DNA from: Cellulosimicrobium arenosum
GTDB lineage: Bacteria > Actinomycetota > Actinomycetes > Actinomycetales > Cellulomonadaceae
Assembly: GCF_014837295.1 (NCBI RefSeq)
Contig: NZ_JACYHB010000002.1
Location: 124,001-188,000, forward strand
Reading direction: 5' to 3'
DNA: 64,000 nt
Notes under the pieces: generated by a model
What the model was told of the DNA's origin: nothing
The model's database searches: none
What the model saw: the letters and a program-made list of their open reading frames with translations, nothing else
Made by a program: the position numbers and the translations under genes
In this document: positions 1-64,000 of the stretch, one piece after another
Layout: every line of letters starts with the position of its first letter
Position numbering within the stretch: the stretch's first letter is position 1

Positions 1-976
<976 letters not shown>

Positions 977-1094
977 CTACGGTTCTCATTTCATGGAGGT
1001 CGACGGGGGCGACGATCGGCCGACGCCGCTCCCGGGCCGCGCGGCACTCGACCGCGGAACTCCGGAGGGCGCTCGGGTCGTCGCCCGGGCACGG

Positions 1095-2876
1095 CTATCC
1101 TACCGGGTCGTCGTCCCGCGTCCGTCGTCGGGCCCTGGACCCGTGCTGTGCCTCGTGCCTCGGCTGCCTCGGCCGGTCCGGGTAGAGCTCTTCCCACTGC
1201 TCGGAGATCGACTCCGTCACGCGGGTGGTCACCTGGTCGGTCAGCGCGGCCCGAGCCTGGCGCCGCTCGGAGCGCATGAGGGCGGCGTGCTCGGCGCTGA
1301 GCGCGCGAACGGTCGCCACGGCCATCCCGATCATGATCACGGAGAAGGGAAGGGCGATGAGGATCGCGACGGTCTGCAGCGCCTGGAGCCCGCCGGCGAC
1401 GAGGAGCGCGATGGCGACGAGGCCCTCCACCACGGCCCAGAAGATCCGGCTCCAGGTCGGCGGGTTGGGGTTGCCCCCGGACGCGAGCATGTCGACGACC
1501 AGCGACCCGGAGTCCGAGGACGTCACGAAGAAGACGACGATGAGCACGATCGCGGCCACCGACAGCACCGCACCGGCCGGGAACGTGTCGAGGAGCTGGA
1601 AGAGCGCGGTGTTCTGGTCCACGCCACCGGCGCCGTCCTGCATGCTGCCCGGGGACGCCATCTCCTGCGAGAGGCCGGCGCCGCCGAAGACCGCGAACCA
1701 GAGCGTCGTGACGATGGTGGGGACGAACAGCGTGCCCATGACGAACTCGCGGACGGTGCGCCCCCGCGAGATGCGTGCGATGAAGACGCCGACGAACGGG
1801 GCCCAGGAGATCCACCAGCCCCAGTAGAAGATCGTCCAGCTCGACTGCCAGTCCAGGCCCGCCTCGCCCTGGAACGCCGTCGTGTCGAAGCTGAGACGGA
1901 TGAAGCTCTGGAGGTAGTAGCCGATCGACTGCACCCACTCGCGCATGAGGAACAGCGTGGGGCCGAGGACCAGGACGACGACCATGACGACGCCCGCGAG
2001 GATCATGTTGCCGTTGGACAGCCACTTGATGCCCTTGCCGAGCCCGGACACGACGGACATCGTGGCGATCGCGGTGATGGCGGCGACGAGCCCGATCTCG
2101 AGCGGCAGCCCCGCGTCGACGACGTCGAGATAGCCCAGTCCCGCGGCGATCTGCAGGACCCCGAACCCGAGCGAGGTCGCGACCCCGAACACGGTCCCGA
2201 CGACGGCGATGACGTCGATCACGTCGCCGAGCCAGCCCTTGACCCGGTTGCCGAGGAGCGGCTCGAGCGCCCATCGGATCGAGACGGGCCGGCCCTTGCG
2301 ATGGATCGCGTAGGCGAGCGCGAGGCCGGCGACGACGTAGATCGCCCAGGCGTGGATCCCCCAGTGCAGGTAGCTCTGCGCCATCGCGGACTGCGCGAGG
2401 ACGGCGTCGCTGCTGCCCTCGAGGCCGGGCTTCGGCGACACGTACAGCGAGACGGGCTCGGCGACGCCCCAGTAGACGAGCCCGATCCCCATGCCCGTCG
2501 CGAACAGCATCGCGAACCATACGGGCAGCCGGAACAGCGGCTCGTCGTCGTCCTTGCCGAGCACGATGTCGCCGAACCGGCTCACGCCCATCCAGAGCGA
2601 GAACACGACGAACGCGACGACGATGATGATGTAGTACCAGCCGAAGACCCCGATGACGTCGCTCTGCAGCGTGCTCATGACACCCGTGACCGTGTCCGTG
2701 AACATGACCGTGGCCAGCACGAACAGCAGGATCAGCCCCGCGGCGGGGTAGAAGACGGCCGGGTGGGGGCGCCCCGAGCGCGGCGCGTCGGGGTCGTGCG
2801 CGTCGCCTGTCCCGCGCGCACCCGCCCCGTCGGCGTCCGCAGGCTGCGACGGGGCAGCGTCCTCGATGCTCGTCAT
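1095..2876 (-). CDS. BCCT family betaine/choline/carnitine transporter
   Basis: Secondary carrier that imports quaternary-ammonium osmolytes such as glycine betaine, usually with sodium, for osmoprotection. It has 593 residues. A hydrophilic N-terminal tail of about 38 residues is followed by roughly 12 membrane helices. The family glycine motif reads MGIGLVYWGVAEP in the third helix region. The Trp-rich signature around YWGWWISWAPFVG, followed by the charged loop ISRGRTVREF, is typical of BetP/OpuD/BetT relatives. A polar C-terminal tail (about 75 residues, Arg/Glu rich) may sense osmotic state as in BetP; that part is inference. It is read from ATG 2876 with a weak GGGGA upstream and is probably monocistronic. 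The exact substrate cannot be told from sequence. Confidence 0.93.
   Translation of the reverse strand: MTSIEDAAPSQPADADGAGARGTGDAHDPDAPRSGRPHPAVFYPAAGLILLFVLATVMFTDTVTGVMSTLQSDVIGVFGWYYIIIVVAFVVFSLWMGVSRFGDIVLGKDDDEPLFRLPVWFAMLFATGMGIGLVYWGVAEPVSLYVSPKPGLEGSSDAVLAQSAMAQSYLHWGIHAWAIYVVAGLALAYAIHRKGRPVSIRWALEPLLGNRVKGWLGDVIDVIAVVGTVFGVATSLGFGVLQIAAGLGYLDVVDAGLPLEIGLVAAITAIATMSVVSGLGKGIKWLSNGNMILAGVVMVVVLVLGPTLFLMREWVQSIGYYLQSFIRLSFDTTAFQGEAGLDWQSSWTIFYWGWWISWAPFVGVFIARISRGRTVREFVMGTLFVPTIVTTLWFAVFGGAGLSQEMASPGSMQDGAGGVDQNTALFQLLDTFPAGAVLSVAAIVLIVVFFVTSSDSGSLVVDMLASGGNPNPPTWSRIFWAVVEGLVAIALLVAGGLQALQTVAILIALPFSVIMIGMAVATVRALSAEHAALMRSERRQARAALTDQVTTRVTESISEQWEELYPDRPRQPRHEAQHGSRARRRTRDDDPVG
1097..1102 (-). 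promoter_or_regulatory. Possible -10 element for typA
   Basis: TAGGAT on the minus strand matches the actinobacterial -10 pattern TANNNT and overlaps the end of the BCCT gene. It would give typA a leader of about 110 nt across the otherwise empty 977-1094 interval. No convincing -35 is seen, so this is tentative. Confidence 0.3.
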
Positions 2877-2930
2877 GTCCCCAGGCTTGCCCCGCCCGGT
2901 CCCGTCGGCAACCGGAGCGCCTGTCGCCGG

Positions 2931-3686
2931 TCAGCCCGCGGTCAGGACGCGCCCGTCGTGCAGCTCGAGGACACGGTCCGCGCGACGCACCAGCAGCGGG
3001 TCGTGCGTGGAGACGACGGCCGCGACGCCGCGGGAGTGGACGACGTCGCGGATCAGGTCCATGACCGTCGCGGCGGTCCCGGAGTCGAGCTGCCCGGTCG
3101 GCTCGTCGGCGACGAGGATCGACGGCTCGGCCACGAGCGCGCGGGCGATGCCGACGCGCTGCTGCTGGCCCCCCGAGAGCTCGTACGGGCGCTGCGCGGC
3201 GTGCCCGTCGAGCCCGACGAGCGCGAGCGCGCGGTCGACGCGCTCGGCGCGCTCCGCCGGGTCCACGCCCTGCAGGCGCAACGGGACCTCGACGTTCTCC
3301 GCCGCGGACAGGACCGGGATCAGGCCGAACGACTGGAACACGTAGCCGATCCGTCGCCGCCGCACGTCGAGGACCTCGGTCTCGGGCAGCGCGGACAGCT
3401 CGCGCCCGTCCGCGAGGTGCACGCCCCCGCTGGTCGGGCGGTCGAGTCCGCCGAGGATGTTGAGCAGCGTCGTCTTGCCGGACCCGGACGGGCCGCGCAC
3501 GACGAGCAGCTCGCCGGCGTGCGCGGCGAGCGAGACGTCGCTCAGCGCGTGCACCGCCGTCGCACCGCGTCCGAACACGCGCCCGACACGGTCCGCGCGC
3601 AGCACGGGCGCCCCGTCGGGTGCCGCCCGTGCCGCGTCAGGCGTGGTCCGTGCGTCGTCCGGAGTGGTCCGTGCCTCGTCCGTCAT
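2931..3686 (-). CDS. ABC transporter ATP-binding protein (MacB/LolD-like), 251 aa
   Basis: Nucleotide-binding subunit for an FtsX-type (MacB/LolD class) exporter. Walker A GPSGSGKTT is at residues 65-73, followed by a Q-loop (YVFQSFGLIP), the signature LSGGQQQRVGIARAL, Walker B ILVADEPTGQLD and a switch histidine (STHD). The N-terminal 25 residues are a low-complexity run of repeated RTTPD-like units, ahead of the conserved part. ATG 3686 is chosen because it overlaps the stop of the upstream ATPase gene as ATGA, the usual sign of translational coupling. It is the last gene of a four-gene unit with two giant permeases (4644-10702). Confidence 0.9.
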   Translation of the reverse strand: MTDEARTTPDDARTTPDAARAAPDGAPVLRADRVGRVFGRGATAVHALSDVSLAAHAGELLVVRGPSGSGKTTLLNILGGLDRPTSGGVHLADGRELSALPETEVLDVRRRRIGYVFQSFGLIPVLSAAENVEVPLRLQGVDPAERAERVDRALALVGLDGHAAQRPYELSGGQQQRVGIARALVAEPSILVADEPTGQLDSGTAATVMDLIRDVVHSRGVAAVVSTHDPLLVRRADRVLELHDGRVLTAG

Positions 3687-4642
3687 CGTCCGCTCCCGTC
3701 GGTCGGCTGGTCCCCGGTGCCCGACGCCGGTGCCCCGCCCGCGTCCGTCGCCTGTCGTCCGCCGTGGCCGGGCCACACGCCGACGTGGTCGGTCTCGAGC
3801 GCGAGCCGGACGCGGTCGCGCAGGTCGAGGCTCGCGACGAAGTCGGGCGGGAGCTGGAGCCGGCCGACCCGGTCGAGGACCGCGAACTCCTCCGCGACGT
3901 GCCGCTCGGAGCCGTGCTCGTCGAGCTCGGTGCGCCGCAGCACCTCCGTGGACGTACGCCCGTCACGGATCTGGACGGTGCGGCGCACGTGGTCGGACAC
4001 CGTGGGGTCGTGCGTGACGATGAGGGTGGTGACGCCGAGCTCGGCGTTCATGGCGCGCATGGCCTCGAGCACCTCGACCGACGTCGCCTCGTCGAGCTCG
4101 CCGGTGGGCTCGTCGGCGAGGAGCACCCGCGGCGCGTTCGCCACGGCGACGGCGAGCGCGGTGCGCTGCTGCTCGCCGCCGGACATCTGGTCGGGTCGAC
4201 GGTCGCGCACGTGGGAGATCTCGAGCAGCTCGCACAGCGCGTCGACCCGCGCGGCCCGCTCGGGAGCCGCCCGGTCGCCGGCGAGGGTGAGGGGCACCGC
4301 GACGTTCTCGGCCGCCGTCAGGTACGGCAGGAGGTTGCGGCTCGTCTGCTGCCAGACGAACCCGACGGTGTGACGTTGGTACCGCACCCGTTCGCGACGC
4401 CCCATGGTCAGCAGGTCGGTCCCCGCGACGACGGCGGAACCGCCCGTCGGCCGGTCGAGGCCGGACAGGATCGTCAGCAGCGTCGACTTGCCGGAGCCGG
4501 ACGCGCCGACGATCGCGACGAGCTCGCCCGGCTCGACGCGCAGGTTCAGCCCCTGCAGCGCCTGCACCTCGACACCGTCGGCGGAGAAGATCCGCACGAG
4601 GTCCAGGCACAGGATGTCCGGGCCCGCAGCACCCTGGGTCAT
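3683..4642 (-). CDS. ABC transporter ATP-binding protein (MacB/LolD-like), 319 aa
   Basis: Second ATPase of the FtsX-type ABC cluster. Walker A GASGSGKST, signature MSGGEQQRTALAVAVAN, Walker B VLLADEPTGELD and the D-loop are intact. About 90 residues follow the core ATPase, more than in LolD (about 230 residues), and may bind a partner. ATG 4642 has a good AGGAGA ribosome site that overlaps the end of the upstream permease gene. A second ATG 15 bases further up lacks such a site. Two non-identical ATPases beside two permeases suggest either a heterodimeric ATPase or two exporters in one operon. Confidence 0.9.
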   Translation of the reverse strand: MTQGAAGPDILCLDLVRIFSADGVEVQALQGLNLRVEPGELVAIVGASGSGKSTLLTILSGLDRPTGGSAVVAGTDLLTMGRRERVRYQRHTVGFVWQQTSRNLLPYLTAAENVAVPLTLAGDRAAPERAARVDALCELLEISHVRDRRPDQMSGGEQQRTALAVAVANAPRVLLADEPTGELDEATSVEVLEAMRAMNAELGVTTLIVTHDPTVSDHVRRTVQIRDGRTSTEVLRRTELDEHGSERHVAEEFAVLDRVGRLQLPPDFVASLDLRDRVRLALETDHVGVWPGHGGRQATDAGGAPASGTGDQPTDGSGR

Positions 4643-4643
4643 G

Positions 4644-7400
4644 TCATCTCTCCTCATCGATCCGCAGTGCCGTCGCGGGGTCCCCGCGTCGGCTCACCAG
4701 CGTCGCGACCCCGACCGCCCCGGCCACCACCAGGACCAGACCGACGACGACCATGCCCAGCAGCACCGGGTCGAGCGCGAGCGCGGGCTGCGCATCTCCA
4801 CCCGTGAACGGCGTCAGGTCGACCGCCGCGAGCACGAGCGCGGGGATGGCGAGACCGAGCACCGCGCCGACGACGAGCGACGCGAGCGCCCAGGGCCCGA
4901 TCTCCCACGCCACGAGACCGGGGGTGCGCCGTCGGTCGAGCCCGAGCGTGCGCAGCACGGCGAGCAGGCGGGTGCGGGCGGGCGCACCGATCATGAGCGT
5001 CAGCACGACCGCGACCGCGCTCAGCAGCCCGGACAGCGCGACCGCGACGACGAAGGCCCGGTCGGTCCCGGCGGCGAGCGGCGACTCGAGCGTCTCGGCG
5101 GCGATCTCGTGCGGGCTCGTCACCGCGGACGTCGGGAGGATGCGGGCGATCTCGGCACGGACCGCGGTCTCGTCCGCCCCGTCGTCCACCGCGAGCAGCG
5201 CGAGGCGCGGGTGGACGCTCACGCCGAGCTCGTCCTGCGCGAGCGCGCGGTCCACGACGACGAACGTCCCGGGCGAGCGGATGCCGGGCGAGTCGGTGAC
5301 CGTGCCCAGGACCTCGACGTCGGCACTGTCCTCGGCCGCGACCGTGACCCCCTGGTCGCCCGTCGCGACCCCCGTCCCGGCGGACACGAGCACCGGCAGA
5401 GCACCGGTCGCGGTGCCGAGACCGGCCGGGAGAGGTCGTGCCCCGGGCGTGTCCGACTGCACGGCCGCGAGCGCGACGGCGTCGACCGCGACGAGGCGCA
5501 CCCGCTCGCCCGAGGCCCCCCCGCGCAGCAGGACGCTGCCCGCGTCGGCGACGGTCGCGACCGCGTCGACACCCTCGATCGCGTCGAGCTCGGCGACGAG
5601 GTCGTCGTCCAGGACGGGACCGTCGACGCGCAGGTCCGCGCCGGCCTCCTGCCAGGCGAGCGACTCGACGCCGTCGCGCACCGTCGTGGACAGGACACCG
5701 GAGGCCAAGGCGATCGACACCCCGACGACGAGCGCGAGCGCGGGGACGGCCCCGGCCGCCGGGTCCCGCACGGCGCGCGCGGCACCGAGGAACGGCACGA
5801 GATCACGTCGCCTGCGCAGCACGCGTTCCAGTGCCCGCACGGGCCAGGGGGCGAGCCGCACCACGACCAGCGCGGTCGCGAGCGCGAGCAGCAGCGGCGC
5901 GGCCGCGAGCAGCGGGTCCACGCCGCCGGAGTCCGGCCCGACGAGCACCCCGCGCTGCAGGAGCAGGACGACGGAGACGGTGGCGGCCACGACGACGAGG
6001 AGGCCCGCCAGGGTGGCGAGCCTGCTGCGGCGCGACCCGAGGTCCGCGCGCTCCCCGCGCAGGCCGCGCGGCGAGGTGGTCAGGGCGAAGAGCAGCGCGG
6101 GCGCGAGGGCGGTGCACAGCGCGGGGACGAACGTCGAGGCGCCGACTTCTCCCCCGCCCGCGGACACGGGGACGGCGAGCACCGCCGCGAGCGCCCCGAC
6201 CGCGGCCGCGGGCAGCCCGAGCGCGAGGCCCTCCGCCGCCATGAGTCCGCGCAGCTGTGCACCCGACGCGCCGCGCGCGCCCAGGAGCGCGAGGGACGCG
6301 CGGCGTCGGGAGACGACGAGCTGCGCGCCGAGCAGCAGCACCGCGACGGTCACGCCGAGCGGACCGACGGCGAGCACCGCGAGGATCGCGGCCGAGGACC
6401 GCTGCTGGGCGAGCAGCGTCGTGAGCACCTCGGTCAGCTCGCTCGCGGGCGCGAGCTGGAAGCTTCCGCCGGGTACGACGGTGTGCGGCACGGACGTGAA
6501 GCCGCGGAGCTGAGCCAGGAGCGGTGCGACGTCGTCCGCACCGACGTCGTCGCCCGACACGGGGTACCAGACCCTGGTCGACGGGCTGAGCCAGAGCATC
6601 CGCTCGACGCTCGCCGGGTGGACGTAGAGCGCGGTCCGCACGGACGTGCCCATGTTCAGGTCCTCGTCCACCGACGGCGCCGCGGAGTACGGGTTGTGCG
6701 CCCAGTAGTCCCCCTCCGGGTCGACGGCCTCGAACGTCCCGGCGAGGCGGACCGAGGTGACGTCGTCCATCGCTCGCACGTCGCCGACCGGCCATCCGAG
6801 GACCTCGGCGGCCTCGGCAGACGTGGCGACGTCGATCACCTGCTTCCCCACGACGCGCACCGCCCCCGTCTCGTCGACGATCTCGGTCCCGTCCTCCGCC
6901 TCCGACAGCCCGTCGGCCTGTGCGGGCCACGCCCCGTCGACCAGCGTGACGTGCTCCGCGAGGTGCGGGTCGACCTTGATCACGCCGGACGGGAAGCGCA
7001 CGTCGTTCCCCGGGACCCGCGGCAGGTCGCGCGGGTCGTCCTCGACCGTGTACGCGGGTGGGCCCAGCACCGAGCGCAGCGGCTCGAGCTGGTCGTCGCG
7101 CAGCCGGACGAGCCCCTGCTCGAACGCTCCCCACGTCGCCTCGGCCTCCGGCCCCAGCGTTGTCGATCCGGGTGGTTCGGCCGGGCCGAGATCGGGACCG
7201 CTCGGGGTCACGGCGATCACGTCGCGCTGCTGAGGCGTCGAGTCGGCGAGCTCGTACGCGACCTGGTCCGCGTTCGTCGCGGCGACCGCGCGCGGCCAGG
7301 CGGTCACGACGAGCGCGACGACGGCCACGACCACGGCGAGCGCGATCGACACCGACCGGTGCGCGGCGAACTGGCGCCGTCCGAGGCGCACGAGCCTCAC
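4644..7400 (-). CDS. FtsX-like ABC transporter permease, 918 aa
   Basis: Large membrane subunit of a MacB/LolC-class ABC system. One membrane helix near residues 15-35 (SVSIALAVVVAVVALVV) is followed by a long extracytoplasmic domain of several hundred residues. Two clusters of helices typical of duplicated FtsX domains come next, ending in a final helix pair before RRGDPATALRIDEER. GTG 7400 is chosen as start because it overlaps the preceding gene's stop as GTGA and matches the first conserved residues (RLVRLGRRQFAAHR). No upstream start in this frame is supported. The substrate is unknown; this class moves lipoproteins, peptides or drugs, or works as a mechanotransducer. Confidence 0.85.
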   Translation of the reverse strand: MRLVRLGRRQFAAHRSVSIALAVVVAVVALVVTAWPRAVAATNADQVAYELADSTPQQRDVIAVTPSGPDLGPAEPPGSTTLGPEAEATWGAFEQGLVRLRDDQLEPLRSVLGPPAYTVEDDPRDLPRVPGNDVRFPSGVIKVDPHLAEHVTLVDGAWPAQADGLSEAEDGTEIVDETGAVRVVGKQVIDVATSAEAAEVLGWPVGDVRAMDDVTSVRLAGTFEAVDPEGDYWAHNPYSAAPSVDEDLNMGTSVRTALYVHPASVERMLWLSPSTRVWYPVSGDDVGADDVAPLLAQLRGFTSVPHTVVPGGSFQLAPASELTEVLTTLLAQQRSSAAILAVLAVGPLGVTVAVLLLGAQLVVSRRRASLALLGARGASGAQLRGLMAAEGLALGLPAAAVGALAAVLAVPVSAGGGEVGASTFVPALCTALAPALLFALTTSPRGLRGERADLGSRRSRLATLAGLLVVVAATVSVVLLLQRGVLVGPDSGGVDPLLAAAPLLLALATALVVVRLAPWPVRALERVLRRRRDLVPFLGAARAVRDPAAGAVPALALVVGVSIALASGVLSTTVRDGVESLAWQEAGADLRVDGPVLDDDLVAELDAIEGVDAVATVADAGSVLLRGGASGERVRLVAVDAVALAAVQSDTPGARPLPAGLGTATGALPVLVSAGTGVATGDQGVTVAAEDSADVEVLGTVTDSPGIRSPGTFVVVDRALAQDELGVSVHPRLALLAVDDGADETAVRAEIARILPTSAVTSPHEIAAETLESPLAAGTDRAFVVAVALSGLLSAVAVVLTLMIGAPARTRLLAVLRTLGLDRRRTPGLVAWEIGPWALASLVVGAVLGLAIPALVLAAVDLTPFTGGDAQPALALDPVLLGMVVVGLVLVVAGAVGVATLVSRRGDPATALRIDEER

Positions 7401-10400
7401 CGGATCTCCTCCCGGTAGTGGGCGTCGAGCGCCTGGGCGCGCACGCGCGCGGCGACGACGAGCACGACGGCGGCGAGGCCGGCGGTGAGGGCGACGAGCA
7501 CGACGGCGGTGGGCCCGACCGCCTGCACGAGCGGGACCGGGAGCACCTGCGCCGCGCTCCCGAGGGTCGCGCGAGCGAGCGCAGGGACGGTGAGGGCGGC
7601 GACCGCCCAGCCCGCCACGACTCCGAGCACGAGCGCGAGGGCGCCGACCGCGGCCAGCTCGAACGCGCGACCGCGGGCCTGCACACCCGGGAGCGTCCCG
7701 AGCGCGCGCAGCACCGCGACCTCTGCGCGCCGCGCCCGGAGCTGGGACAGCGCGACCGCGAGGACACCGGCGAGCGCGAGCACGACGGCGCCCGCCGCGG
7801 CGAGCCAGAACGCCACCCGCACGGGTGCGGCGGCGTCGGGCCCGGCGTCGCCCCCCGCGGCCTGGGCGACGCCCTCGTCGGTGGCGGACGCCTGCGTGGC
7901 CGCGAGACCCGCGGCCTCGTCGGCGACCTGTGCGCGGGCAGCGAGGTCGTCGTCGGTACCGATCCAGACGGCGTCCGGTCGGGGCACGGCCTGTGCGACG
8001 CGCAGGCCGTGCTGCAGCCACGTCGCCAGGTCCGCGAGCACCGCGGTCTGCTCGACCGCTCCGGGGACGACCTCGACGACGTGCTGGACCCGGACCGGGA
8101 CGTCGGTCCCGGACACCGTGAGCACCGACTCGTCGCCGGGAGCCAGGTCGTAGGAGTCGGCCAGGGCGGCGGGGAGCGTGACGGGCACGGGCGCCGTCGC
8201 GTCGGCCTCCGGGGCCAGCCGGACGTCGAGCGGCAGGCCGCGCGCCGAGAACGTCGCGTCCACCCCTGCCGGGCCGCTCGGTGCGAGGTCGGCGAGCTCG
8301 TCACGCACGAGCGTGTCGACCGGCACCCACGCGGCCCCGGTGGTGCCCGCGAGATCGAGCGGCTCCGCGCCCGCGGGCGTCCGGGCCGACGCCGCGTCGA
8401 GCGTGACGGTGGCCCGTGCGCCGGGGAGGGGCGTGCCGATCTCCAGGTCGAGGCCCACGAACCGCCACGCGCCCGGACCGGGCAGGTCACCGCTCATCGC
8501 GTGCGAGGAGGGGGTCTGCCCGACGTCGGCGGCGACGTCGTCGACGTACCCGAGGCTCAGCGAGCCGAGGGAGACACGGTGGAGCGCACCGGACTCGTCC
8601 GCGACCCATGCCGCGACCCGTGCGGTCCGGGCATGGTGCACGTCGTCCCAGTACCACGGGAGGTCGGGCGTGACCTCCTCCGTCAAGGACACCGCGGCGG
8701 TGACGTCGACCGACATGCCGGTCGCGCCGTCGGGGAGTGCCGCGCCGAGGTCGGCCGACGGGTCGCGCAGGTCCCCGGTGACGTCGTCCGCCGACATGCC
8801 GACGGGCAGGCGCAGGACGTCGGGCGCGGCCTCGGCGTCGAGCGCGAGCAGGGCCACCGGGTCCTCGCCCAGCACGCCGGAGGACCGCAGCACGCTCGTC
8901 GCCCCGCGTGCGCCGTCGAGCGCGGCGTACCGGGCGACGACCGGTGGGTTCTCGGTCTGCGTGACCGTCGCACCACCGCCGGTCACGACCCGCACGTCGG
9001 TGCCGGCGCGCAGCTCGTCCACGGCAGCGCGCGAGGAGGCCGTCGTGCCCGCGTAGGCACCGGCGAGCGTCGCCGCGCCCGACGCGAGCACGACCAGCAC
9101 GACCGGCACGGCGACGACGACGACCCGGCGCGCGACCTGCCGGGCGGCGAGGACGGGCTGGATGCCGCGGCGGCGGGACGCGAGCCGCTCGACGAGCGCC
9201 GCGGCGGGGCCGAGGACCGCCGCCGTCGCGACGAGGGCGGCCGCCGTGAGCACGGCGGCCGGGGCGAGCACGGCGAGCGGGTCGGCCTGCGTCGTGGCTC
9301 CGACGACGACGACGGGCGAGCCGTACCGGCGCAGCTGCCACGCGCACAGCAGCGCGACGGCCACGACGACCACGACCGTGCCGAGCGCCGCGGCGGAGCG
9401 GACCCGGCCGGAACGGTCGCCGGAGTCGGCCCGGACCCTCCGGGCGATCCCCCGTGCCTGCCACCAGGCCACGGCCGTCATGAGGACGCTCCCGACGACC
9501 GCGCTCGCCACGGCGACCAGCACCGACGTCGCCATCGGCGCACCCGCCGAACCCGGCGCGATCACGAGTCCGAGCACCAAGCGCGCCGCGGCGACGCCGA
9601 GCACGGCTCCGAGTCCCACGACCACCGCCGACTCGACCGCGGCCAGGGCGGTGACCTGGCGCACGGCGGCTCCGCGCGCGACGAGCAGCGCCGCGTCACC
9701 CGCGCGGTTCTGCGCGAGCAGGCGCGCGACCTGGACGAGCGCGACGAGACTCACCACCACGAGCAGCCCCACCGGCACGAGGGTCACCGCGTCGGCCGCA
9801 CGTAGCGCGGCGTGCGCGTCACGGGCCGTCGTCGCCAGGTCACCGGTCACGGTGAGCCCGCGGACCGCCACCGCCTCGTCGCCGCGTAGGTCGTCGCGGA
9901 GCTCCTCGGCACCGTCCGCGAGCACGGACAGGTCCGCCGACTCGATCCGGTCCGCGTCGGGCACGACGGTCCAGACCGCGAACGGGGCGGTGTCGATGGT
10001 GGCGAGCGTCGCCTCGTCGACCACGAACGGGCCGACCGTCGAGCCGTCGACGCCACCCAGCACGAGCGGGTCGTCGAACCAGCGGGGGGCGGCGGGATCG
10101 GCCGGTCGCCAGGTACCGACCACGGTCAGGCTCGTCCCCGACACGTCATCTGTCGCACCGGTCGCACCGGCCTGGTCGACCTCGTCGACCCCGGCGCCGA
10201 CGACGACGTCGTCCCCCGGGGTCAGCCCGAGCGCGGCCGCGGCGTCGGCCTGCAGCGCCGTCTCGCCAGCGGCCTGCGGCCACGAGCCCTCGACGAGCTC
10301 GGCGACGTCGTCGATACGGGGGTCGGAGGCGACGACGGCCCGCTCGTCGCCCGGCTCGTCGTCCCGCTGGGACCCCTCCGGCGTGGTCGACAGCGGGAGC

Positions 10401-10702
10401 GGCTCGGTCCGCACGACCCGGTCGATCTCGAGGGGGGCGTCGGCGAGGTCCGCCTCGAGCGTCGAGCGGACGCGCGCGTCCTGCTCCTGCGGGTCGTCGG
10501 CGAGCCGTGTGCGGACCTGGACCGCCGAGGCCGTCGGACCGACGCTCGTCAGCGCGGCTCGGGAGCCGTCGGTCGCCGCGACCTGCACGGACCCGATCGT
10601 CGCGCCGACGGTCGCGACGATCGCCGCCGCGAGCAGCAGGATCGTCAGCAGGAGGCCGCCGTGAGCGCGTGCGCGCCGTCGCGCGACCACGGACCTCCGC
10701 AC
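7397..10702 (-). CDS. FtsX-like ABC transporter permease, 1101 aa
   Basis: First and largest gene of the FtsX-type cluster. Residues 14-36 form an N-terminal membrane anchor after an Arg-rich start (RRSVVARRRARAHGG). A large extracytoplasmic domain follows, then a bundle of helices, a second extracytoplasmic domain of about 370 residues and a C-terminal set of three helices (AAGAVVLALAGVLAVAL, AVGALALVLGVVAGWAV, VGPTAVVLVALTAGLAAVV). This is the duplicated FtsX layout. It is translationally coupled to the 918-aa permease by GTGA. Its start lies 38 bp after the stop of the oligopeptide ATPase gene, so read-through from that operon is possible. Function unknown beyond the family. Confidence 0.85.
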   Translation of the reverse strand: MRRSVVARRRARAHGGLLLTILLLAAAIVATVGATIGSVQVAATDGSRAALTSVGPTASAVQVRTRLADDPQEQDARVRSTLEADLADAPLEIDRVVRTEPLPLSTTPEGSQRDDEPGDERAVVASDPRIDDVAELVEGSWPQAAGETALQADAAAALGLTPGDDVVVGAGVDEVDQAGATGATDDVSGTSLTVVGTWRPADPAAPRWFDDPLVLGGVDGSTVGPFVVDEATLATIDTAPFAVWTVVPDADRIESADLSVLADGAEELRDDLRGDEAVAVRGLTVTGDLATTARDAHAALRAADAVTLVPVGLLVVVSLVALVQVARLLAQNRAGDAALLVARGAAVRQVTALAAVESAVVVGLGAVLGVAAARLVLGLVIAPGSAGAPMATSVLVAVASAVVGSVLMTAVAWWQARGIARRVRADSGDRSGRVRSAAALGTVVVVVAVALLCAWQLRRYGSPVVVVGATTQADPLAVLAPAAVLTAAALVATAAVLGPAAALVERLASRRRGIQPVLAARQVARRVVVVAVPVVLVVLASGAATLAGAYAGTTASSRAAVDELRAGTDVRVVTGGGATVTQTENPPVVARYAALDGARGATSVLRSSGVLGEDPVALLALDAEAAPDVLRLPVGMSADDVTGDLRDPSADLGAALPDGATGMSVDVTAAVSLTEEVTPDLPWYWDDVHHARTARVAAWVADESGALHRVSLGSLSLGYVDDVAADVGQTPSSHAMSGDLPGPGAWRFVGLDLEIGTPLPGARATVTLDAASARTPAGAEPLDLAGTTGAAWVPVDTLVRDELADLAPSGPAGVDATFSARGLPLDVRLAPEADATAPVPVTLPAALADSYDLAPGDESVLTVSGTDVPVRVQHVVEVVPGAVEQTAVLADLATWLQHGLRVAQAVPRPDAVWIGTDDDLAARAQVADEAAGLAATQASATDEGVAQAAGGDAGPDAAAPVRVAFWLAAAGAVVLALAGVLAVALSQLRARRAEVAVLRALGTLPGVQARGRAFELAAVGALALVLGVVAGWAVAALTVPALARATLGSAAQVLPVPLVQAVGPTAVVLVALTAGLAAVVLVVAARVRAQALDAHYREEIR

Positions 10703-10740
10703 TCTCGCCTCCCCGCCGTCGACTCTCCTGTCGTCGTGGC

Positions 10741-12567
10741 TCAGGCCCCGGGGACGCCACCGTCACGGGTGTGCGGGTCGACGCCGGTCCCGGCACCTGG
10801 CTTCAGCGACTTGATGACCCCGCCGTCGTAGTCGAGCTCCGCGACCTGGTCGCCCAGCGAGCGCAGGAGCTCGTGCCGCGCCTCGCGGCGACGACGCTGC
10901 TCCCCCGGTTCCGGCACGGGCGCCGCGGCGAGCAGCCGCTTGGTGTACTCCTCGCGCGGGTCGTGCAGGACCTCGGACCGCAGTCCCTGCTCGACGATCT
11001 TGCCGTTCTGCATGACGACGACGCGGTGCGCGAGCAGGTCGATCACGGCGAGGTCGTGGCTGACGAACAGGCACGCGAACTGGTACCGCTCCTGCAGGTG
11101 CGTGAACATCTGCAGGACGCTCGCCTGCACGGACACGTCGAGGGCAGACGTGGGCTCGTCCGCGACCAGGAGCTCGGGGTCGAGCGTGAGCGCGCGGGCG
11201 ATGCTCACGCGCTGGCGCTGACCGCCGGACATCTCGTGCGGGTACCGGTTGAACGCTGCCCGCGGCAGCTCGACGGCGTCGAGCAGCTCGTAGACGCGCT
11301 CCTGCTGCGACGTCGCGTCGCCGACCTGGTGCACGACGAGCGGCTCGGCGATGCACTCACCGATGGGCATGCGCGGGTTGAGCGACGCCGCGGGGTCCTG
11401 GAAGACCACCCCGATGCGCTTGCGCAGGTCCTTGAGCTCGCGCTTGCGCATGCGGCCGAAGTCCGTGCCGAAGATCGACACGGACCCGCTCGCTGCGGGG
11501 ATGAGCCCGAGCGCGCAGCGCGCGATCGTCGACTTGCCGGAGCCGGACTCGCCGACGAGACCGACGATCTCGCCCTTGTGCACCTCGAACGACACGTCGT
11601 CGACCGCGCGGAACGGCGGCTTGCCGAGCCTCTGGTACTCGATCACGAGGTTCCGCAGGTCGAGCGCGGGCCGCTCGACGGCTTCGGTGACGCCCTCACC
11701 CGCGTGGTCGTCGGACGTGCCGAACTGGCCCGGGCCGGAGCCGAGGTGCGGCACCGCGCCGAGGAGCTTGCGCGTGTACTCGTGCTGCGGGTGGTTGAGC
11801 ACCTGGTCCGCGGTGCCCATCTCCACCAGGTCGCCCTTGAGCATCACCGCGACGCGGTCGGCCATGTCGGCGACGACGCCCATGTTGTGGGTGATGAGCA
11901 GGATGCCGGTGTTCAGCTTGTCCTTGAGCGAGCGCAGCAGGTCGAGGATGTCGGCCTGGACGGTGACGTCGAGGGCCGTCGTCGGCTCGTCGGCGATGAT
12001 CACCTTCGGGTCGCAGCTGATCGCGAGCGCGATGACGACACGCTGCCGCTGCCCGCCGGAGAGCTCGTGCGGATACTGCTTCAGCCGCCGCTCCGGCTCC
12101 GGAATCCCCACCATGTGCAACAGCTCCGCGGCACGCGCGTCGGCCAGCTTGCCGAACGCGATGCCGTGCAGCTGGAGCGCCTCGGTGAGCTGGTCGCCGA
12201 TGGTCAGCACGGGGTTGAGCGCCGTCATCGGCTCCTGGAAGACCATCGCCACGTCGTTGCCGCGCATGCGTCGCAGACCGCGCAGGTCGAGGTCGCCCAC
12301 GACCTTGTCGCCCACACGGATCGTTCCGGAGACCTTGGCGTTGCTCGGCAGGAGCCCGAGCGCGGTCATCGACGTGACGGACTTGCCCGACCCGGACTCG
12401 CCGACGAGCGCGACGACCTCACCGGGCTGCACGTCCAGCGAGATGCCCTTGACGGCGTGGACCGTACCGAACTCCGTACCGAAGCGGACGTGGAGGTCCT
12501 CGAACGACAGGACGGCGTCGGAGCGGTAGCCGGCCTCGCCCTCCGTGGAGATGTCGAGGGTGGTCAT
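10741..12567 (-). CDS. Fused oligopeptide ABC transporter ATPase (DppD-DppF type), 608 aa
   Basis: Energy-coupling subunit of an oligopeptide importer, with the two ATPases that are separate DppD and DppF proteins in Escherichia coli joined in one chain. Half 1 has Walker A GESGSGKSV at residues 56-64, signature LSGGQRQRVVIALAI and Walker B VIIADEPTTALD. Half 2 has Walker A GESGSGKST, signature MSGGQRQRVSIARAL and Walker B LLVADEPTSALD. Both are intact, so both sites should hydrolyse ATP. The start ATG 12567 overlaps the permease stop (TGATG). It lies in the operon receptor - permease - permease - ATPase. Confidence 0.94.
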   Translation of the reverse strand: MTTLDISTEGEAGYRSDAVLSFEDLHVRFGTEFGTVHAVKGISLDVQPGEVVALVGESGSGKSVTSMTALGLLPSNAKVSGTIRVGDKVVGDLDLRGLRRMRGNDVAMVFQEPMTALNPVLTIGDQLTEALQLHGIAFGKLADARAAELLHMVGIPEPERRLKQYPHELSGGQRQRVVIALAISCDPKVIIADEPTTALDVTVQADILDLLRSLKDKLNTGILLITHNMGVVADMADRVAVMLKGDLVEMGTADQVLNHPQHEYTRKLLGAVPHLGSGPGQFGTSDDHAGEGVTEAVERPALDLRNLVIEYQRLGKPPFRAVDDVSFEVHKGEIVGLVGESGSGKSTIARCALGLIPAASGSVSIFGTDFGRMRKRELKDLRKRIGVVFQDPAASLNPRMPIGECIAEPLVVHQVGDATSQQERVYELLDAVELPRAAFNRYPHEMSGGQRQRVSIARALTLDPELLVADEPTSALDVSVQASVLQMFTHLQERYQFACLFVSHDLAVIDLLAHRVVVMQNGKIVEQGLRSEVLHDPREEYTKRLLAAAPVPEPGEQRRRREARHELLRSLGDQVAELDYDGGVIKSLKPGAGTGVDPHTRDGGVPGA

Positions 12568-13571
12568 CAGTCCTTGCTCCTGTTCTGGCGGGGGTCGAAC
12601 GCGTCGCGCAGACCGTCGCCGAGGAAGTTCACCGCGAGGGCGATGGCGAGGATCATCATCCCGGGCCACCAGAAGAGCCACGGGCGCGTGGTGAACGCGT
12701 TCTGGTACTCGGAGATCAGCAGACCGAGGGACGTGTCGGGTGCCTGCACGCCGAACCCGAGGTAGGACAGGGACGTCTCGAGCAGGATCGCCTGCGCGAT
12801 CGTCAGCGTCGCCGAGACGATGATGACCCCGATCGCGTTGGGCAGCACGTGCTTGGTGACGATCCTGTAGGCACCGGTGCCGACGGCGCGCGCGGCCGTG
12901 ACGAAGTCGCGCTCGCGCAGCGAGAGGACCTCGCCCCGCACCAGCCGGGCGAGCCCGGTCCAGGTGATGGCGCCGAGCACGAGGGTCAGACCCCAGATGC
13001 CCCAGCCGCTCGCGATCTTGCCGACGACGGCGGCGAAGACCAGGAGCGGGATGATGATGAACAGGTCGGTGAGCCGCATGAGCACCGACTCGATCCAGCC
13101 ACGGTAGTACCCCGCGAGCGCGCCGATGACCGTGCCCAGGAAGGTCGAGATCAGGCCGACGCCGACGGCGATGATGATCGACTGCTGCGTCCCGCGCATG
13201 ACGAGCGCGAAGTAGTCCTTGCCGATGGTGTCCTGGCCGAACGGGTGCTGCCAGGTGGGGCTGCCGCCGTTCACGACCGTCCCGGCGTGGGTGTAGTCGT
13301 ACGGCCACCAGCCGGGGATCGGGCCGATGCCGATCGAGGTGAACGCCACGACGACGATCACCGCGAGGACGACGATCGACGCCATCGCCCCCTTGTGCCG
13401 GAAGAAGCGCCGGCGCACGAGCTGTCCCTGGCTGTAGGACTTGTCGTGGCCGGGCTCGTCGTCGACCGAGATGGCCATCGGCTTCGCGCCTTCGGCGTCG
13501 ATCCCCTGCACGCCGGGGATCGGCTCGAACGACTCGTCCCCGCGCTGCGAGCGCTTGTCCTGTTCACTCAT
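12567..13571 (-). CDS. Oligopeptide ABC transporter permease (DppC type)
   Basis: Membrane subunit of 334 residues. A polar N-terminus of about 75 residues precedes the first helix (AMASIVVLAVIVVVAF). The periplasmic loop has the DppC-typical HPFGQDTIGKDYF, and the EAA-type coupling loop reads ERDFVTAARAVGTGAYRIVTKHVLPN. The C-terminus ends with the common GLRDAFDPR motif. ATG 13571 has a GGAGG ribosome site eight bases upstream. It partners the longer permease upstream and the fused ATPase downstream, to which it is coupled by TGATG. Confidence 0.94.
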   Translation of the reverse strand: MSEQDKRSQRGDESFEPIPGVQGIDAEGAKPMAISVDDEPGHDKSYSQGQLVRRRFFRHKGAMASIVVLAVIVVVAFTSIGIGPIPGWWPYDYTHAGTVVNGGSPTWQHPFGQDTIGKDYFALVMRGTQQSIIIAVGVGLISTFLGTVIGALAGYYRGWIESVLMRLTDLFIIIPLLVFAAVVGKIASGWGIWGLTLVLGAITWTGLARLVRGEVLSLRERDFVTAARAVGTGAYRIVTKHVLPNAIGVIIVSATLTIAQAILLETSLSYLGFGVQAPDTSLGLLISEYQNAFTTRPWLFWWPGMMILAIALAVNFLGDGLRDAFDPRQNRSKD

Positions 13572-13634
13572 CCCGGCCTCCGGGTGTTGCGCTGGGCCTG
13601 GCGGCCGCCGACATGGTCTGTGCACTCATCGCGG

Positions 13635-15155
13635 TCACCGCCTGATCCGCGGGTCGAGGTACGCGTAGGCGATGTCCGCCACCATGTTCATGACGATCGC
13701 AGCGATCCCGGTGACGAGGAAGAACGCCATGACCGGGTTCGGGTCGACGTTGTCGAGACCCGTTCGGAACAGCTCGCCCATTCCCTTCCAGCCGAACACC
13801 GTCTCGGTGATGACCGCGCCCCCGATGAGGCCTGCGAAGTCGAACGCGACGATCGTCGTGATGGGGATCAGGGCGTTGCGGAACGCGTGCTTGGTGATGA
13901 CGGCACGCTCCGAGAGCCCCTTGGACCGTGCGGTGCGCACGTAGTCCTGGCCCATGACCTCGAGCATCGACGAGCGCGTGTACCGGCTGTAGGACGCCAC
14001 CGAGATGAGGGTGAGGAGGATGGTCGGCAGGATGATCTGGGCGCCCTGGTCGAGGAACGACTCCCAGAAGCCACCCGTGAAGTTCGGGGTCTCGGAGCCG
14101 ATCGTCGAGATCGGGCGTGGCTTGAGCTCGAGGAAGGTCGGGACGTGCGTCATCGCCACGTCCGCGAAGATGATGACGCTCATGATCACGCCCGTGACGG
14201 CCGAGGCGAACATCGCCTGCCGCCGCGAGTACCCGCCCCAGGCGTAGCCGATCGCGAGCGACACGACGATCGCGACCGCGAACAGCCCGACGATGAGCCA
14301 CCAGCCGCTGGGCTCCGCGAGCGCGCCTCCGACGATGAAGTACGAGATCACGGCCACGACCGCGGTGGTCAGCGCGGCGTACAGCACGCGACGGTTCGCC
14401 AGGCCGGTGACGAGCGAGGTGACGAGCACGGCGGCACCGGCACCGAACAGCAGGACGACGATCGGGCCCATGGACGGGTTGCGGTACCAGTCGGTCGCGT
14501 TGAACACGAACATCACGACGGCGACGAACCCGAACGTGGCGAGCGCGGTCCACAGCCGTCGACGTGTCTCGCCGCCGATCACCGCTTGCACGACGAACCC
14601 GAGCAGCGCCGCCACGACCAGGATCGTGACCGGGTTCACCCACCCCTCGGCGATCCAGTCGTTGAACTTGATGGCGCCGTACTCCTTGAGGAGCACCGCC
14701 GCCCAGAAGACCGGCAGGGAGAAGAAGAGGAAGGCGCCGAAGGTGACCGCGTAGTCGAACCCCGAGTACTGCCGGATCGCGGTGAGGATCCCGAGCGCGA
14801 TGCCGATGATGATGGCGAGCACCGTCGCCAGGACCACGAGGCGCAGCGTCGAGCCCGCGGCCTGGGTGAGGAGGCTGCCGACGTCACGGCCGGTCCGGTC
14901 GACGCCGAAGTCGCAGTTGAGCGTGAAGCACTTCGCCACGCCGGTGAGCCAGCCCCAGTACCGCACCCACCACGGATCGTTGAGATCCATGAACTCGATA
15001 CGGGCATTGATGAGCTGCTCACGGTTCTTGGCGTTCGACTCCCGCAGGTCCTCCAGCGGGTCGCCCGAGTGGACGACCATGAAGTACAGCAGGAGGGACG
15101 CGCCGAGGAGCACCAGGAACGAGATCCCGATGCGCCGCAGGATGAATCTGACCAC
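13635..15155 (-). CDS. Oligopeptide ABC transporter permease (DppB type) with an inserted membrane region, 506 aa
   Basis: Membrane subunit of the same importer. The N-terminal helix FILRRIGISFLVLLGASLLLY, the GSTLRLVVLATVLAI segment, the coupling loop MGQDYVRTARSKGL followed by AFRNALIPITT, and the terminal YLDPRIRR are all DppB hallmarks. DppB proteins are normally about 310-340 residues. Here roughly 150-180 extra residues, with about six additional hydrophobic segments, lie between the third helix (around residue 175) and the loop before QIILPTILLTL (around residue 360). The core motifs are intact, so the protein should be functional. The role of the insert is unknown. Confidence 0.92.
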   Translation of the reverse strand: MVRFILRRIGISFLVLLGASLLLYFMVVHSGDPLEDLRESNAKNREQLINARIEFMDLNDPWWVRYWGWLTGVAKCFTLNCDFGVDRTGRDVGSLLTQAAGSTLRLVVLATVLAIIIGIALGILTAIRQYSGFDYAVTFGAFLFFSLPVFWAAVLLKEYGAIKFNDWIAEGWVNPVTILVVAALLGFVVQAVIGGETRRRLWTALATFGFVAVVMFVFNATDWYRNPSMGPIVVLLFGAGAAVLVTSLVTGLANRRVLYAALTTAVVAVISYFIVGGALAEPSGWWLIVGLFAVAIVVSLAIGYAWGGYSRRQAMFASAVTGVIMSVIIFADVAMTHVPTFLELKPRPISTIGSETPNFTGGFWESFLDQGAQIILPTILLTLISVASYSRYTRSSMLEVMGQDYVRTARSKGLSERAVITKHAFRNALIPITTIVAFDFAGLIGGAVITETVFGWKGMGELFRTGLDNVDPNPVMAFFLVTGIAAIVMNMVADIAYAYLDPRIRR

Positions 15156-15261
15156 GGGTTTACCCTTCAGGCCCGGCGCCGGTCGGGCGCCTGCTCCGTG
15201 TGGGACGACAGATCACTGTAGGCCACCGGAGGTCGGACTCCAGCATCGTCCGTCCGAGCGC

Positions 15262-15299
15262 CCCTGTGGGGCAGGAGGTGGACCTCCTGCCCCACAGGG
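15262..15299 (-). terminator. Perfect 18-bp stem between receptor and permease genes
   Basis: CCCTGTGGGGCAGGAGGT (15262-15279) and its exact reverse complement (15282-15299) are separated by a two-base GG loop. It lies 49 bp past the receptor gene stop and 107 bp before the permease start. There is no T-run on the minus-strand side. It may be a partial terminator or an mRNA 3'-protecting stem that raises receptor over permease output. Confidence 0.7.
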
Positions 15300-15347
15300 T
15301 TGCCCGTCAGGACGAGCTCATGGAGCGTGAGCTACGGACTGCACGCG

Positions 15348-17159
15348 TCAGGACGCGCGGTACCACTGCTCCGAGTTCCACACGACCTGGCTCTGCGTGG
15401 CGGTGTCGCGCACGTTCTGCAGGTTCGTGTTGTAGCCCACGACGCCCGGGTGGGCGAACAGCGGGATGCCGTAGAGCGTGTCCCACAGGCCCTTCTCGAT
15501 GACCTTCACCTGCTCGAGCTGGACGCTCTCGTCGATCGTCGAGGCGAGCGTGTCCCACGCCTCGTCGACCGTGGCGTCGCTGTACTCGCCGTAGTTCTGC
15601 GGCTGGCCCGTGGCGTAGATGTTCTGGCCCGAGGCCTTCTGACCGGAACCGGCCCACGCGAACAGTGCGATCTCGTAGTCACCGTTCGGGAGGGTCTTGT
15701 CGAAGAAGTCCTCCGAGCCGACGTCCTGGATCTCGAAACCGGCCTCGTCGCAGCTGGACTTGATGAGCGCGACCTCGTCGCTACGGCGCGGGTTGGGCGC
15801 CGAGTAGCCGATGCGGACGGTGACCGGCGTGTCGACGCCGGCCTCCTCGATCTTGGCCTTGGCACCGTCGATGTCGACCTCGTCGTAGCGGCCGTCGTAG
15901 GACGCCTCGACGACCTCGTCGTAGTTGTCCTGGAACGGGAAGACCTCGCGGGCGTTCATCACGACTGCCTCGGGGTCGATCGGCGTGATGAGGTTGTCCA
16001 CGATCTTCTGGCGCGGGACGCACATGGCGAACGCCTCGCGCAGCTCCAGGCTGTCCGCGAACACGTTGCCCTCGCGGAAGTTGTAGTCGAGGTGCTCCCA
16101 GGTCAGCGTCGGACCGGTGAGGACCGTGACGGACTCGCCGATGGCCTCGAGCTGGCCGAGCGTGTCGACCGTCGCCTGCGGCTGGATGACGTCGAGGTCA
16201 CCGTTCTGCAGCGCCTGGACGTGCGTGTCGGCCGCCGTGAAGCGGAACGTCATCTCCTTGGTGGCTGCGGGCGTGCCCCAGAACTCCTCGTTCGCGGTGA
16301 GCGTGAGGGACTGACCGGCGGTCCAGCCGTTCTCCTTGAACGCGTACGGGCCCGAGGACGGCACGAGGGCCGGGTCGGGGAGCTCACCCGGGGTCGGGGA
16401 GAGCCAGCCGGTGTTCCAGAACTCGGCGAGCGGCTCGAGCGCGGTGTAGTCGCGGTCCCGGATGGCCGTGGCCATCTCCTCGGTCGTCATTCCCGCCTGC
16501 TCGGCGGCGACGTGCGCCGGCATCGGAGCGGCGACGAGAATCTCCCAGTCGGCGTAGACGACCGGGTAGTCCAGCACGAACTCCTTGCCGTCGGGGTCGC
16601 CCTGCGGCCCGTCCGGGACGTACTCGCCGTACGTGAGACCCGAGACGTGGTTGAACAGCGGCGTGGCCTCGTCGTCCTCGGTGGGGATCGCCTGCGCGGC
16701 CCAGTCCAGGATGAAGTCCGCGTTCGTGACCGGGGTGCCGTCGGACCACACGGCGTCGTCCGCGATCGTGTAGGTGACCTGCAGCGGGTCCTCGCTCGTG
16801 ACCTCGTACGTGCCGAAGCTCTCGTCCTGGCAGATCGTGCCGTCCGTACCGAAGTACGTGAAGGCGCCCAGGATCCGCTCGGTCACGACGCTGTTGTACG
16901 TCGAGTAGGTCTCCGGGGTGAACGTGTTGTAGCCGAGGAACTCGTCCTCACCGACCGAGTACGAGACGTTGCCGTCCTGCGTCTCCGTCACACCCGAGTC
17001 CTGCTTGCAGGGATCGCTCTCGTCGATCTCGGCGGCGGACGGCGTCGTCTCGCTCGCGTTGTCGTCGTCGTCGTTGCTGGCAGGGCTGGAGCACGCCGAG
17101 AACAGCAGTGCTCCCGTGGCGGCGACCGCGACTGCGGCGCTCATTCGCCTGATCTTCAA
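15348..17159 (-). CDS. Oligopeptide ABC transporter substrate-binding lipoprotein (OppA/DppA family), 603 aa
   Basis: Extracellular receptor that captures peptides for the importer encoded next to it (SBP_bac_5 family). The start is read as TTG 17159 because a strong GGAGGAGG site lies six bases upstream and the resulting protein begins with a clean lipoprotein signal: basic KIRRM, hydrophobic AAVAVAATGALL, lipobox FSAC with the lipidated Cys at residue 23. An Asp/Asn/Ser-rich linker follows. The family pattern around WSDGTPVTNADFILDW and the C-terminal YATGQPQNYGEYSDATVDE are visible. Upstream, 17160-17433 holds no gene and should contain the operon promoter. Confidence 0.93.
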   Translation of the reverse strand: MKIRRMSAAVAVAATGALLFSACSSPASNDDDDNASETTPSAAEIDESDPCKQDSGVTETQDGNVSYSVGEDEFLGYNTFTPETYSTYNSVVTERILGAFTYFGTDGTICQDESFGTYEVTSEDPLQVTYTIADDAVWSDGTPVTNADFILDWAAQAIPTEDDEATPLFNHVSGLTYGEYVPDGPQGDPDGKEFVLDYPVVYADWEILVAAPMPAHVAAEQAGMTTEEMATAIRDRDYTALEPLAEFWNTGWLSPTPGELPDPALVPSSGPYAFKENGWTAGQSLTLTANEEFWGTPAATKEMTFRFTAADTHVQALQNGDLDVIQPQATVDTLGQLEAIGESVTVLTGPTLTWEHLDYNFREGNVFADSLELREAFAMCVPRQKIVDNLITPIDPEAVVMNAREVFPFQDNYDEVVEASYDGRYDEVDIDGAKAKIEEAGVDTPVTVRIGYSAPNPRRSDEVALIKSSCDEAGFEIQDVGSEDFFDKTLPNGDYEIALFAWAGSGQKASGQNIYATGQPQNYGEYSDATVDEAWDTLASTIDESVQLEQVKVIEKGLWDTLYGIPLFAHPGVVGYNTNLQNVRDTATQSQVVWNSEQWYRAS

Positions 17160-17433
17160 TGTTCCTCCTCCAGGGGGATGGTGGGCACGCACGCGGGACG
17201 CATCGCCCCCCGGTCGCCCCGCCGCCTCGCCCGGTCGTTGCCGAGTCCGTCCGTCGGGTACACCCACCATGGTTTGGGGCAACGCTACATACCGGCTTGC
17301 GAGGCTTCTCCCCCTTGCGAGGTTCGAGAGGGTGATCGTTACCGAGTTGATACTGGCCGGTACGATGGTGTGGCCACGCTGTCATCGGGACGAAACGGGC
17401 CGGAAACACCCTCGGCGACGAGCGTGACGTTAC

Positions 17434-17973
17434 TCACGTCTCACCATGCGGCGGGTGCGCAGAGCGCGGAGGAACCCCGTCGGCGCCGAGCACGTCCCGG
17501 GCGGAGGAGTCGTCCGGGTCGACAGGTCCATCGGGCCGGATCTCACCGAGGCGGGCGCCGAGACCTGCGCACAGCACGTGTGCGTGCTCCATCGGGGTCC
17601 ACCAACAGGTCCAGCGCTGCGACGCGCCGCCCCCCGACGGATGCTGCTCCCCGGCGCTCCAACGAGTCGGGACGTCCTCGACGCTGGCGAGCTGGAAGAA
17701 GTGCCGCTCGTGCACCTCGGGCTTCGAGGGCCAGACGTCGAACCGCTCGACGCCCAGCGCGCGGACGACGCGCGTCCTCAGCCCCGTCTCTTCGAGCACC
17801 TCACGCACCACCGCGACGTCCGGAGCCTCCCCGTGCTCGATCGTTCCCGCCGGGACCTGCACTCCCGCGATCTCGAGCGGCACGTCGTCGTGGGTGAGGA
17901 CCAGGAGGCGCCTGCCGTGGACGACGTAGGCGACCACCTTCCTGACGAGAGTCCTCGCCGGTCCCGCGGTCAC
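17434..17973 (-). CDS. Nudix hydrolase, 179 aa
   Basis: Hydrolyses a nucleoside diphosphate linked to another moiety; the substrate cannot be predicted. The Nudix box is perfect: G-TIEHG-E-APDVAVV-RE-VL-EE-TGL, matching GX5EX7REUXEEXGU with the metal-binding REVLEE. The only start in this frame with the correct N-terminus is GTG 17973. It has no ribosome site of its own but overlaps the stop of a 28-codon ORF as GTGA, so translation is probably coupled. The C-terminus after residue 140 is polar and variable. Confidence 0.85.
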   Translation of the reverse strand: MTAGPARTLVRKVVAYVVHGRRLLVLTHDDVPLEIAGVQVPAGTIEHGEAPDVAVVREVLEETGLRTRVVRALGVERFDVWPSKPEVHERHFFQLASVEDVPTRWSAGEQHPSGGGASQRWTCWWTPMEHAHVLCAGLGARLGEIRPDGPVDPDDSSARDVLGADGVPPRSAHPPHGET

Positions 17974-18056
17974 GGGACCGACGGGTTGGTCGCAGCCGCC
18001 ACGTCGCGCCGGATCCCGCGTCCGAGCCGCTGCTCGTGGTTCGACCGCAGGTGCAT
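17970..18056 (-). CDS. 28-codon ORF coupled to the Nudix gene
   Basis: A short reading frame (begins MHLRSNHEQR, ends ATNPSVP) has an excellent GGAGGAG ribosome site six bases before ATG 18056. It ends in TGA overlapping the Nudix GTG start. The peptide is basic with no recognised domain. It sits 47 bp after ychF. It may serve only to deliver ribosomes to the weak Nudix start; whether the peptide itself has a function is unknown. Confidence 0.5.
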   Translation of the reverse strand: MHLRSNHEQRLGRGIRRDVAAATNPSVP

Positions 18057-18103
18057 CGAGGACTCCTCCGAGGTGCTGCGCCGGACGGATCGCCGTGTCG
18101 ACG

Positions 18104-19189
18104 CTAGACGTTGAACCGGAACTCCACGACGTCGCCGTCGGCCATCGTGTAGTCCTTGCCCTCGATCCGCGCCTTGCCCGCCGCACGGGCCGCCTGGACC
18201 GACCCGGCCTCGACGAGGTCGTCGAACGAGACCACCTCGGCCTTGATGAAGCCGCGCTCGAAGTCGGTGTGGATGACGCCGGCCGCCTGGGGCGCCGTCC
18301 ACCCCTTGCCGATGGTCCACGCGCGCGACTCCTTGGGACCGGCGGTGAGGTAGGTCTGCAGGCCGAGGGTGTCGAACCCGACGCGCGCGAGCTGGTCCAG
18401 CCCGGCCTCCTCGACTCCCGACTCGGCGAGCATCTCCTTGGCCTCGTCCGGCTCGAGCTCGACGAGCTCGGACTCGAACTTGGCGTCGAGGAAGATCGCC
18501 TGCGCCGGGGCGACGAGCGCCCGCAGGCGCTCCTGCATCGCGGTGTCCGCCAGGCCGTCGTCGTCCGTGTTGAACACGAAGATGAACGGCTTGGCCGTCA
18601 GCAGCTGGAAGCTCGCGACGTCGGCCAGGTCGAGACCGGCGTCCCCGGCGCCCTGGTAGAGCGTCCGGCCCGCCTCGAGGACCGTCTGCGCCTTCTGGGC
18701 CGCCTCGACGAGGGCAGGGTCGCCCTTCTTGATCCTGGCCTCCTTCTCGAGGCGCGGCAGCGTCTTCTCGAGGGTCTGGAGGTCCGCGAGGATCAGCTCG
18801 GTGCTGATCGTCTCCATGTCTCCGTCGGCGTCGACCGACCCGTCCACGCGCACCACGTCGGGGTCGGCGAAAGCTCGCGTCACCTGGCAGATCGCGTCGG
18901 CCTCGCGGATGTTCGCGAGGAACTTGTTGCCGAGCCCCTCCCCCTCGCTCGCACCCTTCACGATGCCCGCGATGTCGACGAACGACACCGTCGCGGGCAG
19001 GACGCGCTGGCTGCCGAAGATCTCCGCGAGCTTGTCGAGACGCGGGTCGGGCAGCGGGACGACTCCCACGTTGGGGTCGATCGTCGCGAACGGATAGTTC
19101 GCCGCGAGGACCTGGTTGCGCGTCAGGGCGTTGAAGAGGGTGGACTTGCCGACGTTGGGCAGGCCGACGATGCCGATTGAGAGAGCCAC
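18104..19189 (-). CDS. ychF: Redox-regulated ATPase YchF (Obg-like OLA1)
   Basis: P-loop protein of the Obg family that binds ribosomes and prefers ATP over GTP. It has 361 residues, the normal length. G1 GLPNVGKST is at residues 8-16, G3 is DIAGIVKGAS, and the G4-like motif FVFNTDD lacks the Lys of NKXD as in all YchF proteins. The C-terminal TGS domain ends with YTMADGDVVEFRFNV. ATG 19189 follows a short purine-rich stretch. A possible two-gene unit with the Nudix hydrolase follows downstream. Confidence 0.97.
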   Translation of the reverse strand: MALSIGIVGLPNVGKSTLFNALTRNQVLAANYPFATIDPNVGVVPLPDPRLDKLAEIFGSQRVLPATVSFVDIAGIVKGASEGEGLGNKFLANIREADAICQVTRAFADPDVVRVDGSVDADGDMETISTELILADLQTLEKTLPRLEKEARIKKGDPALVEAAQKAQTVLEAGRTLYQGAGDAGLDLADVASFQLLTAKPFIFVFNTDDDGLADTAMQERLRALVAPAQAIFLDAKFESELVELEPDEAKEMLAESGVEEAGLDQLARVGFDTLGLQTYLTAGPKESRAWTIGKGWTAPQAAGVIHTDFERGFIKAEVVSFDDLVEAGSVQAARAAGKARIEGKDYTMADGDVVEFRFNV

Positions 19190-19211
19190 GTGGAGGGAGT
19201 CTACGTGGGGC

Positions 19212-20773
19212 TCACGCGAAGGACACGATGCGTTGGAGCAGCTCGGGCGAGCGCCGGTCGTAGACCCGCGCTCCCCAGCGCGCGCCGAGCACGAGGACGA
19301 CGGCCCCGAGCCCCAGGCCGACCACGAGCGTGACCCAGCCGAGCACCGCCGAGGGCAGGACGATGGCGAGCACGCCCAGGACCAGGACAGGGAGGGTGAG
19401 GGCGAACATGATCGCCAGCGCCGCCGACTGGGAGACCATGACGGCCATGCCGGCTCCCTGCGGCTGCTTGAACGGGCTGTCCCCCGGCTTGGGCACCGGG
19501 TACACGAGCCGGGCGGACGCCGCGCTCGACACCCCGAGCGAGACCAGGAGCGTGCCGAGGGTCAGACCCAGCTCCGCGGGCAGCGCGTCCCAGCGCCCCG
19601 CGACCCACACCGAGGCGATCGCGAACGCGATCGTCACCGGGACGCCGGCCACGAGGACCGGCAGGACGCGGCCCCACCGGTCCGCCCGGCCGTCGACCCC
19701 GGTCGAGACGTGCAGCGCGAACGCGGTGTGGTCGTAGGCGACGTCGGCAGAGATGGCGAACCCGAGCATCCAGGCGGTGACCGGGGCGAGGACGAGGAAC
19801 ACCTCCGAGCCGGGCCCGCCGCCGAGCACGAGCAGCACCACGGGCAGCAGCGGGATGACGGCGATCGAGCCCGAGTAGCGCGGGTCACGCAGCCAGTAGG
19901 TCGCCGTGCGCGCCGCGACCGCCCCCGTCGGCGTCGCCGGGAAGCGGGAGAAGAAGCCCAGGCCCTTCGCCCTGCCCCCGGCACCCGCGGTCGGCGGGGT
20001 GACGAGCGCCCTGCGCAGGGCACGGTCCCACACGACCCAGCCGACGCCGAGCGTCGCCAGCGAGACGACCAGCCGGGCGAGCGCGAGGCCCCACGCGCCG
20101 TCGTGCACCGCGGCACCCAGACCCCACGGGGCGCCGAACGGCGTCCACGCCACGACGTCGCCCAGGCCCACGACGGCGGCGCGGGCGCCGTCGCCGTCCA
20201 CGCCGTCGAGACCGGACATGAGCCCGGCGAACGCCGGCCCGATCAGCACGAGCGGGACGAACGCCGCGACGGTCACGACCTCGCGGTAGCGCCGCGACTC
20301 CAGCAGCGGGGCGAGCGCCGTGGTCGTCGCGCGGGATCCCACGACGCACAGCGACACGGCGAGCACCGCGCCCACGAGCGCGGCGAGGACCGCCAGGGGC
20401 GTGCGCCACCAGGCGAACGACACGCCGAGCGCGGAGACCGCGGTCACGATGCCGGGGATCGACACCACCCCCGCGGCCGCGAGGCCCGCCAGCAGCCGAC
20501 GCTGCGGGATCCCGAACAGGACGAAGCGCTGCGGGTCGAGCGTCGCGTCCACGCCGAACGCGAACAGCGGGACGACCCACCACCCGAGCACCACCACCGC
20601 ACCCACGAGCACGGTGATCGCACCCGCCATGACCGGGTCGCTCGACCCGAGCACGATCGTGCCGACGACGACCAGGCCGACGATGCCGACCCCGTACAGG
20701 AGTCCGAGCAGGAACGCGATGGTCTGCCACGCGCTGCGGCGGAAGCCGTTGGCCATGAGCCGCAGCTTGAGCC

Positions 20774-20792
<19 letters not shown>
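19212..20792 (-). CDS. ABC transporter membrane protein, 526 aa
   Basis: Polytopic protein with about 12 hydrophobic segments in two similar halves (for example TIAFLLGLLYGVGIVGLVVV near the start and AMVSQ..LALTLPVLVLGVLAIVLP near the end). It pairs with the ATPase gene immediately upstream, whose end overlaps this start by 19 bp. ATG 20792 (MVAQFVRLKLRLM) begins with the short amphipathic stretch typical of this actinobacterial ABC-2-like permease family. The substrate is unknown. The order ATPase then permease, with no receptor, indicates an exporter. Confidence 0.82.
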
Positions 20793-21592
<800 letters not shown>

Positions 21593-21749
21593 GCGTCCAA
21601 CCTAGTGGAGAGGTCGGACGCCGCGCGGTGTGGTTTGTCATGAGGTGTCCGCGGGCGCGCCGGCCCGCCCGACCCCCGGACCGCTCGTCGTGACGCCGTC
21701 CGCGCGCCGGTCACCCGGCGTGTCGGTGGTGCGTGGGAGGGTTCGAGGC

Positions 21750-23300
21750 ATGGACACCTGGGCGCTCTTCTCGATCGGTCTCGTGCTCGGCCTGGTCGTC
21801 GGGGCCGTGCTCGTCCTCGTCGTGCGCCGCACGTCCCCCGACGGCGCGGCCGCCGAGGTCCGCCGGCTCGCGGCCCAGCTCGACGCGGCTCGTGCCGAGG
21901 CCACCCGCGGCGCAGGTCTCGCGGAGCGCCTCGACGCGGAACGGGCCGGCTTCGACCGCCAGATCGGCTCCGAGAGAGAGGCGTTCGCGCGCCAGCTCGA
22001 GACCGCCCGACGCACCGCCGACGAGCGCGTCGACGGCGTCCGGGCGCAGTACGAGGAGCGGCTCGGCCAGGTGCAGGGCGACCACCAGCGACTCGAGGAG
22101 CGGTTCGCGGCGCTGTCGCGCAAGGCGCTCGCCGAGACCTCCCAGCAGTTCCTCGCGCAGGCCGAGGAGCGGTTCCGGCGCAGCCAGGAGACGGGCGCGG
22201 CCGAGCTCGCGAAGCGCGAGCAGGCCGTGCGCACACTCGTCGAGCCGCTCGCGCTCTCGCTCGAGAAGATGCGTGCTGAGGTCGCCGAGGCCGAGAAGTC
22301 CCGCGCGGCCGGCCACTCGGCGCTGACGGAGAACCTGCGCCAGCTCGCGCAGGCGAACTCGGAGCTGCGCAGCGGCACGGACGACCTCGTGACCGCGTTG
22401 CGCTCGTCCCAGACGCGCGGCGCGTGGGGAGAGCTGCAGCTGCGTCGGGTCGTCGAGGCGACGGGCATGCTCTCGCGCGTCGACTTCACCGAGCAGGCGC
22501 AGGTCGACACGGGTGACGGAGCGCTGCGGCCGGACATGGTCGTCCACCTCGCCGGCGGCAAGAACGTCGTCGTGGACTCCAAGGTCGCGTTCCTCGGCTA
22601 CCTGGAGGCGCAGCAGGCGACCGACCCGGCGGAACGGGAGGCACGCCTGGACGCGCACGTGCGCCACATGGTCAAGCACGTCGACGACCTCGCCTCCAAG
22701 CGCTACTGGTCGCAGTTCAGCCACTCGCCGGAGTTCGTGGTGATGTTCGTGCCGGCCGAGCCCTTCCTCGCCGCCGCGGTCGAGCGCCGCCCCGACCTGC
22801 TCGAGTACGGCGTGAGCCGCAACGTCATCATCGCGACGCCGATGACGCTCGTCGCGCTCCTGCGCACCGTCGCCTACGCGTGGCAGCAGGACGCGGTGGC
22901 GGACAACGCGCACGAGGTGCTCAGGGCCGGCAAGGAGCTGCACTCGCGGCTCGTGACGACCGCGAGGCACGTCACCAAGCTCGGGCGCTCGCTGAGCACC
23001 GCGACGAAGGACTTCAACGTGTTCGTCGGCTCGCTCGAGACCCGGGTGCTGCCGCAGGCGCGACGCATGGTCGACCTGAACGTCGTGGACGAGTCCGAAC
23101 GGATCACGGAGATGCGGGCCGTCGAGGACGTGCCGCGCCTGGTCTCCCAGCCGGAGCTGGTCGCCGCCGCGTCCGACGCGGTCGTGGCGATCGACGACCG
23201 CGCCTCTCGGCACGACGAGAACGACGGACAGCTGGACCTGGAGATCGACGGGGCACCGCGAGCGGACGCTGCTCGCCGGCGCGAGGAGGCCTGGGGCTGA
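21750..23300 (+). CDS. rmuC: DNA recombination protein RmuC
   Basis: RmuC-family protein linked to limiting recombination at inverted repeats; it has a nuclease-like fold. It has 516 residues: an N-terminal membrane anchor (LFSIGLVLGLVVGAVLVLVV), a long coiled coil of about 180 residues rich in Ala/Glu/Arg, then the conserved domain with TRGAWGELQLRRVVE, VVDSKVAFLGYLEA and FVPAEPFLAAA. ATG 21750 is preceded by GGGAGG. It ends 9 bp before the convergent ispH stop. Confidence 0.94.
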   Translation: MDTWALFSIGLVLGLVVGAVLVLVVRRTSPDGAAAEVRRLAAQLDAARAEATRGAGLAERLDAERAGFDRQIGSEREAFARQLETARRTADERVDGVRAQYEERLGQVQGDHQRLEERFAALSRKALAETSQQFLAQAEERFRRSQETGAAELAKREQAVRTLVEPLALSLEKMRAEVAEAEKSRAAGHSALTENLRQLAQANSELRSGTDDLVTALRSSQTRGAWGELQLRRVVEATGMLSRVDFTEQAQVDTGDGALRPDMVVHLAGGKNVVVDSKVAFLGYLEAQQATDPAEREARLDAHVRHMVKHVDDLASKRYWSQFSHSPEFVVMFVPAEPFLAAAVERRPDLLEYGVSRNVIIATPMTLVALLRTVAYAWQQDAVADNAHEVLRAGKELHSRLVTTARHVTKLGRSLSTATKDFNVFVGSLETRVLPQARRMVDLNVVDESERITEMRAVEDVPRLVSQPELVAAASDAVVAIDDRASRHDENDGQLDLEIDGAPRADAARRREEAWG

Positions 23301-23309
23301 GCCCTCCGT

Positions 23310-24389
23310 TCAGACGGGCTGGACGGACAACGGGCGACGCCCGCCGCGCGTCGGGCGGTCGCTGCCCGCCCCGCCGCCGGTGCCGGCGAGGTCGGTGCGC
23401 AGCTCCCGCGGGAGCGAGAACATGAGGTCCTCCGTCGCGGTGCGCACCTCCTCGACCGAGCCGAACCCGCGCTCCGCGAGGTAGGCGAGCACGTCCTCCA
23501 CGAGGATCTCGGGGACCGACGCCCCCGAGGTGACGCCGACGGTCGTGGCGCCGTCGAACCAGGACTCGTCGAGCTCCGCGGCGCGGTCGACGCGGTAGGA
23601 CGTCCGCGCTCCCGCCTGGAGCGCGACCTCGACGAGGCGCACCGAGTTGGACGAGTTCGCCGAGCCGACGACGACCACGACGTCGCACTCCGGCGCGAGC
23701 TTCTTCACCGCGACCTGGCGGTTCTGCGTCGCGTAGCAGATGTCGTCGCTCGGCGGGTCCTGCAACGTCGGGAACTTCTCGCGCAGGCGTCGCACCGTCT
23801 CCATCGTCTCGTCGACCGAGAGCGTGGTCTGCGAGATCCACACGACCTTGTCGGGGTCGCGCACGACGACGTCGTCGACCGCGTCGGGCGAGTTGACGAC
23901 CTGCACGTGCTCCGGTGCCTCGCCCGCGGTGCCCTCGACCTCCTCGTGCCCGTCGTGCCCGATCAGCAGGATGTCGTAGTCGTCCTTCGCGAAGCGCACG
24001 GCCTCCTTGTGCACCTTGGTCACGAGCGGGCACGTCGCGTCGATCGTGTCGAGCTCGCGCTCGGCGGCGGACTCCTTCACCGCGGGCGAGACGCCGTGCG
24101 CGGAGAAGACGACGCGGGCGCCGCGGGGCACCTCGTCGGTCTCCTCGACGAAGATCGCGCCCCGCTCGCTCAGGGTCTCGACGACGTGCTTGTTGTGCAC
24201 GATCTCCTTGCGCACGTACACCGGGGCCCCGTAGTGCTCGAGCGCCTTCTCGACGGCCACCACGGCCCGGTCGACACCGGCGCAGTATCCGCGCGGCGCG
24301 GCGAGCAGGACGCGCTTGCCGGGAGCGGTGGCCCCGCCGTCGGGCAGGGCGGTTCGGTCGGCGGAAGGAGTCGCGGGGAAGGAGCTCAC
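23310..24389 (-). CDS. ispH: 4-hydroxy-3-methylbut-2-enyl diphosphate reductase
   Basis: Last enzyme of the non-mevalonate isoprenoid pathway, a 4Fe-4S protein that makes IPP and DMAPP from HMBPP. The three cluster cysteines are visible in [10 protein letters not shown] (Cys36), DATCPLVTK and [10 protein letters not shown]. The substrate-binding [10 protein letters not shown] and TSGASVPE motifs are intact. The protein has 359 residues from GTG 24389, preceded by a 25-residue variable extension. The C-terminal 35 residues are Gly/Arg rich and specific to actinobacterial members. Confidence 0.97.
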
Positions 24390-24493
24390 GCCACCGAGTC
24401 TAGGCGAGCACGCGTCGACCGGCCTCGAAGCACCCTGCGCCCTGTGCTCTCCCCCCGCACCCGGCACCCCACCGTCACCAACGCTCCACGAGT

Positions 24494-24596
24494 TGTCAGC
24501 GCCCGACGATCCCCGAGCCTCACCGGACGCTGACACCTTCCGTGGTGCAGCAGCTGTCAGCGCTGCGTGAGCCCGGGGACGCACGCGGCGCTGACA
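24494..24596. repeat. Duplicated dyad TGTCAGCG-N26-CGCTGACA
   Basis: Two 42-bp units (24494-24535 and 24555-24596) each begin TGTCAGCG and end CGCTGACA with exactly 26 bp between. The reverse complement of the second unit resembles the first, including a TCCCCG(A/G)GC core. They fill most of the ispH-xseA interval, which holds no gene. This looks like an intergenic palindromic repeat or an operator; see the finding. Confidence 0.65.
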
Positions 24597-24624
24597 CGGG
24601 GACGGGGTGGGACGTGTGGGTGTC

Positions 24625-25941
24625 ATGAGGCAGGCTGGGGTCGTGACCGCATCGCTCCCCCTGCCCGACGCCGGACCTGTCCCGGGCTCGTCCCGCGCCG
24701 GGGCGTCGGGAGCGGTCCCGGCCCGCGCGGTCGAGACCAGCCCGGAGCACCCCTGGCCGGTGCGCCTGCTGGCGCACAACATCGAGTCGTACGTCGCGAG
24801 GATGCCGGCGCTCTGGGTGGAGGGGCAGGTCGTGCAGCTCAGCCGCCGCGGAGGGGGGATGGCGTTCCTCACGCTCCGCGACACGGACCAGGACATGTCG
24901 GTCCCGGTCGCGGCCCTGTCCCGCGTCGTCCAGCGCGTCCCGGTGCCGTTGGAGGAGGGCGCGCACGTGGTCGTGCACGCCCGGCCCGAGTACTGGGCGA
25001 AGCGTGGGTCCTTGCAGCTCAAGGCGAGCGAGATCCGGCCCGTGGGAGTCGGTGAGCTGCTCGCGCGCATCGAGCGGCTCAAGAGCGTGCTGGCCGCCGA
25101 GGGCGTGTTCGACGCGAGCCGCAAGGTCGCGCTCCCCTTCCTGCCCGCGGTGGTCGGTCTCGTCTGCGGGCGCGGGTCGAAGGCCGAGCACGACGTCGTC
25201 GTCAACGCGCGCGAGCGCTGGCCGCAGGTGCGTTTCGAGATCCGGGAGGTCGCCGTCCAGGGAGTCGATGCCGTCGGGCAGGTGAGCGCGGCGATCGCCG
25301 ACCTCGACGCACGTCCCGACGTCGAGGTGATCGTGGTCGCCCGCGGAGGCGGCGCGGTCGAGGACCTGCTGCCGTTCTCCAACGAGACGCTCGTCCGGGC
25401 CGCCGCGGCGTGCCGCACGCCGCTGGTGAGCGCGATCGGGCACGAGACCGACTGCCCGCTGCTCGACCTGGTCGCCGACCATCGCGCGTCGACGCCCACG
25501 GACGCCGCCAAGCGGATCGTGCCGGACGTGTCCGAGGAGCGGGCGCGGGTGGTCCAGTCCCGCGACCGGATCCGCTCGGCCGTCGCGGCGCTCGTCGCCC
25601 GGGAGCAGGCGGGGCTCGACGCCGCGCGGTCGCGCCCCGTCCTCGCCGCCCCGCACGTGCTCGTCGACGCGCACGCCGAGCAGGTCGTCTCGGCCCGCGA
25701 CCGTGGCCGCCGCGCGCTGGACGCACGGCTGCTGCGGGCCGCGGGCGAGGTGGACCGGCTCGAGGCGCAGGTCCGGGCGCTCTCGCCCGCCTCGACGCTC
25801 GAGCGGGGCTACGCCGTCGTCCAGCGCGGCGACGGCCACGTCGTCCGCACCCCGGACGACGTCGCGACGGACGACGCGCTGCACGTGCGCGTCGCGGGCG
25901 GCGCGTTCGACGTCACCGTCCTCGCGAGCACGGCCCGATGA
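24625..25941 (+). CDS. xseA: Exodeoxyribonuclease VII large subunit
   Basis: Catalytic subunit of the single-strand exonuclease XseAB, which degrades DNA to oligonucleotides in both directions. An N-terminal OB-fold ([23 protein letters not shown]) is followed by the family core with [18 protein letters not shown] and [24 protein letters not shown], then a coiled coil and the closing [16 protein letters not shown]. The start is uncertain between GTG 24607, ATG 24625 and GTG 24643, all in frame and none with a strong ribosome site. The protein is about 438 residues, normal for the family. xseB follows after 109 bp. Confidence 0.95.
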
Positions 25942-25983
25942 CCCGCCCGCGGTCCGCCGACCTGCCGGACGACCGATCGGACC

Positions 25984-26017
25984 GGGCAGGGGTGTCCGCA
26001 CTGCGGACACCCTGCCC
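25984..26017 (+). promoter_or_regulatory. Strong hairpin between xseA and xseB
   Basis: GGGCAGGGGTGTCCGCA faces its reverse complement TGCGGACACCCTGCCC with one bulged G and a one-base gap. It lies 43 bp after xseA and 34 bp before the likely xseB start. It could terminate or attenuate transcription, adjusting the subunit ratio. Confidence 0.55.
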
Positions 26018-26050
26018 GACCACCACGCACAGATGGGGTTCACTACTGCC

Positions 26051-26362
26051 GTGACCGACGACGACATCGCTGTCAACACCGACGACGCCACGACCGGCGG
26101 CGTCGCCGACCTCACCTACGAGCAGGCACGGGACGAGCTCGTGCAGGTCGTCTCGCGCCTCGAGGCCGGCGGCGAGCCGCTCGAGGCCTCGCTCGCCCTC
26201 TGGGAACGTGGCGAAGCCCTCGCCAGGCGGTGCCAGGAGTGGCTCGACGGCGCCCGCGCGCGCCTCGACGCCGCGCGCGGCCAGGACCCCGCCCAGGCGT
26301 CCGCAGCGGGTCACGCAGCGCAGGCCACGATCGACGACGACATCTCCGGAGGACTCCGATGA
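26051..26362 (+). CDS. xseB: Exodeoxyribonuclease VII small subunit
   Basis: Small helical subunit that activates XseA; several copies bind one large subunit. The conserved part begins at [18 protein letters not shown] and continues through [25 protein letters not shown], the XseB signature. It is read here from GTG 26051 (103 residues). ATG 26033 in the same frame is an alternative adding six residues, and neither has a strong ribosome site. Its stop overlaps the next gene's ATG (ATGA), so the sugar kinase is coupled to it. Confidence 0.9.
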
Positions 26363-27357
26363 GCACCACGCCCGACGCCGCACCGACCGCGGCGCACCCC
26401 CACCGGACGACGCCCGGTGGCGTGCCGGACGGGCACGTGCTCGTCGTCGGCGAAGCCCTGATCGACGTCGTGCACCGTGCCGACGGGAGCATCGACGAGC
26501 ACCCGGGCGGGAGCCTCGCGAACGTCGCCCTCACGCTCGGTCGCCTGGGCCGCGACGCGCGCCTGGTCACGTGGATCGGCGACGACGCGCACGGCGCCGT
26601 GCTCCGGTCCTGGCTCGACGAGTCGCACGTGACGCTCACCGAGGGCAGTGCGGACGCACCGTCGACGAGCGTCGCGACCGCCCACCTCGACGACCAGGGC
26701 GCCGCGACGTACGAGTTCGACCTCGAGTGGCAGGTGCCCCCGGGCACCGACGTCGCGCCGAGCACGCTCGCCGTGCACACCGGCTCGATCGCGGCCGTCC
26801 TCGAGCCGGGGGCGACCGCCGTGCGCGCTCTCGTCGCCGCGGCGCGCGACTCGGCCACGATCACCTACGACCCGAACGCACGACCGGCGCTCATGGGCGA
26901 ACCGGCCGACACTCGCGTCCGCATCGAGGAGCTCGTGGCCCTGTCCGACGTCGTGAAGGTCAGCGACGAGGACCTCGAGTGGCTGGTCCCGGACGCGGAC
27001 CCGCTCGCCGTGGCACGGCGCTGGCGCTCGCTCGGACCTGCCCTCGTGGTCGTGACCCTGGGGGGCGAGGGCGCCGTCGCCCTCACGGCCGCCGGGGAGC
27101 TGCACGTCGCGGCGCCGCGCGTGACCGTCGTCGACACGGTCGGTGCCGGGGACTCGTTCATGGGCGCGCTCGTCGACGGGCTGTGGGACGCGGACCTGCT
27201 CGGTGCCGGACGCCGCGAGGCGCTGCGCGCGATCGACGCGCACACGCTGACGGGACTGCTCGAGCGGTGCGCCGCAGTCGCTGCCGTCACCGTCTCCCGC
27301 GCCGGGGCCAACCCCCCGCGGCGCGCGGAGCTCGCACCCACGACCGGGGCCGTCTGA
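26359..27357 (+). CDS. PfkB-family carbohydrate kinase, 332 aa
   Basis: Ribokinase-fold kinase, probably for a sugar or sugar acid. The N-terminal PfkB signature is seen in [18 protein letters not shown], and the C-terminal one in [17 protein letters not shown], where the Asp of GAGD is the catalytic base. A 25-residue Pro/His-rich head precedes the first strand. ATG 26359 has a GGAGGA site and overlaps xseB by ATGA. It faces the convergent sugar-importer operon, so the two may act on the same sugar, but no sequence feature fixes the substrate; fructokinase is a reasonable guess. Confidence 0.88.
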
Positions 27358-27385
27358 GCCGCGGGACGTTGCGGGGCAGGGCGCC

Positions 27386-28639
27386 TCAGGCGTCCTGCTC
27401 CTGCTTCTTGGCGCGCTCCAGCGACCGCTTGCGGTCCTCCTGGTTCTCCTGCTCGATCCGCTCCGCCTCGTCGTCGTCGCGCGTGAGGTTCTCGCTCGTC
27501 TCCGGGTCGAACACCAGCATCTTCGTCGGGTCGAACCACAGGTCCGTCGTGTCGCCGTCCCGGACGCGCGACTGCGAGTCGAGGGCGACGACGAACTGGG
27601 TGCGCATCCCCTCCCCGTCGAGCTCACGGTCGAGGTCCTCGAGCTGCCCCTTCACCGACTGGTGCATGTCGAAGGGCACGTAGGCGTAGAGCTCGGCACC
27701 GAGCCACTCGGTGACGTCGATCTGGATCTCGAAGGTGTGCCCGCGGTCCTTCTTGGACGGGTCGACGAGCCGCGCGTCCTCGAAGTGCTCCGGTCGCAGC
27801 CCGACGATGACCAGCTCCCGGTCGCCGATGGCGTCGCGGATGCGGTCGGGCAGGTCGAACTCGCCGAACGGCAGCGAGATCCGTCCGCCCGAGACCTCGC
27901 CGGGCAGGAAGTTCATCGGCGGCGTGCCGATGAATCCGGCGACGAACAGGTTGATCGGCTGCTCGTACAGCCCTCGCGGGCTCGCGACCTGCTGCAGCAC
28001 GCCACGGCGCAGCACCGCGACCCGGTCACCGAGCGTCATGGCCTCCGTCTGGTCGTGCGTCACGTAGACGGTCGTCGTGCCGAGCCGGCGCTGCAGCCGC
28101 GCGATCTCGGTGCGCGTCTGCCCCCGGAGCTTGGCGTCGAGGTTGGACAACGGCTCGTCGAACAGGAACGCCTTGGCGTCGCGGACGATCGCTCGCCCCA
28201 TGGCGACGCGCTGTCGCTGACCGCCCGAGAGGTTCGCCGGCTTGCGGTCGAGGTGCTCGCGCAGGTCGAGCAGGTCGGCCGCGTTCTCGACCTTGTCGCG
28301 GATCTCCTGCTCGGAGTGCTTGCCCTTGGCCAGGCGGAGCGGGAACGCGATGTTCTCGGCAACCGTCAGGTGCGGGTACAGCGCGTAGTTCTGGAACACC
28401 ATCGCGAGGTCGCGGTCGCGAGGCGCCTTCTCGTTCACGCGTTCGCCGTCGATGTCGAGCTCGCCGGCCGTGATGTCCTCGAGCCCCACGATCATGCGCA
28501 GGACCGTCGACTTCCCCGAGCCGGACGGCCCGACGAGGATGACGAACTCGCCGTCGGCGATGTCGAGGCTCACGTCGTCCACGGCGAGGAAGCCGTCGCC
28601 GTAGCGCTTGACGATGTCCTTCAGGGTGATCGACGCCAT
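27386..28639 (-). CDS. sugC: Sugar ABC transporter ATPase (SugC/MsmK/UgpC family)
   Basis: Energy subunit of the sugar importer encoded just upstream. It has 417 residues: Walker A GPSGSGKST, signature LSGGQRQRVAMGRAI and Walker B AFLFDEPLSNLD. The C-terminal MalK-like regulatory (OB) domain contains VIVGLRPEHF and LGAELYAYV, followed by a charged coiled tail (about 40 residues). ATG 28639 has a GAGGAGAGAG site and overlaps the stop of a 21-codon ORF. It is the last gene of an lpqY-sugA-sugB-sugC-like operon; MsmK-type ATPases can also serve several importers. Confidence 0.9.
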   Translation of the reverse strand: MASITLKDIVKRYGDGFLAVDDVSLDIADGEFVILVGPSGSGKSTVLRMIVGLEDITAGELDIDGERVNEKAPRDRDLAMVFQNYALYPHLTVAENIAFPLRLAKGKHSEQEIRDKVENAADLLDLREHLDRKPANLSGGQRQRVAMGRAIVRDAKAFLFDEPLSNLDAKLRGQTRTEIARLQRRLGTTTVYVTHDQTEAMTLGDRVAVLRRGVLQQVASPRGLYEQPINLFVAGFIGTPPMNFLPGEVSGGRISLPFGEFDLPDRIRDAIGDRELVIVGLRPEHFEDARLVDPSKKDRGHTFEIQIDVTEWLGAELYAYVPFDMHQSVKGQLEDLDRELDGEGMRTQFVVALDSQSRVRDGDTTDLWFDPTKMLVFDPETSENLTRDDDEAERIEQENQEDRKRSLERAKKQEQDA

Positions 28640-28704
28640 CAGCTCTCTCCTCGTGGTGCGCGCGGTGCGGGGATCGGGGTGCGGGAGGCTCGCAGGTCGC
28701 TCAT
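28639..28704 (-). CDS. 21-codon ORF bridging sugB and sugC
   Basis: This frame (starts MSDLRASRTP, ends PRGES) begins with an ATG overlapping the sugB stop (ATGA). It ends with a TGA sharing its last base with the sugC ATG. It exactly fills the gap between the two genes. It has no recognised domain. It may pass ribosomes from sugB to sugC, or it may be chance in GC-rich DNA. Confidence 0.35.
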   Translation of the reverse strand: MSDLRASRTPIPAPRAPRGES

Positions 28705-29552
28705 CCCTTGACCGCCCCCTGCGTCAGCCCCGACACGATCTGACGTTGGAACAGGATCACGAGCGCGACGACGGGGATCGTCACCACGACGGCGGCTGCG
28801 GAGATCGCCCCGGTCGGCTCCTCGAAGTACGACGCACCCGTGAAGAACGCCAGCGCCGCGGGCACCGGGCGGGCCGCATCGGTCGACGTGAGCGAGATGC
28901 CGTACACGAAGTCGTTCCACGCGATGAAGAACGCGATGAGCGCCGTCGTGAACACCCCGGGCGCTGCGAGCGGCACGATCGCCTTGCGGAACGCCTGCCA
29001 CGGCGTCGCCCCGTCGACCTGCGCGGCCTGCTCGAGCTCCCACGGGATCTGGCGGAAGAACGCCGCGAGCGTCCAGATAGAGATCGGCAGCGTGAGCGAC
29101 AGGTACGGGATGATCAGTCCGATCCACGTGTCGTACAGGCCGATGTTGCGCCACAGGTTGAACAGCGGCGTGACGATCGAGACGACGGGGAAGATCGACA
29201 CCCCGAGCGCGGTGGTCAGGATGAGCCGCTTGCCCGGGAAGTCGAGCCGCGCGATCGCGTACGCGCACAGGGTGGCGAGGACGACGGCGATCACGGTCGC
29301 GATGAGCGAGATCCCGATCGAGTTGCGCAGCGCGGACAGGAACAGGTCCTGCGCCGATCCCCCCGTGGAGAGGATCTGCTCATAGTTGTCGGTGCTCCAG
29401 CGCGGCGGCAGGAACGTCCCCGAGTTGAGGTCGCTCGACGACTTGAAGCTCGTCATGAAGATCGACAGCACCGGGAAGAGGGCACCGACGAGCACGACGA
29501 CCGTGATGACCGCCCACCAGACCTTCGCTCTCGTGCTCAGGACGCCGCCCAT
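28701..29552 (-). CDS. sugB: Sugar ABC transporter permease (SugB/MalG type)
   Basis: Second permease of the importer, 283 residues, six helices. The coupling loop reads ELEQAAQVDGATPWQAFRKAIVPLAAPG, the EAA motif of MalG-class permeases. The usual C-terminal end (QRQIVSGLTQGAVKG) is complete. ATG 29552 overlaps the stop of the first permease (TGATG). Based on operon order and the receptor it is most like SugB of the mycobacterial trehalose importer, although the substrate is inferred. Confidence 0.9.
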   Translation of the reverse strand: MGGVLSTRAKVWWAVITVVVLVGALFPVLSIFMTSFKSSSDLNSGTFLPPRWSTDNYEQILSTGGSAQDLFLSALRNSIGISLIATVIAVVLATLCAYAIARLDFPGKRLILTTALGVSIFPVVSIVTPLFNLWRNIGLYDTWIGLIIPYLSLTLPISIWTLAAFFRQIPWELEQAAQVDGATPWQAFRKAIVPLAAPGVFTTALIAFFIAWNDFVYGISLTSTDAARPVPAALAFFTGASYFEEPTGAISAAAVVVTIPVVALVILFQRQIVSGLTQGAVKG

Positions 29553-30541
29553 CACTTCTCCCCTCTCGCGCCGGCCAGATCGACCTTGAAGAGCTTGATC
29601 GCGACGAAGCAGATCACCACGACGCACAGGAACAGCAGCACGGAGATCGCGGAGCCCATGCCGATCTGCAGCTGGCCGATCGACGTGCGATACGCGAGCA
29701 GGGACAGGACCTCGGTGTTGTTCGCGCCGTTGGTCATGATGAACACGTTGTCGAAGATGCGGAACGCGTCGAGCGCCCGGAACAGGACGGCGACCATGAT
29801 CGCGGCCTTCATGTTCGGGACGATGACCCGCGTGAACCGCTGCCACGCGGTCGCGCCGTCGACCTTCGCGGCCTCCTCGAGCTCACCGGGGACCTGGGCG
29901 AGCCCGGCCAGGAGGAGGAGCGAGATGAACGGCGTCGTCTTCCAGACCTCGGACGCGATGATGACGAACAGGCTCGTGCCCTGCTGGGCGAACCAGTTGA
30001 GGTCCGGACCGATGCCGGGCACCCAGTCGAACCAGTTGTTGACATAGCCCGAGGTGATGTCGAACGCGTAGAACCACGCGAACGCCGAGACCACCGTGAT
30101 GATGCCGTACGGGACGAGGATCGCGGTGCGCAGCAGGCCGCGCAGCCGCTTGATGGCGCGGTGCATGACGAGCGCGAGCGCGAAGCCCAGCACGAGCTCG
30201 ACGGCGACCGTCACGACCGTGATGAAGACCGTCACGCCCAGGTCCCGCCACCACACCGAGTCGGTCAGGATGACGAGGTAGTTGTTCAGCCCGACGAAGG
30301 TGCGGTCGTCGGGGGCCGTGAGCTTGTAGTTGAACAGCGAGTCGTAGGTCGCCTGCAGGATCGGGTACAGCGTGACGGCGAGCATGACGACGAACGCCGG
30401 ACCGGCGAGGAGCCAGCCGAGGCGCGCCTCCGACCGTGCCCGGTCGCTGCGCGCGGCCTTCGCCGCTGCGTCGGGTGCGCCGTGGTCGGTTCCGGAGGAC
30501 CGGCCCGACGACCGGCCCGACCGTTCGGTGGAGGTGCTCAC
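29552..30541 (-). CDS. sugA: Sugar ABC transporter permease (SugA/MalF type)
   Basis: First permease, 329 residues. A polar N-terminus of about 40 residues rich in Ser/Gly/Arg precedes the first helix (LGWLLAGPAFVVMLAVTLYP). The EAA coupling loop is ELEEAAKVDGATAWQRFTRVIVPNM. GTG 30541 overlaps the receptor stop by GTGA, which fixes the start. It works with the second permease and the ATPase. Confidence 0.9.
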   Translation of the reverse strand: MSTSTERSGRSSGRSSGTDHGAPDAAAKAARSDRARSEARLGWLLAGPAFVVMLAVTLYPILQATYDSLFNYKLTAPDDRTFVGLNNYLVILTDSVWWRDLGVTVFITVVTVAVELVLGFALALVMHRAIKRLRGLLRTAILVPYGIITVVSAFAWFYAFDITSGYVNNWFDWVPGIGPDLNWFAQQGTSLFVIIASEVWKTTPFISLLLLAGLAQVPGELEEAAKVDGATAWQRFTRVIVPNMKAAIMVAVLFRALDAFRIFDNVFIMTNGANNTEVLSLLAYRTSIGQLQIGMGSAISVLLFLCVVVICFVAIKLFKVDLAGARGEK

Positions 30542-31830
30542 AGGAGTCGCTCCCCTCGCAGGACGGCGGTGATGAACTCGGTGGACTGCTGGGGCGTCGT
30601 GTCGGGGTCGACGTCGGCCGGCGGGTACCAGGTCTGCTGCAGACCGGTCGAGATCTCGTTGTAGAACGGCGTCTGCGGCCGGGGTGCGGCCTGGTCGAGG
30701 GAGTCCCGGATGACGTCGTACATGGGGAAGGCGTCCTGGACGTCCGGGTCGTCGTACGCCGCGATGCTGGCCGCCGGGTTCCCGTTGGTGACGAAGTACT
30801 CGGCCTGGTTCTCCGGGCTCACGATGCACTCCGACGCCTCGTACGCGAGATCGGTGTGCGCGCCGTACGCCCCGATGCCGAGGCTGATGCCGCCGTACGG
30901 CGGCCGCGCGTCCTCGCCCTCGACCGTCTGCGGGTACATGGCCCAGCCGATGTCGTCGAGCAGGTCCTGGTCCTGCGAGCCGTCGTCGACCGCCGTCACG
31001 GTCGACGACCACACGAACGGCCAGTTGACCATGAACGACCCGCGGTCTCCCTGGAACTTCGTGAGGGACGCCGGCTCGTCCTCGCTGGGCAGCCCCGCGC
31101 CACCGACCCCGGACGTCCCGATGTCTCCCATGATCCGGGCCGCCTCCTTGCCCGCCTCGCTGTCGAGGCCGAGCTTCAGCTGGTCCGCGGGAGCCTCCGG
31201 GTTGTCCAGGACGTGACCCCCACCGCCCTCCACGAGCGCGTTGATCCAGACGGTCAGGGACTCCGCCTTGACGCCCTGCACCCCGAGCAGCTTGTCCTGG
31301 TCACCCGCGGCCTCGATCAGCTGGTCCCACGTGACGGGCTTCGACATGTCCAGCCCGGCCGCGTCGGCGACCGACTTGCGGTACCAGAGGAGCTGCGTGT
31401 TGGCCCAGAACGGGATCGCGACCAGCTCGTCCTTCCACGTCGACGCGTCGACCGCCCCCTGCACGACGTCCTTCGTCGTGGCGTCCGCGACGTCGTCGGG
31501 GACGGGCGCGAGGAAGCCCGCCTCGGCGAACTCAGCGACGAACACCGGGTCGAGGCTCATCAGGTCGATCGAGGAGTCCTTCGCCGCCATGCGCCGGGCG
31601 AGCTGTTCGCGCTGCGACGACGCGTCGCGCGGCAGGAGCTCGGTCACGATCCGGTAGGCGCCGTCGGCGTCCTCGGTGCACGACGCCGCGATGTCCGCCT
31701 GTCCGCCCGCGTCCGGGTTGATGTACCACGTGAGCGTCGGGGTGCCTCCGTCCCCCGAGGCGCACGCCGCCATCGGCGCGGCCGTGGCCAGGGCCAGGCA
31801 GGCCGCGAGCGTTCGCTGACGTCGTCGCAC
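30538..31830 (-). CDS. lpqY: Sugar-binding lipoprotein, LpqY-like, 430 aa
   Basis: Extracellular receptor of a sugar importer (SBP_bac_1 class). The signal peptide ends in lipobox MAAC with the lipidated Cys at residue 23. Several stretches recall mycobacterial LpqY, the trehalose receptor: REQLARRMAAKDSSIDLM, VAEFAEAGFLAPV, NTQLLWYRK, FMVNWPFVWSS and FPMYDVIRDSLDQAAPRPQTP. The gene order receptor-permease-permease-ATPase is also that of lpqY-sugABC, so trehalose uptake is the best guess. GTG 31830 has an AAGGAG site. The divergent carbonic anhydrase lies 115 bp away. Confidence 0.85.
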   Translation of the reverse strand: MRRRQRTLAACLALATAAPMAACASGDGGTPTLTWYINPDAGGQADIAASCTEDADGAYRIVTELLPRDASSQREQLARRMAAKDSSIDLMSLDPVFVAEFAEAGFLAPVPDDVADATTKDVVQGAVDASTWKDELVAIPFWANTQLLWYRKSVADAAGLDMSKPVTWDQLIEAAGDQDKLLGVQGVKAESLTVWINALVEGGGGHVLDNPEAPADQLKLGLDSEAGKEAARIMGDIGTSGVGGAGLPSEDEPASLTKFQGDRGSFMVNWPFVWSSTVTAVDDGSQDQDLLDDIGWAMYPQTVEGEDARPPYGGISLGIGAYGAHTDLAYEASECIVSPENQAEYFVTNGNPAASIAAYDDPDVQDAFPMYDVIRDSLDQAAPRPQTPFYNEISTGLQQTWYPPADVDPDTTPQQSTEFITAVLRGERLL

Positions 31831-31945
31831 GTGGACTCCTTCGCCGGTTGCTGCGCCGTGTTCCCCCTATGTCACACCTGCGCCTGCAGTTTCGCCATGT
31901 GAACGAGACGTGTGCACCGGATGCGACGTGCGGGAGCATGTCCCC

Positions 31946-32590
31946 ATGACGACTCCCCCGCTCACCCCGCAGGAAGCCTGGGCGACGCTGCGCGCCGGGA
32001 ACGACCGGTTCGTCGCCGACGACCTCCAGCACCCCTCCCAGGGCGCGGCCAGGCGCCAGGAGCTGTCCACGGCGCAGCACCCGCACGCCGTGATCTTCGG
32101 CTGCTCCGACTCGCGCGTCGCCGCGGAGTTCGTCTTCGACCAGGGGCTCGGCGACCTGTTCGTGGTCCGCACCGCGGGGCACGTGCTCGACACCGCGACC
32201 ATCGGGTCGATCGAGTACGGGGTCGACGTCCTGCAGGTGCCGCTCGTCGTCGTGCTCGGCCACGACTCGTGCGGCGCGGTCGGCGCCGCGGTGCACACGC
32301 TGACGACGGGCGAGCAGGCCGGCGGGTTCGTGCGGGCCGTCGTAGACCGCGTCATCCCGTCGATCGTCAACATCACGAGCACGCACGGCGGCTCGCTGGA
32401 CACGCTGGACCCCGCGGTCCTGCGGCGCGAGCACGTGCGCAACACCGTCGACATGCTGCACTCGTACTCCTCCGGGCTCGCCGAGGCGGTCGCGCAGGGC
32501 AGGTGCGCGATCATGGGCGCGGAGTACGACTTCGCGGACGGGCGTGCCCGGGTCGTCGAGGTCGTGGGGGACGTCGGCGAGCAGCCGTGA
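31946..32590 (+). CDS. Beta-class carbonic anhydrase
   Basis: Interconverts carbon dioxide and bicarbonate. Zinc ligands and the catalytic dyad are visible: Cys-Asp-Arg in FGCSDSRVA, and His and Cys in VLGHDSCGAV. It has 214 residues, the normal length. ATG 31946 is preferred because conserved sequence begins right after it (LTPQEAWATLRAGNDRFV) and a GGGAG lies upstream. An earlier in-frame ATG adds 12 unlikely residues. It has its own promoter region shared with lpqY. Confidence 0.94.
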   Translation: MTTPPLTPQEAWATLRAGNDRFVADDLQHPSQGAARRQELSTAQHPHAVIFGCSDSRVAAEFVFDQGLGDLFVVRTAGHVLDTATIGSIEYGVDVLQVPLVVVLGHDSCGAVGAAVHTLTTGEQAGGFVRAVVDRVIPSIVNITSTHGGSLDTLDPAVLRREHVRNTVDMLHSYSSGLAEAVAQGRCAIMGAEYDFADGRARVVEVVGDVGEQP

Positions 32591-32653
32591 CCTCGCTCAC
32601 GGTGCGCGCCCGGCCCTTGCCCGTCGCACGGCACCGTGCGGCAGGATGAGCCC

Positions 32654-34093
32654 ATGACTGCACACCCCGACGCGACCGGCGCGGACGCCGACGACGCGAC
32701 GAACGAGTTCCGCATCGAGCACGACACGATGGGCGAGGTGCGCGTCCCCGCGCACGCCCTCTACCGCGCGCAGACCCAGCGCGCCGTGGAGAACTTCCCC
32801 ATCTCCGGCACCCCGCTCGAGCGTGGGCACATCGAGGCCCTGGCGCGCGTCAAGAAGGCCGCCGCGCGGGCGAACGCCGAGCTCGGCGTCCTCGACGCGG
32901 ACGTCGCGGACGCCATCGTCGCCGCCGCCGACGAGGTGGCGTCCGGCCGCCACGACGAGCACTTCCCGGTGGACGTGTTCCAGACCGGCTCGGGGACGTC
33001 GTCGAACATGAACACGAACGAGGTCCTCGCGACGATCGCGACGCGTTCGCTGGGCCGCGAGGTCCACCCGAACGACCACGTCAACGCCTCGCAGTCGTCG
33101 AACGACGTCTTCCCCACCTCGGTGCACGTCGCCGCGACGTCCGGAGTGGTGCGCGACCTCGCCCCTGCGCTCGAGCACCTCGCGACCGCGCTCGACGCGA
33201 AGGCCACCGAGCTCGCGACGGTCGTGAAGTCCGGGCGCACCCACCTGATGGATGCCACCCCCGTGACTCTCGGCCAGGAGTTCGGCGGGTACGCCGCAGC
33301 GGTCCGCTACGGCGTGGAGCGGCTCCAGGCCGCGCTCCCCCGCGCGGGCGAGGTCCCCCTCGGGGGCACGGCCGTCGGCACCGGCATCAACACGCCCGCA
33401 GGGTTCCCGCAGCGCGTCATCGCGCTCCTCGTCGAGGACACCGGGCTGCCGCTCACCGAGGCGCGCGACCACTTCGAGGCGCAGTCGGCGCGCGACGGCC
33501 TCGTCGAGCTCTCCGGCGCGCTGCGCACGATCGCGGTCTCGCTCACCAAGATCTGCAACGACCTGCGCTGGATGGGCTCGGGTCCCAACACCGGGCTCGG
33601 CGAGATCTCGCTCCCCGACCTCCAGCCCGGGAGCTCGATCATGCCCGGCAAGGTCAACCCGGTCATCCCGGAGGCGGTGCTCATGGTCGCGGCGCGTGTC
33701 GTCGGCAACGACGCGACGGTCGCGTGGGCGGGTGCGTCGGGCAGCTTCGAGCTCAACGTGCAGATCCCGGTGATCGCCCAGGGCGTGCTCGAGTCGATCC
33801 GGCTCCTGGCCAACGCGTCGCGCGTGCTCGCCGACAAGACCGTCGTCGGCATCGTCGCGAACGTGGACCGTGCGCGCGCGCTCGCCGAGTCCTCGCCGTC
33901 GATCGTCACGCCGCTCAACCGCGTGATCGGCTACGAGGCGGCCGCGAAGATCGCGAAGCACTCGGTCACGGCGGGAATCACCGTCCGCGAGGCCGTCGTC
34001 GAGCTCGGCTACGTCGAGCGCGGCGAGGTCACCGAGGCGCAGCTCGACGACGCGCTCGACGTGCTCTCGATGACGAGGCCGCCGCGAGCCTGA
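32654..34093 (+). CDS. fumC: Fumarate hydratase, class II
   Basis: TCA-cycle enzyme converting fumarate to malate without an iron-sulfur cluster. It has 479 residues. The fumarase/aspartase signature [11 protein letters not shown] is present, as are [22 protein letters not shown] and the [11 protein letters not shown] region with the catalytic His. ATG 32654 follows an AGGATGAG site; the first 25 residues are an acidic, variable extension. It ends at a strong stem-loop shared with the convergent phoH gene. Confidence 0.97.
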
Positions 34094-34130
34094 CGCGATC
34101 CGTGCCCGGTCCGGGAGAACGGACCCCGCT

Positions 34131-34172
34131 TCGTGGTGGAACCCCGGTCCCACGACCAGGGTTCCACCACGA
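34131..34172. terminator. Bidirectional stem-loop terminator fumC/phoH
   Basis: TCGTGGTGGAACCC (34131-34144) pairs perfectly with GGGTTCCACCACGA (34159-34172), and the loop contains a nested GGTC/GACC pair. It lies between the converging stops of fumC and phoH and can serve both strands. Confidence 0.75.
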
Positions 34173-34181
34173 GGCTCCGGT

Positions 34182-35543
34182 TCAGACCTCGATCGACTCG
34201 AGCATCTCGGTGACGAGCGCGGCGACCGGCGAGCGTTCGGACCGCGTCAGGGTCACGTGCGCGAACAGCGGGTGGCCCTTGAGGGCCTCGATGACCGCGG
34301 CGACGCCGTCGTGCCGGCCGACCCGCAGGTTGTCACGCTGCGCGACGTCGTGCGTGAGGACGACGCGGGACGACTGCCCGATCCGCGACAGGACGGTGAG
34401 CAGCACGTTGCGCTCGAGCGACTGCGCCTCGTCGACGATCACGAACGCGTCGTGCAGCGACCGGCCCCGGATGTGCGTCAGCGGGAGCACCTCGAGCATC
34501 TCGCGGTCGATGACCTCGTCGAGCACCTGCGGCGGGACGAGGGCGCCGAGCGTGTCGTAGACCGCCTGCGCCCACGGGTTCATCTTCTCGGACTCCGAGC
34601 CGGGCAGGTACCCGAGCTCCTGCCCGCCCACCGCGTACAGGGGGCGGAACACCATGACCTTGCGGTGCTTGCGCCGCTCCATGACGGCGTCGAGCCCCGC
34701 GCACAGCGCGAGCGCCGACTTGCCCGTGCCCGCCCGGCCACCGAGCGAGACGATCCCGACCGAGTCGTCGAGCAGCAGGTCGATCGCCACCCGCTGCTCG
34801 GCCGAGCGGCCGTGCAGCCCGAACACCTCCCGGTCCCCCCGGACGAGCTGCACGTGCTTGTCGGCGGTCACGCGGCCGAGCGCCGAGCTTCCCGGCGAGT
34901 GCACCACGAGCCCCGTGTGGCACAGCAGCGGGCCGGCGGCCTCCGCCGCGGCGGGGTCGAGCTCGGCGACCTCGACCGACTCGTGCTCCCACAGGCGGCC
35001 CATCTCCTCGTCGGTGAACGAGACCTCACCCATGCCCGTCCAGCCCGAGTCGACCGCGAGCTCTGCGCGGTACTCCTCTGCGGCCAGCCCCACGGCCGAC
35101 GCCTTGACCCGCATCGGCAGGTCCTTGGACACGACCGTCACGTCGTGTCCCTCGGACGCGAGGTTCGCGGCGACCGACAGGATCCGGGTGTCGTTGTCGC
35201 CGAGGCGGAAGCCGGCCGGCAGGACGGTCGGGTCGGTGTGGTTGAGCTCCACGCGGAGCGTCCCGCCGACGTCACCGACGGGGATCGGCGCGTCGAGCCG
35301 GCCGTGCTGGATCCGCAGGTCGTCGAGCATCCGCAGCGCGCTGCGGGCGAAGTACCCGAGCTCGGCGTGGTGACGTTTCGCCTCGAGCTCGGTGATGACG
35401 ACGACCGGCAGGACGACGTCGTGCTCGGCGAAGCGGGCGAACGCGCGCGGGTCGCTCAGCAGGACCGACGTGTCGATGACGAACGTCCGCGTGCCGTCGT
35501 CCGGCACGATGGCCGGGCTGGGGGTGGATGAGGCGTGGACCAC
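34182..35543 (-). CDS. PIN-PhoH fusion protein (PhoH2-like)
   Basis: Two-domain protein of 453 residues. An N-terminal PIN ribonuclease domain has the acidic motifs [20 protein letters not shown] and [11 protein letters not shown]-terminal PhoH ATPase/helicase domain has P-loop [13 protein letters not shown] and Walker [12 protein letters not shown]. In mycobacteria and others PhoH2 unwinds and cuts RNA. The start GTG 35543 has a GGAGGGG site. A long, apparently structured leader precedes it (see 35544-35700). Confidence 0.93.
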
Positions 35544-35700
35544 GGGGGCTCCCCTCCGGCGCGTGAGCGCCGTGCTCTTCCAGGGTGTGGCGGGCTACCG
35601 GCCGCTGAGCCGCACGTGCCGAGACTCAGCAGCGCCGGTGCCGGCCCTCCTGAGCGGAGCGTGAACCCCATCGGTTGGCCTCCCGGAGGACGGCGATGGT
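35544..35700 (-). promoter_or_regulatory. Structured 5' leader of the PIN-PhoH gene
   Basis: On the minus strand this gene-free stretch has several clean stems: GCTGAG with CTCAGC around a 15-base loop, GGCGC-TCAC-GCGCC just before the ribosome site, and GCCGGCACCGGC. CAGC...CCGGTAGCC and CCTGGAAGAGC segments loosely recall conserved parts of actinobacterial ydaO-type (c-di-AMP) riboswitches. That resemblance is from memory and unverified. A cis-regulatory RNA is plausible. Confidence 0.4.
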
Positions 35701-35870
35701 GCCGTCCGTCCCTGCAGAAACTACGCCGCTGTCATTCCGATCACCAGCGGTGCGGGCCCGTGTCGCGGAGGTTTAACCCGGCGTTCACGTGCGCCCCCGC
35801 AGACGGGTGCCCGACGGCCGGTGGCCCGGGCGGCGCGACGACTCCCGCCGGGCGGCGTAGGTTCGGGAGC

Positions 35871-37352
35871 ATGAGCAGTCCGGACGTCCTCGAGCTCGGC
35901 GCGACCGCTCTCGCGCACGTGCTGCGGACGGGAGCGACGTCCCCCACGGAGGTCCTCGACGCGACCCTCGACGCGGCGGCAGGCCGCGGCGCGGCTCTCG
36001 GTGCGTTCACCGTGCTCGCTCCCGAGCTCGCCCGCGCGCAGGCGCGCGCCGCGGAGTCGGCTCTCGTCGCGGCGCGACGCGACGGCACCGCCGACGATCC
36101 CGGCGCGCTGCCGCCCTTCCTCGGTGTGCCGTGCCCGGTCAAGGACCTCAACGCGGTCGCGGGCGTGCCCCTGCGCGCAGGCTCGGCGGCGATCGACCCG
36201 TTCACCCCGCCGGACGACGACGGCGTCGTGACCCTCCTGCGCGCTGCGGGGACCGTGATGGTCGGCAAGACCGCGACCCCGGAGTTCGGCCTGCCCTGCT
36301 ACACCGAGCCCGACGTCGGCCCCCCGGCCCGCACGCCCTGGGACCCGAGCCGGTCGGCGGGCGGGTCGAGCGGCGGCGCCGCCGCGGCCGTGGCCGCGCG
36401 GATCGTGCCCGTCGCGCACGGCAGCGACGGCGGCGGGTCGCTGCGCATCCCGGCGAGCGCGTGCGGGCTCGTCGGGCACAAGCCGTCGCGCGGCCTCGTC
36501 AGCCCCGGGCCCCTCGGCGTCGACGGCCCCGGGCTCGCCACCCACGGGGTGCTCACCCGTACGGTGCGGGACACGGCCGCGTTCCTGGACGTCCTCGCCC
36601 GGCCCTGGCCGGGCGACACGTTCGTGGCGGGCCGTGGGCCGACGTCGTTCACCGCGGCGTGCACGACGTCGCCGGGGCCGGTGCGCGTCGGGCTGCTCCT
36701 GGACCCGGTGATCGACCCGGCCGCACCCGTGCACCCCGCGTGCCTCGACGCGGCCCGGACCGCGGCGACGCTCCTCGCGGCGGCCGGCCACGACGTCGTC
36801 CCGGTCGCACCGCCGTTCCCCGCCGAGCGCTGGGCCGCGTTCGCCGCACTGTGGTCCGTGGGGGCGCTGCAAGCACCCGTGACCGACGGACGCGAGGACG
36901 ACCTCGTCCCGCTCACCCGGTGGCTGCGCGAGCAGGGACGCGCGGTGACCGGTCTCGAGCACGCGACGGCGCTCGCCGCGGTGCAGCAGCTGACGCGCGA
37001 GGTCGCCACCGCGTGGGCCGACGTCGACGTCGTCCTGTCCCCGACCCTCGCCCAGCCCCCGGCCCTCGTCGGCTCGCAGCGGCGCGACGACGACCCCGCT
37101 GCGGACTTCGCGGCGCAGACGGCCTTCACGCCCTGGACGAGCGTGTGGAACCTGACGGGTCGGCCGGCGATCAGCCTCCCGCTCGGTGAGACGCGCGTGG
37201 ACGGCCCCTCCGGAGCGGCTACGGTGCCCGTCGGCGTGATGCTCGGCGGCGCCCACGGTGCCGACGCGCTCCTGATCGCCCTCGCGGCACGGCTCGAGGA
37301 GTCCTGCCCTGACCAGCCCTGGTTCGACCGCCACCCACCGGAGGTGCCATGA
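35871..37352 (+). CDS. Amidase (amidase-signature family), 493 aa
   Basis: Hydrolyses an amide bond through a Ser-cisSer-Lys triad: Lys91 in PCPVKDLNAVAG, Ser166/167 in SAGGSSGGAA and the nucleophile Ser190 in GSDGGGSLRIPAS. It is the usual length for this family (GatA-like fold). The neighbour is not gatB/gatC and the sequence ends differently, so it is a free-standing amidase of unknown substrate rather than part of the tRNA amidotransferase. ATG 35871 follows GGGAG. It is coupled to the next gene by ATGA. Confidence 0.92.
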   Translation: MSSPDVLELGATALAHVLRTGATSPTEVLDATLDAAAGRGAALGAFTVLAPELARAQARAAESALVAARRDGTADDPGALPPFLGVPCPVKDLNAVAGVPLRAGSAAIDPFTPPDDDGVVTLLRAAGTVMVGKTATPEFGLPCYTEPDVGPPARTPWDPSRSAGGSSGGAAAAVAARIVPVAHGSDGGGSLRIPASACGLVGHKPSRGLVSPGPLGVDGPGLATHGVLTRTVRDTAAFLDVLARPWPGDTFVAGRGPTSFTAACTTSPGPVRVGLLLDPVIDPAAPVHPACLDAARTAATLLAAAGHDVVPVAPPFPAERWAAFAALWSVGALQAPVTDGREDDLVPLTRWLREQGRAVTGLEHATALAAVQQLTREVATAWADVDVVLSPTLAQPPALVGSQRRDDDPAADFAAQTAFTPWTSVWNLTGRPAISLPLGETRVDGPSGAATVPVGVMLGGAHGADALLIALAARLEESCPDQPWFDRHPPEVP

Positions 37353-37933
37353 CCGCCTACGTCGCCCTGCTCTTCGCCGTCAACGTGGGCGGACGGAAGG
37401 TGCCCTCGACCCGGCTCCGGGCCCTCGCGACGCGGCTCGGCCTCGCGGCGCCGCGCACCCTCGTCAACAGCGGCAACCTGGTCGTCGCTCCCGGGACGTC
37501 GGGCGCGACGTCGCGCGCGGACGTCGCGCGCCTCGTGCACGACGGCGTGGTCGACGAGTTCGACGTCGACGCGACCGTCGTCGTGCTCACGACCGCGGAC
37601 CTGGCCCGGATCGTGGCCGACGTCCCCTTCCCGACGTCGGCCCGCGAGGACCCCGCGCACCTGCTCGTGCTCGTGGGCGAACGACCCGTCGACGCCGCAG
37701 GAGTCGCCGCCCTGGACCTCTCGAACGCGGGCCGCGAGCGCCTCGCCGTGGCCCACGACGTCTTGTACGCGACCTTCCCGGACGGGATCGGCCGGTCGAG
37801 GCTCACCACGACGGCGCTCTCGCGCGCCGCGGGCACGCCCGTCACCGGCCGCAACTGGAACACGGTGACGCGCCTGCTCGAGCTGGCGCGCGAGACCGAG
37901 GAGTCCGCGGGCGCCGGGACGGCGACCCCCTAG
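37349..37933 (+). CDS. DUF1697 protein, 194 aa
   Basis: Belongs to the uncharacterised DUF1697 family, judged from YVALLFAVNVGGRKVPSTRLR at the start (family consensus NVGG), TLVNSGNLVV and the closing GRNWNTVTRLLELA. The cytosolic protein has no signal or membrane segment. ATG 37349 overlaps the amidase stop (ATGA), so the two are co-translated. No function is known for the family. Confidence 0.88.
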   Translation: MTAYVALLFAVNVGGRKVPSTRLRALATRLGLAAPRTLVNSGNLVVAPGTSGATSRADVARLVHDGVVDEFDVDATVVVLTTADLARIVADVPFPTSAREDPAHLLVLVGERPVDAAGVAALDLSNAGRERLAVAHDVLYATFPDGIGRSRLTTTALSRAAGTPVTGRNWNTVTRLLELARETEESAGAGTATP

Positions 37934-38022
37934 ACTGGACGTCTGGTGTGCCGGGAAGACTGGTCGGCGTCCGTACCCGAGCGCGCCCGGTCGCGCGCCG
38001 AACCCCGACCGACAGGAGCCCC
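37934..38022 (+). promoter_or_regulatory. Leader of nhaA with a compact stem element
   Basis: The 89-nt interval before nhaA contains a folded element at 37937-37972: outer stem GGACG/CGTCC enclosing CTGGTGTGCCGGG and a GAAGACTGGTCGG segment that can form an inner CCG/CGG stem. A second GC stem (GCGCGCCCGGTCGCGCGC) precedes the AGGAG ribosome site. An ion-responsive riboswitch is possible in front of a sodium/proton antiporter; see the finding. Confidence 0.4.
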
Positions 38023-39342
38023 GTGAGCCACGAGCCCACCCACTACCCCTACCCGCTCCCCGAGGGCGACGGCATCAAACCGACCGTGAAGCGCGCCCGC
38101 AACCGCACCCGGAGCTGGGTCACGCGAGAGACGACCGGCGGTGCGCTCCTCATCGGTGCCGCGGTGATCGCGCTGATCTGGGCGAACTCCCCCTGGCGCG
38201 AGGTGTACTTCGACCTCGCGGGGACCGAGGTCGGGCCGGAGGCCCTGCACCTGCACCTCAGCCTCGCGACCTGGGCGGCCGACGGCCTGCTGGCGATCTT
38301 CTTCTTCGTCGTCGGTCTCGAGCTCAAGCACGAGTTCGTCGCCGGGAGCCTGCGCAACCCCCGCCAGGCGGGGGTGCCCATGATCGCGGCGGTGGGTGGG
38401 ATGGCCCTGCCCGCGATCATCTTCGTCGTCGTGCTCAACGTCATGGGCGACAACGCCGCGACGGACGGCTGGGCGATCCCCACCGCGACGGACATCGCGT
38501 TCGCGCTCGCGGTCCTGGCCGTGTTCGGCAAGGGGCTCCCGACGGCGGTCCGCACGTTCCTCATGACGCTCGCGGTCGTGGACGACCTGCTCGCCATCAT
38601 CATCATCGCGATCTTCTACACGGCCGAGATCCACTGGGCGTGGCTCGGGCTGTCCCTCGTCACCGTCGCGGTGTTCACGTACATGGTGCGCCGTCGCCGC
38701 ACCCGCTGGTGGATCCTGCTGCCGCTCGCGTTCGTCGCGTGGGCCCTCATGCACGCGTCCGGCGTGCACGCCACGATCGCGGGCGTGCTGCTCGGCTTCG
38801 CCGTCCCCGCCCTGGCGATGTACGGCGAGGACCTGTCGCGCACGTCGTCGATGGAGCATCTGTGGCGGCCGGTGTCCGCCGGCATCGCGCTGCCGATCTT
38901 CGCGTTCTTCGCGGCGGGCGTGTCGATCGTCGACGAGGGCGGTTTCACCGAGCTGATCGTCCAGCCGGTCGCGATCGCGATCATCGCCGGCCTGCTGCTG
39001 GGCAAGCTCGTCGGGATCCTCAGTGTCACCTGGCTCCTGGTGCGGTTCACCGGCCTGCGGCTGGCGCAGGGCATCGGGGTCCGCGACCTGCTGCCGGTGG
39101 GCTTCCTCGCGGGGATCGGGTTCACGGTGTCGCTGCTCATCGCCGAGCTGTCCTTCCCCGACGCCGAGCACACCGGGGCGGCGAAGCTGGGCATCCTCAC
39201 GGCGTCCGTCGTCGCGGCGCTCGTCGCTGCGTTCACCCTGCGGTGGGACGCGAAGCAGCAGCGGTCGAAGGACATGAACCGCGACGGCCGGGACGACCTG
39301 GTGGACGGCTTCATCGGCGACCCGGAGGACGTCAACCGCTGA
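38023..39342 (+). CDS. nhaA: Na+/H+ antiporter NhaA
   Basis: Membrane antiporter exchanging cytosolic sodium (or lithium) for protons; important for pH and salt balance. It has 439 residues and about 12 helices. The hallmark TATDIAFALAVLAVFG unwound-helix region and the adjacent Asp pair in LAVVDDLLAIIIIAIFY, the ion-binding site in Escherichia coli NhaA, are intact. A Lys equivalent to the family's conserved lysine sits in LLLGKLVGI. GTG 38023 is chosen for its ACAGGAG site. The C-terminal 30-residue tail is polar and acidic (MNRDGRDDLVDGF). Confidence 0.95.
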   Translation: MSHEPTHYPYPLPEGDGIKPTVKRARNRTRSWVTRETTGGALLIGAAVIALIWANSPWREVYFDLAGTEVGPEALHLHLSLATWAADGLLAIFFFVVGLELKHEFVAGSLRNPRQAGVPMIAAVGGMALPAIIFVVVLNVMGDNAATDGWAIPTATDIAFALAVLAVFGKGLPTAVRTFLMTLAVVDDLLAIIIIAIFYTAEIHWAWLGLSLVTVAVFTYMVRRRRTRWWILLPLAFVAWALMHASGVHATIAGVLLGFAVPALAMYGEDLSRTSSMEHLWRPVSAGIALPIFAFFAAGVSIVDEGGFTELIVQPVAIAIIAGLLLGKLVGILSVTWLLVRFTGLRLAQGIGVRDLLPVGFLAGIGFTVSLLIAELSFPDAEHTGAAKLGILTASVVAALVAAFTLRWDAKQQRSKDMNRDGRDDLVDGFIGDPEDVNR

Positions 39343-39364
39343 CGTCTCGCGGGCGGCGCCGAGG

Positions 39365-39886
39365 TCAGTCCTGCACGACTTCGGTGCCGCTCCCGGTGTC
39401 CTCCACGTCGGGGGCCGGGCCGGAGCCGTACTCGACGCGTGCTCCGTTCCCGCTCACCTGGACGCTGTCCGTGCTGCCCACCTCGACGTGCGCGCCGTCG
39501 CCGGAGACGAGCACGGTGTCCACGTGGTCCTCGATCTCCACCAGGGTGCCGTTCCCGGAGACCGCGATGCTCTCGAGGTCTCCCTCGTCCACGTCGACGT
39601 CGTTGCCGTCGCCGGTGACGAGCACGCTCACGCACTCCCCGGTGAGGTCCACGACGACGTCGTTCCCCGCGATCTCGACGTCCCCGCCCCCGCAGTCGAC
39701 GCGCGCGTCGCGCACGCCGCTCTCGTCGAAGACCTGCCGGTCGCGGTCGTTGCCCGACGAGTCCGTCACCTTCTGCGTGACCGTCGGCTGCGCGTCCTGG
39801 TCGGCGCCGCACGCGGCCGTGGCCAGCAGCAGGAGCGCTCCGGCGGCCACGGCGGTGCTGGTACGGACGGCGGACCCGGGAGGCAT
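39365..39886 (-). CDS. DUF3060 lipoprotein
   Basis: Predicted surface lipoprotein of 173 residues with lipobox TAAC (Cys26). After an acidic linker come repeating short beta-strand units such as VVVDLTGECVSVLVTGDGNDVDV and SVQVSGNGARVEYG, the pattern of DUF3060 proteins: a small right-handed beta-helix-like repeat with periodic GNG/GDG. ATG 39886 is favoured by a GGGAGG site six bases upstream over the ATG at 39892. Function unknown. Confidence 0.85.
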   Translation of the reverse strand: MPPGSAVRTSTAVAAGALLLLATAACGADQDAQPTVTQKVTDSSGNDRDRQVFDESGVRDARVDCGGGDVEIAGNDVVVDLTGECVSVLVTGDGNDVDVDEGDLESIAVSGNGTLVEIEDHVDTVLVSGDGAHVEVGSTDSVQVSGNGARVEYGSGPAPDVEDTGSGTEVVQD

Positions 39887-39971
39887 GTGCATCCTCCCAG
39901 CCTAGGGACGGCGGCCGGCAGGCGCAGCACCGCGGACGGCGGCGAACGTCACCGGTGCCTCGCGGGGTGCC

Positions 39972-41468
39972 TCACGACGAGGGCGCGCGGGCCTCGAGGA
40001 ACGCGTACACCTCGGTCTGGTCGACCCCTGGGAAGGCCCCGACGGGCATCGCGGCGAGCATCGACGCGTGCGGACGCGCGCTGGGCCACGCGTGCCCGGC
40101 CCAGCGGTCGGCGAGCGCGTCCGGCGGCCGGCGGCAGCACGCCTCGTCGGGGCAGCGAGAGGCGAGCCGCGACGTCGTGTCCCGGCCCAGGAACCAGCGC
40201 ACGTGCGCGAACGGGACGCCGACGCTCACCGAGAACGGCCCGTCGGCGCCGTCCTGCACCCGGCTCGTGCACCAGTACGTCCCGCTGGGTGTGTCGGTGT
40301 ACTGGCTGAACGGGCTGAGACGGTCCTCCATCCCGAAGATCGTGCGCGCCGTCCACGAGCGGCACACGTACTGGCCCTCGACCGCACCGAGCGGGTCGGC
40401 CGGGAACCGGACGCCGTCGTTCTCGTACGCCTTGTGGATCACCCCGGACTCGTGGACCTTCATGAAGTGCACCGGGATGCCGAGGTGCTTCGTGGCGAGG
40501 TTGGTGAAGCGGTGGGCCGCGGTCTCGTACGACACGGCGAACGCGTCGCGCAGGTCCTCGATGGAGATGGCGCGCGCCTCCTTGGCCGCGCGCAGCACCT
40601 TCACGGTGTGGCGCTCCGGCAGGAGCAGAGCCGCGGCGAGGTAGTTCGCCTCGACCCGCTGGCGCAGGAACTCGCCGTAGTCCGTGGGCTCGGCATGGCC
40701 GAGCACGTGCGGCGCGAGCGCCTGGAGCAGGGCCGACGTCGCGTTGGACCGGCCCCGCATCCGGTCGCTCGGCAGGTACACCCGGCGATGGTGCAGGTCG
40801 AGCACCGACCGGGTCGAGTGCGGCAGGTCCGGCACGTAGTGCAGCGTGAAGCCGAGGTGGGCGGCGATCTCGGTCGCGACCCGCTGCGGCAGCGGTCCGC
40901 CCGTGTGCCCGACGCCGGACAGCAGCTCGGCCGCGGCGTCCTCCAGCTCGGGGAAGTGGTTGTCCTGCGCGCGCATGGTCGCACGCAGCTCGGCGTTGGC
41001 GCGGCGCGCCTCCTCGGGCGTCGCCGCGCGCTGCGCGTGGAGGCGTTCGAGCTCGCGCCGGAGCGCGACGATCGTCTCGAGCGCGTCGGTCGGGAGCGAC
41101 TTGCCGACACGCACCGGCCGCAGGCCGAGCGCGTCGAGCAGCGGGCCGCGCTGCGCGCGCTCGAGCTCGATCTCGAGGGCGTCGCGCCGCGAGGGCGGCT
41201 CCGCGGCCAGGAGGTCGTCGAGGTCCGCGTCGAGCGCCCGCGCGATCGCCTGGAGCTGGGAGAACCGGGGCTCGCGCCGGCCGTTCTCCAGCAGGGAGAC
41301 CTGCGATGGTGCGCGACCGATCGCGGCGCCGAGGTCGCCCAGGGTCATGTGCTTCGCGGTACGCAGGTGCCGGATCCTGCGACCGATGGTGAGCGCGTCG
41401 GGCTCGCTCTCGAGCGGGAGCTGCGCATGTTCCACGGTTCCGGGAGGCCTCGAGGTCGGGATTGCCAT
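39972..41468 (-). CDS. ramB: RamB-like regulator of acetate metabolism (XRE HTH + ImmA/IrrE-type domain)
   Basis: Transcription factor of 498 residues. An N-terminal XRE helix-turn-helix has LGDLGAAIGRAPSQVSLLENG. The middle ImmA/IrrE-like domain has the metal motif decayed (HVLGHAEP where peptidases have HEXXH). The C-terminal short-chain fatty acid regulator domain contains paired Cys (YVCRSW, YWCTSR, CPDEACC). RamB represses aceA/aceB and acetate genes in Corynebacterium and Mycobacterium, and here it is divergent from aceA, supporting the same role. ATG 41468 is preferred to GTG 41483. No ribosome site is visible. Confidence 0.9.
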   Translation of the reverse strand: MAIPTSRPPGTVEHAQLPLESEPDALTIGRRIRHLRTAKHMTLGDLGAAIGRAPSQVSLLENGRREPRFSQLQAIARALDADLDDLLAAEPPSRRDALEIELERAQRGPLLDALGLRPVRVGKSLPTDALETIVALRRELERLHAQRAATPEEARRANAELRATMRAQDNHFPELEDAAAELLSGVGHTGGPLPQRVATEIAAHLGFTLHYVPDLPHSTRSVLDLHHRRVYLPSDRMRGRSNATSALLQALAPHVLGHAEPTDYGEFLRQRVEANYLAAALLLPERHTVKVLRAAKEARAISIEDLRDAFAVSYETAAHRFTNLATKHLGIPVHFMKVHESGVIHKAYENDGVRFPADPLGAVEGQYVCRSWTARTIFGMEDRLSPFSQYTDTPSGTYWCTSRVQDGADGPFSVSVGVPFAHVRWFLGRDTTSRLASRCPDEACCRRPPDALADRWAGHAWPSARPHASMLAAMPVGAFPGVDQTEVYAFLEARAPSS

Positions 41469-41650
41469 GACTGAGAGTGACACACGCCACGATGTGCGTA
41501 CAGCAGAAGATTGGCGATTCTTTCGCCCGATCGTGCTTGTCGTCCCGCTCGTGGAGGCACGAAGGTCGAGTCACGGACCTCGAACGGGGTCCACGCACCG
41601 GCCGCACGGCCCGCGAGCAGCGCGGGCCGGCACAGTCCCAGGAGGCACCC
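41469..41650. promoter_or_regulatory. ramB-aceA divergent control region
   Basis: Gene-free 182 bp between the two divergent starts. It contains a short dyad GGCGA-TTCTT-TCGCC (41513-41527) in the most AT-rich part of the region. This is the natural place for RamB operators and both promoters. It does not match the corynebacterial RamB box closely, so the operator assignment is inference. An AGGAGG ribosome site precedes aceA. Confidence 0.5.
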
Positions 41651-43021
41651 GTGGCACTCGTCAACGAGCCCACCATCGTCAGCCGCCGCTCGCCGTCCGA
41701 GTACGGGGGCGCGGGCGCACCCCCCTCGGCCCCCACCCGGCCCGGCGACCAGACCCAGACCGCCGACGAGCTCGCCCGCTCGTGGGGGCAGGACCCGAGG
41801 TGGGCCGGCCTGCTCCGCGACCACACCGCCGCGGACGTCGTCGCGCTCCGCGGCTCGGTCCGCGAGGACCGCACCCTGGCCCGCCGGGGCGCGGAACGGT
41901 TGTGGACGCTGATCCACTCCGAGGAGTGGGTCGCCGCGCTCGGCGCCATGACCGGCAACCAGGCCGTGCAGCAGGTGCGCGCCGGGCTCAAGGCCGTCTA
42001 CCTCTCGGGTTGGCAGGTCGCCGCGGACGCGAACCTGTCCGGTCAGACCTACCCCGACCAGTCCCTGTACCCCGCGAACTCGGTCCCCGCCGTCGTACGC
42101 CGCATCAACAACGCGCTGCTGCGCGCGGACCAGATCGAGACCGCCGAGTCCGGCCGCACGAGCCGGGAGTGGCTCGCCCCGGTCGTGGCCGACGCCGAGG
42201 CCGGGTTCGGCGGGCCGCTCAACGCCTACGAGCTCATGCACTCGATGCTCGAGGCCGGTGCAGCCGGCGTGCACTGGGAGGACCAGCTCGCGTCGGAGAA
42301 GAAGTGCGGCCACCTCGGCGGCAAGGTGCTCGTCCCGACGTCGCAGCACGTCCGCACGCTGAACGCCGCGCGCCTCGCGGCCGACGTCGCGGGCGTGCCG
42401 GCGGTGATCATCGCGCGGACCGACTCGCTCGCCGCAGACCTCCTCACGTCCGACGTCGACGAGCGCGACCGGCCGTTCCTCACGGGCGAGCGCACGTCCG
42501 AGGGGTTCCACCGGGTGCGCCCGGGCGAGGACGCGGTCATCGCTCGCGGGCTCGCCTACGCGCCGTACTCCGACCTCCTCTGGGTCGAGACCGGCACGCC
42601 GGACCTCGGCCTCGCCCGCAGGTTCGCGGAGGCGATCCACGCCGAGCACCCGGGCAAGAAGCTCGCGTACAACTGCTCGCCGTCGTTCAACTGGAAGCAG
42701 CACCTCGACGACGCGCAGATCGCGACCTTCCAGAAGGAGCTCGCCGCGATGGGCTACGCGTTCCAGTTCATCACGCTGGCCGGCTTCCACGCCGTCTCGC
42801 ACTCCATGTTCGAGCTCGCGCGCGGCTACGACGAGCGTGGCATGAGCGCCTACGTCGAGCTCCAGGAGGCCGAGCTCGCCTCCGAGGCCGACGGCTACAC
42901 CGCCACCCGCCACCAGCGCGAGGTCGGTACCGGCTACTTCGACCGGGTCGCCACCGCCCTCAACCCCCACGCCGCCACCCTCGCGCTCGCCGGTTCCACC
43001 GAGACCGCCCAGTTCCACTAA
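41651..43021 (+). CDS. aceA: Isocitrate lyase
   Basis: First glyoxylate-shunt enzyme; splits isocitrate into glyoxylate and succinate, allowing growth on acetate and fatty acids. It has 456 residues. The catalytic [11 protein letters not shown] motif is intact, as are AGWQVAAD-like [26 protein letters not shown] and the CSPSFNW segment. GTG 41651 follows an AGGAGG site. aceB follows after 135 bp on the same strand and the divergent ramB probably controls both. Confidence 0.97.
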
Positions 43022-43028
43022 GCCTCTC

Positions 43029-43134
43029 CGCGAGGTAGTACCTCAGTCCCGCGAGGTAGTACCTCAGTCCCGCGAGGTAGTACCTCAGTCCCGACAGCGG
43101 TACTACCTCGGCGGACCCCGGTACTACCTCGCGA
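43029..43134. repeat. Phased palindrome array between aceA and aceB
   Basis: Three perfect tandem 21-bp units, each containing the palindrome GAGGTAGTACCTC (at 43032, 43053 and 43074). Two reversed-type copies GGTACTACCTCG follow (43099-43110 and 43120-43131). The palindrome centres are 21, 21, 23 and 21 bp apart, close to two helical turns. The array occupies nearly the whole intergenic space. Confidence 0.85.
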
Positions 43135-43156
43135 CCACGATCCCTCGGAGACAGCC

Positions 43157-44899
43157 ATGACCACGCTCACCACGTCCACCAGCTCACCCCCGACCTCCCC
43201 GAGCGGGACCCGGCCCGACGACGGCCCGCGGGGCGGGCACCCGGCCCGCCGTCCGCCGTCGGGCAGCCTGCGCGTCACGGGCGCGCTCGGCGAGCGGTAC
43301 CGCGAGATCCTCACGCCCGCGGCGCTCGACTTCCTCACCGCGCTGCACGACCGGTTCGTCGCCCGGCGCCACGAGCTGCTCATGGACCGCCAGCAGGGCC
43401 GGCAGGACGTCGCGGACGGGATCGACCCGGACTTCCGCGCGTCGACCCGGCCTGTGCGCGACGACCCGACGTGGCGTGTCGCCGGCTCGACCGGGGCGCC
43501 GGGCCTCGAGGACCGCCGCGTCGAGATCACCGGACCGACCGACCCAAAGATGGCGATCAACGCGCTCAACTCCGGGGCCAAGGTGTGGCTCGCGGACGCC
43601 GAGGACGCGTCGAGCCCGACGTGGCGCAACGTGATCGAGGGTCAGCTCGCACTGCACGACGCGATCCGCGGGACGCTGGAGCACACGAGCACCGAGGGCA
43701 AGCAGTACCGGCTCCGCTCGGCCACGCTCACCGACCTGCCGACGATCGTGTTCCGCCCGCGCGGGTGGCACCTCGTCGAGAAGCACGTGCGGTACGTCGA
43801 CCGGGCCGGGGTGAGCGTGTCGGCGTCGGCGTCGCTCGTGGACTTCGGGCTGTACGTCTACCACAACGCGCGCGAGCTGGTCGCCCGCGGGCGCGGGCCG
43901 TACGTCTACCTGCCCAAGCTCGAGGGGCACCGCGAGGCGCGGCTGTGGAACGAGGTGTTCGAGCTCGCGCAGGAGTGGGTCGGGCTGCCGCACGGGACGA
44001 TCCGCGCCACGGTGCTCATCGAGACGCTGCCCGCGGCGTTCGAGATGGAGGAGATCCTCCACGAGCTGCGCGACCACTGCGCCGGGCTCAACGCGGGACG
44101 CTGGGACTACCTGTTCTCCGTGATCAAGGCGTTCCGGACGCGCGGGGACGCGTACGTGCTGCCCGACCGCGCGCAGGTCACCATGACGGCCCCGTTCATG
44201 CGCGCGTACACCGAGCTCCTCGTCGCGACGTGCCACCGGCGCGGCGCGCACGCGATCGGCGGGATGAGCGCGTTCATCCCCGACCGGCGTCGTCCGGACG
44301 TCACCGAGCGCGCGCTCGCCCAGGTGCGCGCCGACAAGCGGCGCGAGGCGGACGACGGGTTCGACGGGACGTGGGTCGCGCACCCCGACCTGATCGACGT
44401 CGCCCGGGCCGAGCTCGACGCCGTGCTCGGCGAGCTCCCGCACCAGGTCCACCGACTGCGCGAGGACGTGCACGTGGGACGCGACGAGCTGCTCGACATC
44501 GGCTCGGCGCGACGCGGCGGCGCGACCGTCACGGCCGCGGGGCTGCGGGCCAACGTGTCGGTGGGCGTGCGGTACCTCGAGTCGTGGCTGCGCGGTGTGG
44601 GCGCCGCCGCGATCGACCACCTCATGGAGGACGCAGCGACCGCGGAGATCTCCCGCTCGCAGGTGTGGCAGTGGATCGCCGCCGGCACGCGCACGGAGAA
44701 CGGCGTGCCGATCACGCGCGAGCGCGTCGAGGCGCTGCTCGCCCAGATCGTCGACGACCTCCCCCGCCCGCCGGGAAACCGCGTGGACGACGCAGCGACG
44801 GTGTTCCGCACGGTCGCCCTGGCGGAGACCTTCCCGACGTTCCTCACGATCGGCGCCTACTCGCAGCACCTGGTCGGCTCGGCCGTGGACCAGCGGTAG
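43157..44899 (+). CDS. aceB: Malate synthase A
   Basis: Second glyoxylate-shunt enzyme; condenses glyoxylate with acetyl-CoA to malate. It has 580 residues, somewhat longer than the usual roughly 530-540 because of a Pro/Ser-rich head of about 35 residues. The family signature runs from KAFRTRGDAYVLPDRA to HAIGGMSAFIPD, and the active-site region LADAEDASSPTW and the GHREARLWNEVFELAQ segment are present. ATG 43157 follows a CGGAG. It is separated from aceA by the palindrome array. Confidence 0.97.
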   Translation: MTTLTTSTSSPPTSPSGTRPDDGPRGGHPARRPPSGSLRVTGALGERYREILTPAALDFLTALHDRFVARRHELLMDRQQGRQDVADGIDPDFRASTRPVRDDPTWRVAGSTGAPGLEDRRVEITGPTDPKMAINALNSGAKVWLADAEDASSPTWRNVIEGQLALHDAIRGTLEHTSTEGKQYRLRSATLTDLPTIVFRPRGWHLVEKHVRYVDRAGVSVSASASLVDFGLYVYHNARELVARGRGPYVYLPKLEGHREARLWNEVFELAQEWVGLPHGTIRATVLIETLPAAFEMEEILHELRDHCAGLNAGRWDYLFSVIKAFRTRGDAYVLPDRAQVTMTAPFMRAYTELLVATCHRRGAHAIGGMSAFIPDRRRPDVTERALAQVRADKRREADDGFDGTWVAHPDLIDVARAELDAVLGELPHQVHRLREDVHVGRDELLDIGSARRGGATVTAAGLRANVSVGVRYLESWLRGVGAAAIDHLMEDAATAEISRSQVWQWIAAGTRTENGVPITRERVEALLAQIVDDLPRPPGNRVDDAATVFRTVALAETFPTFLTIGAYSQHLVGSAVDQR

Positions 44900-44938
44900 C
44901 GAGACCCCCCTGTTCGGCGTGCAGCGGTCGCGTCGGCG

Positions 44939-45826
44939 TCAGCGCAGGGCAGAGACGAACGTTCTTCGCTCGGCCGCGAACCATGCCTCGCTCTCCCGGA
45001 TGCGGTCGCCGACGCCGTCGTCCCACATCCGCTGCCAGCCGCCGCCCCGCGCCGTCGCCGCGTGCCGCATCGCGTACCAGCTGCGCGCGAACCGCTGTGC
45101 GAGCACCTCGAGCAGCGCGAGCCGCTCGGACCGGTCCAGCCCGTACGCCTCGGCCAGGATCCGCGCCCGACGCGCGGCGTCGACGTCTCGCATCAGCTCC
45201 GGCCGCGACTCGGGCGGCGAGACGGGCGCCCAGTAGCGCAGCGTCGTGGCGACGTCGAGCAGGCGCGTCGTGGGCGCCGCGAGGTCGAAGTCGATCACCG
45301 CGGCCAGACGGCGCGGTCGGGGGTCGTCGGCGGGGACGTCCGGGTCGCCGTCGGCCGGGACGAACAGCGCGTTCTCGATCGTGACGTCGTTGTGGCCGAC
45401 GACGTCCGGCACGTCGAATACCTCCGGGACCTCGGGGAACTGGACGCGCTCGGGCCACGCGACGCCGTCGGGCAGGACGACGTCGCGCGAGACGTCGTGC
45501 AGCGCGCGCTGCCACTCGCCGAGCTGGACCAGGACGTCCACGTCGAGCGCCCACGCGTGCGGCGGCCGACCGCCCATCTCCCCCGGCACGAACGTCACGA
45601 CCTCGCGTCCGGCGTCGTCGATGCCCAGGAACCGCGGCGCGCGGTCGAACCCCGCCCGCTCGAGGTGCACCAGGTAGGACTCGACCGCCGGGCTGTGGGG
45701 TCCGCGGGGCCGCCGCACGGTGGACCCGCGCCGCACGACGCCGTCGGAGACGTCACCGCCCGGCAAGGGAGTCTCGACCTCGTCCGCGCCGCCGTCCGAC
45801 CATCGCACACCACTCATACCGGACAT
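44939..45826 (-). CDS. Aminoglycoside phosphotransferase-like (APH family) kinase, 295 aa
   Basis: Kinase-fold protein of the APH/choline kinase superfamily. The catalytic loop reads VVGHNDVTIENALF (the HND form of HGDXXXXN) and the magnesium-binding Asp lies in AAVIDFDLAAP. The N-lobe is short but contains GREVVTFVPGEMGGRPP. No substrate can be assigned, and antibiotic resistance should not be assumed, since most chromosomal members phosphorylate other small molecules. ATG 45826 or ATG 45817 could be the start. Confidence 0.85.
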   Translation of the reverse strand: MSGMSGVRWSDGGADEVETPLPGGDVSDGVVRRGSTVRRPRGPHSPAVESYLVHLERAGFDRAPRFLGIDDAGREVVTFVPGEMGGRPPHAWALDVDVLVQLGEWQRALHDVSRDVVLPDGVAWPERVQFPEVPEVFDVPDVVGHNDVTIENALFVPADGDPDVPADDPRPRRLAAVIDFDLAAPTTRLLDVATTLRYWAPVSPPESRPELMRDVDAARRARILAEAYGLDRSERLALLEVLAQRFARSWYAMRHAATARGGGWQRMWDDGVGDRIRESEAWFAAERRTFVSALR

Positions 45827-45945
45827 CGTCGCACCACCTCGGGCCGGCTGACCAGGCCGGGCCTCCAGGCCGGGTCGGGGCGGTCGTCACCGTGTGCCCA
45901 CGGGGCGTTCGTGGAAGAGTCGACGCACCCTACCTCGGAGGTGAC

Positions 45946-47802
45946 ATGACGAGCTTTCGCCCGCTGCGTGCGACCCGCCGGTGGTGGCGCGGCGTGCGAC
46001 CCGCCCACGGGACGTTCCGGCGGTCCGCGAGCACCGGCGTCCCCGGAGCGATCGGCGGGGTGCCGGACGGGATGGCGGCAGCCACCCTCGTCGGCGTGAA
46101 CCCGATCCATGGGCTGTACGCGACCGCGGTGGGCCGGATCGCGGGCGGGCTGACCGTCGACTCCCAGCGCATGATCGTCACGACGACGAGCGCCGCCGCG
46201 CTCGCCGCGGGGTCCGCGGTCGTCGGCGTGGCGCCCGACGACCGGGTCGCGGCGATCATCCTCGTGACCCTGCTCGCGGGCGTCGCCATGGTGCTCGCCG
46301 GCGTGGCCAGGCTCGGGCGGCTCACGGGCTTCGTCTCGCACTCCGTGATGACCGGTTTCCTCACGGGCGTCTCCGTCAACATCATCCTCGGCCAGCTCGC
46401 GCCCCTGACCGGGGCCGACCCCGACGCGCCGCTCGCCGTCGGCAGGGCCTGGGAGGTCGTCACATCCCCCGGGACCTGGAACGTCCCCACGCTGCTGGTC
46501 GGCGGGGTGGCCGCCGTGCTGCTCGTCGGGCTGTCGCGCACCGCCCTCGCGCCGTACGCGGCCGTCGTCGCGCTGCTGGTCACCGGGCTCGGCGTATGGC
46601 TGGCGGGTCTCGGCTCCGTCGAGCTCGTGAGCGACTCCGGGGAGATTCCCGTCGGGCTTCCCGCACCCGCGCTCCCCCAGCTCGCGCTCCTGTCCACGGA
46701 CGTGGTGGTCGGCGCCCTCGCCGTCGCGGCGATCGTGCTCGTGCAGGGCGCCGGTGTCGCCGAGTCCGCGCCCAACCCCGGCGGTCGGCGCGCCGACCCC
46801 GACAAGAACTTCGTCGGGCAAGGCGTGGCGAACATCGCCGTCGGCATCTTCCGCGGCATCCCGGTCGGGGGGTCCGTCGGCCAGACGGCGATCTCGACGG
46901 CCGCCGGGGCGAAGGACCGTTGGACGGGGATCCTCTCGGGCATGTGGGTGCTCGTCGTGCTCGTCGCGCTCTCCGGGCCCGTCGGGGCGGTGCCGTCCGC
47001 GACGCTCGCCGCCATCCTCCTCGTCGCCTCCGTCGGCTCGATCCGTGTGTCGGCCATGGCGACGGCCGTCCGCACCGGGGGCCAGTCGCAGATCGCCATG
47101 GCCACGACGTTCCTCGCGACGCTGCTGCTGCCCGTCGCCGCCGCCGTCGGCATCGGTGCCGCGCTGTCGATCCTCCTGCAGGCGAACCGCGAGTCGCAGG
47201 ACCTGCGGATCGTGCGGCTCACCCGGCTCGACGACGGCCACGTGCGCGAGGCCGCCGCACCACGCAGCCTGCCGGACGACGACGTGACCGTCCTCGACGT
47301 CTACGGCAGCCTCTTCTACGCCGGGGCGAGGTCGCTCGAGGCCGCCCTCCCCGATCCCTCCAGGTCGCGCAACGCGGCCGTCGTGCTGCGCCTGCGCGGG
47401 CGCGTGAGCCTCGGCGCGACCGCGTTCACCGTGCTCGCGAGCTACGCCGACCGGCTCGGCGACCGCGGCGGACGCCTCTTCGTCAGCGGGGTCGACCCGT
47501 CGCTCGCCGCCAAGTTCGCGAGCGTCATCGACCTGCGCGAGCACGAGCGGATCGCCGTCTACCCGGCGAAGGCAGTGATCGGGGAGTCCACCGAGCAGGC
47601 GCGCCGGCACGCCGAGGCGTGGCTGCTGCACGGCGTCGAGACGCAGCAGATCCCGATCGTGCGCGCGCCCGGGCCGCTCAGGCGCCTGTGGTCACGTGCC
47701 GAGGGACTGTTCCACCGGGGATCCTCTCACCACGACCAGTCGCGGCCGCCCGCGATACCCCCGTCGTCGACAGACACCGAAGCCGACGACGACCGCGAGT
47801 GA
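45946..47802 (+). CDS. SulP-family anion transporter with STAS domain
   Basis: SLC26/SulP carrier of 618 residues, probably moving sulfate, bicarbonate or a carboxylate. The membrane part (about residues 20-410) has FRRSASTGVPGAIGGVPDGMAAA and the family GGSVGQTAISTAAGAK segment. The cytosolic STAS domain (about 445-560) contains VLDVYGSLFYAGARSLEA and VVLRLRGRVSLGATAFTVL. The last 60 residues are a polar tail. ATG 45946 has a GGAGG site. Bicarbonate uptake would fit the carbonic anhydrase in the region, but they are far apart. Confidence 0.92.
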   Translation: MTSFRPLRATRRWWRGVRPAHGTFRRSASTGVPGAIGGVPDGMAAATLVGVNPIHGLYATAVGRIAGGLTVDSQRMIVTTTSAAALAAGSAVVGVAPDDRVAAIILVTLLAGVAMVLAGVARLGRLTGFVSHSVMTGFLTGVSVNIILGQLAPLTGADPDAPLAVGRAWEVVTSPGTWNVPTLLVGGVAAVLLVGLSRTALAPYAAVVALLVTGLGVWLAGLGSVELVSDSGEIPVGLPAPALPQLALLSTDVVVGALAVAAIVLVQGAGVAESAPNPGGRRADPDKNFVGQGVANIAVGIFRGIPVGGSVGQTAISTAAGAKDRWTGILSGMWVLVVLVALSGPVGAVPSATLAAILLVASVGSIRVSAMATAVRTGGQSQIAMATTFLATLLLPVAAAVGIGAALSILLQANRESQDLRIVRLTRLDDGHVREAAAPRSLPDDDVTVLDVYGSLFYAGARSLEAALPDPSRSRNAAVVLRLRGRVSLGATAFTVLASYADRLGDRGGRLFVSGVDPSLAAKFASVIDLREHERIAVYPAKAVIGESTEQARRHAEAWLLHGVETQQIPIVRAPGPLRRLWSRAEGLFHRGSSHHDQSRPPAIPPSSTDTEADDDRE

Positions 47803-47820
47803 GCTGCGCCGGATGCGACG

Positions 47821-50800
47821 TCACGCCGCGTAGCGCGGCGCCATCGACTCCATCTGCTGCAGGACGAGGACGATCGCCTCGGGCTGCTTGTCCGGCGGGT
47901 ACCCGTGCCTGATGAGCAGCCGCTTGATCGACGACCGCAGCTTGGCCCGCACGTCGTCGCGCACCGTCCAGTCGGTCTTCATGTCGCGGCGCACGACGGC
48001 GACCAGGTCGCGCGCGATCTGCGCGAGCACCCCGTCGCCCAGCACCTCGACCGCGGAGTCGTTGGTCGCCACGGCGTCGTAGAACGCGAGCTCGTCGCGG
48101 CTGATCGGCGGATCGAACCGTTCGCCGCGCGTCGCCTCCTCGGCGACCTCGCGCGCCAGCTCGACGAGCTCCGCGATCACCTCCGCAGACGTGAGGTTGG
48201 AGTTCACGTACTTGGTCATGACGGCCTGGAGCCGTTCGGAGAACATCTGCTGTCGTGCGAGGTTGCCCTGGGTGAGTCGCCGGGACTCCTGGGTCACGAG
48301 CGCGCGCAGCGCCTCGATCGCGAGCTGCGGGTTCGGCGCGCCCTGGGCCTTGGCGAGGAACTCGTCGTCGAGCTGGTCCAGGCGCGGGTGCGGCAGGCCG
48401 GCGGCGGCGTAGACGTCGAGCACCTCGCCGGACGTGACCGCCGTCGCCATGAGCTGGTTGAGGAGGCGCTGCACATCATCGGGCACGGGCTCGCCGCTCG
48501 CCTGCCGCGCCTCGGCGTCGAGCTTGCCGACGCTGACGCGCACGTCCTCGTAGAAGCGCGCCTCGTCCGCGACGTCGGCGAGCTCGTCCGTGCGTCCGGC
48601 GATCGCCCAGGCCCTGGACAGTGCAGCGGCCCGACGGCGGAACTCCCCCTCCCGCGTCTCGTCGCCCTCGTCGGTGGGCCGGTTCCCGGGGGTGTGCGGG
48701 CTCCGCAGCCAGTCGGCGGTCGCCCAGAGGGTGTCGAGGTAGGCGCGACCCGACCCGGCACGCTGCGCGGCGGCGAGGCGCTCGCGCCAGCGCGACGGTT
48801 CCAGGAGCGAGCGCAGTTGCTCGACGAGCTCGCGCGCGACGTCGGCCGCGTCCTCGACCGTGCGGCCCACCGGCCGCGCGCCCTGGTCGCGCGCCGTGTA
48901 CTCCGCGAGCGCGGCGCGCAGGTTCTCCGCGATGGGCGCGGACGCGACGAGCAGGCCGGCGTTCTTGCCGCGGAAGGTGCGGTTGACGCGCGCGAGGGTC
49001 TGCATGAGCAGCGCGCCGCGCATGGGTCGGTCGAGGTACAGAGTGTGCAGGGGCGGCGAGTCGTAGCCCGTGAGCATCATGTCCTTGACGATCACGACCT
49101 CGAGCTCGTCGTCGGGGTCCTTGAGCCGCTGCTTCACGACGGCGTTCTCGGAGTCCCGGCGCACGTGGTCCGCGACCGGGGGCTGGTCCGCAGGCGTGCC
49201 CGAGTAGACGACCTTGATGCGCCCGGCGTACAGGTCGTCCGCGTGCCAGTCGGGGCGCAGGGCGACGATCTCGTCGTACAGGCGGGCGCAGATGTCGCGA
49301 GTCGCACCGACGATCAGCGCCTTGCCGGGAGCCGGCTCCGCGGCGCTGGGCTTGCGGGACGTGCTGCGTACGAGCTCTCCCATCGCCTCGCGGCGGGCCT
49401 CCCAGTGCGCGACGACGTCCGTCGCGAGCTCGCGCAGCCGGGCCGGCGCGCCGTAGACGGCGTTGACGACTGCGACGGTCTTCTCGATGCGCGCGCGCTC
49501 GGCGTCGTCGAGCCCGACGGTCACCTCGTCGGCGGCGGCGTCGAGCGCCTCGGCGTCGAGGTCTTCGGCGAACGCGACCTTGACCAGTCGTGACTCGAAG
49601 TAGACGGGGACGGTGGCGCCGTCTTCGACGGCCCGCGTGAGGTCGTAGGTGTCGATGACGGACCCGAACACCTGCTCGGTGTTGCGGTCCGCGGTCGAGA
49701 TCGGCGTGCCGGTGAAGGCGATGAGGGTTGCGTTGGGCAGCGCGTTCTTCAGGTGCCACGCGTACCCGTCGAGGTCGTCGTAGTGCGACCGGTGGGCCTC
49801 GTCGACGACGAGGATCACGTTGCGACGCTCGGACAGCACGGGGTGCTTGGCGCCCCGTCCCTTCTCCTCCGCCGTGAGGCCGAACTTCTGCAGCGTCGTG
49901 AAGTAGATGCCGCCCGTGGTGCGGGCCGCGAGCTCGTCGCGCAGCTCCGCGCGGCGCTTGATCTGCCGCGGCTCCTCGGTGAGGAGCTGCGACCGCGCGA
50001 ACGTCCCGTAGAGTTGCCCGTCGAGCTCCGTACGGTCGGTGACCACGACGATCGTGGGGTTGAGGAGCTTGGGGTGGCGCGCGACGTGCGCCGCGTACAG
50101 CTCCATCTCCATGGACTTGCCCGACCCCTGCGTGTGCCACACCACCCCCGCGCGCCCGTCGGTCTCGACGGCCTGGACGGTCGCCCCGACAGCCTTCGTC
50201 ACCGCGAAGTACTGGTGCGGCTTGGCGACGCGCTTGGCCAGCCCGTCCTCGCCCTCGTCGAACGCGACGAAGCCGCGCAGGAGCTGCACGAACCGCTGCG
50301 GGTTGAACAACCCGTCCAGTGACACCTCCAGCGGTGTCGCGGCCGTGACCTCGCCCTCGGTGACGTCGTCGGTAATACCTAGCGCGGTGCCGGCCACCCC
50401 GCCGGCCGCGCCCGACGGACCGACGGTGCGGCCGTCGTCGTCCACGTTCCAGGGCGCGTAGTGGTTGAGCGGTGTGAACGGCGTCCCGTACTTCGCGACG
50501 ATCCCGTCGCTGACGAGCGTGAGCACGCAGAACCGGAAGACCATCGGCAGCTCGCGCACGTACGTGGTGAGCTGCGCGTGCGCGGCGGCGACATCCGCGC
50601 GCGCGGATCCGGCGTTCTTCAGCTCCATCACGACGACGGGCATGCCGTTGAGGTAGAGCACGATGTCGAACCGGCGCTCCACGTCCCCCTGCACCACGCG
50701 CACCTGGTTGACCGCGAGCCACTCGTTCTCGTCCTCGCGCGCCGAGACCAGGCGGATGCTGGGCGTCTGCTGGCGTCCGTCCTCGGTGTAGGTGATGCGG

Positions 50801-51129
50801 TAGCCGTCGACGAGGACGTCGTGGATGCGCTTGTTCTCCGTGATGGCGTCCTGCGACGTGGGCCGCAGGACCTCGACGAGCGCCTGCTCCAGGTAGTCGC
50901 GCGGCACGTCCGGGTTGAGGCGCCGCAGCGCGGCGCGCATCCGGGACGGGATCGTGAGCTCGGCCCACGACTCGCGCTGCGGCAGCGGCTCGCCGCTCGG
51001 GGAGTACCCCGGATGCCCGACGGCGGTGGCCACCCCCGGCGCGATCGCGCGGCCCTCGAGGGGGAGCCACCCGATCTCGGCCAGGTGGTCGAGGGCCAGG
51101 TGCTCCCAGTCGGACTCGGTGCTGCGCAT
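47821..51129 (-). CDS. hsdR: Type I restriction enzyme, R subunit
   Basis: Motor and nuclease subunit of a type I restriction system, 1102 residues. The nuclease site is visible as FDIVLYLNGMPVVVMELKNAG (D...ELK). The helicase core has Walker A HTQGSGKSMEM, the DEAH box LVVDEAHRSHYDD, IAFTGTPI (motif III) and a C-terminal helical domain. ATG 51129 has a GGAGGAACC ribosome site. The matching hsdM and hsdS lie 6 kb away on the same strand. A Fic gene sits just upstream. Confidence 0.96.
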   Translation of the reverse strand: MRSTESDWEHLALDHLAEIGWLPLEGRAIAPGVATAVGHPGYSPSGEPLPQRESWAELTIPSRMRAALRRLNPDVPRDYLEQALVEVLRPTSQDAITENKRIHDVLVDGYRITYTEDGRQQTPSIRLVSAREDENEWLAVNQVRVVQGDVERRFDIVLYLNGMPVVVMELKNAGSARADVAAAHAQLTTYVRELPMVFRFCVLTLVSDGIVAKYGTPFTPLNHYAPWNVDDDGRTVGPSGAAGGVAGTALGITDDVTEGEVTAATPLEVSLDGLFNPQRFVQLLRGFVAFDEGEDGLAKRVAKPHQYFAVTKAVGATVQAVETDGRAGVVWHTQGSGKSMEMELYAAHVARHPKLLNPTIVVVTDRTELDGQLYGTFARSQLLTEEPRQIKRRAELRDELAARTTGGIYFTTLQKFGLTAEEKGRGAKHPVLSERRNVILVVDEAHRSHYDDLDGYAWHLKNALPNATLIAFTGTPISTADRNTEQVFGSVIDTYDLTRAVEDGATVPVYFESRLVKVAFAEDLDAEALDAAADEVTVGLDDAERARIEKTVAVVNAVYGAPARLRELATDVVAHWEARREAMGELVRSTSRKPSAAEPAPGKALIVGATRDICARLYDEIVALRPDWHADDLYAGRIKVVYSGTPADQPPVADHVRRDSENAVVKQRLKDPDDELEVVIVKDMMLTGYDSPPLHTLYLDRPMRGALLMQTLARVNRTFRGKNAGLLVASAPIAENLRAALAEYTARDQGARPVGRTVEDAADVARELVEQLRSLLEPSRWRERLAAAQRAGSGRAYLDTLWATADWLRSPHTPGNRPTDEGDETREGEFRRRAAALSRAWAIAGRTDELADVADEARFYEDVRVSVGKLDAEARQASGEPVPDDVQRLLNQLMATAVTSGEVLDVYAAAGLPHPRLDQLDDEFLAKAQGAPNPQLAIEALRALVTQESRRLTQGNLARQQMFSERLQAVMTKYVNSNLTSAEVIAELVELAREVAEEATRGERFDPPISRDELAFYDAVATNDSAVEVLGDGVLAQIARDLVAVVRRDMKTDWTVRDDVRAKLRSSIKRLLIRHGYPPDKQPEAIVLVLQQMESMAPRYAA

Positions 51130-51169
51130 GGTTCCTCCGTGGCGACTGCGCCGGTCATCGGCTGGTCGT

Positions 51170-51186
51170 GAGCCTAGTTGGTGGTC
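51170..51186 (-). promoter_or_regulatory. hsdR promoter element shared with the hsdM-side gene
   Basis: GAGCCTAGTTGGTGGTC (plus-strand reading) differs at only two of 17 positions from the element at 62167-62183. On the minus strand it contains TAGGCT, a TANNNT-type -10, which would start transcription about 35 nt before hsdR. Confidence 0.6.
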
Positions 51187-51267
51187 AGGTTCGTGATCAG
51201 CGTGCGCGATCGCCCGACGCCGAGCCATCCGCGCGCCGATATCCCGGGTTGTCGCGCGCCAAGTTCA

Positions 51268-52458
51268 TCAACCCGTCCGGCGATGCGCGCGGTCGGCGAA
51301 CCGTTCCATCGCCTCGATGACCTCGACCGCCTGCCAGACTCGGTCGCGCGCCCCGCGACCGATCTGGTCGAGCACCCCGTCCTCGACCAGCCGGTCGATC
51401 GCCGACTGGGCGTTCGCCATCGTGACACCGAGAAGCTCCGCCGCGAGGCGCGAGTCGATCACGGGTCTCTCGACGAGAGCGTCCGCAAGCCGCCAGGCGG
51501 AGGCACCTCTCCGCGCGCGGACGCTCGTCGCCCACCGCTCGCGGGCCGCCGAGACGTCGTCCATGAGGAGGCGAGCTCCCTGCAACGCCGGGAAGACCGC
51601 CTCGCACACGCGCACGACGATCGGTACCGGATCGCCGGTCCGGTAGGCGGTGAGGGCGGCGAAGTACCTGTCCGTCTCCGCGAGCAGACCAGCTGAGATG
51701 GGCACGACGACGTGCCGGGTCAGAGCCGCATGGCGGAGCTGAGCATGCATCAGTGCGCGCCCGGTCCGGCCGTTGCCGTCCGGAAACGGGTGGATGTTCT
51801 CGAACTGTGCGTGCGCGACGGCCACCTGGGCCAGAGCGGGTAGGTCATCGCGCGCGACAAAGCGCATCAGGTCTTCCATGGCGTCGGGTACCAGTGCGGA
51901 CCGCGGCGCGACGTAGTCTGCACCGTGCGGGCTTCGGGCGGAACCCCCGATCCACACAGCCGAGTCACGCCACTGCCCGGCCGCATCCGGCATGTGGTCC
52001 CTCATCAGCACACGATGCATCGCCAGGATGGCGTCGGTATCCAACCGGTCGGCGACGTCGAGCGCACGCGTCATGGCCCCGACATTGGCCACGATCTCGT
52101 CCGCGTTGGCTCGCCCACGGCGACCGAGCTCCGCCAACGCTATGGCTTTGGGAGACGACGTCAGGTTCTCGATCTGGGAGGAGCTCGCCGCCTCTGTCCG
52201 CAGCAGGAGCGACGCGAACGACATCAGCGAGCCCAACGACTCCCCGTCGAGGCGAGCGATCTCCGCGCTCGCCTCGGCGACCAGAGCCGTCGTCGCCCCG
52301 TCGAGGCGGAGCTCGGCGTCGGCGATCCGCGCGGGAAGGGCTGCCTCGTAGGGCCCTCGTCGGTGGCTGCGACCGGTACGTGGGCCGTACTCGGCGTCCG
52401 ACGACTCCCACGCGAGAGCCTCGGTCCCGAAGGCGGGCCACGTCGGATCCGATGCCAT
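51268..52458 (-). CDS. Fic-domain AMP-transferase-like protein, 396 aa
   Basis: Fic proteins attach AMP to target proteins. The catalytic motif HPFPDGNGRTGR (His223) matches HPFXXGNGRXXR exactly. An N-terminal inhibitory-helix motif SSQIEN (S93...E97-N98) matches (S/T)XXXE(G/N), so it is of the self-inhibited class with the antitoxin helix in the same chain. The C-terminal 80 residues form a winged-helix-like segment (LAAELLGVTMANAQSAIDRLVEDGVL). ATG 52458 lies six bases after a TANNNT -10, a leaderless layout. It is on the same strand as hsdR, 138 bp upstream of it. Confidence 0.92.
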   Translation of the reverse strand: MASDPTWPAFGTEALAWESSDAEYGPRTGRSHRRGPYEAALPARIADAELRLDGATTALVAEASAEIARLDGESLGSLMSFASLLLRTEAASSSQIENLTSSPKAIALAELGRRGRANADEIVANVGAMTRALDVADRLDTDAILAMHRVLMRDHMPDAAGQWRDSAVWIGGSARSPHGADYVAPRSALVPDAMEDLMRFVARDDLPALAQVAVAHAQFENIHPFPDGNGRTGRALMHAQLRHAALTRHVVVPISAGLLAETDRYFAALTAYRTGDPVPIVVRVCEAVFPALQGARLLMDDVSAARERWATSVRARRGASAWRLADALVERPVIDSRLAAELLGVTMANAQSAIDRLVEDGVLDQIGRGARDRVWQAVEVIEAMERFADRAHRRTG

Positions 52459-52464
52459 GAGACG

Positions 52465-52470
52465 ACGTTA
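52465..52470 (-). promoter_or_regulatory. -10 element of the fic gene (leaderless)
   Basis: TAACGT on the minus strand followed by exactly six bases and the ATG, the geometry of leaderless actinobacterial transcripts. No ribosome site is present. Confidence 0.5.
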
Positions 52471-52584
52471 GCATTGGAAGTGGAGAGATTCGATGTTATG
52501 GGCCTCCTCGGCCGCCATTTACCCCGCCGCTCGACTCGAACAAGCGTTCGAACCGGTGTGGGTAGGTGGTGGTTGGGTAGTCGC

Positions 52585-54048
52585 ATGACGACGACAACCG
52601 AGGTGGCGACGGGCGGGGCGCCCGTGCCCCGGGTTGCCACGCGCGCGGCGGCTGTGCGCGCGCCGCACGTCGTCGTGACGCCGCCGGTCGGGAGTCTGGA
52701 GGCATTGGCGGTCGCGGTCGACGAGGTTGTGGGTCTGCAGCGGAAGATCGATGCGCTGACCGCCGCGCGGACCGTCGCCGTCGAAGGGGCCCGGCTCGCA
52801 GGGCTGGCGGTGCATCGCGGTCTGGTCGACGACGAGGCGGCCCGGCTCGCGGACGCGTCACCCACGCGACGCGTCGAGCTCGCACACAGGGCGGTGGTCG
52901 CGGAGCTCGCCTGCGCGTTGCGCGTACGCGAGTCCGTCGCGGACGGTCTGCTGCGAGATGCGGAGGTGCTGTGCCACCGGGCGGGGTCGGTGCTGGACGG
53001 ACTCTCGCGGGGCGAGTTCTCCTACGCGCACGCGAGCATCGTGGCCCGCGCAGTGGCCGACCTGGACCCGCAGGCCGCGGTCGACGTCGTCGCCGCGTGC
53101 GTGGGCCGGGCGGGCTCGACGACGGTGGGTGCGTTCCGGCGCCTGGTGCGCCGGGCACGCGAGCAGGTCCACCCCGAGCCCCTCGGCCAGCGGCACGAGA
53201 AGGCGGTGGCGAAGCGCGGGGTGTGGGTCGACCAGGGCGAGGACGGCATGGCATGGCTGAGCGCGCTGCTGCCCGCGACGTCCGCACACGCGATCTGCGA
53301 CCGCCTCACCACCAGCGCACGCGACGCCCGTCACCGTGGGGACGCCCGGACCGTGGCGCAGCTGCGCGCCGACGTCCTGGTCGACCTCGCCCTCGCCACA
53401 CCTGACGGCCGTGCCGGTGATGACGGGGCGGGTGGGCTCTGCGAGGTGGCGTCCCTGGCGGACGTGGCGCGCCGCGTGACCCCGCGGGTGCACGTCACGG
53501 TCCCGGTGCTGACGCTGCTCGGTGGGGACGACGCGGCGCACCTGGACGGACACGGGCCGATCGACCCGGACACCGCGCGTCGCCTGACGGCGAGCGCGCC
53601 GTCGCTGCGCAGGATCCTGACCCACCCCGAGACCGGCGCCGTGCTGTCGGTCGGGCGCGAGTCGTACGCGGTCCCGGCGGACCTGCGCGCGTGGCTGACC
53701 GTGCGGGACGAGACGTGCCGGTTCCCCGGGTGCACGGTCCCGGCGCGACGGTGCGACGTCGACCACACGGACTCCTGGGCTGACGGCGGCGCCACGGGCA
53801 CCGACAATCTGGCGCACCTGTGCCGCAAGCACCACGTCCTCAAGCACCAGACCGCTTGGGGCGTCGAGCACCTACCCGACGGCGTCCTGTCCTGGACCTC
53901 TCCGACCGGCGTCGTCTACCTGACGCAGCCCGGCACCCGGCCCGCACCGGACCACGACCTCGGGCCACCCGAACCCCCACCACCCGACTGGATCGACCCG
54001 GCGGAGATCTACGGACTCGTCTCCGTGACGAGACGGTCGAGGGTCTGA
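52585..54048 (+). CDS. DUF222/HNH endonuclease family protein (13E12-like), 487 aa
   Basis: Helical N-terminal DUF222 domain (about residues 35-330) followed by a C-terminal HNH nuclease motif: CRFPGCTVPARRCDVDH, then ADGGATGTDNLAHLC, then RKHHVLKH, with two CXXC-like zinc pairs and the catalytic His of DVDH. These proteins are abundant and multicopy in actinobacteria (REP13E12 in Mycobacterium) and behave like mobile or selfish genes; their exact role is unknown. ATG 52585 has GGTAGTCGC before it and no clear ribosome site. It lies between the two halves of the restriction locus. Confidence 0.88.
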   Translation: MTTTTEVATGGAPVPRVATRAAAVRAPHVVVTPPVGSLEALAVAVDEVVGLQRKIDALTAARTVAVEGARLAGLAVHRGLVDDEAARLADASPTRRVELAHRAVVAELACALRVRESVADGLLRDAEVLCHRAGSVLDGLSRGEFSYAHASIVARAVADLDPQAAVDVVAACVGRAGSTTVGAFRRLVRRAREQVHPEPLGQRHEKAVAKRGVWVDQGEDGMAWLSALLPATSAHAICDRLTTSARDARHRGDARTVAQLRADVLVDLALATPDGRAGDDGAGGLCEVASLADVARRVTPRVHVTVPVLTLLGGDDAAHLDGHGPIDPDTARRLTASAPSLRRILTHPETGAVLSVGRESYAVPADLRAWLTVRDETCRFPGCTVPARRCDVDHTDSWADGGATGTDNLAHLCRKHHVLKHQTAWGVEHLPDGVLSWTSPTGVVYLTQPGTRPAPDHDLGPPEPPPPDWIDPAEIYGLVSVTRRSRV

Positions 54049-54152
54049 CGCGAATTCACCCGCGACCTGGCTCCGCGGGTTCGCTCGCGCTGCCAGGATG
54101 TCCGGACGAGGGTGGGTCCTGCCTGCCCGGCAGCACGGAGAAGGGGACCGGC

Positions 54153-55757
54153 GTGGGTCTATGGGACTGGTTGCGTGGCCGAGGGCGAGAGATCGATCCG
54201 ACACCAACACGGTCGGCGGAACGGGGGATGCCGGCGTTCGCCGTGCTCGACGTCGAGACGACGGGCCTCGCTCCGCGCCGGGACCGTGTTCTCGAGATCG
54301 CCGTGGTCCGCGTCGACGCATCCGGCGCGGTCGTCGACGAGTGGGCGACGCGACTGAATCCCGAGGGTCCCGTCGGCGCGACGCACATCCACGGGATCAC
54401 CGACGACGACGTGGCCGCTGCGCCGCTGTTCCGTGACGTGGCGCCGCTGGTGATCGAGCGGATCGGCGGGGTCGCGCTCGCGGCGCACAACGCGCGGTTC
54501 GACCTCGCATTCCTCCAGGCCGAGCTCACACGGGCAGGGTGGGACGTGCCAGCGCTGCACGGCGCGTGCACGCTCGACTACAGCTGGCAGCACCTGCCGG
54601 ACCTCGACCGGCGCCGCTTGGCCGACTGCTGCGCGGCCGCGGGTGTCACGCTCGAGAACGCGCACTCGGCGCTCGGTGATGCGCGCGCGACGGCGGGCCT
54701 GCTGCGCTGCTATCTCGAGGCTGACCGGAACACGACCGGCGGGGACACCCTGCGTTCGCTGACCGCGGTCGCGCGTTCTGTCACGTGGCCAACCAGCCCG
54801 TCCCGTGCACCGGCGCCCCTCCGCCCTGGGGCGTCGGGCGGGACGGATGCGGCCCGGCGCACGTCTCCCCCGCGTCGGCAGGGACCACCGCTCGTCCACC
54901 AGCTCACGGCGCTCACGCTCGCGGAGGTGCTCGACGAGGGCGCTCCGGAGGGTTCCGGCTCCTACCTCGAGCTGCTCGCCGAGGTGCTGGAGGACGGCGT
55001 GCTGACCGACGCCGAGGCCACCGCCCTGCGCGAGGTCGTGGAGCTCTACGGCCTGACGTCGGACCACGTCGCCGCAGCGCACCGGGCGTTCGTCACGGCG
55101 CTCGCGCACCGCGCGCTCGACGACGGCCACGTCTCTCGCGCCGAGCGGCAGGAGCTCCACGACCTGGCTTCGGTGCTCGGCCTCCCACGCGAGGTCGTCC
55201 CGCGGCTGATCGAGCACGCCGACGCCGCCCGCGCCGCGCGCCTGAGCGCCGGACTGCATCCCTTGCCTGACAGCTGGTCACTCGGTGAGCCGTTGCGCGT
55301 CGGCGACAAGGTCGCCTTCACGGGCAGCGACGGCCCACTGCGCGACCGGCTCGAGAAGCGCGCGGAGGAGCTCGGCGTGCGCGTGGGCAGCAACGTCTCG
55401 CGACAGACGGCGATGCTCGTCTCGGACGGATCGTTCATCGGGACGAAGGCGGAGCGAGCGCGTGAGCTCGGCACACGCGTCGTCGCGCCGACCGACTTCG
55501 ACACGCTCCTGCGCCATCTCCAGCCCGCGGCCAGGGCAGCCCATGCCGCCAGGCCGACGACGACGACGCCGACGCACTCGTCTGCCTCGGCCCGCGCGCG
55601 CACCTCACAGGAGGTCTCGCCGGCGCAGATTCGCGCCTGGGCGCGGGAGAACGGGCACACCGTGAACGACAGAGGCCGACTCCCGCTGGACGTCGTCCAT
55701 GCGTACCACGCAGCGGCTGGCTCGAGGCCGGATGACGACGCCCGCCGGGTGCCGTGA
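54153..55757 (+). CDS. Exonuclease - TerB-like - BRCT - Lsr2-tail fusion protein, 534 aa
   Basis: Multidomain nuclease. Residues 26-190 form a DnaQ-like DEDDh 3'-5' exonuclease: DVETTG (D33, E35), HNARFDLAFL (D117), HSALGDARAT (H171, D176). All catalytic residues are present. Residues 270-345 are helical and TerB-like (two LAEVLEDGVLTDAEATALRE-type repeats). Residues 381-457 look like a BRCT domain (GDKVAFTGSDGPLR, GTRVVAPTDFDTLL). Residues 488-521, VSPAQIRAWARENGHTVND and RGRLPLDVVHAYHAA, closely match the Lsr2 C-terminal DNA-binding domain with its RGR AT-hook. GTG 54153 follows GGAGAAGGGG. Confidence 0.85.
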   Translation: MGLWDWLRGRGREIDPTPTRSAERGMPAFAVLDVETTGLAPRRDRVLEIAVVRVDASGAVVDEWATRLNPEGPVGATHIHGITDDDVAAAPLFRDVAPLVIERIGGVALAAHNARFDLAFLQAELTRAGWDVPALHGACTLDYSWQHLPDLDRRRLADCCAAAGVTLENAHSALGDARATAGLLRCYLEADRNTTGGDTLRSLTAVARSVTWPTSPSRAPAPLRPGASGGTDAARRTSPPRRQGPPLVHQLTALTLAEVLDEGAPEGSGSYLELLAEVLEDGVLTDAEATALREVVELYGLTSDHVAAAHRAFVTALAHRALDDGHVSRAERQELHDLASVLGLPREVVPRLIEHADAARAARLSAGLHPLPDSWSLGEPLRVGDKVAFTGSDGPLRDRLEKRAEELGVRVGSNVSRQTAMLVSDGSFIGTKAERARELGTRVVAPTDFDTLLRHLQPAARAAHAARPTTTTPTHSSASARARTSQEVSPAQIRAWARENGHTVNDRGRLPLDVVHAYHAAAGSRPDDDARRVP

Positions 55758-55892
55758 CCGTGAGTTCAGGCTGACGAGCTCCCCAGGTGACCGAGCGTTA
55801 AACCGGCAGGTGAGCAGCGCGGCCGCCCTCGTCGCCACGCGGGGCGAGGCATAAACCCTCGGGGCGCTCCGCGATCGTCAGGAGGACACCCC

Positions 55893-56528
55893 TCAGATGC
55901 GCTTGAGCAACTCAGCCTTCTTCGCGGCGAACTCTTCGTCCGTGACGATGCCCGCGCTGTGGAGCGAGGCGAGCTTCGTGATCTGCTCGACTACGTCGGG
56001 CTGAGGTGCGATCTCGGCGGACGCTGCTGGCCTACCTCGTTGGACGACCGAGGCGGCGAGATCCAGCACCTTTTCCGTCATACCGGGCTGGGCCGAGACG
56101 GGCACTGAGGACTCGGGCGACACAGCACCCTCGGTGACGATCTTCTGTCCCTTGAGGAGCATCGAGAAGATCATGAACTGCTTCTCAGGCAGCTCGATGA
56201 TCGACTGCTTGCCGTCGATCCATTCGACACGAACAGTGTGTCCGGACTTCATGGCGGCTCCGAAGCCGGCCCCGACAGCCTTGCCGATCATCCCCGGCGC
56301 TGCAGCCTTCGCGGCGGCCTGGCCCATGATGCTGGCAACGCCCTCCTTTGTGGGTATGTCTTCCCACTCACGGACCGTCTCCGCGTCGACCTTGTACCGC
56401 TTGAAAGGATTGAGCGGGTGCTTGATCCGGAGCCCGCCCTTACTGAACTGGTCCGAAAAGATGCTGCCGTTCGCCAGGTGACCGCCAACGACGCGTCCCT
56501 GGTTCGTCAGCTCGTTCATGAGCGCCAT
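55893..56528 (-). CDS. SHOCT-domain protein, 211 aa
   Basis: Unknown function. The C-terminal 33 residues are a clear SHOCT motif (VVEQITKLASLHSAGIVTDEEF, then AAKKAELLKRI), an oligomerisation module common in phage and stress proteins. The middle has a Gly/Ala-rich stretch (AAAKAAAPGMIGKAVGAGFGAAM) that could be membrane-associated. Base composition is visibly lower in GC than its neighbours, suggesting transfer. ATG 56528 is supported by a TATCGT -10 six bases upstream. Confidence 0.78.
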   Translation of the reverse strand: MALMNELTNQGRVVGGHLANGSIFSDQFSKGGLRIKHPLNPFKRYKVDAETVREWEDIPTKEGVASIMGQAAAKAAAPGMIGKAVGAGFGAAMKSGHTVRVEWIDGKQSIIELPEKQFMIFSMLLKGQKIVTEGAVSPESSVPVSAQPGMTEKVLDLAASVVQRGRPAASAEIAPQPDVVEQITKLASLHSAGIVTDEEFAAKKAELLKRI

Positions 56529-56534
56529 GCGGGA

Positions 56535-56540
56535 ACGATA
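56535..56540 (-). promoter_or_regulatory. -10 element of the SHOCT gene (leaderless)
   Basis: TATCGT on the minus strand, then six bases, then ATG 56528: the same geometry as at fic and at the 690-aa gene. Confidence 0.45.
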
Positions 56541-57124
56541 GCGCAGGCAAGGCCACTGATTCGCCGCTACGAGGGTGAAGATGAGGCCATCGTTCCGATC
56601 GCCTCGACCACGCTGGCCAGGAGCGAGGCAGCGAGAGTTGAAGCACACCACATCGGACGGGATCCTCACGTCCGCGGACACGTTCTTTCGCTCCCGTCTC
56701 CGTGAGTCGATCTCACGCATCGAGCCTCAGGGTCGGAACGCCCCCGCGGGACTCGCGGGCGCGGTGGAGCGTGTCGTCGAGGTCCTCGACGGCCGCTGCG
56801 TCCTTCCGATCGAGGAGGGCGGGCTCGCGCAGTCGCGACCCGCGGCGCTCGACGCGGGTCGGGCAGGCCGCGCCCCGGCGGCGCGTGATCTCCGCGCGCC
56901 GCCGGGTACGTCGTGCTCGACCCCGCACGGCCCGCCCGTCCGCCACGTCGCGCTGTGTCGGGGCACGGTGCCGCAGCGCTCGCATTCAGGTGCAGCAGCC
57001 ACGATCCGTCCGGGTTGACGGCAAGCCGGTTCCGCACGCCGGGCAAGATGCCAGCCCCCTCCACCCGTGCTCGAAGTGCCCGCAGTGCTCCCGCTAGCCA
57101 CGATGCCCGACCGCGCGGGCCGGG
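56541..57124. other. Decayed or gene-poor stretch
   Basis: No convincing full gene. Several short frames overlap on both strands. Fragments with paired Cys (minus-strand SCPACGTG, and CERCGTVP in another frame) suggest the remains of a zinc-binding protein broken by frameshifts. It adjoins the lower-GC SHOCT and hsdS genes, so it may mark an old insertion point. Confidence 0.4.
56713..56985 (-). CDS. Possible 90-aa ORF in the decayed stretch
   Basis: An Arg-rich frame starting ATG 56985 has the expected GC-rich third positions and a plausible C-terminus (LLDRKDAAAVEDLDDTLHRA). There is no good ribosome site and no recognised domain. It may be the tail of the broken zinc-binding gene rather than an intact one. 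Confidence 0.25.
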   Translation of the reverse strand: MRALRHRAPTQRDVADGRAVRGRARRTRRRAEITRRRGAACPTRVERRGSRLREPALLDRKDAAAVEDLDDTLHRARESRGGVPTLRLDA

Positions 57125-58423
57125 TCACCGCAGCGTCGACCCTTCGACAGTGGTCGGGGTAGCGGCGGGGGTCGGCGTCATGGCGCCCGGTTCCGAGGTG
57201 GAAACGGACTCCGGCAGGCTCCCCGACTCGATCGCGTCCACCGCGTCGCGCACCCGCAGCCGCCCCGACATGAGCTGCGGTAACAGCGCGTCCCGCATCG
57301 CCGTGAGCGCGCGGTTCTCCGTCAGCGCGGCACTTGCTCGGGCATGCAGCACTCGCGCAGTCTCGTTGAAGCGAGTCATCACTTCCGGCGCCGCAAGTCG
57401 CACCGGCAGCTTCTTGAAGTTGCCGCGCGAGAGCTCCATGAACGTGGCGCCATTCGCGTGATCGAGGAACTCGCCCACTCGGCTACGCATCTCGTGGAAG
57501 AGCCAGTACCGTAGCGATTCATCCAGCGGCTCGACCACGATGAATCCTTGGTTCACCGCCATCGGCGCCTCGGCGAGTGCGAACGCTCCGATTGTCGCTC
57601 GTGATGTCATGAAGATGGCGCCGGGGTCGTAGAGAGCCGAGGAGATCGACTGGAGGCCAGCTTCCGAAATCGTGCGCTTCGTCGATGAGATGTACGGACC
57701 GGGGAGTGCCGTGACGTCAGTCGGCGTGAGCCACAGCACGTCTCCGACCCAGTACTCCGATACGGCAGACTTTGGCGTCCCACCGCCGCCGACGCGTGCA
57801 ACGTCTGCGAACGTCTGCGCCGAGAATTCGAGTCCGTGGACCGCGCGCATGAAGATCGAAGAAGCGAGGTCGTCGGCGGTGGTGGCGAGGCGGGTGTTGG
57901 CCGCGATCTTTTCGTCGAGCGCACCGAGCACGTCCGCAATCGCCTCTTGCCCAGTTCGCGACGGAAGTCTGAAAGGGAACCGTAAGAAGTCGTCTCGGCT
58001 GAGGTCGAGGTTTGTGGTCCCGGTCCCCAACGCCTTGCAATGTGCACGGTAGGCAGGCGAACGCAGGAGCCAGTAGAGGTATCGCTGGTCGACCAGCGCG
58101 TCGTCGACGTCGAGACGGATCGTGTCTTGTGTGAGTCGCGCGCTACCGAGTTCAACTGGGACCATCGCCACTGCGCCCAGCAGATCGGCCGCGTGAGTCA
58201 CGTCCTTGAGCGACACGTACAGGTCGCCCGGTCCCAGGAGGATGTTCGCTGCGGTTGGTCCACCATAGGTGCGGAGGTTTTCACCGCGGAACCCGCCGTT
58301 TCGCCCGATCGTCCCGAGCCCGAGAAGCCAGGGGCCCGGCTCATCGAGGAACGCACTCTTGTAGGACTGACCGCGCTGAAGCGATACGAGCTCACGCAAG
58401 GTTGCCGTTCGCCACTCAGCCAT
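57125..58423 (-). CDS. hsdS: Type I restriction-modification specificity subunit
   Basis: Sets the DNA target of the R-M complex. The 432 residues hold two target-recognition domains (about 1-155 and 205-360), each followed by a conserved helical spacer. The first spacer begins TGQEAIADVLGALDEKIAANTRLA and the second RFNETARVLHARASAALTENRA. Motif-like ends (DLSRDDFLRFPFRLP and ELSRGNFKKLPVRLAAP) show the internal duplication. A Pro/Thr-rich tail of about 40 residues is extra. The start ATG 58423 overlaps hsdM by 8 bp. GC is visibly lower than in hsdM, as often for exchanged specificity genes. Confidence 0.94.
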   Translation of the reverse strand: MAEWRTATLRELVSLQRGQSYKSAFLDEPGPWLLGLGTIGRNGGFRGENLRTYGGPTAANILLGPGDLYVSLKDVTHAADLLGAVAMVPVELGSARLTQDTIRLDVDDALVDQRYLYWLLRSPAYRAHCKALGTGTTNLDLSRDDFLRFPFRLPSRTGQEAIADVLGALDEKIAANTRLATTADDLASSIFMRAVHGLEFSAQTFADVARVGGGGTPKSAVSEYWVGDVLWLTPTDVTALPGPYISSTKRTISEAGLQSISSALYDPGAIFMTSRATIGAFALAEAPMAVNQGFIVVEPLDESLRYWLFHEMRSRVGEFLDHANGATFMELSRGNFKKLPVRLAAPEVMTRFNETARVLHARASAALTENRALTAMRDALLPQLMSGRLRVRDAVDAIESGSLPESVSTSEPGAMTPTPAATPTTVEGSTLR

Positions 58424-60047
58424 TGACGCGCCCCAGCTGCTCGCGGACGACCTGCTCGAGCCGGCTCGACTCGTCGAACTGCTCGAAGAGGTCCTTGGTC
58501 AACCCGGCGATCTTGTCCTCGATGGGCTCGCCGTCGTCCTCGACCTCGGCGGCGCCGACGTACCGGCCGGGCGTGAGCGCGTAACCAGCGTCTTTGATCT
58601 CGGCAAGAGTCGCGGAGTAGCAGAACCCGGCCTGGTCCTCGTACGTCAGCCCGGCGTCGCGGGCGGACTCGGTGCGGCGCCAGGCGTGATAGGTCCCGGC
58701 GATCTGCGCGATGTCTTCGTCTGACAGCGCGCGCTCGGCGCGGTCGACCATGTGGCCGAGGTTGCGCGCGTCGATGAACAGCACCTCACCGGTGCGGGGA
58801 ATCGAACCCCGGTTCCCTGACGTCTTGTCCTTGGCAAAGAACCACACGCACACGGGAATCCCGGTGGAGCGGAAGAGCTGGGTCGGCAGGGCGACCATGC
58901 AGGACACGAGATCAGCCTCGACGAGCTGGGCGCGGATGTCGCCCTCTCCCCCGGAGTTCGACGACATGGACCCGTTGGCCATGACGACGCCTGCGGAACC
59001 GCCGGGCGCGAGCTTGGACAGGATGTGCTGGATCCAGCCGTAGTTCGCGTTCCCGGCGGGCGGGACGCCGAACTTCCAGCGGGAATCGTCGGTGCTGCGC
59101 GCCCAGTCCTTGATGTTGAAGGGCGGGTTGGACATGACGTAGTCCATCTGGACATCTGCGTGCAGGTCTCGCGCGAACGTGTCGTTCCAGCGAGCGCCGA
59201 GGTTGCCGGACAGGCCGTGGATCGCGAGGTTCATCTTCGCGAGCTTCCAGGTCCGCTCGTTGAGCTCTTGGCCGTAGACGGAGATGGCGAACGGGTCGGC
59301 GCCGTGCCGTTCGAGGAACTTCTCGGTCTGGACGAACATGCCGCCGGAGCCGCACGCCGGGTCGTACACGCGGCCGGAGTAAGGCTCGAGCACCTCGACG
59401 AGCACGCGCACGACGCTGGGCGGCGTGAAGAACTCGCCGCCGCGCTTGCCCTCGGCGCGCGCGAACTTCTCGAGGAAGTACTCGTACACCTCGCCGAGCA
59501 GGTCGCGGGCCTTGGACACGCCCTCGCCGGTGAAGCGCGCGGAGCTGAACAGGTCGACGAGCTCGCCGAGCCGGCGCTGATCCACACTGTTCGAGTTGAA
59601 GATCGTCGGCAGCGTCGCCGCGAGCGACGGGTTGGAGCCCATGATGTGCGCCATCGCGTCGTCGACGAGCTCGCCGATCGACGCGCCCGGCTCGTCGGGC
59701 GTCGCGGCCCGACCTTTGGCGTGCTGCGCGAGGTAGCCCCACCGCGAGCGCGGCGGCACCCAGAACACCCCGGCGCGCCGGTACTCGTCCAGGTCCTCGA
59801 GCAGGGGCGCGGCGTCGTCCTCGTTCAGCCCGTCCGCGACGCACTCGGCGAGGATCGCGGAGCGTCGCTCGGCGAACGCGTCCGACACGTACTTGAGGAA
59901 CACCAGCCCGAGGATCACGTCCTTGTACTGGCTCGCGTCCATAGAGCCGCGGAGCTTGTCCGCGGCCTTCCACAGCGTGTCCTTGAGCTCCTTCATGGTG
60001 GTCGCCGTGCTCGGCGTCGCCACGACCTGCTTCGTCCTCGGTGGCAC
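58416..60047 (-). CDS. hsdM: Type I restriction-modification N6-adenine methyltransferase subunit
   Basis: Methylates adenine in the target and, with HsdS and HsdR, forms the restriction complex. SAM motif I is YDPACGSGGMFVQTEKF, catalytic motif IV is VMSNPPFN, and the N-terminal helical HsdM_N domain begins MKELKDTLWKAADKLRGSMD. GTG 60047 is chosen over ATG 59996 because a GAGGAAGAGAG site precedes it; this adds 17 residues, giving 543. Its end overlaps hsdS. The degenerate methyltransferase-like gene ends 41 bp upstream. Confidence 0.95.
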   Translation of the reverse strand: MPPRTKQVVATPSTATTMKELKDTLWKAADKLRGSMDASQYKDVILGLVFLKYVSDAFAERRSAILAECVADGLNEDDAAPLLEDLDEYRRAGVFWVPPRSRWGYLAQHAKGRAATPDEPGASIGELVDDAMAHIMGSNPSLAATLPTIFNSNSVDQRRLGELVDLFSSARFTGEGVSKARDLLGEVYEYFLEKFARAEGKRGGEFFTPPSVVRVLVEVLEPYSGRVYDPACGSGGMFVQTEKFLERHGADPFAISVYGQELNERTWKLAKMNLAIHGLSGNLGARWNDTFARDLHADVQMDYVMSNPPFNIKDWARSTDDSRWKFGVPPAGNANYGWIQHILSKLAPGGSAGVVMANGSMSSNSGGEGDIRAQLVEADLVSCMVALPTQLFRSTGIPVCVWFFAKDKTSGNRGSIPRTGEVLFIDARNLGHMVDRAERALSDEDIAQIAGTYHAWRRTESARDAGLTYEDQAGFCYSATLAEIKDAGYALTPGRYVGAAEVEDDGEPIEDKIAGLTKDLFEQFDESSRLEQVVREQLGRVNG

Positions 60048-60088
60048 TGGTGCTCTCTTCCTCGGTTCGATCCCGTGAACAGCCCCGC

Positions 60089-62161
60089 TCACGAGCCGGG
60101 CCCATCCTTGCGCATGCGTACGACACCCGTCGTCACGCCGTCGGCCAGCGTCGTCGCGAGCTCCGCCAGGTGCGCCAGCTCGCGCCGCGCGCGGACCTCC
60201 CCGGTGCGGACGCGCGCGAGGGCCGCGGCGACGTCGTCGGCCTGGTCGGCGGGCACGACCCTCACCTCCCACGACGGCCACCGGGTCCCCCGGGCCTGCG
60301 CGGCGACGTCGGGCGCCAGCACCTCGGCCACGACCCGCCCGTCCTGCCCGACGGCGCCCGGCGCGTCCTCCGGCTCGCGCGACCCGAGCCGCAGCACCCG
60401 GGCGGGCCACGCGACCACGGAGAAGCCCTCCTCGTCCACGAGGGCGGCGGGCCGCGGCGTCGTGGTGTAGACGACGTCGCCCGGCTCGGTGAGGCGGCCC
60501 GCGGGGTAGCGGGCGGCGAAGGTCATCCGGTCGACGACGCGCTCCCCGGGCTCGGTCTCGCCGCACAGCTCCGGCACGCCGAGCACCCGGACCTCGCCCG
60601 TGGGCACGTCGCCCGAGCCGCGCACGTCAGCGACGTCGAGCCGGTTGCCGGGCACGCGCCGCACGATCCCGCGCTCGACGAGCGCCCCGAGCGGCACGCG
60701 GCGTACCGGCGCGGCCGGCCCGCGTTCGACCCGCACGTCGAGCGGCGGTCGGGGTGCGGCGTCGAGCAGGGCCACGAGCTCGCCGGCCCGTACCGCCGCG
60801 GCAACCGCGTCGTCCCGCGCGCCGCTCGCGATCGGACGGGCCGCAGCCACGAGACTGCCGCCGCTCGCGAGGACGTGCCGCGCAGGGACGAACCGCGCGA
60901 ACCGGAACGCGTGGCGTGCGACGTCGTCCGCGGTGCCGAGCGCCGCCAGCACATCGGTGCACAGGTCGTCGACGACCGCGCGCGGGAACCGCCCGCCCAC
61001 AGGTACGACGCCGGAGAGGTCCGCGACCATCGTCCAGCGGTCCGCGATCGGCACCTCCGGGTGCGCGTCGCCCAGGACCCACAGCGCGACGCGCTCGCGG
61101 GGCCGCTCCACGACGAGTCCCGCTGGCAGCAGGACCGCGGCGCGCAGCCGGTCGGTACGCAGGAGCGCGGAGCGGGCGGACTCGGCCTCCCGCGAGGAGG
61201 TCGCGGCGACCAGGGCGGAGGCCGGGCCGACCACGAGCGCCCGCTGCCCGGGCGCGAGGTCGAGCACGACGTCGTCGACCATCGCGAGGACGGCCGCGTC
61301 GTCGAGCGGCCCGGCCCCGACGGGCGGCACCTGGGTGACCACGAGCGCGGGCTCACCCTCCGCGCGCGGGGCACGGACGGACCAGCCGTGCGCGCCGAGA
61401 CGGCGGCGCACGAGCCGGTGCTCGTTCCCGACGGGAACGAGCGCGGTCGGGGTGTCCAGGAGGTCGTCGCGCCCGAGCACGGCCGCGAGCAGGTCCCCGC
61501 AGCCCGGGTACGGGTCGGCCAGAGGCGCGTGGTCCGACGTACCGGCCTGGCTCGCCGCACCCAGCAGCAGGGCGCCGACGACGTCCGCGACCAGCGCCAC
61601 GGCGGACGCCGCGAGCGCCGACCGCGTGAGCCTCGAGCGCCCGGTGCGGAACCGGTCGGCGAGCAGCGCCTCGACGGCCGCACCCGGGTGGTAGGCCGAG
61701 CCGGCGGCGAGGTCGGCGAGCGTGCAGAACATCTCCAGGTGCTCACCCAGGGCGTCGACCTCGGTGAACACCGCGTCGTCGTCCGGGTCGAGCTCGTCGG
61801 CGAGATCCAGGACGTCCTCCGGGGCTAGCGTTCCGAGCGGCTCGTCGACGTACGCCTTGAGGCGCAGAAGAGCGGTCAGGCCGCCGAGCGCGACGTCGTC
61901 GGGCGGGCCCATCGCGTCGTCGAGCGCTGCACGCAGCGCGACGTCGGCGCGGAACGCGGCGTTGTTGCCCAGCCCGGTCGCCTCGACCCAGTCGACGACG
62001 TCCGACGCGCGAAAGCGCGGCGACCCGCCGCGCTGCGACACCGGCGCGGGGAAAGGGCGAGGCCCGTCCGCGTGACGGCGCCGCCACACCGAGACGACGG
62101 GCCGGCGCACGTGGGCCAGTTCCGCGACGTCGGGCAGCGAGAGACGCAGGTCGTCGAGCAT
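60089..62161 (-). CDS. HTH - degenerate N6-methyltransferase-like - specificity-like fusion, 690 aa
   Basis: First gene of the hsdM-side operon. Residues 8-60 are a DNA-binding head (LPDVAELAHVRRPVVSVWRRR, then SPRFRASDVVDWVEATG) as in a known actinobacterial N-6 methylase group. A central region follows HsdM order: a motif I relic DPYPGCGDLLAAVL (216-229), a motif IV relic VVTQVPPV (275-281) where active enzymes have NPP(F/Y/W), and an HsdM-like RAAVLLPAGLV segment. The C-terminal 190 residues resemble an HsdS half (VRVLGVPEL, LTEPGDVVYTTTPRPAALV). It is probably catalytically dead. It reads from ATG 62161, leaderless. Confidence 0.75.
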   Translation of the reverse strand: MLDDLRLSLPDVAELAHVRRPVVSVWRRRHADGPRPFPAPVSQRGGSPRFRASDVVDWVEATGLGNNAAFRADVALRAALDDAMGPPDDVALGGLTALLRLKAYVDEPLGTLAPEDVLDLADELDPDDDAVFTEVDALGEHLEMFCTLADLAAGSAYHPGAAVEALLADRFRTGRSRLTRSALAASAVALVADVVGALLLGAASQAGTSDHAPLADPYPGCGDLLAAVLGRDDLLDTPTALVPVGNEHRLVRRRLGAHGWSVRAPRAEGEPALVVTQVPPVGAGPLDDAAVLAMVDDVVLDLAPGQRALVVGPASALVAATSSREAESARSALLRTDRLRAAVLLPAGLVVERPRERVALWVLGDAHPEVPIADRWTMVADLSGVVPVGGRFPRAVVDDLCTDVLAALGTADDVARHAFRFARFVPARHVLASGGSLVAAARPIASGARDDAVAAAVRAGELVALLDAAPRPPLDVRVERGPAAPVRRVPLGALVERGIVRRVPGNRLDVADVRGSGDVPTGEVRVLGVPELCGETEPGERVVDRMTFAARYPAGRLTEPGDVVYTTTPRPAALVDEEGFSVVAWPARVLRLGSREPEDAPGAVGQDGRVVAEVLAPDVAAQARGTRWPSWEVRVVPADQADDVAAALARVRTGEVRARRELAHLAELATTLADGVTTGVVRMRKDGPGS

Positions 62162-62166
62162 GCGCC

Positions 62167-62183
62167 GAGACTAGTTGGTAGTC
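62167..62183 (-). promoter_or_regulatory. Promoter element of the 690-aa gene, shared with hsdR
   Basis: GAGACTAGTTGGTAGTC (plus-strand reading) matches 15 of 17 bases of 51170-51186. Minus-strand TAGTCT (62168-62173) is followed by six bases and the ATG, a leaderless layout. Confidence 0.65.
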
Positions 62184-62203
62184 GTCCCGTGCACCTATGA
62201 GTT

Positions 62204-62223
62204 GCGATAACCCCTCTTATCGC
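62204..62223. promoter_or_regulatory. Inverted repeat GCGATAA-N6-TTATCGC
   Basis: A perfect 7-bp dyad with a six-base spacer in the AT-rich centre of the divergent region between the 690-aa gene and the zinc-ribbon gene. It has the form of a repressor operator, sited just upstream of the shared promoter element. Confidence 0.55.
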
Positions 62224-62269
62224 TTCGCTCATTCGGGCTCCTCCTCTCGCGCTGACACGCTCGTCCTGC

Positions 62270-62288
62270 AGCGGCCACGAGGGCCGCT
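62270..62288 (+). promoter_or_regulatory. Hairpin before the zinc-ribbon gene's ribosome site
   Basis: AGCGGCC-ACGAG-GGCCGCT ends two bases before the GGAAGGAG ribosome site. It could affect initiation. Confidence 0.4.
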
Positions 62289-62303
62289 CGGGAAGGAGAT
62301 CCG

Positions 62304-62459
62304 ATGAGCCACGTCCGGTGCCGCTGCGGGTACGTGTACCCGGTCCTGGACGGCCGGGGACTGTGCCCCGCGTGCGTCTCGCTGACGCCGCCGACCCCGC
62401 GAGCCGAGACGGCGGGCGAGGCCGAAGCCCGCCCCGACTCCGAACCCACCACTCCCTGA
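62304..62459 (+). CDS. Small zinc-ribbon peptide, 51 aa
   Basis: A 51-residue protein with two cysteine pairs, CRCGYVYPVLDGRGLCPAC, forming a one-knuckle zinc ribbon, followed by an acidic Pro/Glu tail. ATG 62304 has an excellent GGAAGGAG site. It starts a co-directional cluster with DUF3892 and lipoprotein genes. Similar mini-ribbons occur beside phage and stress genes; function unknown. Confidence 0.75.
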   Translation: MSHVRCRCGYVYPVLDGRGLCPACVSLTPPTPRAETAGEAEARPDSEPTTP

Positions 62460-62471
62460 GAGGACATCACG

Positions 62472-62753
62472 ATGCCGTTCATCCGTCAGGTCCGCGTCGC
62501 TGAACCAGGCACGCACGCCGAGCACGTGGTCGAGGTCCGCTACTCGACCCTCACCACCGGACGGTTGCGGTCCGCGAGCCGCGAGCAGGTGTACGACGCC
62601 GTCCGTGCCGGCACCCGCTTCCGCACCGTCGACGAGGTCACGCACAACCAGGCCGACGTCGTCGCCCGCGTCTCGACCCGCGGCACCCGCTACGTCGCGA
62701 CCGTCGCCAACGGCCGTGAGACCGACAACATCCTGCACCTCCCGCGCTACTGA
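62472..62753 (+). CDS. DUF3892 protein, 93 aa
   Basis: Small cytosolic protein with the DUF3892 pattern: an N-terminal HVVEVRYS-type strand, VYDAVRAGTRFRTV, then YVATVANGRETDNILHLP at the end (the DN-LLxLP signature). GAGAGGA precedes ATG 62472. The domain is widespread in plasmid, phage and chromosome islands and has no established function. Confidence 0.8.
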   Translation: MPFIRQVRVAEPGTHAEHVVEVRYSTLTTGRLRSASREQVYDAVRAGTRFRTVDEVTHNQADVVARVSTRGTRYVATVANGRETDNILHLPRY

Positions 62754-62776
62754 CCTCCCCTCCGAAAGGAACAGTC

Positions 62777-63535
62777 ATGCGTCCTCGCACCTCCCCCCTC
62801 GCCGTCCGCCCGACGGCCCGCACCCTCTTGCTCGTCGTCTCCCTGGCCTCCTCGCTCACCGCGTGCAGCATGGTCGGCCAGGACCCGGTCGGCGGCACCG
62901 ACACGTCCGGCCCGTCCGCGTCGGCGGAGCCCTCCACCGAGCAGAGCCCGGAGCCCAGCCCCGAACCGAGCCTCATCGGCACCTACGACGAGGGCTACGA
63001 GCTCGGCTACACCCACGGGTCCGGGACGGGAGCGAAGGCGACCCCCGCGTTCCTCACCGAACGGACGGCCGAGTTCCGGCGCGGGTACGACGCCGGATAC
63101 ACCACGGGCAAGGACGAGGCCGACAGCGCCGCGACGAATCCCGTCACGTCGTTCGGCTCGACCATGGAATGGGAGGACGGCCTCGAGCTGACCGTCACGA
63201 ACGACGGACCGTTCACCCCGAGCGAGTGGGCGGCCGTCGGCGACTACCCCACCTACCTCAGCTTCACGTTCACCGTCACGAACGGGACCAGCACCACCTG
63301 GACGTCGTCGGGCAGCACGCAGATCTCGAGCGGCGGCGTCGCCGGCGACGAGGTCTACGACTCGGACCAGGACTACGGAGGCTCCCCCGACGGACCCGTC
63401 CTGCCCGGCCAGTCCATCAGCTGGCAGCAGGGCTTCGGCGTGAACGACCCCGACGACCTCACCATGAGCGCGTCGGTCGACTGGGACCACGTCGAGGTCA
63501 TCTACACCACGGTCGAGGACGCCTGGACCTTCTGA
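62777..63535 (+). CDS. Predicted lipoprotein with C-terminal beta domain, 252 aa
   Basis: Signal peptide with lipobox LTAC (Cys30), then a Ser/Pro/Glu linker (SPEPSPEPS). A short helical segment follows with repeated GYELGYTHG and GYDAGYTTG units. The C-terminal domain (about residues 125-252) is beta rich and resembles the immunoglobulin-like fold of DUF4352-type surface proteins. A purine-rich GAAAGGAAC precedes ATG 62777. Surface role unknown. Confidence 0.75.
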   Translation: MRPRTSPLAVRPTARTLLLVVSLASSLTACSMVGQDPVGGTDTSGPSASAEPSTEQSPEPSPEPSLIGTYDEGYELGYTHGSGTGAKATPAFLTERTAEFRRGYDAGYTTGKDEADSAATNPVTSFGSTMEWEDGLELTVTNDGPFTPSEWAAVGDYPTYLSFTFTVTNGTSTTWTSSGSTQISSGGVAGDEVYDSDQDYGGSPDGPVLPGQSISWQQGFGVNDPDDLTMSASVDWDHVEVIYTTVEDAWTF

Positions 63536-63562
63536 ACGGCGCACCGAGACGGGAAGGGGTCC

Positions 63563-64000
63563 ATGCCGAAGTTCACCCCGGATCGCTCTGGTTCGGCGGA
63601 CCCGTGGCGTGGAAGGATCCGGCTGCGCACGGCAGAGAACTCGGCTGAGCGACACCGTCTGTCCCTGCGCGCCGCACCGGAGCTGTCGATGAGCGATCTG
63701 TTTCCCCCTCCGTCACCCCCGTCGTCTCCGCGGTCGCCCGGCTCGCTCCTCGCCGGCCCACCGGCTCCACCGATCCCGTCCACGGGCTTCGCCCCGCCTC
63801 ACCAGGTCCGGCCGGACCCGTTCGCCGCACCTGGTGACGTCCCGGCACGCGGGTCGCGGCGGCGGCGCGTGGTGATCGGTGTCGTCGTGGGAGCCGTGGT
63901 CGGCGCGGTCGTCGTGGGCCTGGGACTCGGCCTGAAGTACGCGGTGGACAACGCCGACACGCTGCTCGCCTCCCCGGACGACCTGCCGGACGACGGCTCG
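63563..64000 (+). CDS. Membrane-anchored protein, N-terminal part (cut by window edge)
   Basis: The frame runs to the window end without a stop. A Pro/Ser-rich cytosolic stretch (MSDLFPPPSPPSSP) and Arg cluster SRRRR are followed by one membrane helix (VVIGVVVGAVVGAVVVGLG) and the start of an extracytoplasmic part. Start ATG 63563 has a GAAGGGG site. ATG 63689 in frame is an alternative with a weak CGGAG. It lies 27 bp after the lipoprotein gene, likely the same operon. Confidence 0.6.
   Translation, partial: MPKFTPDRSGSADPWRGRIRLRTAENSAERHRLSLRAAPELSMSDLFPPPSPPSSPRSPGSLLAGPPAPPIPSTGFAPPHQVRPDPFAAPGDVPARGSRRRRVVIGVVVGAVVGAVVVGLGLGLKYAVDNADTLLASPDDLPDDGS

Follow-up and report, generated by a model that had tools for sequence, protein, structure and literature searches.

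An array between aceA and aceB of Cellulosimicrobium arenosum is probably one copy of a dispersed REP/BIME-like repeat family

The 135-nt gap between the isocitrate lyase gene aceA and the malate synthase gene aceB in the window, the whole 64-kb stretch of Cellulosimicrobium arenosum DNA that was analysed, is filled by five palindromes: three direct units of 21 bp, identical to one another, and a pair in inverted orientation. In all likelihood they belong to a dispersed REP/BIME-like repeat family, of which the array is one short copy. The family is apparently undescribed, as a literature search, with subscription journals outside its coverage, found no earlier description of Cellulosimicrobium or Micrococcales intergenic repeats. 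Since the array is one copy of a dispersed repeat found beside unrelated genes, it does not appear to be a dedicated switch for aceA and aceB, and such arrays should not be taken for operon-specific operators. With this family, REP/BIME-like repeats at gene ends would be known from actinobacteria in which no RAYT is detectable, and in an unusual head-to-tail design with a 20/21-bp period.

The upstream cistron, aceA (41477..43021, plus strand, assigned by Pfam, start codon uncertain), ends with the TAA stop codon at 43019..43021 (+), and aceB (43157..44899, plus strand, assigned by Pfam) is the downstream cistron. Among named sequences, aceA has its nearest relatives in C. cellulans, C. funkei and C. 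marinum. The first CGAGGTAG begins 9 nt past the aceA stop, and 25 nt separate the end of the last unit from the aceB ATG at 43157. Direct unit 1, the 21-bp sequence CGAGGTAGTACCTCAGTCCCG, is located at 43031..43051 (+), and units 2 (43052..43072, +) and 3 (43073..43093, +) are identical to it; these units correspond to three identical, overlapping 24-nt copies with a period of 21 at 43028-43093. The two inverted copies at 43093-43131 comprise unit 4 (43099..43110) and unit 5 (43120..43131), both of which read CGAGGTAGTACC on the minus strand. Re-measurement reproduced exactly the five palindromes and three identical 21-bp units reported in the first-pass annotation, with core centres at 43038, 43059, 43080, 43103 and 43124 and spacings of 21, 21, 23 and 21. 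The sequence GAGGTANTACC occurs 8 times in the 64 kb, against 0.00 expected by chance. The 13-mer GAGGTAGTACCTC, proposed in that annotation for a genome-wide count, is largely confined to aceA-aceB: three of its four occurrences among the arrays fetched from the C. arenosum genome lie at this locus. The full 13-bp symmetry is thus mostly a local peculiarity, and the genome-wide unit is CGAGGTAGTACCGC.

The possibility of a genome-wide intergenic repeat, also raised in the annotation, was borne out, with about 12 places in the C. arenosum genome and hundreds in sister species, next to unrelated neighbours. The census of this 3.95-Mb genome (G000), made by pattern searches and sampled loci, gave 28 exact copies of CGAGGTAGTACC versus 0 for the reversed control, and 29 exact copies of GAGGTAGTACC, nearly all within the roughly 12 arrays. 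Neighbouring copies on the same strand were found 20, 21 or 42 bp apart, with no spacing imposed in the search. Pairs of CGAGGTAG at 20-22 bp are present in all 17 Cellulosimicrobium genomes (6-231 per genome), in 11 of the 18 taken from a second genus (15-289) and in one genome of a third (29). The reversed control was zero in the array-bearing genomes and gave single stray matches only elsewhere.

The units follow the consensus CGAGGTAG-nn-CC-nnn-GT-nnnn and repeat every 20/21 bp. In a logo of 354 units, each allowed one mismatch to CGAGGTAG at most, positions 1-8, 10-12 and 16-17 are kept and positions 18-21 are nearly free, the length being nonetheless constant. A 20-bp subfamily is seen in several species beside the 21-bp one. 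Because a fixed 21-bp spacing was the criterion for choosing the G006 and G008 loci, the evidence for 21 bp is in part ascertained, and only the own-genome and TACC-type samples are unbiased with respect to the period.

A period that stays at 20-21 bp despite nearly free positions 18-21 would be in line with a putative sequence-specific protein that binds the phased units cooperatively on one helix face at all arrays. Rather than regulating aceAB, such a binder would be of the nucleoid or topoisomerase type or would mark gene ends. The existence of long one-directional arrays fits this explanation, as does the concerted, clade-wide change between TACC and A[G/A]CC cores described below, which is expected from a shifted binding specificity. 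It is nevertheless unlikely: tandem duplication likewise keeps the period, the 20-bp subfamily coexists with the 21-bp one, and facing arrays have covarying arms, for which a protein bound to single units would have no need.

The first-pass annotation had also suggested cooperative protein binding as a means of setting the aceA:aceB ratio. Such an operator is not supported, as the units stand beside unrelated genes, two congeners have the same gene order and lack the array, and a RamB motif is absent from the region. A RamB-like regulator with HTH_3 and Peptidase_M78 (M78/IrrE-like) domains according to Pfam is encoded at 39972..41483 on the minus strand, divergent from aceA, and its position next to aceA would suit operator repeats through which RamB controls the glyoxylate shunt. 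No evidence ties this gene to the array, and the RamB-type motif of Corynebacterium, AACTTTGCAA, is not found near the array with up to 2 mismatches; its 4 matches at 2 mismatches in the 64 kb are at chance level. With the repeats at unrelated loci and missing from two congeners that have the same genes, control by RamB is scarcely credible. The motif search and the genome-wide spread of the units are the grounds for rejecting RamB or another local operator.

In Cellulosimicrobium and two related genera, many genes without relation to one another have arrays running sense-wise from their 3' ends. Among the 82 arrays outside predicted genes for which a neighbour was called, the nearest upstream gene is in sense orientation for 67 and antisense for 15; because the gene calls relied on codon composition, some distant array-gene cases are call errors. 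A stricter test placed the beginning of 44 of 96 arrays between -8 and +32 nt from a sense stop codon; in 16 of these the first unit supplies that stop codon with its own TAG. Close pairs of opposed arrays are face-to-face in 21 cases versus back-to-back in 4. At two other orthologous sites, the unit numbers vary (0+5, 6+2, 3+4, 2+5, 2+2, single remnants) or unrelated hairpins are found instead. At the orthologue of one array site of G006 (L255, L257, L259, L262, L264, L265, L267), other species carry unrelated strong hairpins starting with GCCGA[A/G]CA, which are perhaps another repeat family.

The check in related aceA-aceB loci suggested in the annotation found that 14 of 17 congeners carry a hairpin of the array family, whose arms covary and whose cores differ, and that the gap of Oerskovia rustica has a related 2+2 hairpin. 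The gap of G009 contains an unrelated hairpin, so that some hairpin is present in 15 of the 17. In G013 and G015 (C. marinum) the gap is 36-37 nt long, with the same gene order and neither an array nor a hairpin. The copy in the window is arranged as LLLRR (three direct and two inverted units), and most five-unit sister species have LLRRR, with the third position inverted. A different repeat hairpin, built on CGAGCTCGGTAG and located directly past the aceA stop, is present in the gap of Cellulomonas sp. Root485 (L104); it possibly represents an analogous family.

The TACC core is limited to the clade of G000, G013, G012 and G015 (support 0.99), except for 3 pairs in G004, and the others have A[G/A]CC-type cores at the same orthologous sites. 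The core type is set clade-wide and changed in concert, which could result from conversion, turnover or an altered binding partner. Different cores by clade at the same orthologous sites provide a natural experiment on what maintains the repeats: the RNA hairpin, protein binding or self-spread. It is conceivable, although improbable, that the arrays are sites of a putative sequence-specific protein that marks gene 3' ends in an actinobacterial family, and that its half-site was re-specified from A[G/A]CC to TACC genome-wide in one Cellulosimicrobium clade, with all arrays, that at aceA-aceB included, changing in concert.

The RNA of the aceA-aceB gap is predicted to fold into a two-stage intercistronic hairpin (43050..43133, plus strand), in which units 2/5 and 3/4 are paired, with an MFE of -72.3 kcal/mol and a z-score of -7.4 (-7.43). 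In the alignment of its outer helix 91% of cells are paired, and 13 double-sided changes were counted versus 5.5 in shuffles, with slid controls far lower. Departures from pairing on the sense strand are 28 A.C versus 8 G.U, the events not being independent, and as they are mostly A.C and not G.U, selection at the RNA level is not favoured at aceA-aceB. The structural part of the suggestion of an RNA stem between the two cistrons is thus supported by the z-score and the covarying arms; strand-specific selection for pairing is not. The fold, the covariation of the outer helix and the finding that 15 of 17 congeners have a hairpin of some kind, with G009 and its unrelated one counted, might indicate that the hairpin itself is locally selected, as an attenuator or stabiliser that sets the aceA:aceB ratio. 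This appears rather unlikely in view of the short, hairpin-free gaps of G013 and G015, the excess of A.C over G.U departures, the arrays beside many unrelated genes and the absence of a T-tract terminator.

Under the preferred reading of a dispersed repeat, the array copies would have spread through the genome by duplication or transposition and would have been homogenised by conversion or turnover. Their persistence past stop codons would reflect a tolerance of these places for hairpin- or terminator-like sequence, or a use made of it. Hairpins at 3' ends impede 3'-5' RNases (PMC7509114), and roles in termination and mRNA stabilisation were proposed for REPs (PMC3733652). The transcribed aceA-aceB copy may fold into a strong intercistronic hairpin, which may shield the 3' end of aceA and reduce read-through into aceB, as has been suggested for REPs elsewhere, and would not thereby be a dedicated regulator. 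An intercistronic hairpin acting on mRNA ends or read-through is the most likely local effect of the array, if it has any, though taken alone this effect has somewhat less than an even chance. Long one-sided arrays, for example that at C31:35.9k of the C. arenosum genome, are unable to fold into this hairpin.

The arrays are most similar to the GTAG-tagged REPs and BIMEs described by Di Nocera et al. 2013 (PMC3733652), which are located at 3' ends and whose TAG is often a stop codon. Both have GTAG in the unit and many intergenic copies near the 3' ends of convergent or unidirectional genes, and in both the flanking gene often ends with this TAG as its stop codon. Oppositely oriented partners are able to form larger hairpins, and species-specific subfamilies carry complementary arm changes. 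In the arrays GTAG occupies unit positions 5-8, with a conservation of 0.91-1.00 among the 354 units, which were preselected for no more than one mismatch to CGAGGTAG, and it pairs with the CTAC of the facing unit. The GTAG lies inside a paired arm, whereas in REPs it is an unpaired tag. A REP is defined by a 6-13 bp stem, while a single consensus array unit forms none: single consensus units fold no better than shuffles (z from +0.8 to +1.3), and the aceAB unit variant has a 5-bp stem with z of -1.2. Head-to-tail order is the rule in the arrays and rare in REPs. The 20/21-bp period and the opposite orientation (21 versus 4 close pairs) of BIMEs are present, although the units fail the REP stem test.

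Actinobacteria are unmentioned in the main text of the GTAG-REP paper (PMC3733652). Unlike REPs, the arrays are without a detected RAYT, as Y1_Tnp (PF01797; RAYT/IS200) is absent from the 17 Cellulosimicrobium genomes and from 18 genomes of the second genus, with controls such as E. coli being positive. Strict RAYT-driven REPs were rejected for want of a Y1 transposase in either genus, but RAYTs can be lost, and so their absence lowers rather than excludes REP membership. As the self-contained stem, the unpaired tag and the RAYT are all missing, the arrays are named REP/BIME-like and not REP.

Mycobacterial MIRU are likewise actinobacterial intercistronic tandem repeats with variable copy number, but they are not known to form facing inverted arrays. 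Their units are 40-100 bp long (outlined in PMC2734929), versus 20-21 bp in the arrays. Intrinsic terminators share with the arrays the position directly past stop codons and the strong hairpin, a likeness to which the unrelated hairpins that replace arrays at orthologous sites of other species belong. However, they need a T-run, and many arrays are one-sided; no T-run was found after the aceA-aceB stem, and an intrinsic terminator was therefore rejected. The array has no Rfam match above the gathering score, with only sub-threshold look-alikes of the microRNA hairpin type, and no known RNA family was found either for the array or for the body described next.

In many sister copies, facing arrays enclose a conserved body, in which a conserved 44-nt loop caps a long stem. 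This stem differs in sequence among loci yet remains paired. The arrays might be terminal repeats of a larger, MITE-like element with a body of 180-430 bp, which many sister copies have and the aceA-aceB copy lacks. Composites of array, body and inverted array, with bodies mostly 80-95% identical, occur at many loci in several species, and the array and the body stem share sequence. The explanation is possible but doubtful, since bodies exist without arrays (C13 and C29 of the C. arenosum genome, G003, G009 and the nrdE-nrdF gap in another genus), arrays exist without bodies, and neither a target duplication nor a transposase was found. The array-free sites of three loci show no clear target-site duplication, and a search of plasmids and phages for the body hairpin returned one weak partial match only, in an Embleya plasmid. 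A dispersed REP/BIME-like family, in which the aceA-aceB array is one short copy, remains the preferred reading.

The conserved-loop hairpin is also dispersed in its own right, as a 20-30 bp stem that varies by locus and a conserved loop of about 44 nt, TYCCATCCGCCGCTCGTTCCTCGCGGCTCCCGCCAGRCCCGCCAC (L224:1460-1580, at C13:22872 of the C. arenosum genome; L248, at C29:218102; L225-L253 in relatives). Each of the Cellulosimicrobium genomes searched has 2 to 40 copies of it; it has no Rfam match and is a candidate new structured element. Five genomes of another genus and G065 have one copy each between nrdE and nrdF, two genes recognised by eye from the peptides flanking the hairpin (L242-L247). 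Assembly breaks in G004 coincide with this hairpin (C2:26, C5:21, C7:15, C8:25, C9:31, C11:16, C12:20, C13:27, C17:17), which suggests that it blocks assembly there. In the C. arenosum genome, several large, apparently secreted proteins with similar C-termini ending in ..DCS/DCG adjoin repeat arrays (L029:1-12200 and L030), and an msiK RNA (RF01747) scores above the gathering threshold at L248:179-238.

Follow-up and report, generated by a model that had tools for sequence, protein, structure and literature searches.

The window analyzed here is a stretch of 64,000 nucleotides from Cellulosimicrobium arenosum. At positions 60089..62161 of its minus strand lies a gene for a 690-amino-acid protein, a putative pseudo-methyltransferase regulator made up of an HTH, a dead HsdM-like core, an HsdS-like target-recognition domain (TRD) and a tail helix. 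The genes of a type I restriction-modification (R-M) system follow on the same strand. HsdM (58416..60047) begins approximately 40 bp downstream, matched N6_Mtase with an E value of 7e-111, and has intact DPACGSG and NPPF motifs; its GTG start was set by relatives. HsdS (57125..58423, minus strand; Pfam and PADLOC) is next, and hsdR (47821..51228, minus strand; NCBIfam and PADLOC) lies approximately 6 kb further on. A previous sequence-only reading of this DNA had placed a dead methyltransferase-specificity (M-S) fusion with an HTH as the first gene of an hsd operon, and this was borne out. A SoFic-type Fic gene is present at 51268-52458 between hsdS and hsdR, and Fic genes recur near such operons in some loci.

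The open reading frame and its coordinates were as first read, and the order of HTH, HsdM-like core and HsdS-like tail was confirmed by the AF2 model, VIA and Foldseek. The winged HTH is N-terminal (residues 1-66; 61964..62161, minus strand), with its recognition helix at approximately residues 20-30. An HsdM-like region composed of a helical N-lobe and a Rossmann-like core (residues 67-442; 60836..61963, minus strand; AF2 model and VIA), the HsdS-like TRD (residues 485-640; 60242..60709, minus strand; model, Foldseek and VIA) and a long C-terminal helix (residues 641-677; 60131..60241, minus strand; AF2 model) follow. No significant match to Pfam, NCBIfam or PADLOC was obtained for the protein, and none of 21 regulator-family members matched Pfam N6_Mtase at E<=1; PADLOC returned weak MTase_I and PDC-M06B matches in some relatives. 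The full-length AF2 model was built from alignment A1 of 21 relatives (pLDDT 82.9, pTM 0.61). Fold prediction and superposition on HsdM, which had been proposed as a check, returned an HsdM-like fold at a VIA Z of approximately 21. The core model (residues 66-442) scored Z 21-22 against type I M subunits (3lkd, 7bto, 3khk and 2okc), with values of 21.8 for 3lkd (326 residues, rmsd 4.2), 21.6 for 3khk and 21.1 for 2okc. The best Foldseek match of the full model was 7eew (E 1.2e-13), a single-chain M-S methylase of Vibrio vulnificus that, like the regulator, carries the M core and an S-like part in one chain. Residues 77-690 of the model scored Z 19.7 against 7eew with an rmsd of 30.7, and the two domains are therefore differently placed. 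Unlike the intact 7eew, the regulator has an additional HTH and dead motifs. The N-terminal 72 residues modelled alone formed a winged HTH (pLDDT 88.8), for which the top VIA rows were mostly MerR/BldC/excisionase/Nu1-type domains at Z <=6.1; because these nearest structures score low, the HTH is claimed as a domain type and not as a family. The HTH model had no Foldseek match at E<=0.001. In the window protein Pfam HTH_17 reached an E value of 0.042, under the cut-off, and a Pfam HTH was matched in 3 of 21 relatives (best HTH_17 E value 8.8e-4).

Alignment placed the motif I (SAM) position at residues 216-222 (61496..61516, minus strand), reading a degenerate DPYPGCG, and the catalytic motif IV position at residues 277-280 (61322..61333, minus strand), reading QVPP. 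The earlier readings of DPYPGCGDLL (residues 216-225) and QVPP were thus correct. The proposed alignment of homologues to see whether QVPP is conserved was also performed, and canonical motif IV ([ND]PP[YFW]) was absent in all 111 aligned regulator homologues (L044 was not scorable). Catalytic motif IV is lost family-wide, and its loss is therefore a family trait and not a sequencing accident. As a control, the adjoining HsdM keeps NPPF in 106 of 109 loci. SPPW in L088 and L090 matches the pattern a few residues downstream of QLPP, off the motif IV position. The motifs have decayed by degrees: motif IV is xLPY or xLPF in a Streptomyces-type clade, where motif I is sometimes near-intact, and QxPxxG in the clade of the window, and a short clade (approximately 615-640 aa) has lost both motifs. 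Motif I is nearly intact in L110, L112, L117, L124 and L165. These few relatives, together with the xLPY or xLPF retained in the Streptomyces-type clade, speak for a still-active methyltransferase with unusual motifs; given that every homologue lacks [NDS]PP[YFW] at motif IV and that the short clade is without both motifs, such an enzyme is extremely improbable.

The regulator profile aligned by hhalign to that of nine actinobacterial HTH-N6_Mtase proteins with 99.4% probability (E 1e-21, columns 4-568 of 689), and in this alignment DPYPGCGDLL fell on DPACGTGSLL and QVPP on NPPF. These proteins (PADLOC MTase_I PDLC03037) have the same architecture and a full-length profile match that includes the HTH; they differ in their recognizable N6_Mtase and several intact motifs, whereas the window protein has no N6_Mtase match. 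All nine are matched by PDLC03037 and, significantly, by Pfam N6_Mtase. Comparison with the profile of the co-encoded HsdM was not significant (E 0.11), so kinship to HsdM rests on the fold and the HTH-N6_Mtase family. The earlier statement that active relatives keep NPP(F/Y/W) was only partly upheld, as several of 11 HTH-only relatives keep NPPF, DPPF or DPPY and DPACGTG and the others lack them. No N5-N6-N5 palindrome was present upstream of any of these 11, and an operator common to the HTH-N6_Mtase relatives was rejected for this reason. HTH-N6_Mtase proteins such as those of L071-L081 are common across Actinomycetia, with motifs intact in some and decayed in others.

The regulator is closely tied to one kind of HsdM. 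HsdM was found <=200 bp downstream of the regulator in 104 of 112 loci; the gap was 0.8 kb in 2 and larger in 3 (one a broken frame), and 3 loci had no hsdM (one of them lying at the end of its contig). In the window's family, 28 of 200 genomes carry the regulator, and every genome whose HsdM shares at least 65% identity with that of the window is among them (27 genomes; in G013 hsdM is split in two). HsdMs at 52-57% identity occupied 7 places in 6 of the 200 genomes, all without the regulator. Among 394 genomes drawn across the class, 100 matched at E<=0.001 and just 17 places reached 1e-40, the weaker matches being mostly HTH-only. The regulator was found in 19/345 and 36/251 genomes of two other families and in 2/22 and 5/35 of two more. 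A scan of genome contigs yielded 21 loci, including Arthrobacter, Cryobacterium, Isoptericola and one record titled Sporosarcina (Bacillota). This last locus has actinobacterial-type genes and 77% HsdM identity, and either transfer or contamination is possible. Five plasmid records, four of them typed conjugative, carry the regulator, in every case annotated as a hypothetical protein, and the two plasmid loci that were read have the order gene-hsdM-hsdS-hsdR. A phage reservoir was considered and rejected, the single match having 14% coverage. In two genomes (L176 in G949 and L177 in G935) hsdM is 2.4-3 kb from the regulator and the operator described below is absent; control may be of another kind there. 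L103 (G509) has regulator and operator without hsdM; a Fic gene is next to it on the opposite strand, and the operator is nearer the start.

A candidate operator, GCGATAAGAGGGGTTATCGC, spans 62204..62223 (unstranded) upstream of the regulator gene, with a core of GATAA-N6-TTATC at 62206-62221 that is the only exact match in the 3.95 Mb genome. For the discovery set, 61 loci were fetched, L120 and L121 were dropped for a missing N-terminus, and the window was added, which gave 60 loci. L031-L034 duplicate L007-L010, and L007-L010 were left out of the counts; L044 is frameshifted; A1 contains its downstream piece, and the upstream analysis used the first one, of 88 aa. The site was exact in 49 discovery loci, had one mismatch in 5, was a palindrome with other arms (GTTTA or GTTAA) in 5 and was missing in 1 (L091). 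Of the 52 validation loci, which were found later, 34 had exact sites and 13 had sites with a single mismatch; GTTAA palindromes were present in 2, a site with two mismatches in 1, and no site in 2. A site (exact, with 1 mismatch or with variant arms) was present in 59/60 discovery and 49/52 validation loci, although these are not independent events because the loci are related. The site was absent directly upstream in L091, L152 and L159, and had 2 mismatches in L140; in L091, hsdR precedes the regulator and a 1-mismatch site lies approximately 1.3 kb upstream of hsdR. Fifty dinucleotide shuffles produced no exact site and a mean of 0.12-0.16 windows with <=1 mismatch, and 1 exact match was found elsewhere in these loci, over 1,023,507 bp. 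No palindrome with another spacer length, from 2 to 12, was found upstream of the regulator genes in the loci examined. Each upstream window held one operator site, and a second, repressing operator was not found there. Within the family, the exact site was present in 21/28 genomes with the gene compared to 6/172 without it, and it adjoins the gene in 20 of those 21.

Second copies were seen on occasion. In L118 a copy at 15205-15220, GATAAGGGCCCTTATC, follows hsdR and precedes an AAA_23/SMC-like ATPase gene, and the regulon may therefore reach beyond the R-M operon. One family genome (G147, contig C123) has a second exact site at 4004-4019, approximately 2.8 kb from the first. The palindrome as a target of the R-M enzyme was rejected, as HsdS varies among loci (mean identity 31.9% where HsdM is at least 85% identical) and the palindrome does not. 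A search of open-access PMC papers for four forms of the palindrome found no paper.

Residues of the HTH varied together with the half-sites. Residue 22 was A in 7/7 loci with GTT half-sites and V (one S) in 102/102 loci with GAT-type sites, and residue 19 was T with GTTTA, S with GTTAA, and Q, R, K or E otherwise. In a tree that omitted the HTH columns (111 of 112 rows used), V-to-A at residue 22 and GAT-to-GTT in the half-site switched three times, every time together. Three independent switches are too few for significance in a sign test (p 0.25); two of the seven GTT loci came from the validation set. A rule linking V23P to GGTAA half-sites was rejected because the pattern was not clean. 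Since a recognition-helix residue and the half-site covary, there is good evidence, at the level of sequence, that the HTH reads the GATAA-N6-TTATC palindrome. The specificity-like domain had originally been proposed as the operator reader, and this was not borne out.

The gene divergent from the regulator differs among loci. In the window, two ORFs lie within 62304-62753, one small and zinc-ribbon-like, the other a DUF3892 gene (PF13031, E 1e-11; 62472..62753, plus strand); several loci have DUF3892-like genes in this position. The DUF3892 gene is probably under the same operator as the hsd operon. Other loci have a membrane-anchored small protein, an SMC-like AAA ATPase, or a conserved protein of approximately 475 aa (7 loci: L032, L033, L100, L101, L110, L113 and L115). 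The latter had no Pfam match in the one protein scanned, and a possible nuclease-like motif was noted by eye. The divergent gene of L104 is a DndB match (PF14072, E 2.5e-9).

The palindrome keeps a fixed distance from predicted promoters. In the window a predicted -10 element, TAGTCT (62168..62173, minus strand), is separated from the palindrome by 32 bp and stands 6 bp upstream of the ATG, and the regulator mRNA is likely leaderless. A weak divergent -10-like element, CACGCT (62256..62261, plus strand), is 34 bp from the palindrome on the other side. A TANNNT hexamer was present 31-36 bp downstream of the palindrome in 98/108 loci, at 32-34 bp in 90, compared to 0-5 in background windows. On the divergent side xANNNT was 33-36 bp off in 96/102 (background 4-27), with the full TANNNT in just 22. 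With -10-like hexamers on both sides, the palindrome would therefore sit midway between two divergent promoters. It is placed upstream of the expected -35 position. No strong -35 consensus was found among these promoters, most of which have a weak -35 or none; a -35 with at least 4 of 6 matches was present in 18/98, compared to 3/98 in one shuffle. As a few promoters do have a passable -35, dependence on an activator is not general.

The direction of control was weighed on this geometry. Because the operator distance is fixed and the -35 is poor, the activator reading is favored, and activation of both promoters appears somewhat likelier than repression. An autorepressor, whose bulky M-S bodies, one on each side of the palindrome, would keep both promoters closed until relieved by phage infection or by a loss of regulator, is the less probable direction yet a serious one. 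The known dedicated type I controllers repress, namely RptR (PMC12255303) and a C-type protein at the hsd locus of M. gallisepticum (PMC12707154), as do dual-function type II methylases with a fused HTH (PMC3874152 and PMC12707154); some promoters here carry a -35, and L103, without hsdM, has the site nearer its start. Against repression, the site is 31-36 bp upstream of the -10 in 98/108 loci and is therefore clear of both the -10 and a usually spaced -35, whereas RptR sites overlap the -10 (PMC12255303). The sequence-only reading had suggested an autoregulator that represses. Its autoregulator part is supported by the operon position and the candidate operator, while the site position leans to an activator. 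That the regulator exerts no control over hsd transcription is very unlikely.

The M-S body allows further readings. Over 100 pairs with HsdM at least 85% identical, mean identity was 65.0% for the HTH, 58.4% for the TRD and 57.6% for the core, making the HTH the best conserved domain of the regulator; HsdM itself was at 88.0%, so the core changes far faster. The TRD keeps the pace of the core where HsdS is at 31.9%, and therefore does not change along with the specificity of the enzyme; it is not swapped as HsdS TRDs are. Conserved features include the arginines R249, R253 and R330 and, in the TRD, a stretch reading TEPGD; these could serve dimerization, DNA contacts or protein contacts. Obligate pairing with one HsdM clade, a retained M-S fold and conserved TRD residues would suit an accessory pseudo-M/S subunit of the type I enzyme (for assembly, allostery or DNA tethering) with the HTH secondary. 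This is unlikely given a core that changes much faster than HsdM, a TRD that does not track the swapped HsdS, and an HTH that is best conserved along with its operator; such a role would, in any case, be compatible with regulation. Six genomes that carry the exact site without the gene could point to an unlinked second factor binding the palindrome, with the regulator a decoy or sensor that does not bind DNA at the promoter. Co-occurrence of gene and site, a single site per genome, the covariation of HTH and half-site, and the 11 HTH-only relatives without an upstream N5-N6-N5 palindrome leave this scarcely probable. The dead M-S body might be bait, resembling a type I methylase for anti-restriction DNA mimics of phages and plasmids (Ocr/ArdA type) or for free HsdS/HsdM and thereby resetting transcription of the hsd operon and the divergent defense gene. 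This idea is speculative and rather unlikely; if true, the regulator would sense when the enzyme is attacked or in short supply.

Taken together, the computed support consists of the family-wide loss of motif IV, the place of the gene in the operon, a palindrome that stands at a constant distance from the -10 and is rare in the genome, and the covariation. The reading we prefer is that the protein is quite probably a dedicated autogenous regulator of transcription for the type I R-M operon it belongs to and for the divergent gene. An ancestral HTH-M-S N6-methylase would have lost catalysis and retained its fold. A dimer of the HTH is proposed to bind GATAA-N6-TTATC, and the bound palindrome would sit midway between the hsd promoter and the divergent accessory promoter, with the regulator more likely activating both. 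The dead M-S body may provide dimerization and contact with RNA polymerase or Hsd subunits.

C proteins are small, single-domain HTH proteins. They have a second, repressing site, whereas the regulator has 690 aa and one site. Passages of PMC12707154 describe C proteins as encoded by the first gene of R-M operons, with a palindrome upstream of their own promoter and activation at low level; the operator upstream of its own promoter is a feature that the regulator would share. RptR (PMC12255303) is likewise the product of the first gene of type I R-M operons, with a conserved palindromic site and wide co-occurrence, all of which the regulator has too. It differs in being a 9 kDa, four-helix protein of Gammaproteobacteria with 6-bp sites (TAGCTA repeats) over the -10, compared to GATAA-N6-TTATC 31-36 bp upstream of it here. 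M.EcoRII, M.SsoII and M.Ecl18kI have an HTH fused to a methylase that regulates its own gene, as proposed for the regulator, and a catalytically dead M.EcoRII mutant still represses (PMC12707154). However, these are active type II enzymes, whereas catalysis by the regulator is naturally lost and its operon, of type I, includes a separate HsdM that looks active. The regulator would thus work like C proteins, RptR and the HTH-fused type II methylases, and by the features tested is a member of none. No paper on the protein was found by title or abstract start in open-access PMC, and a search there for MADS mad1 found nothing useful.

Transcriptional control of type I R-M is thinly documented, with RptR and one Mycoplasma C-type protein named in the 2025 paper and review (PMC12255303 and PMC12707154). 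The regulator would be an unrelated further solution, spread through Actinomycetia and plasmids and, if the reading is true, an enzyme turned into the switch of its own system. It offers a concrete operator and recognition code for testing, and would link an R-M operon to divergent accessory genes.
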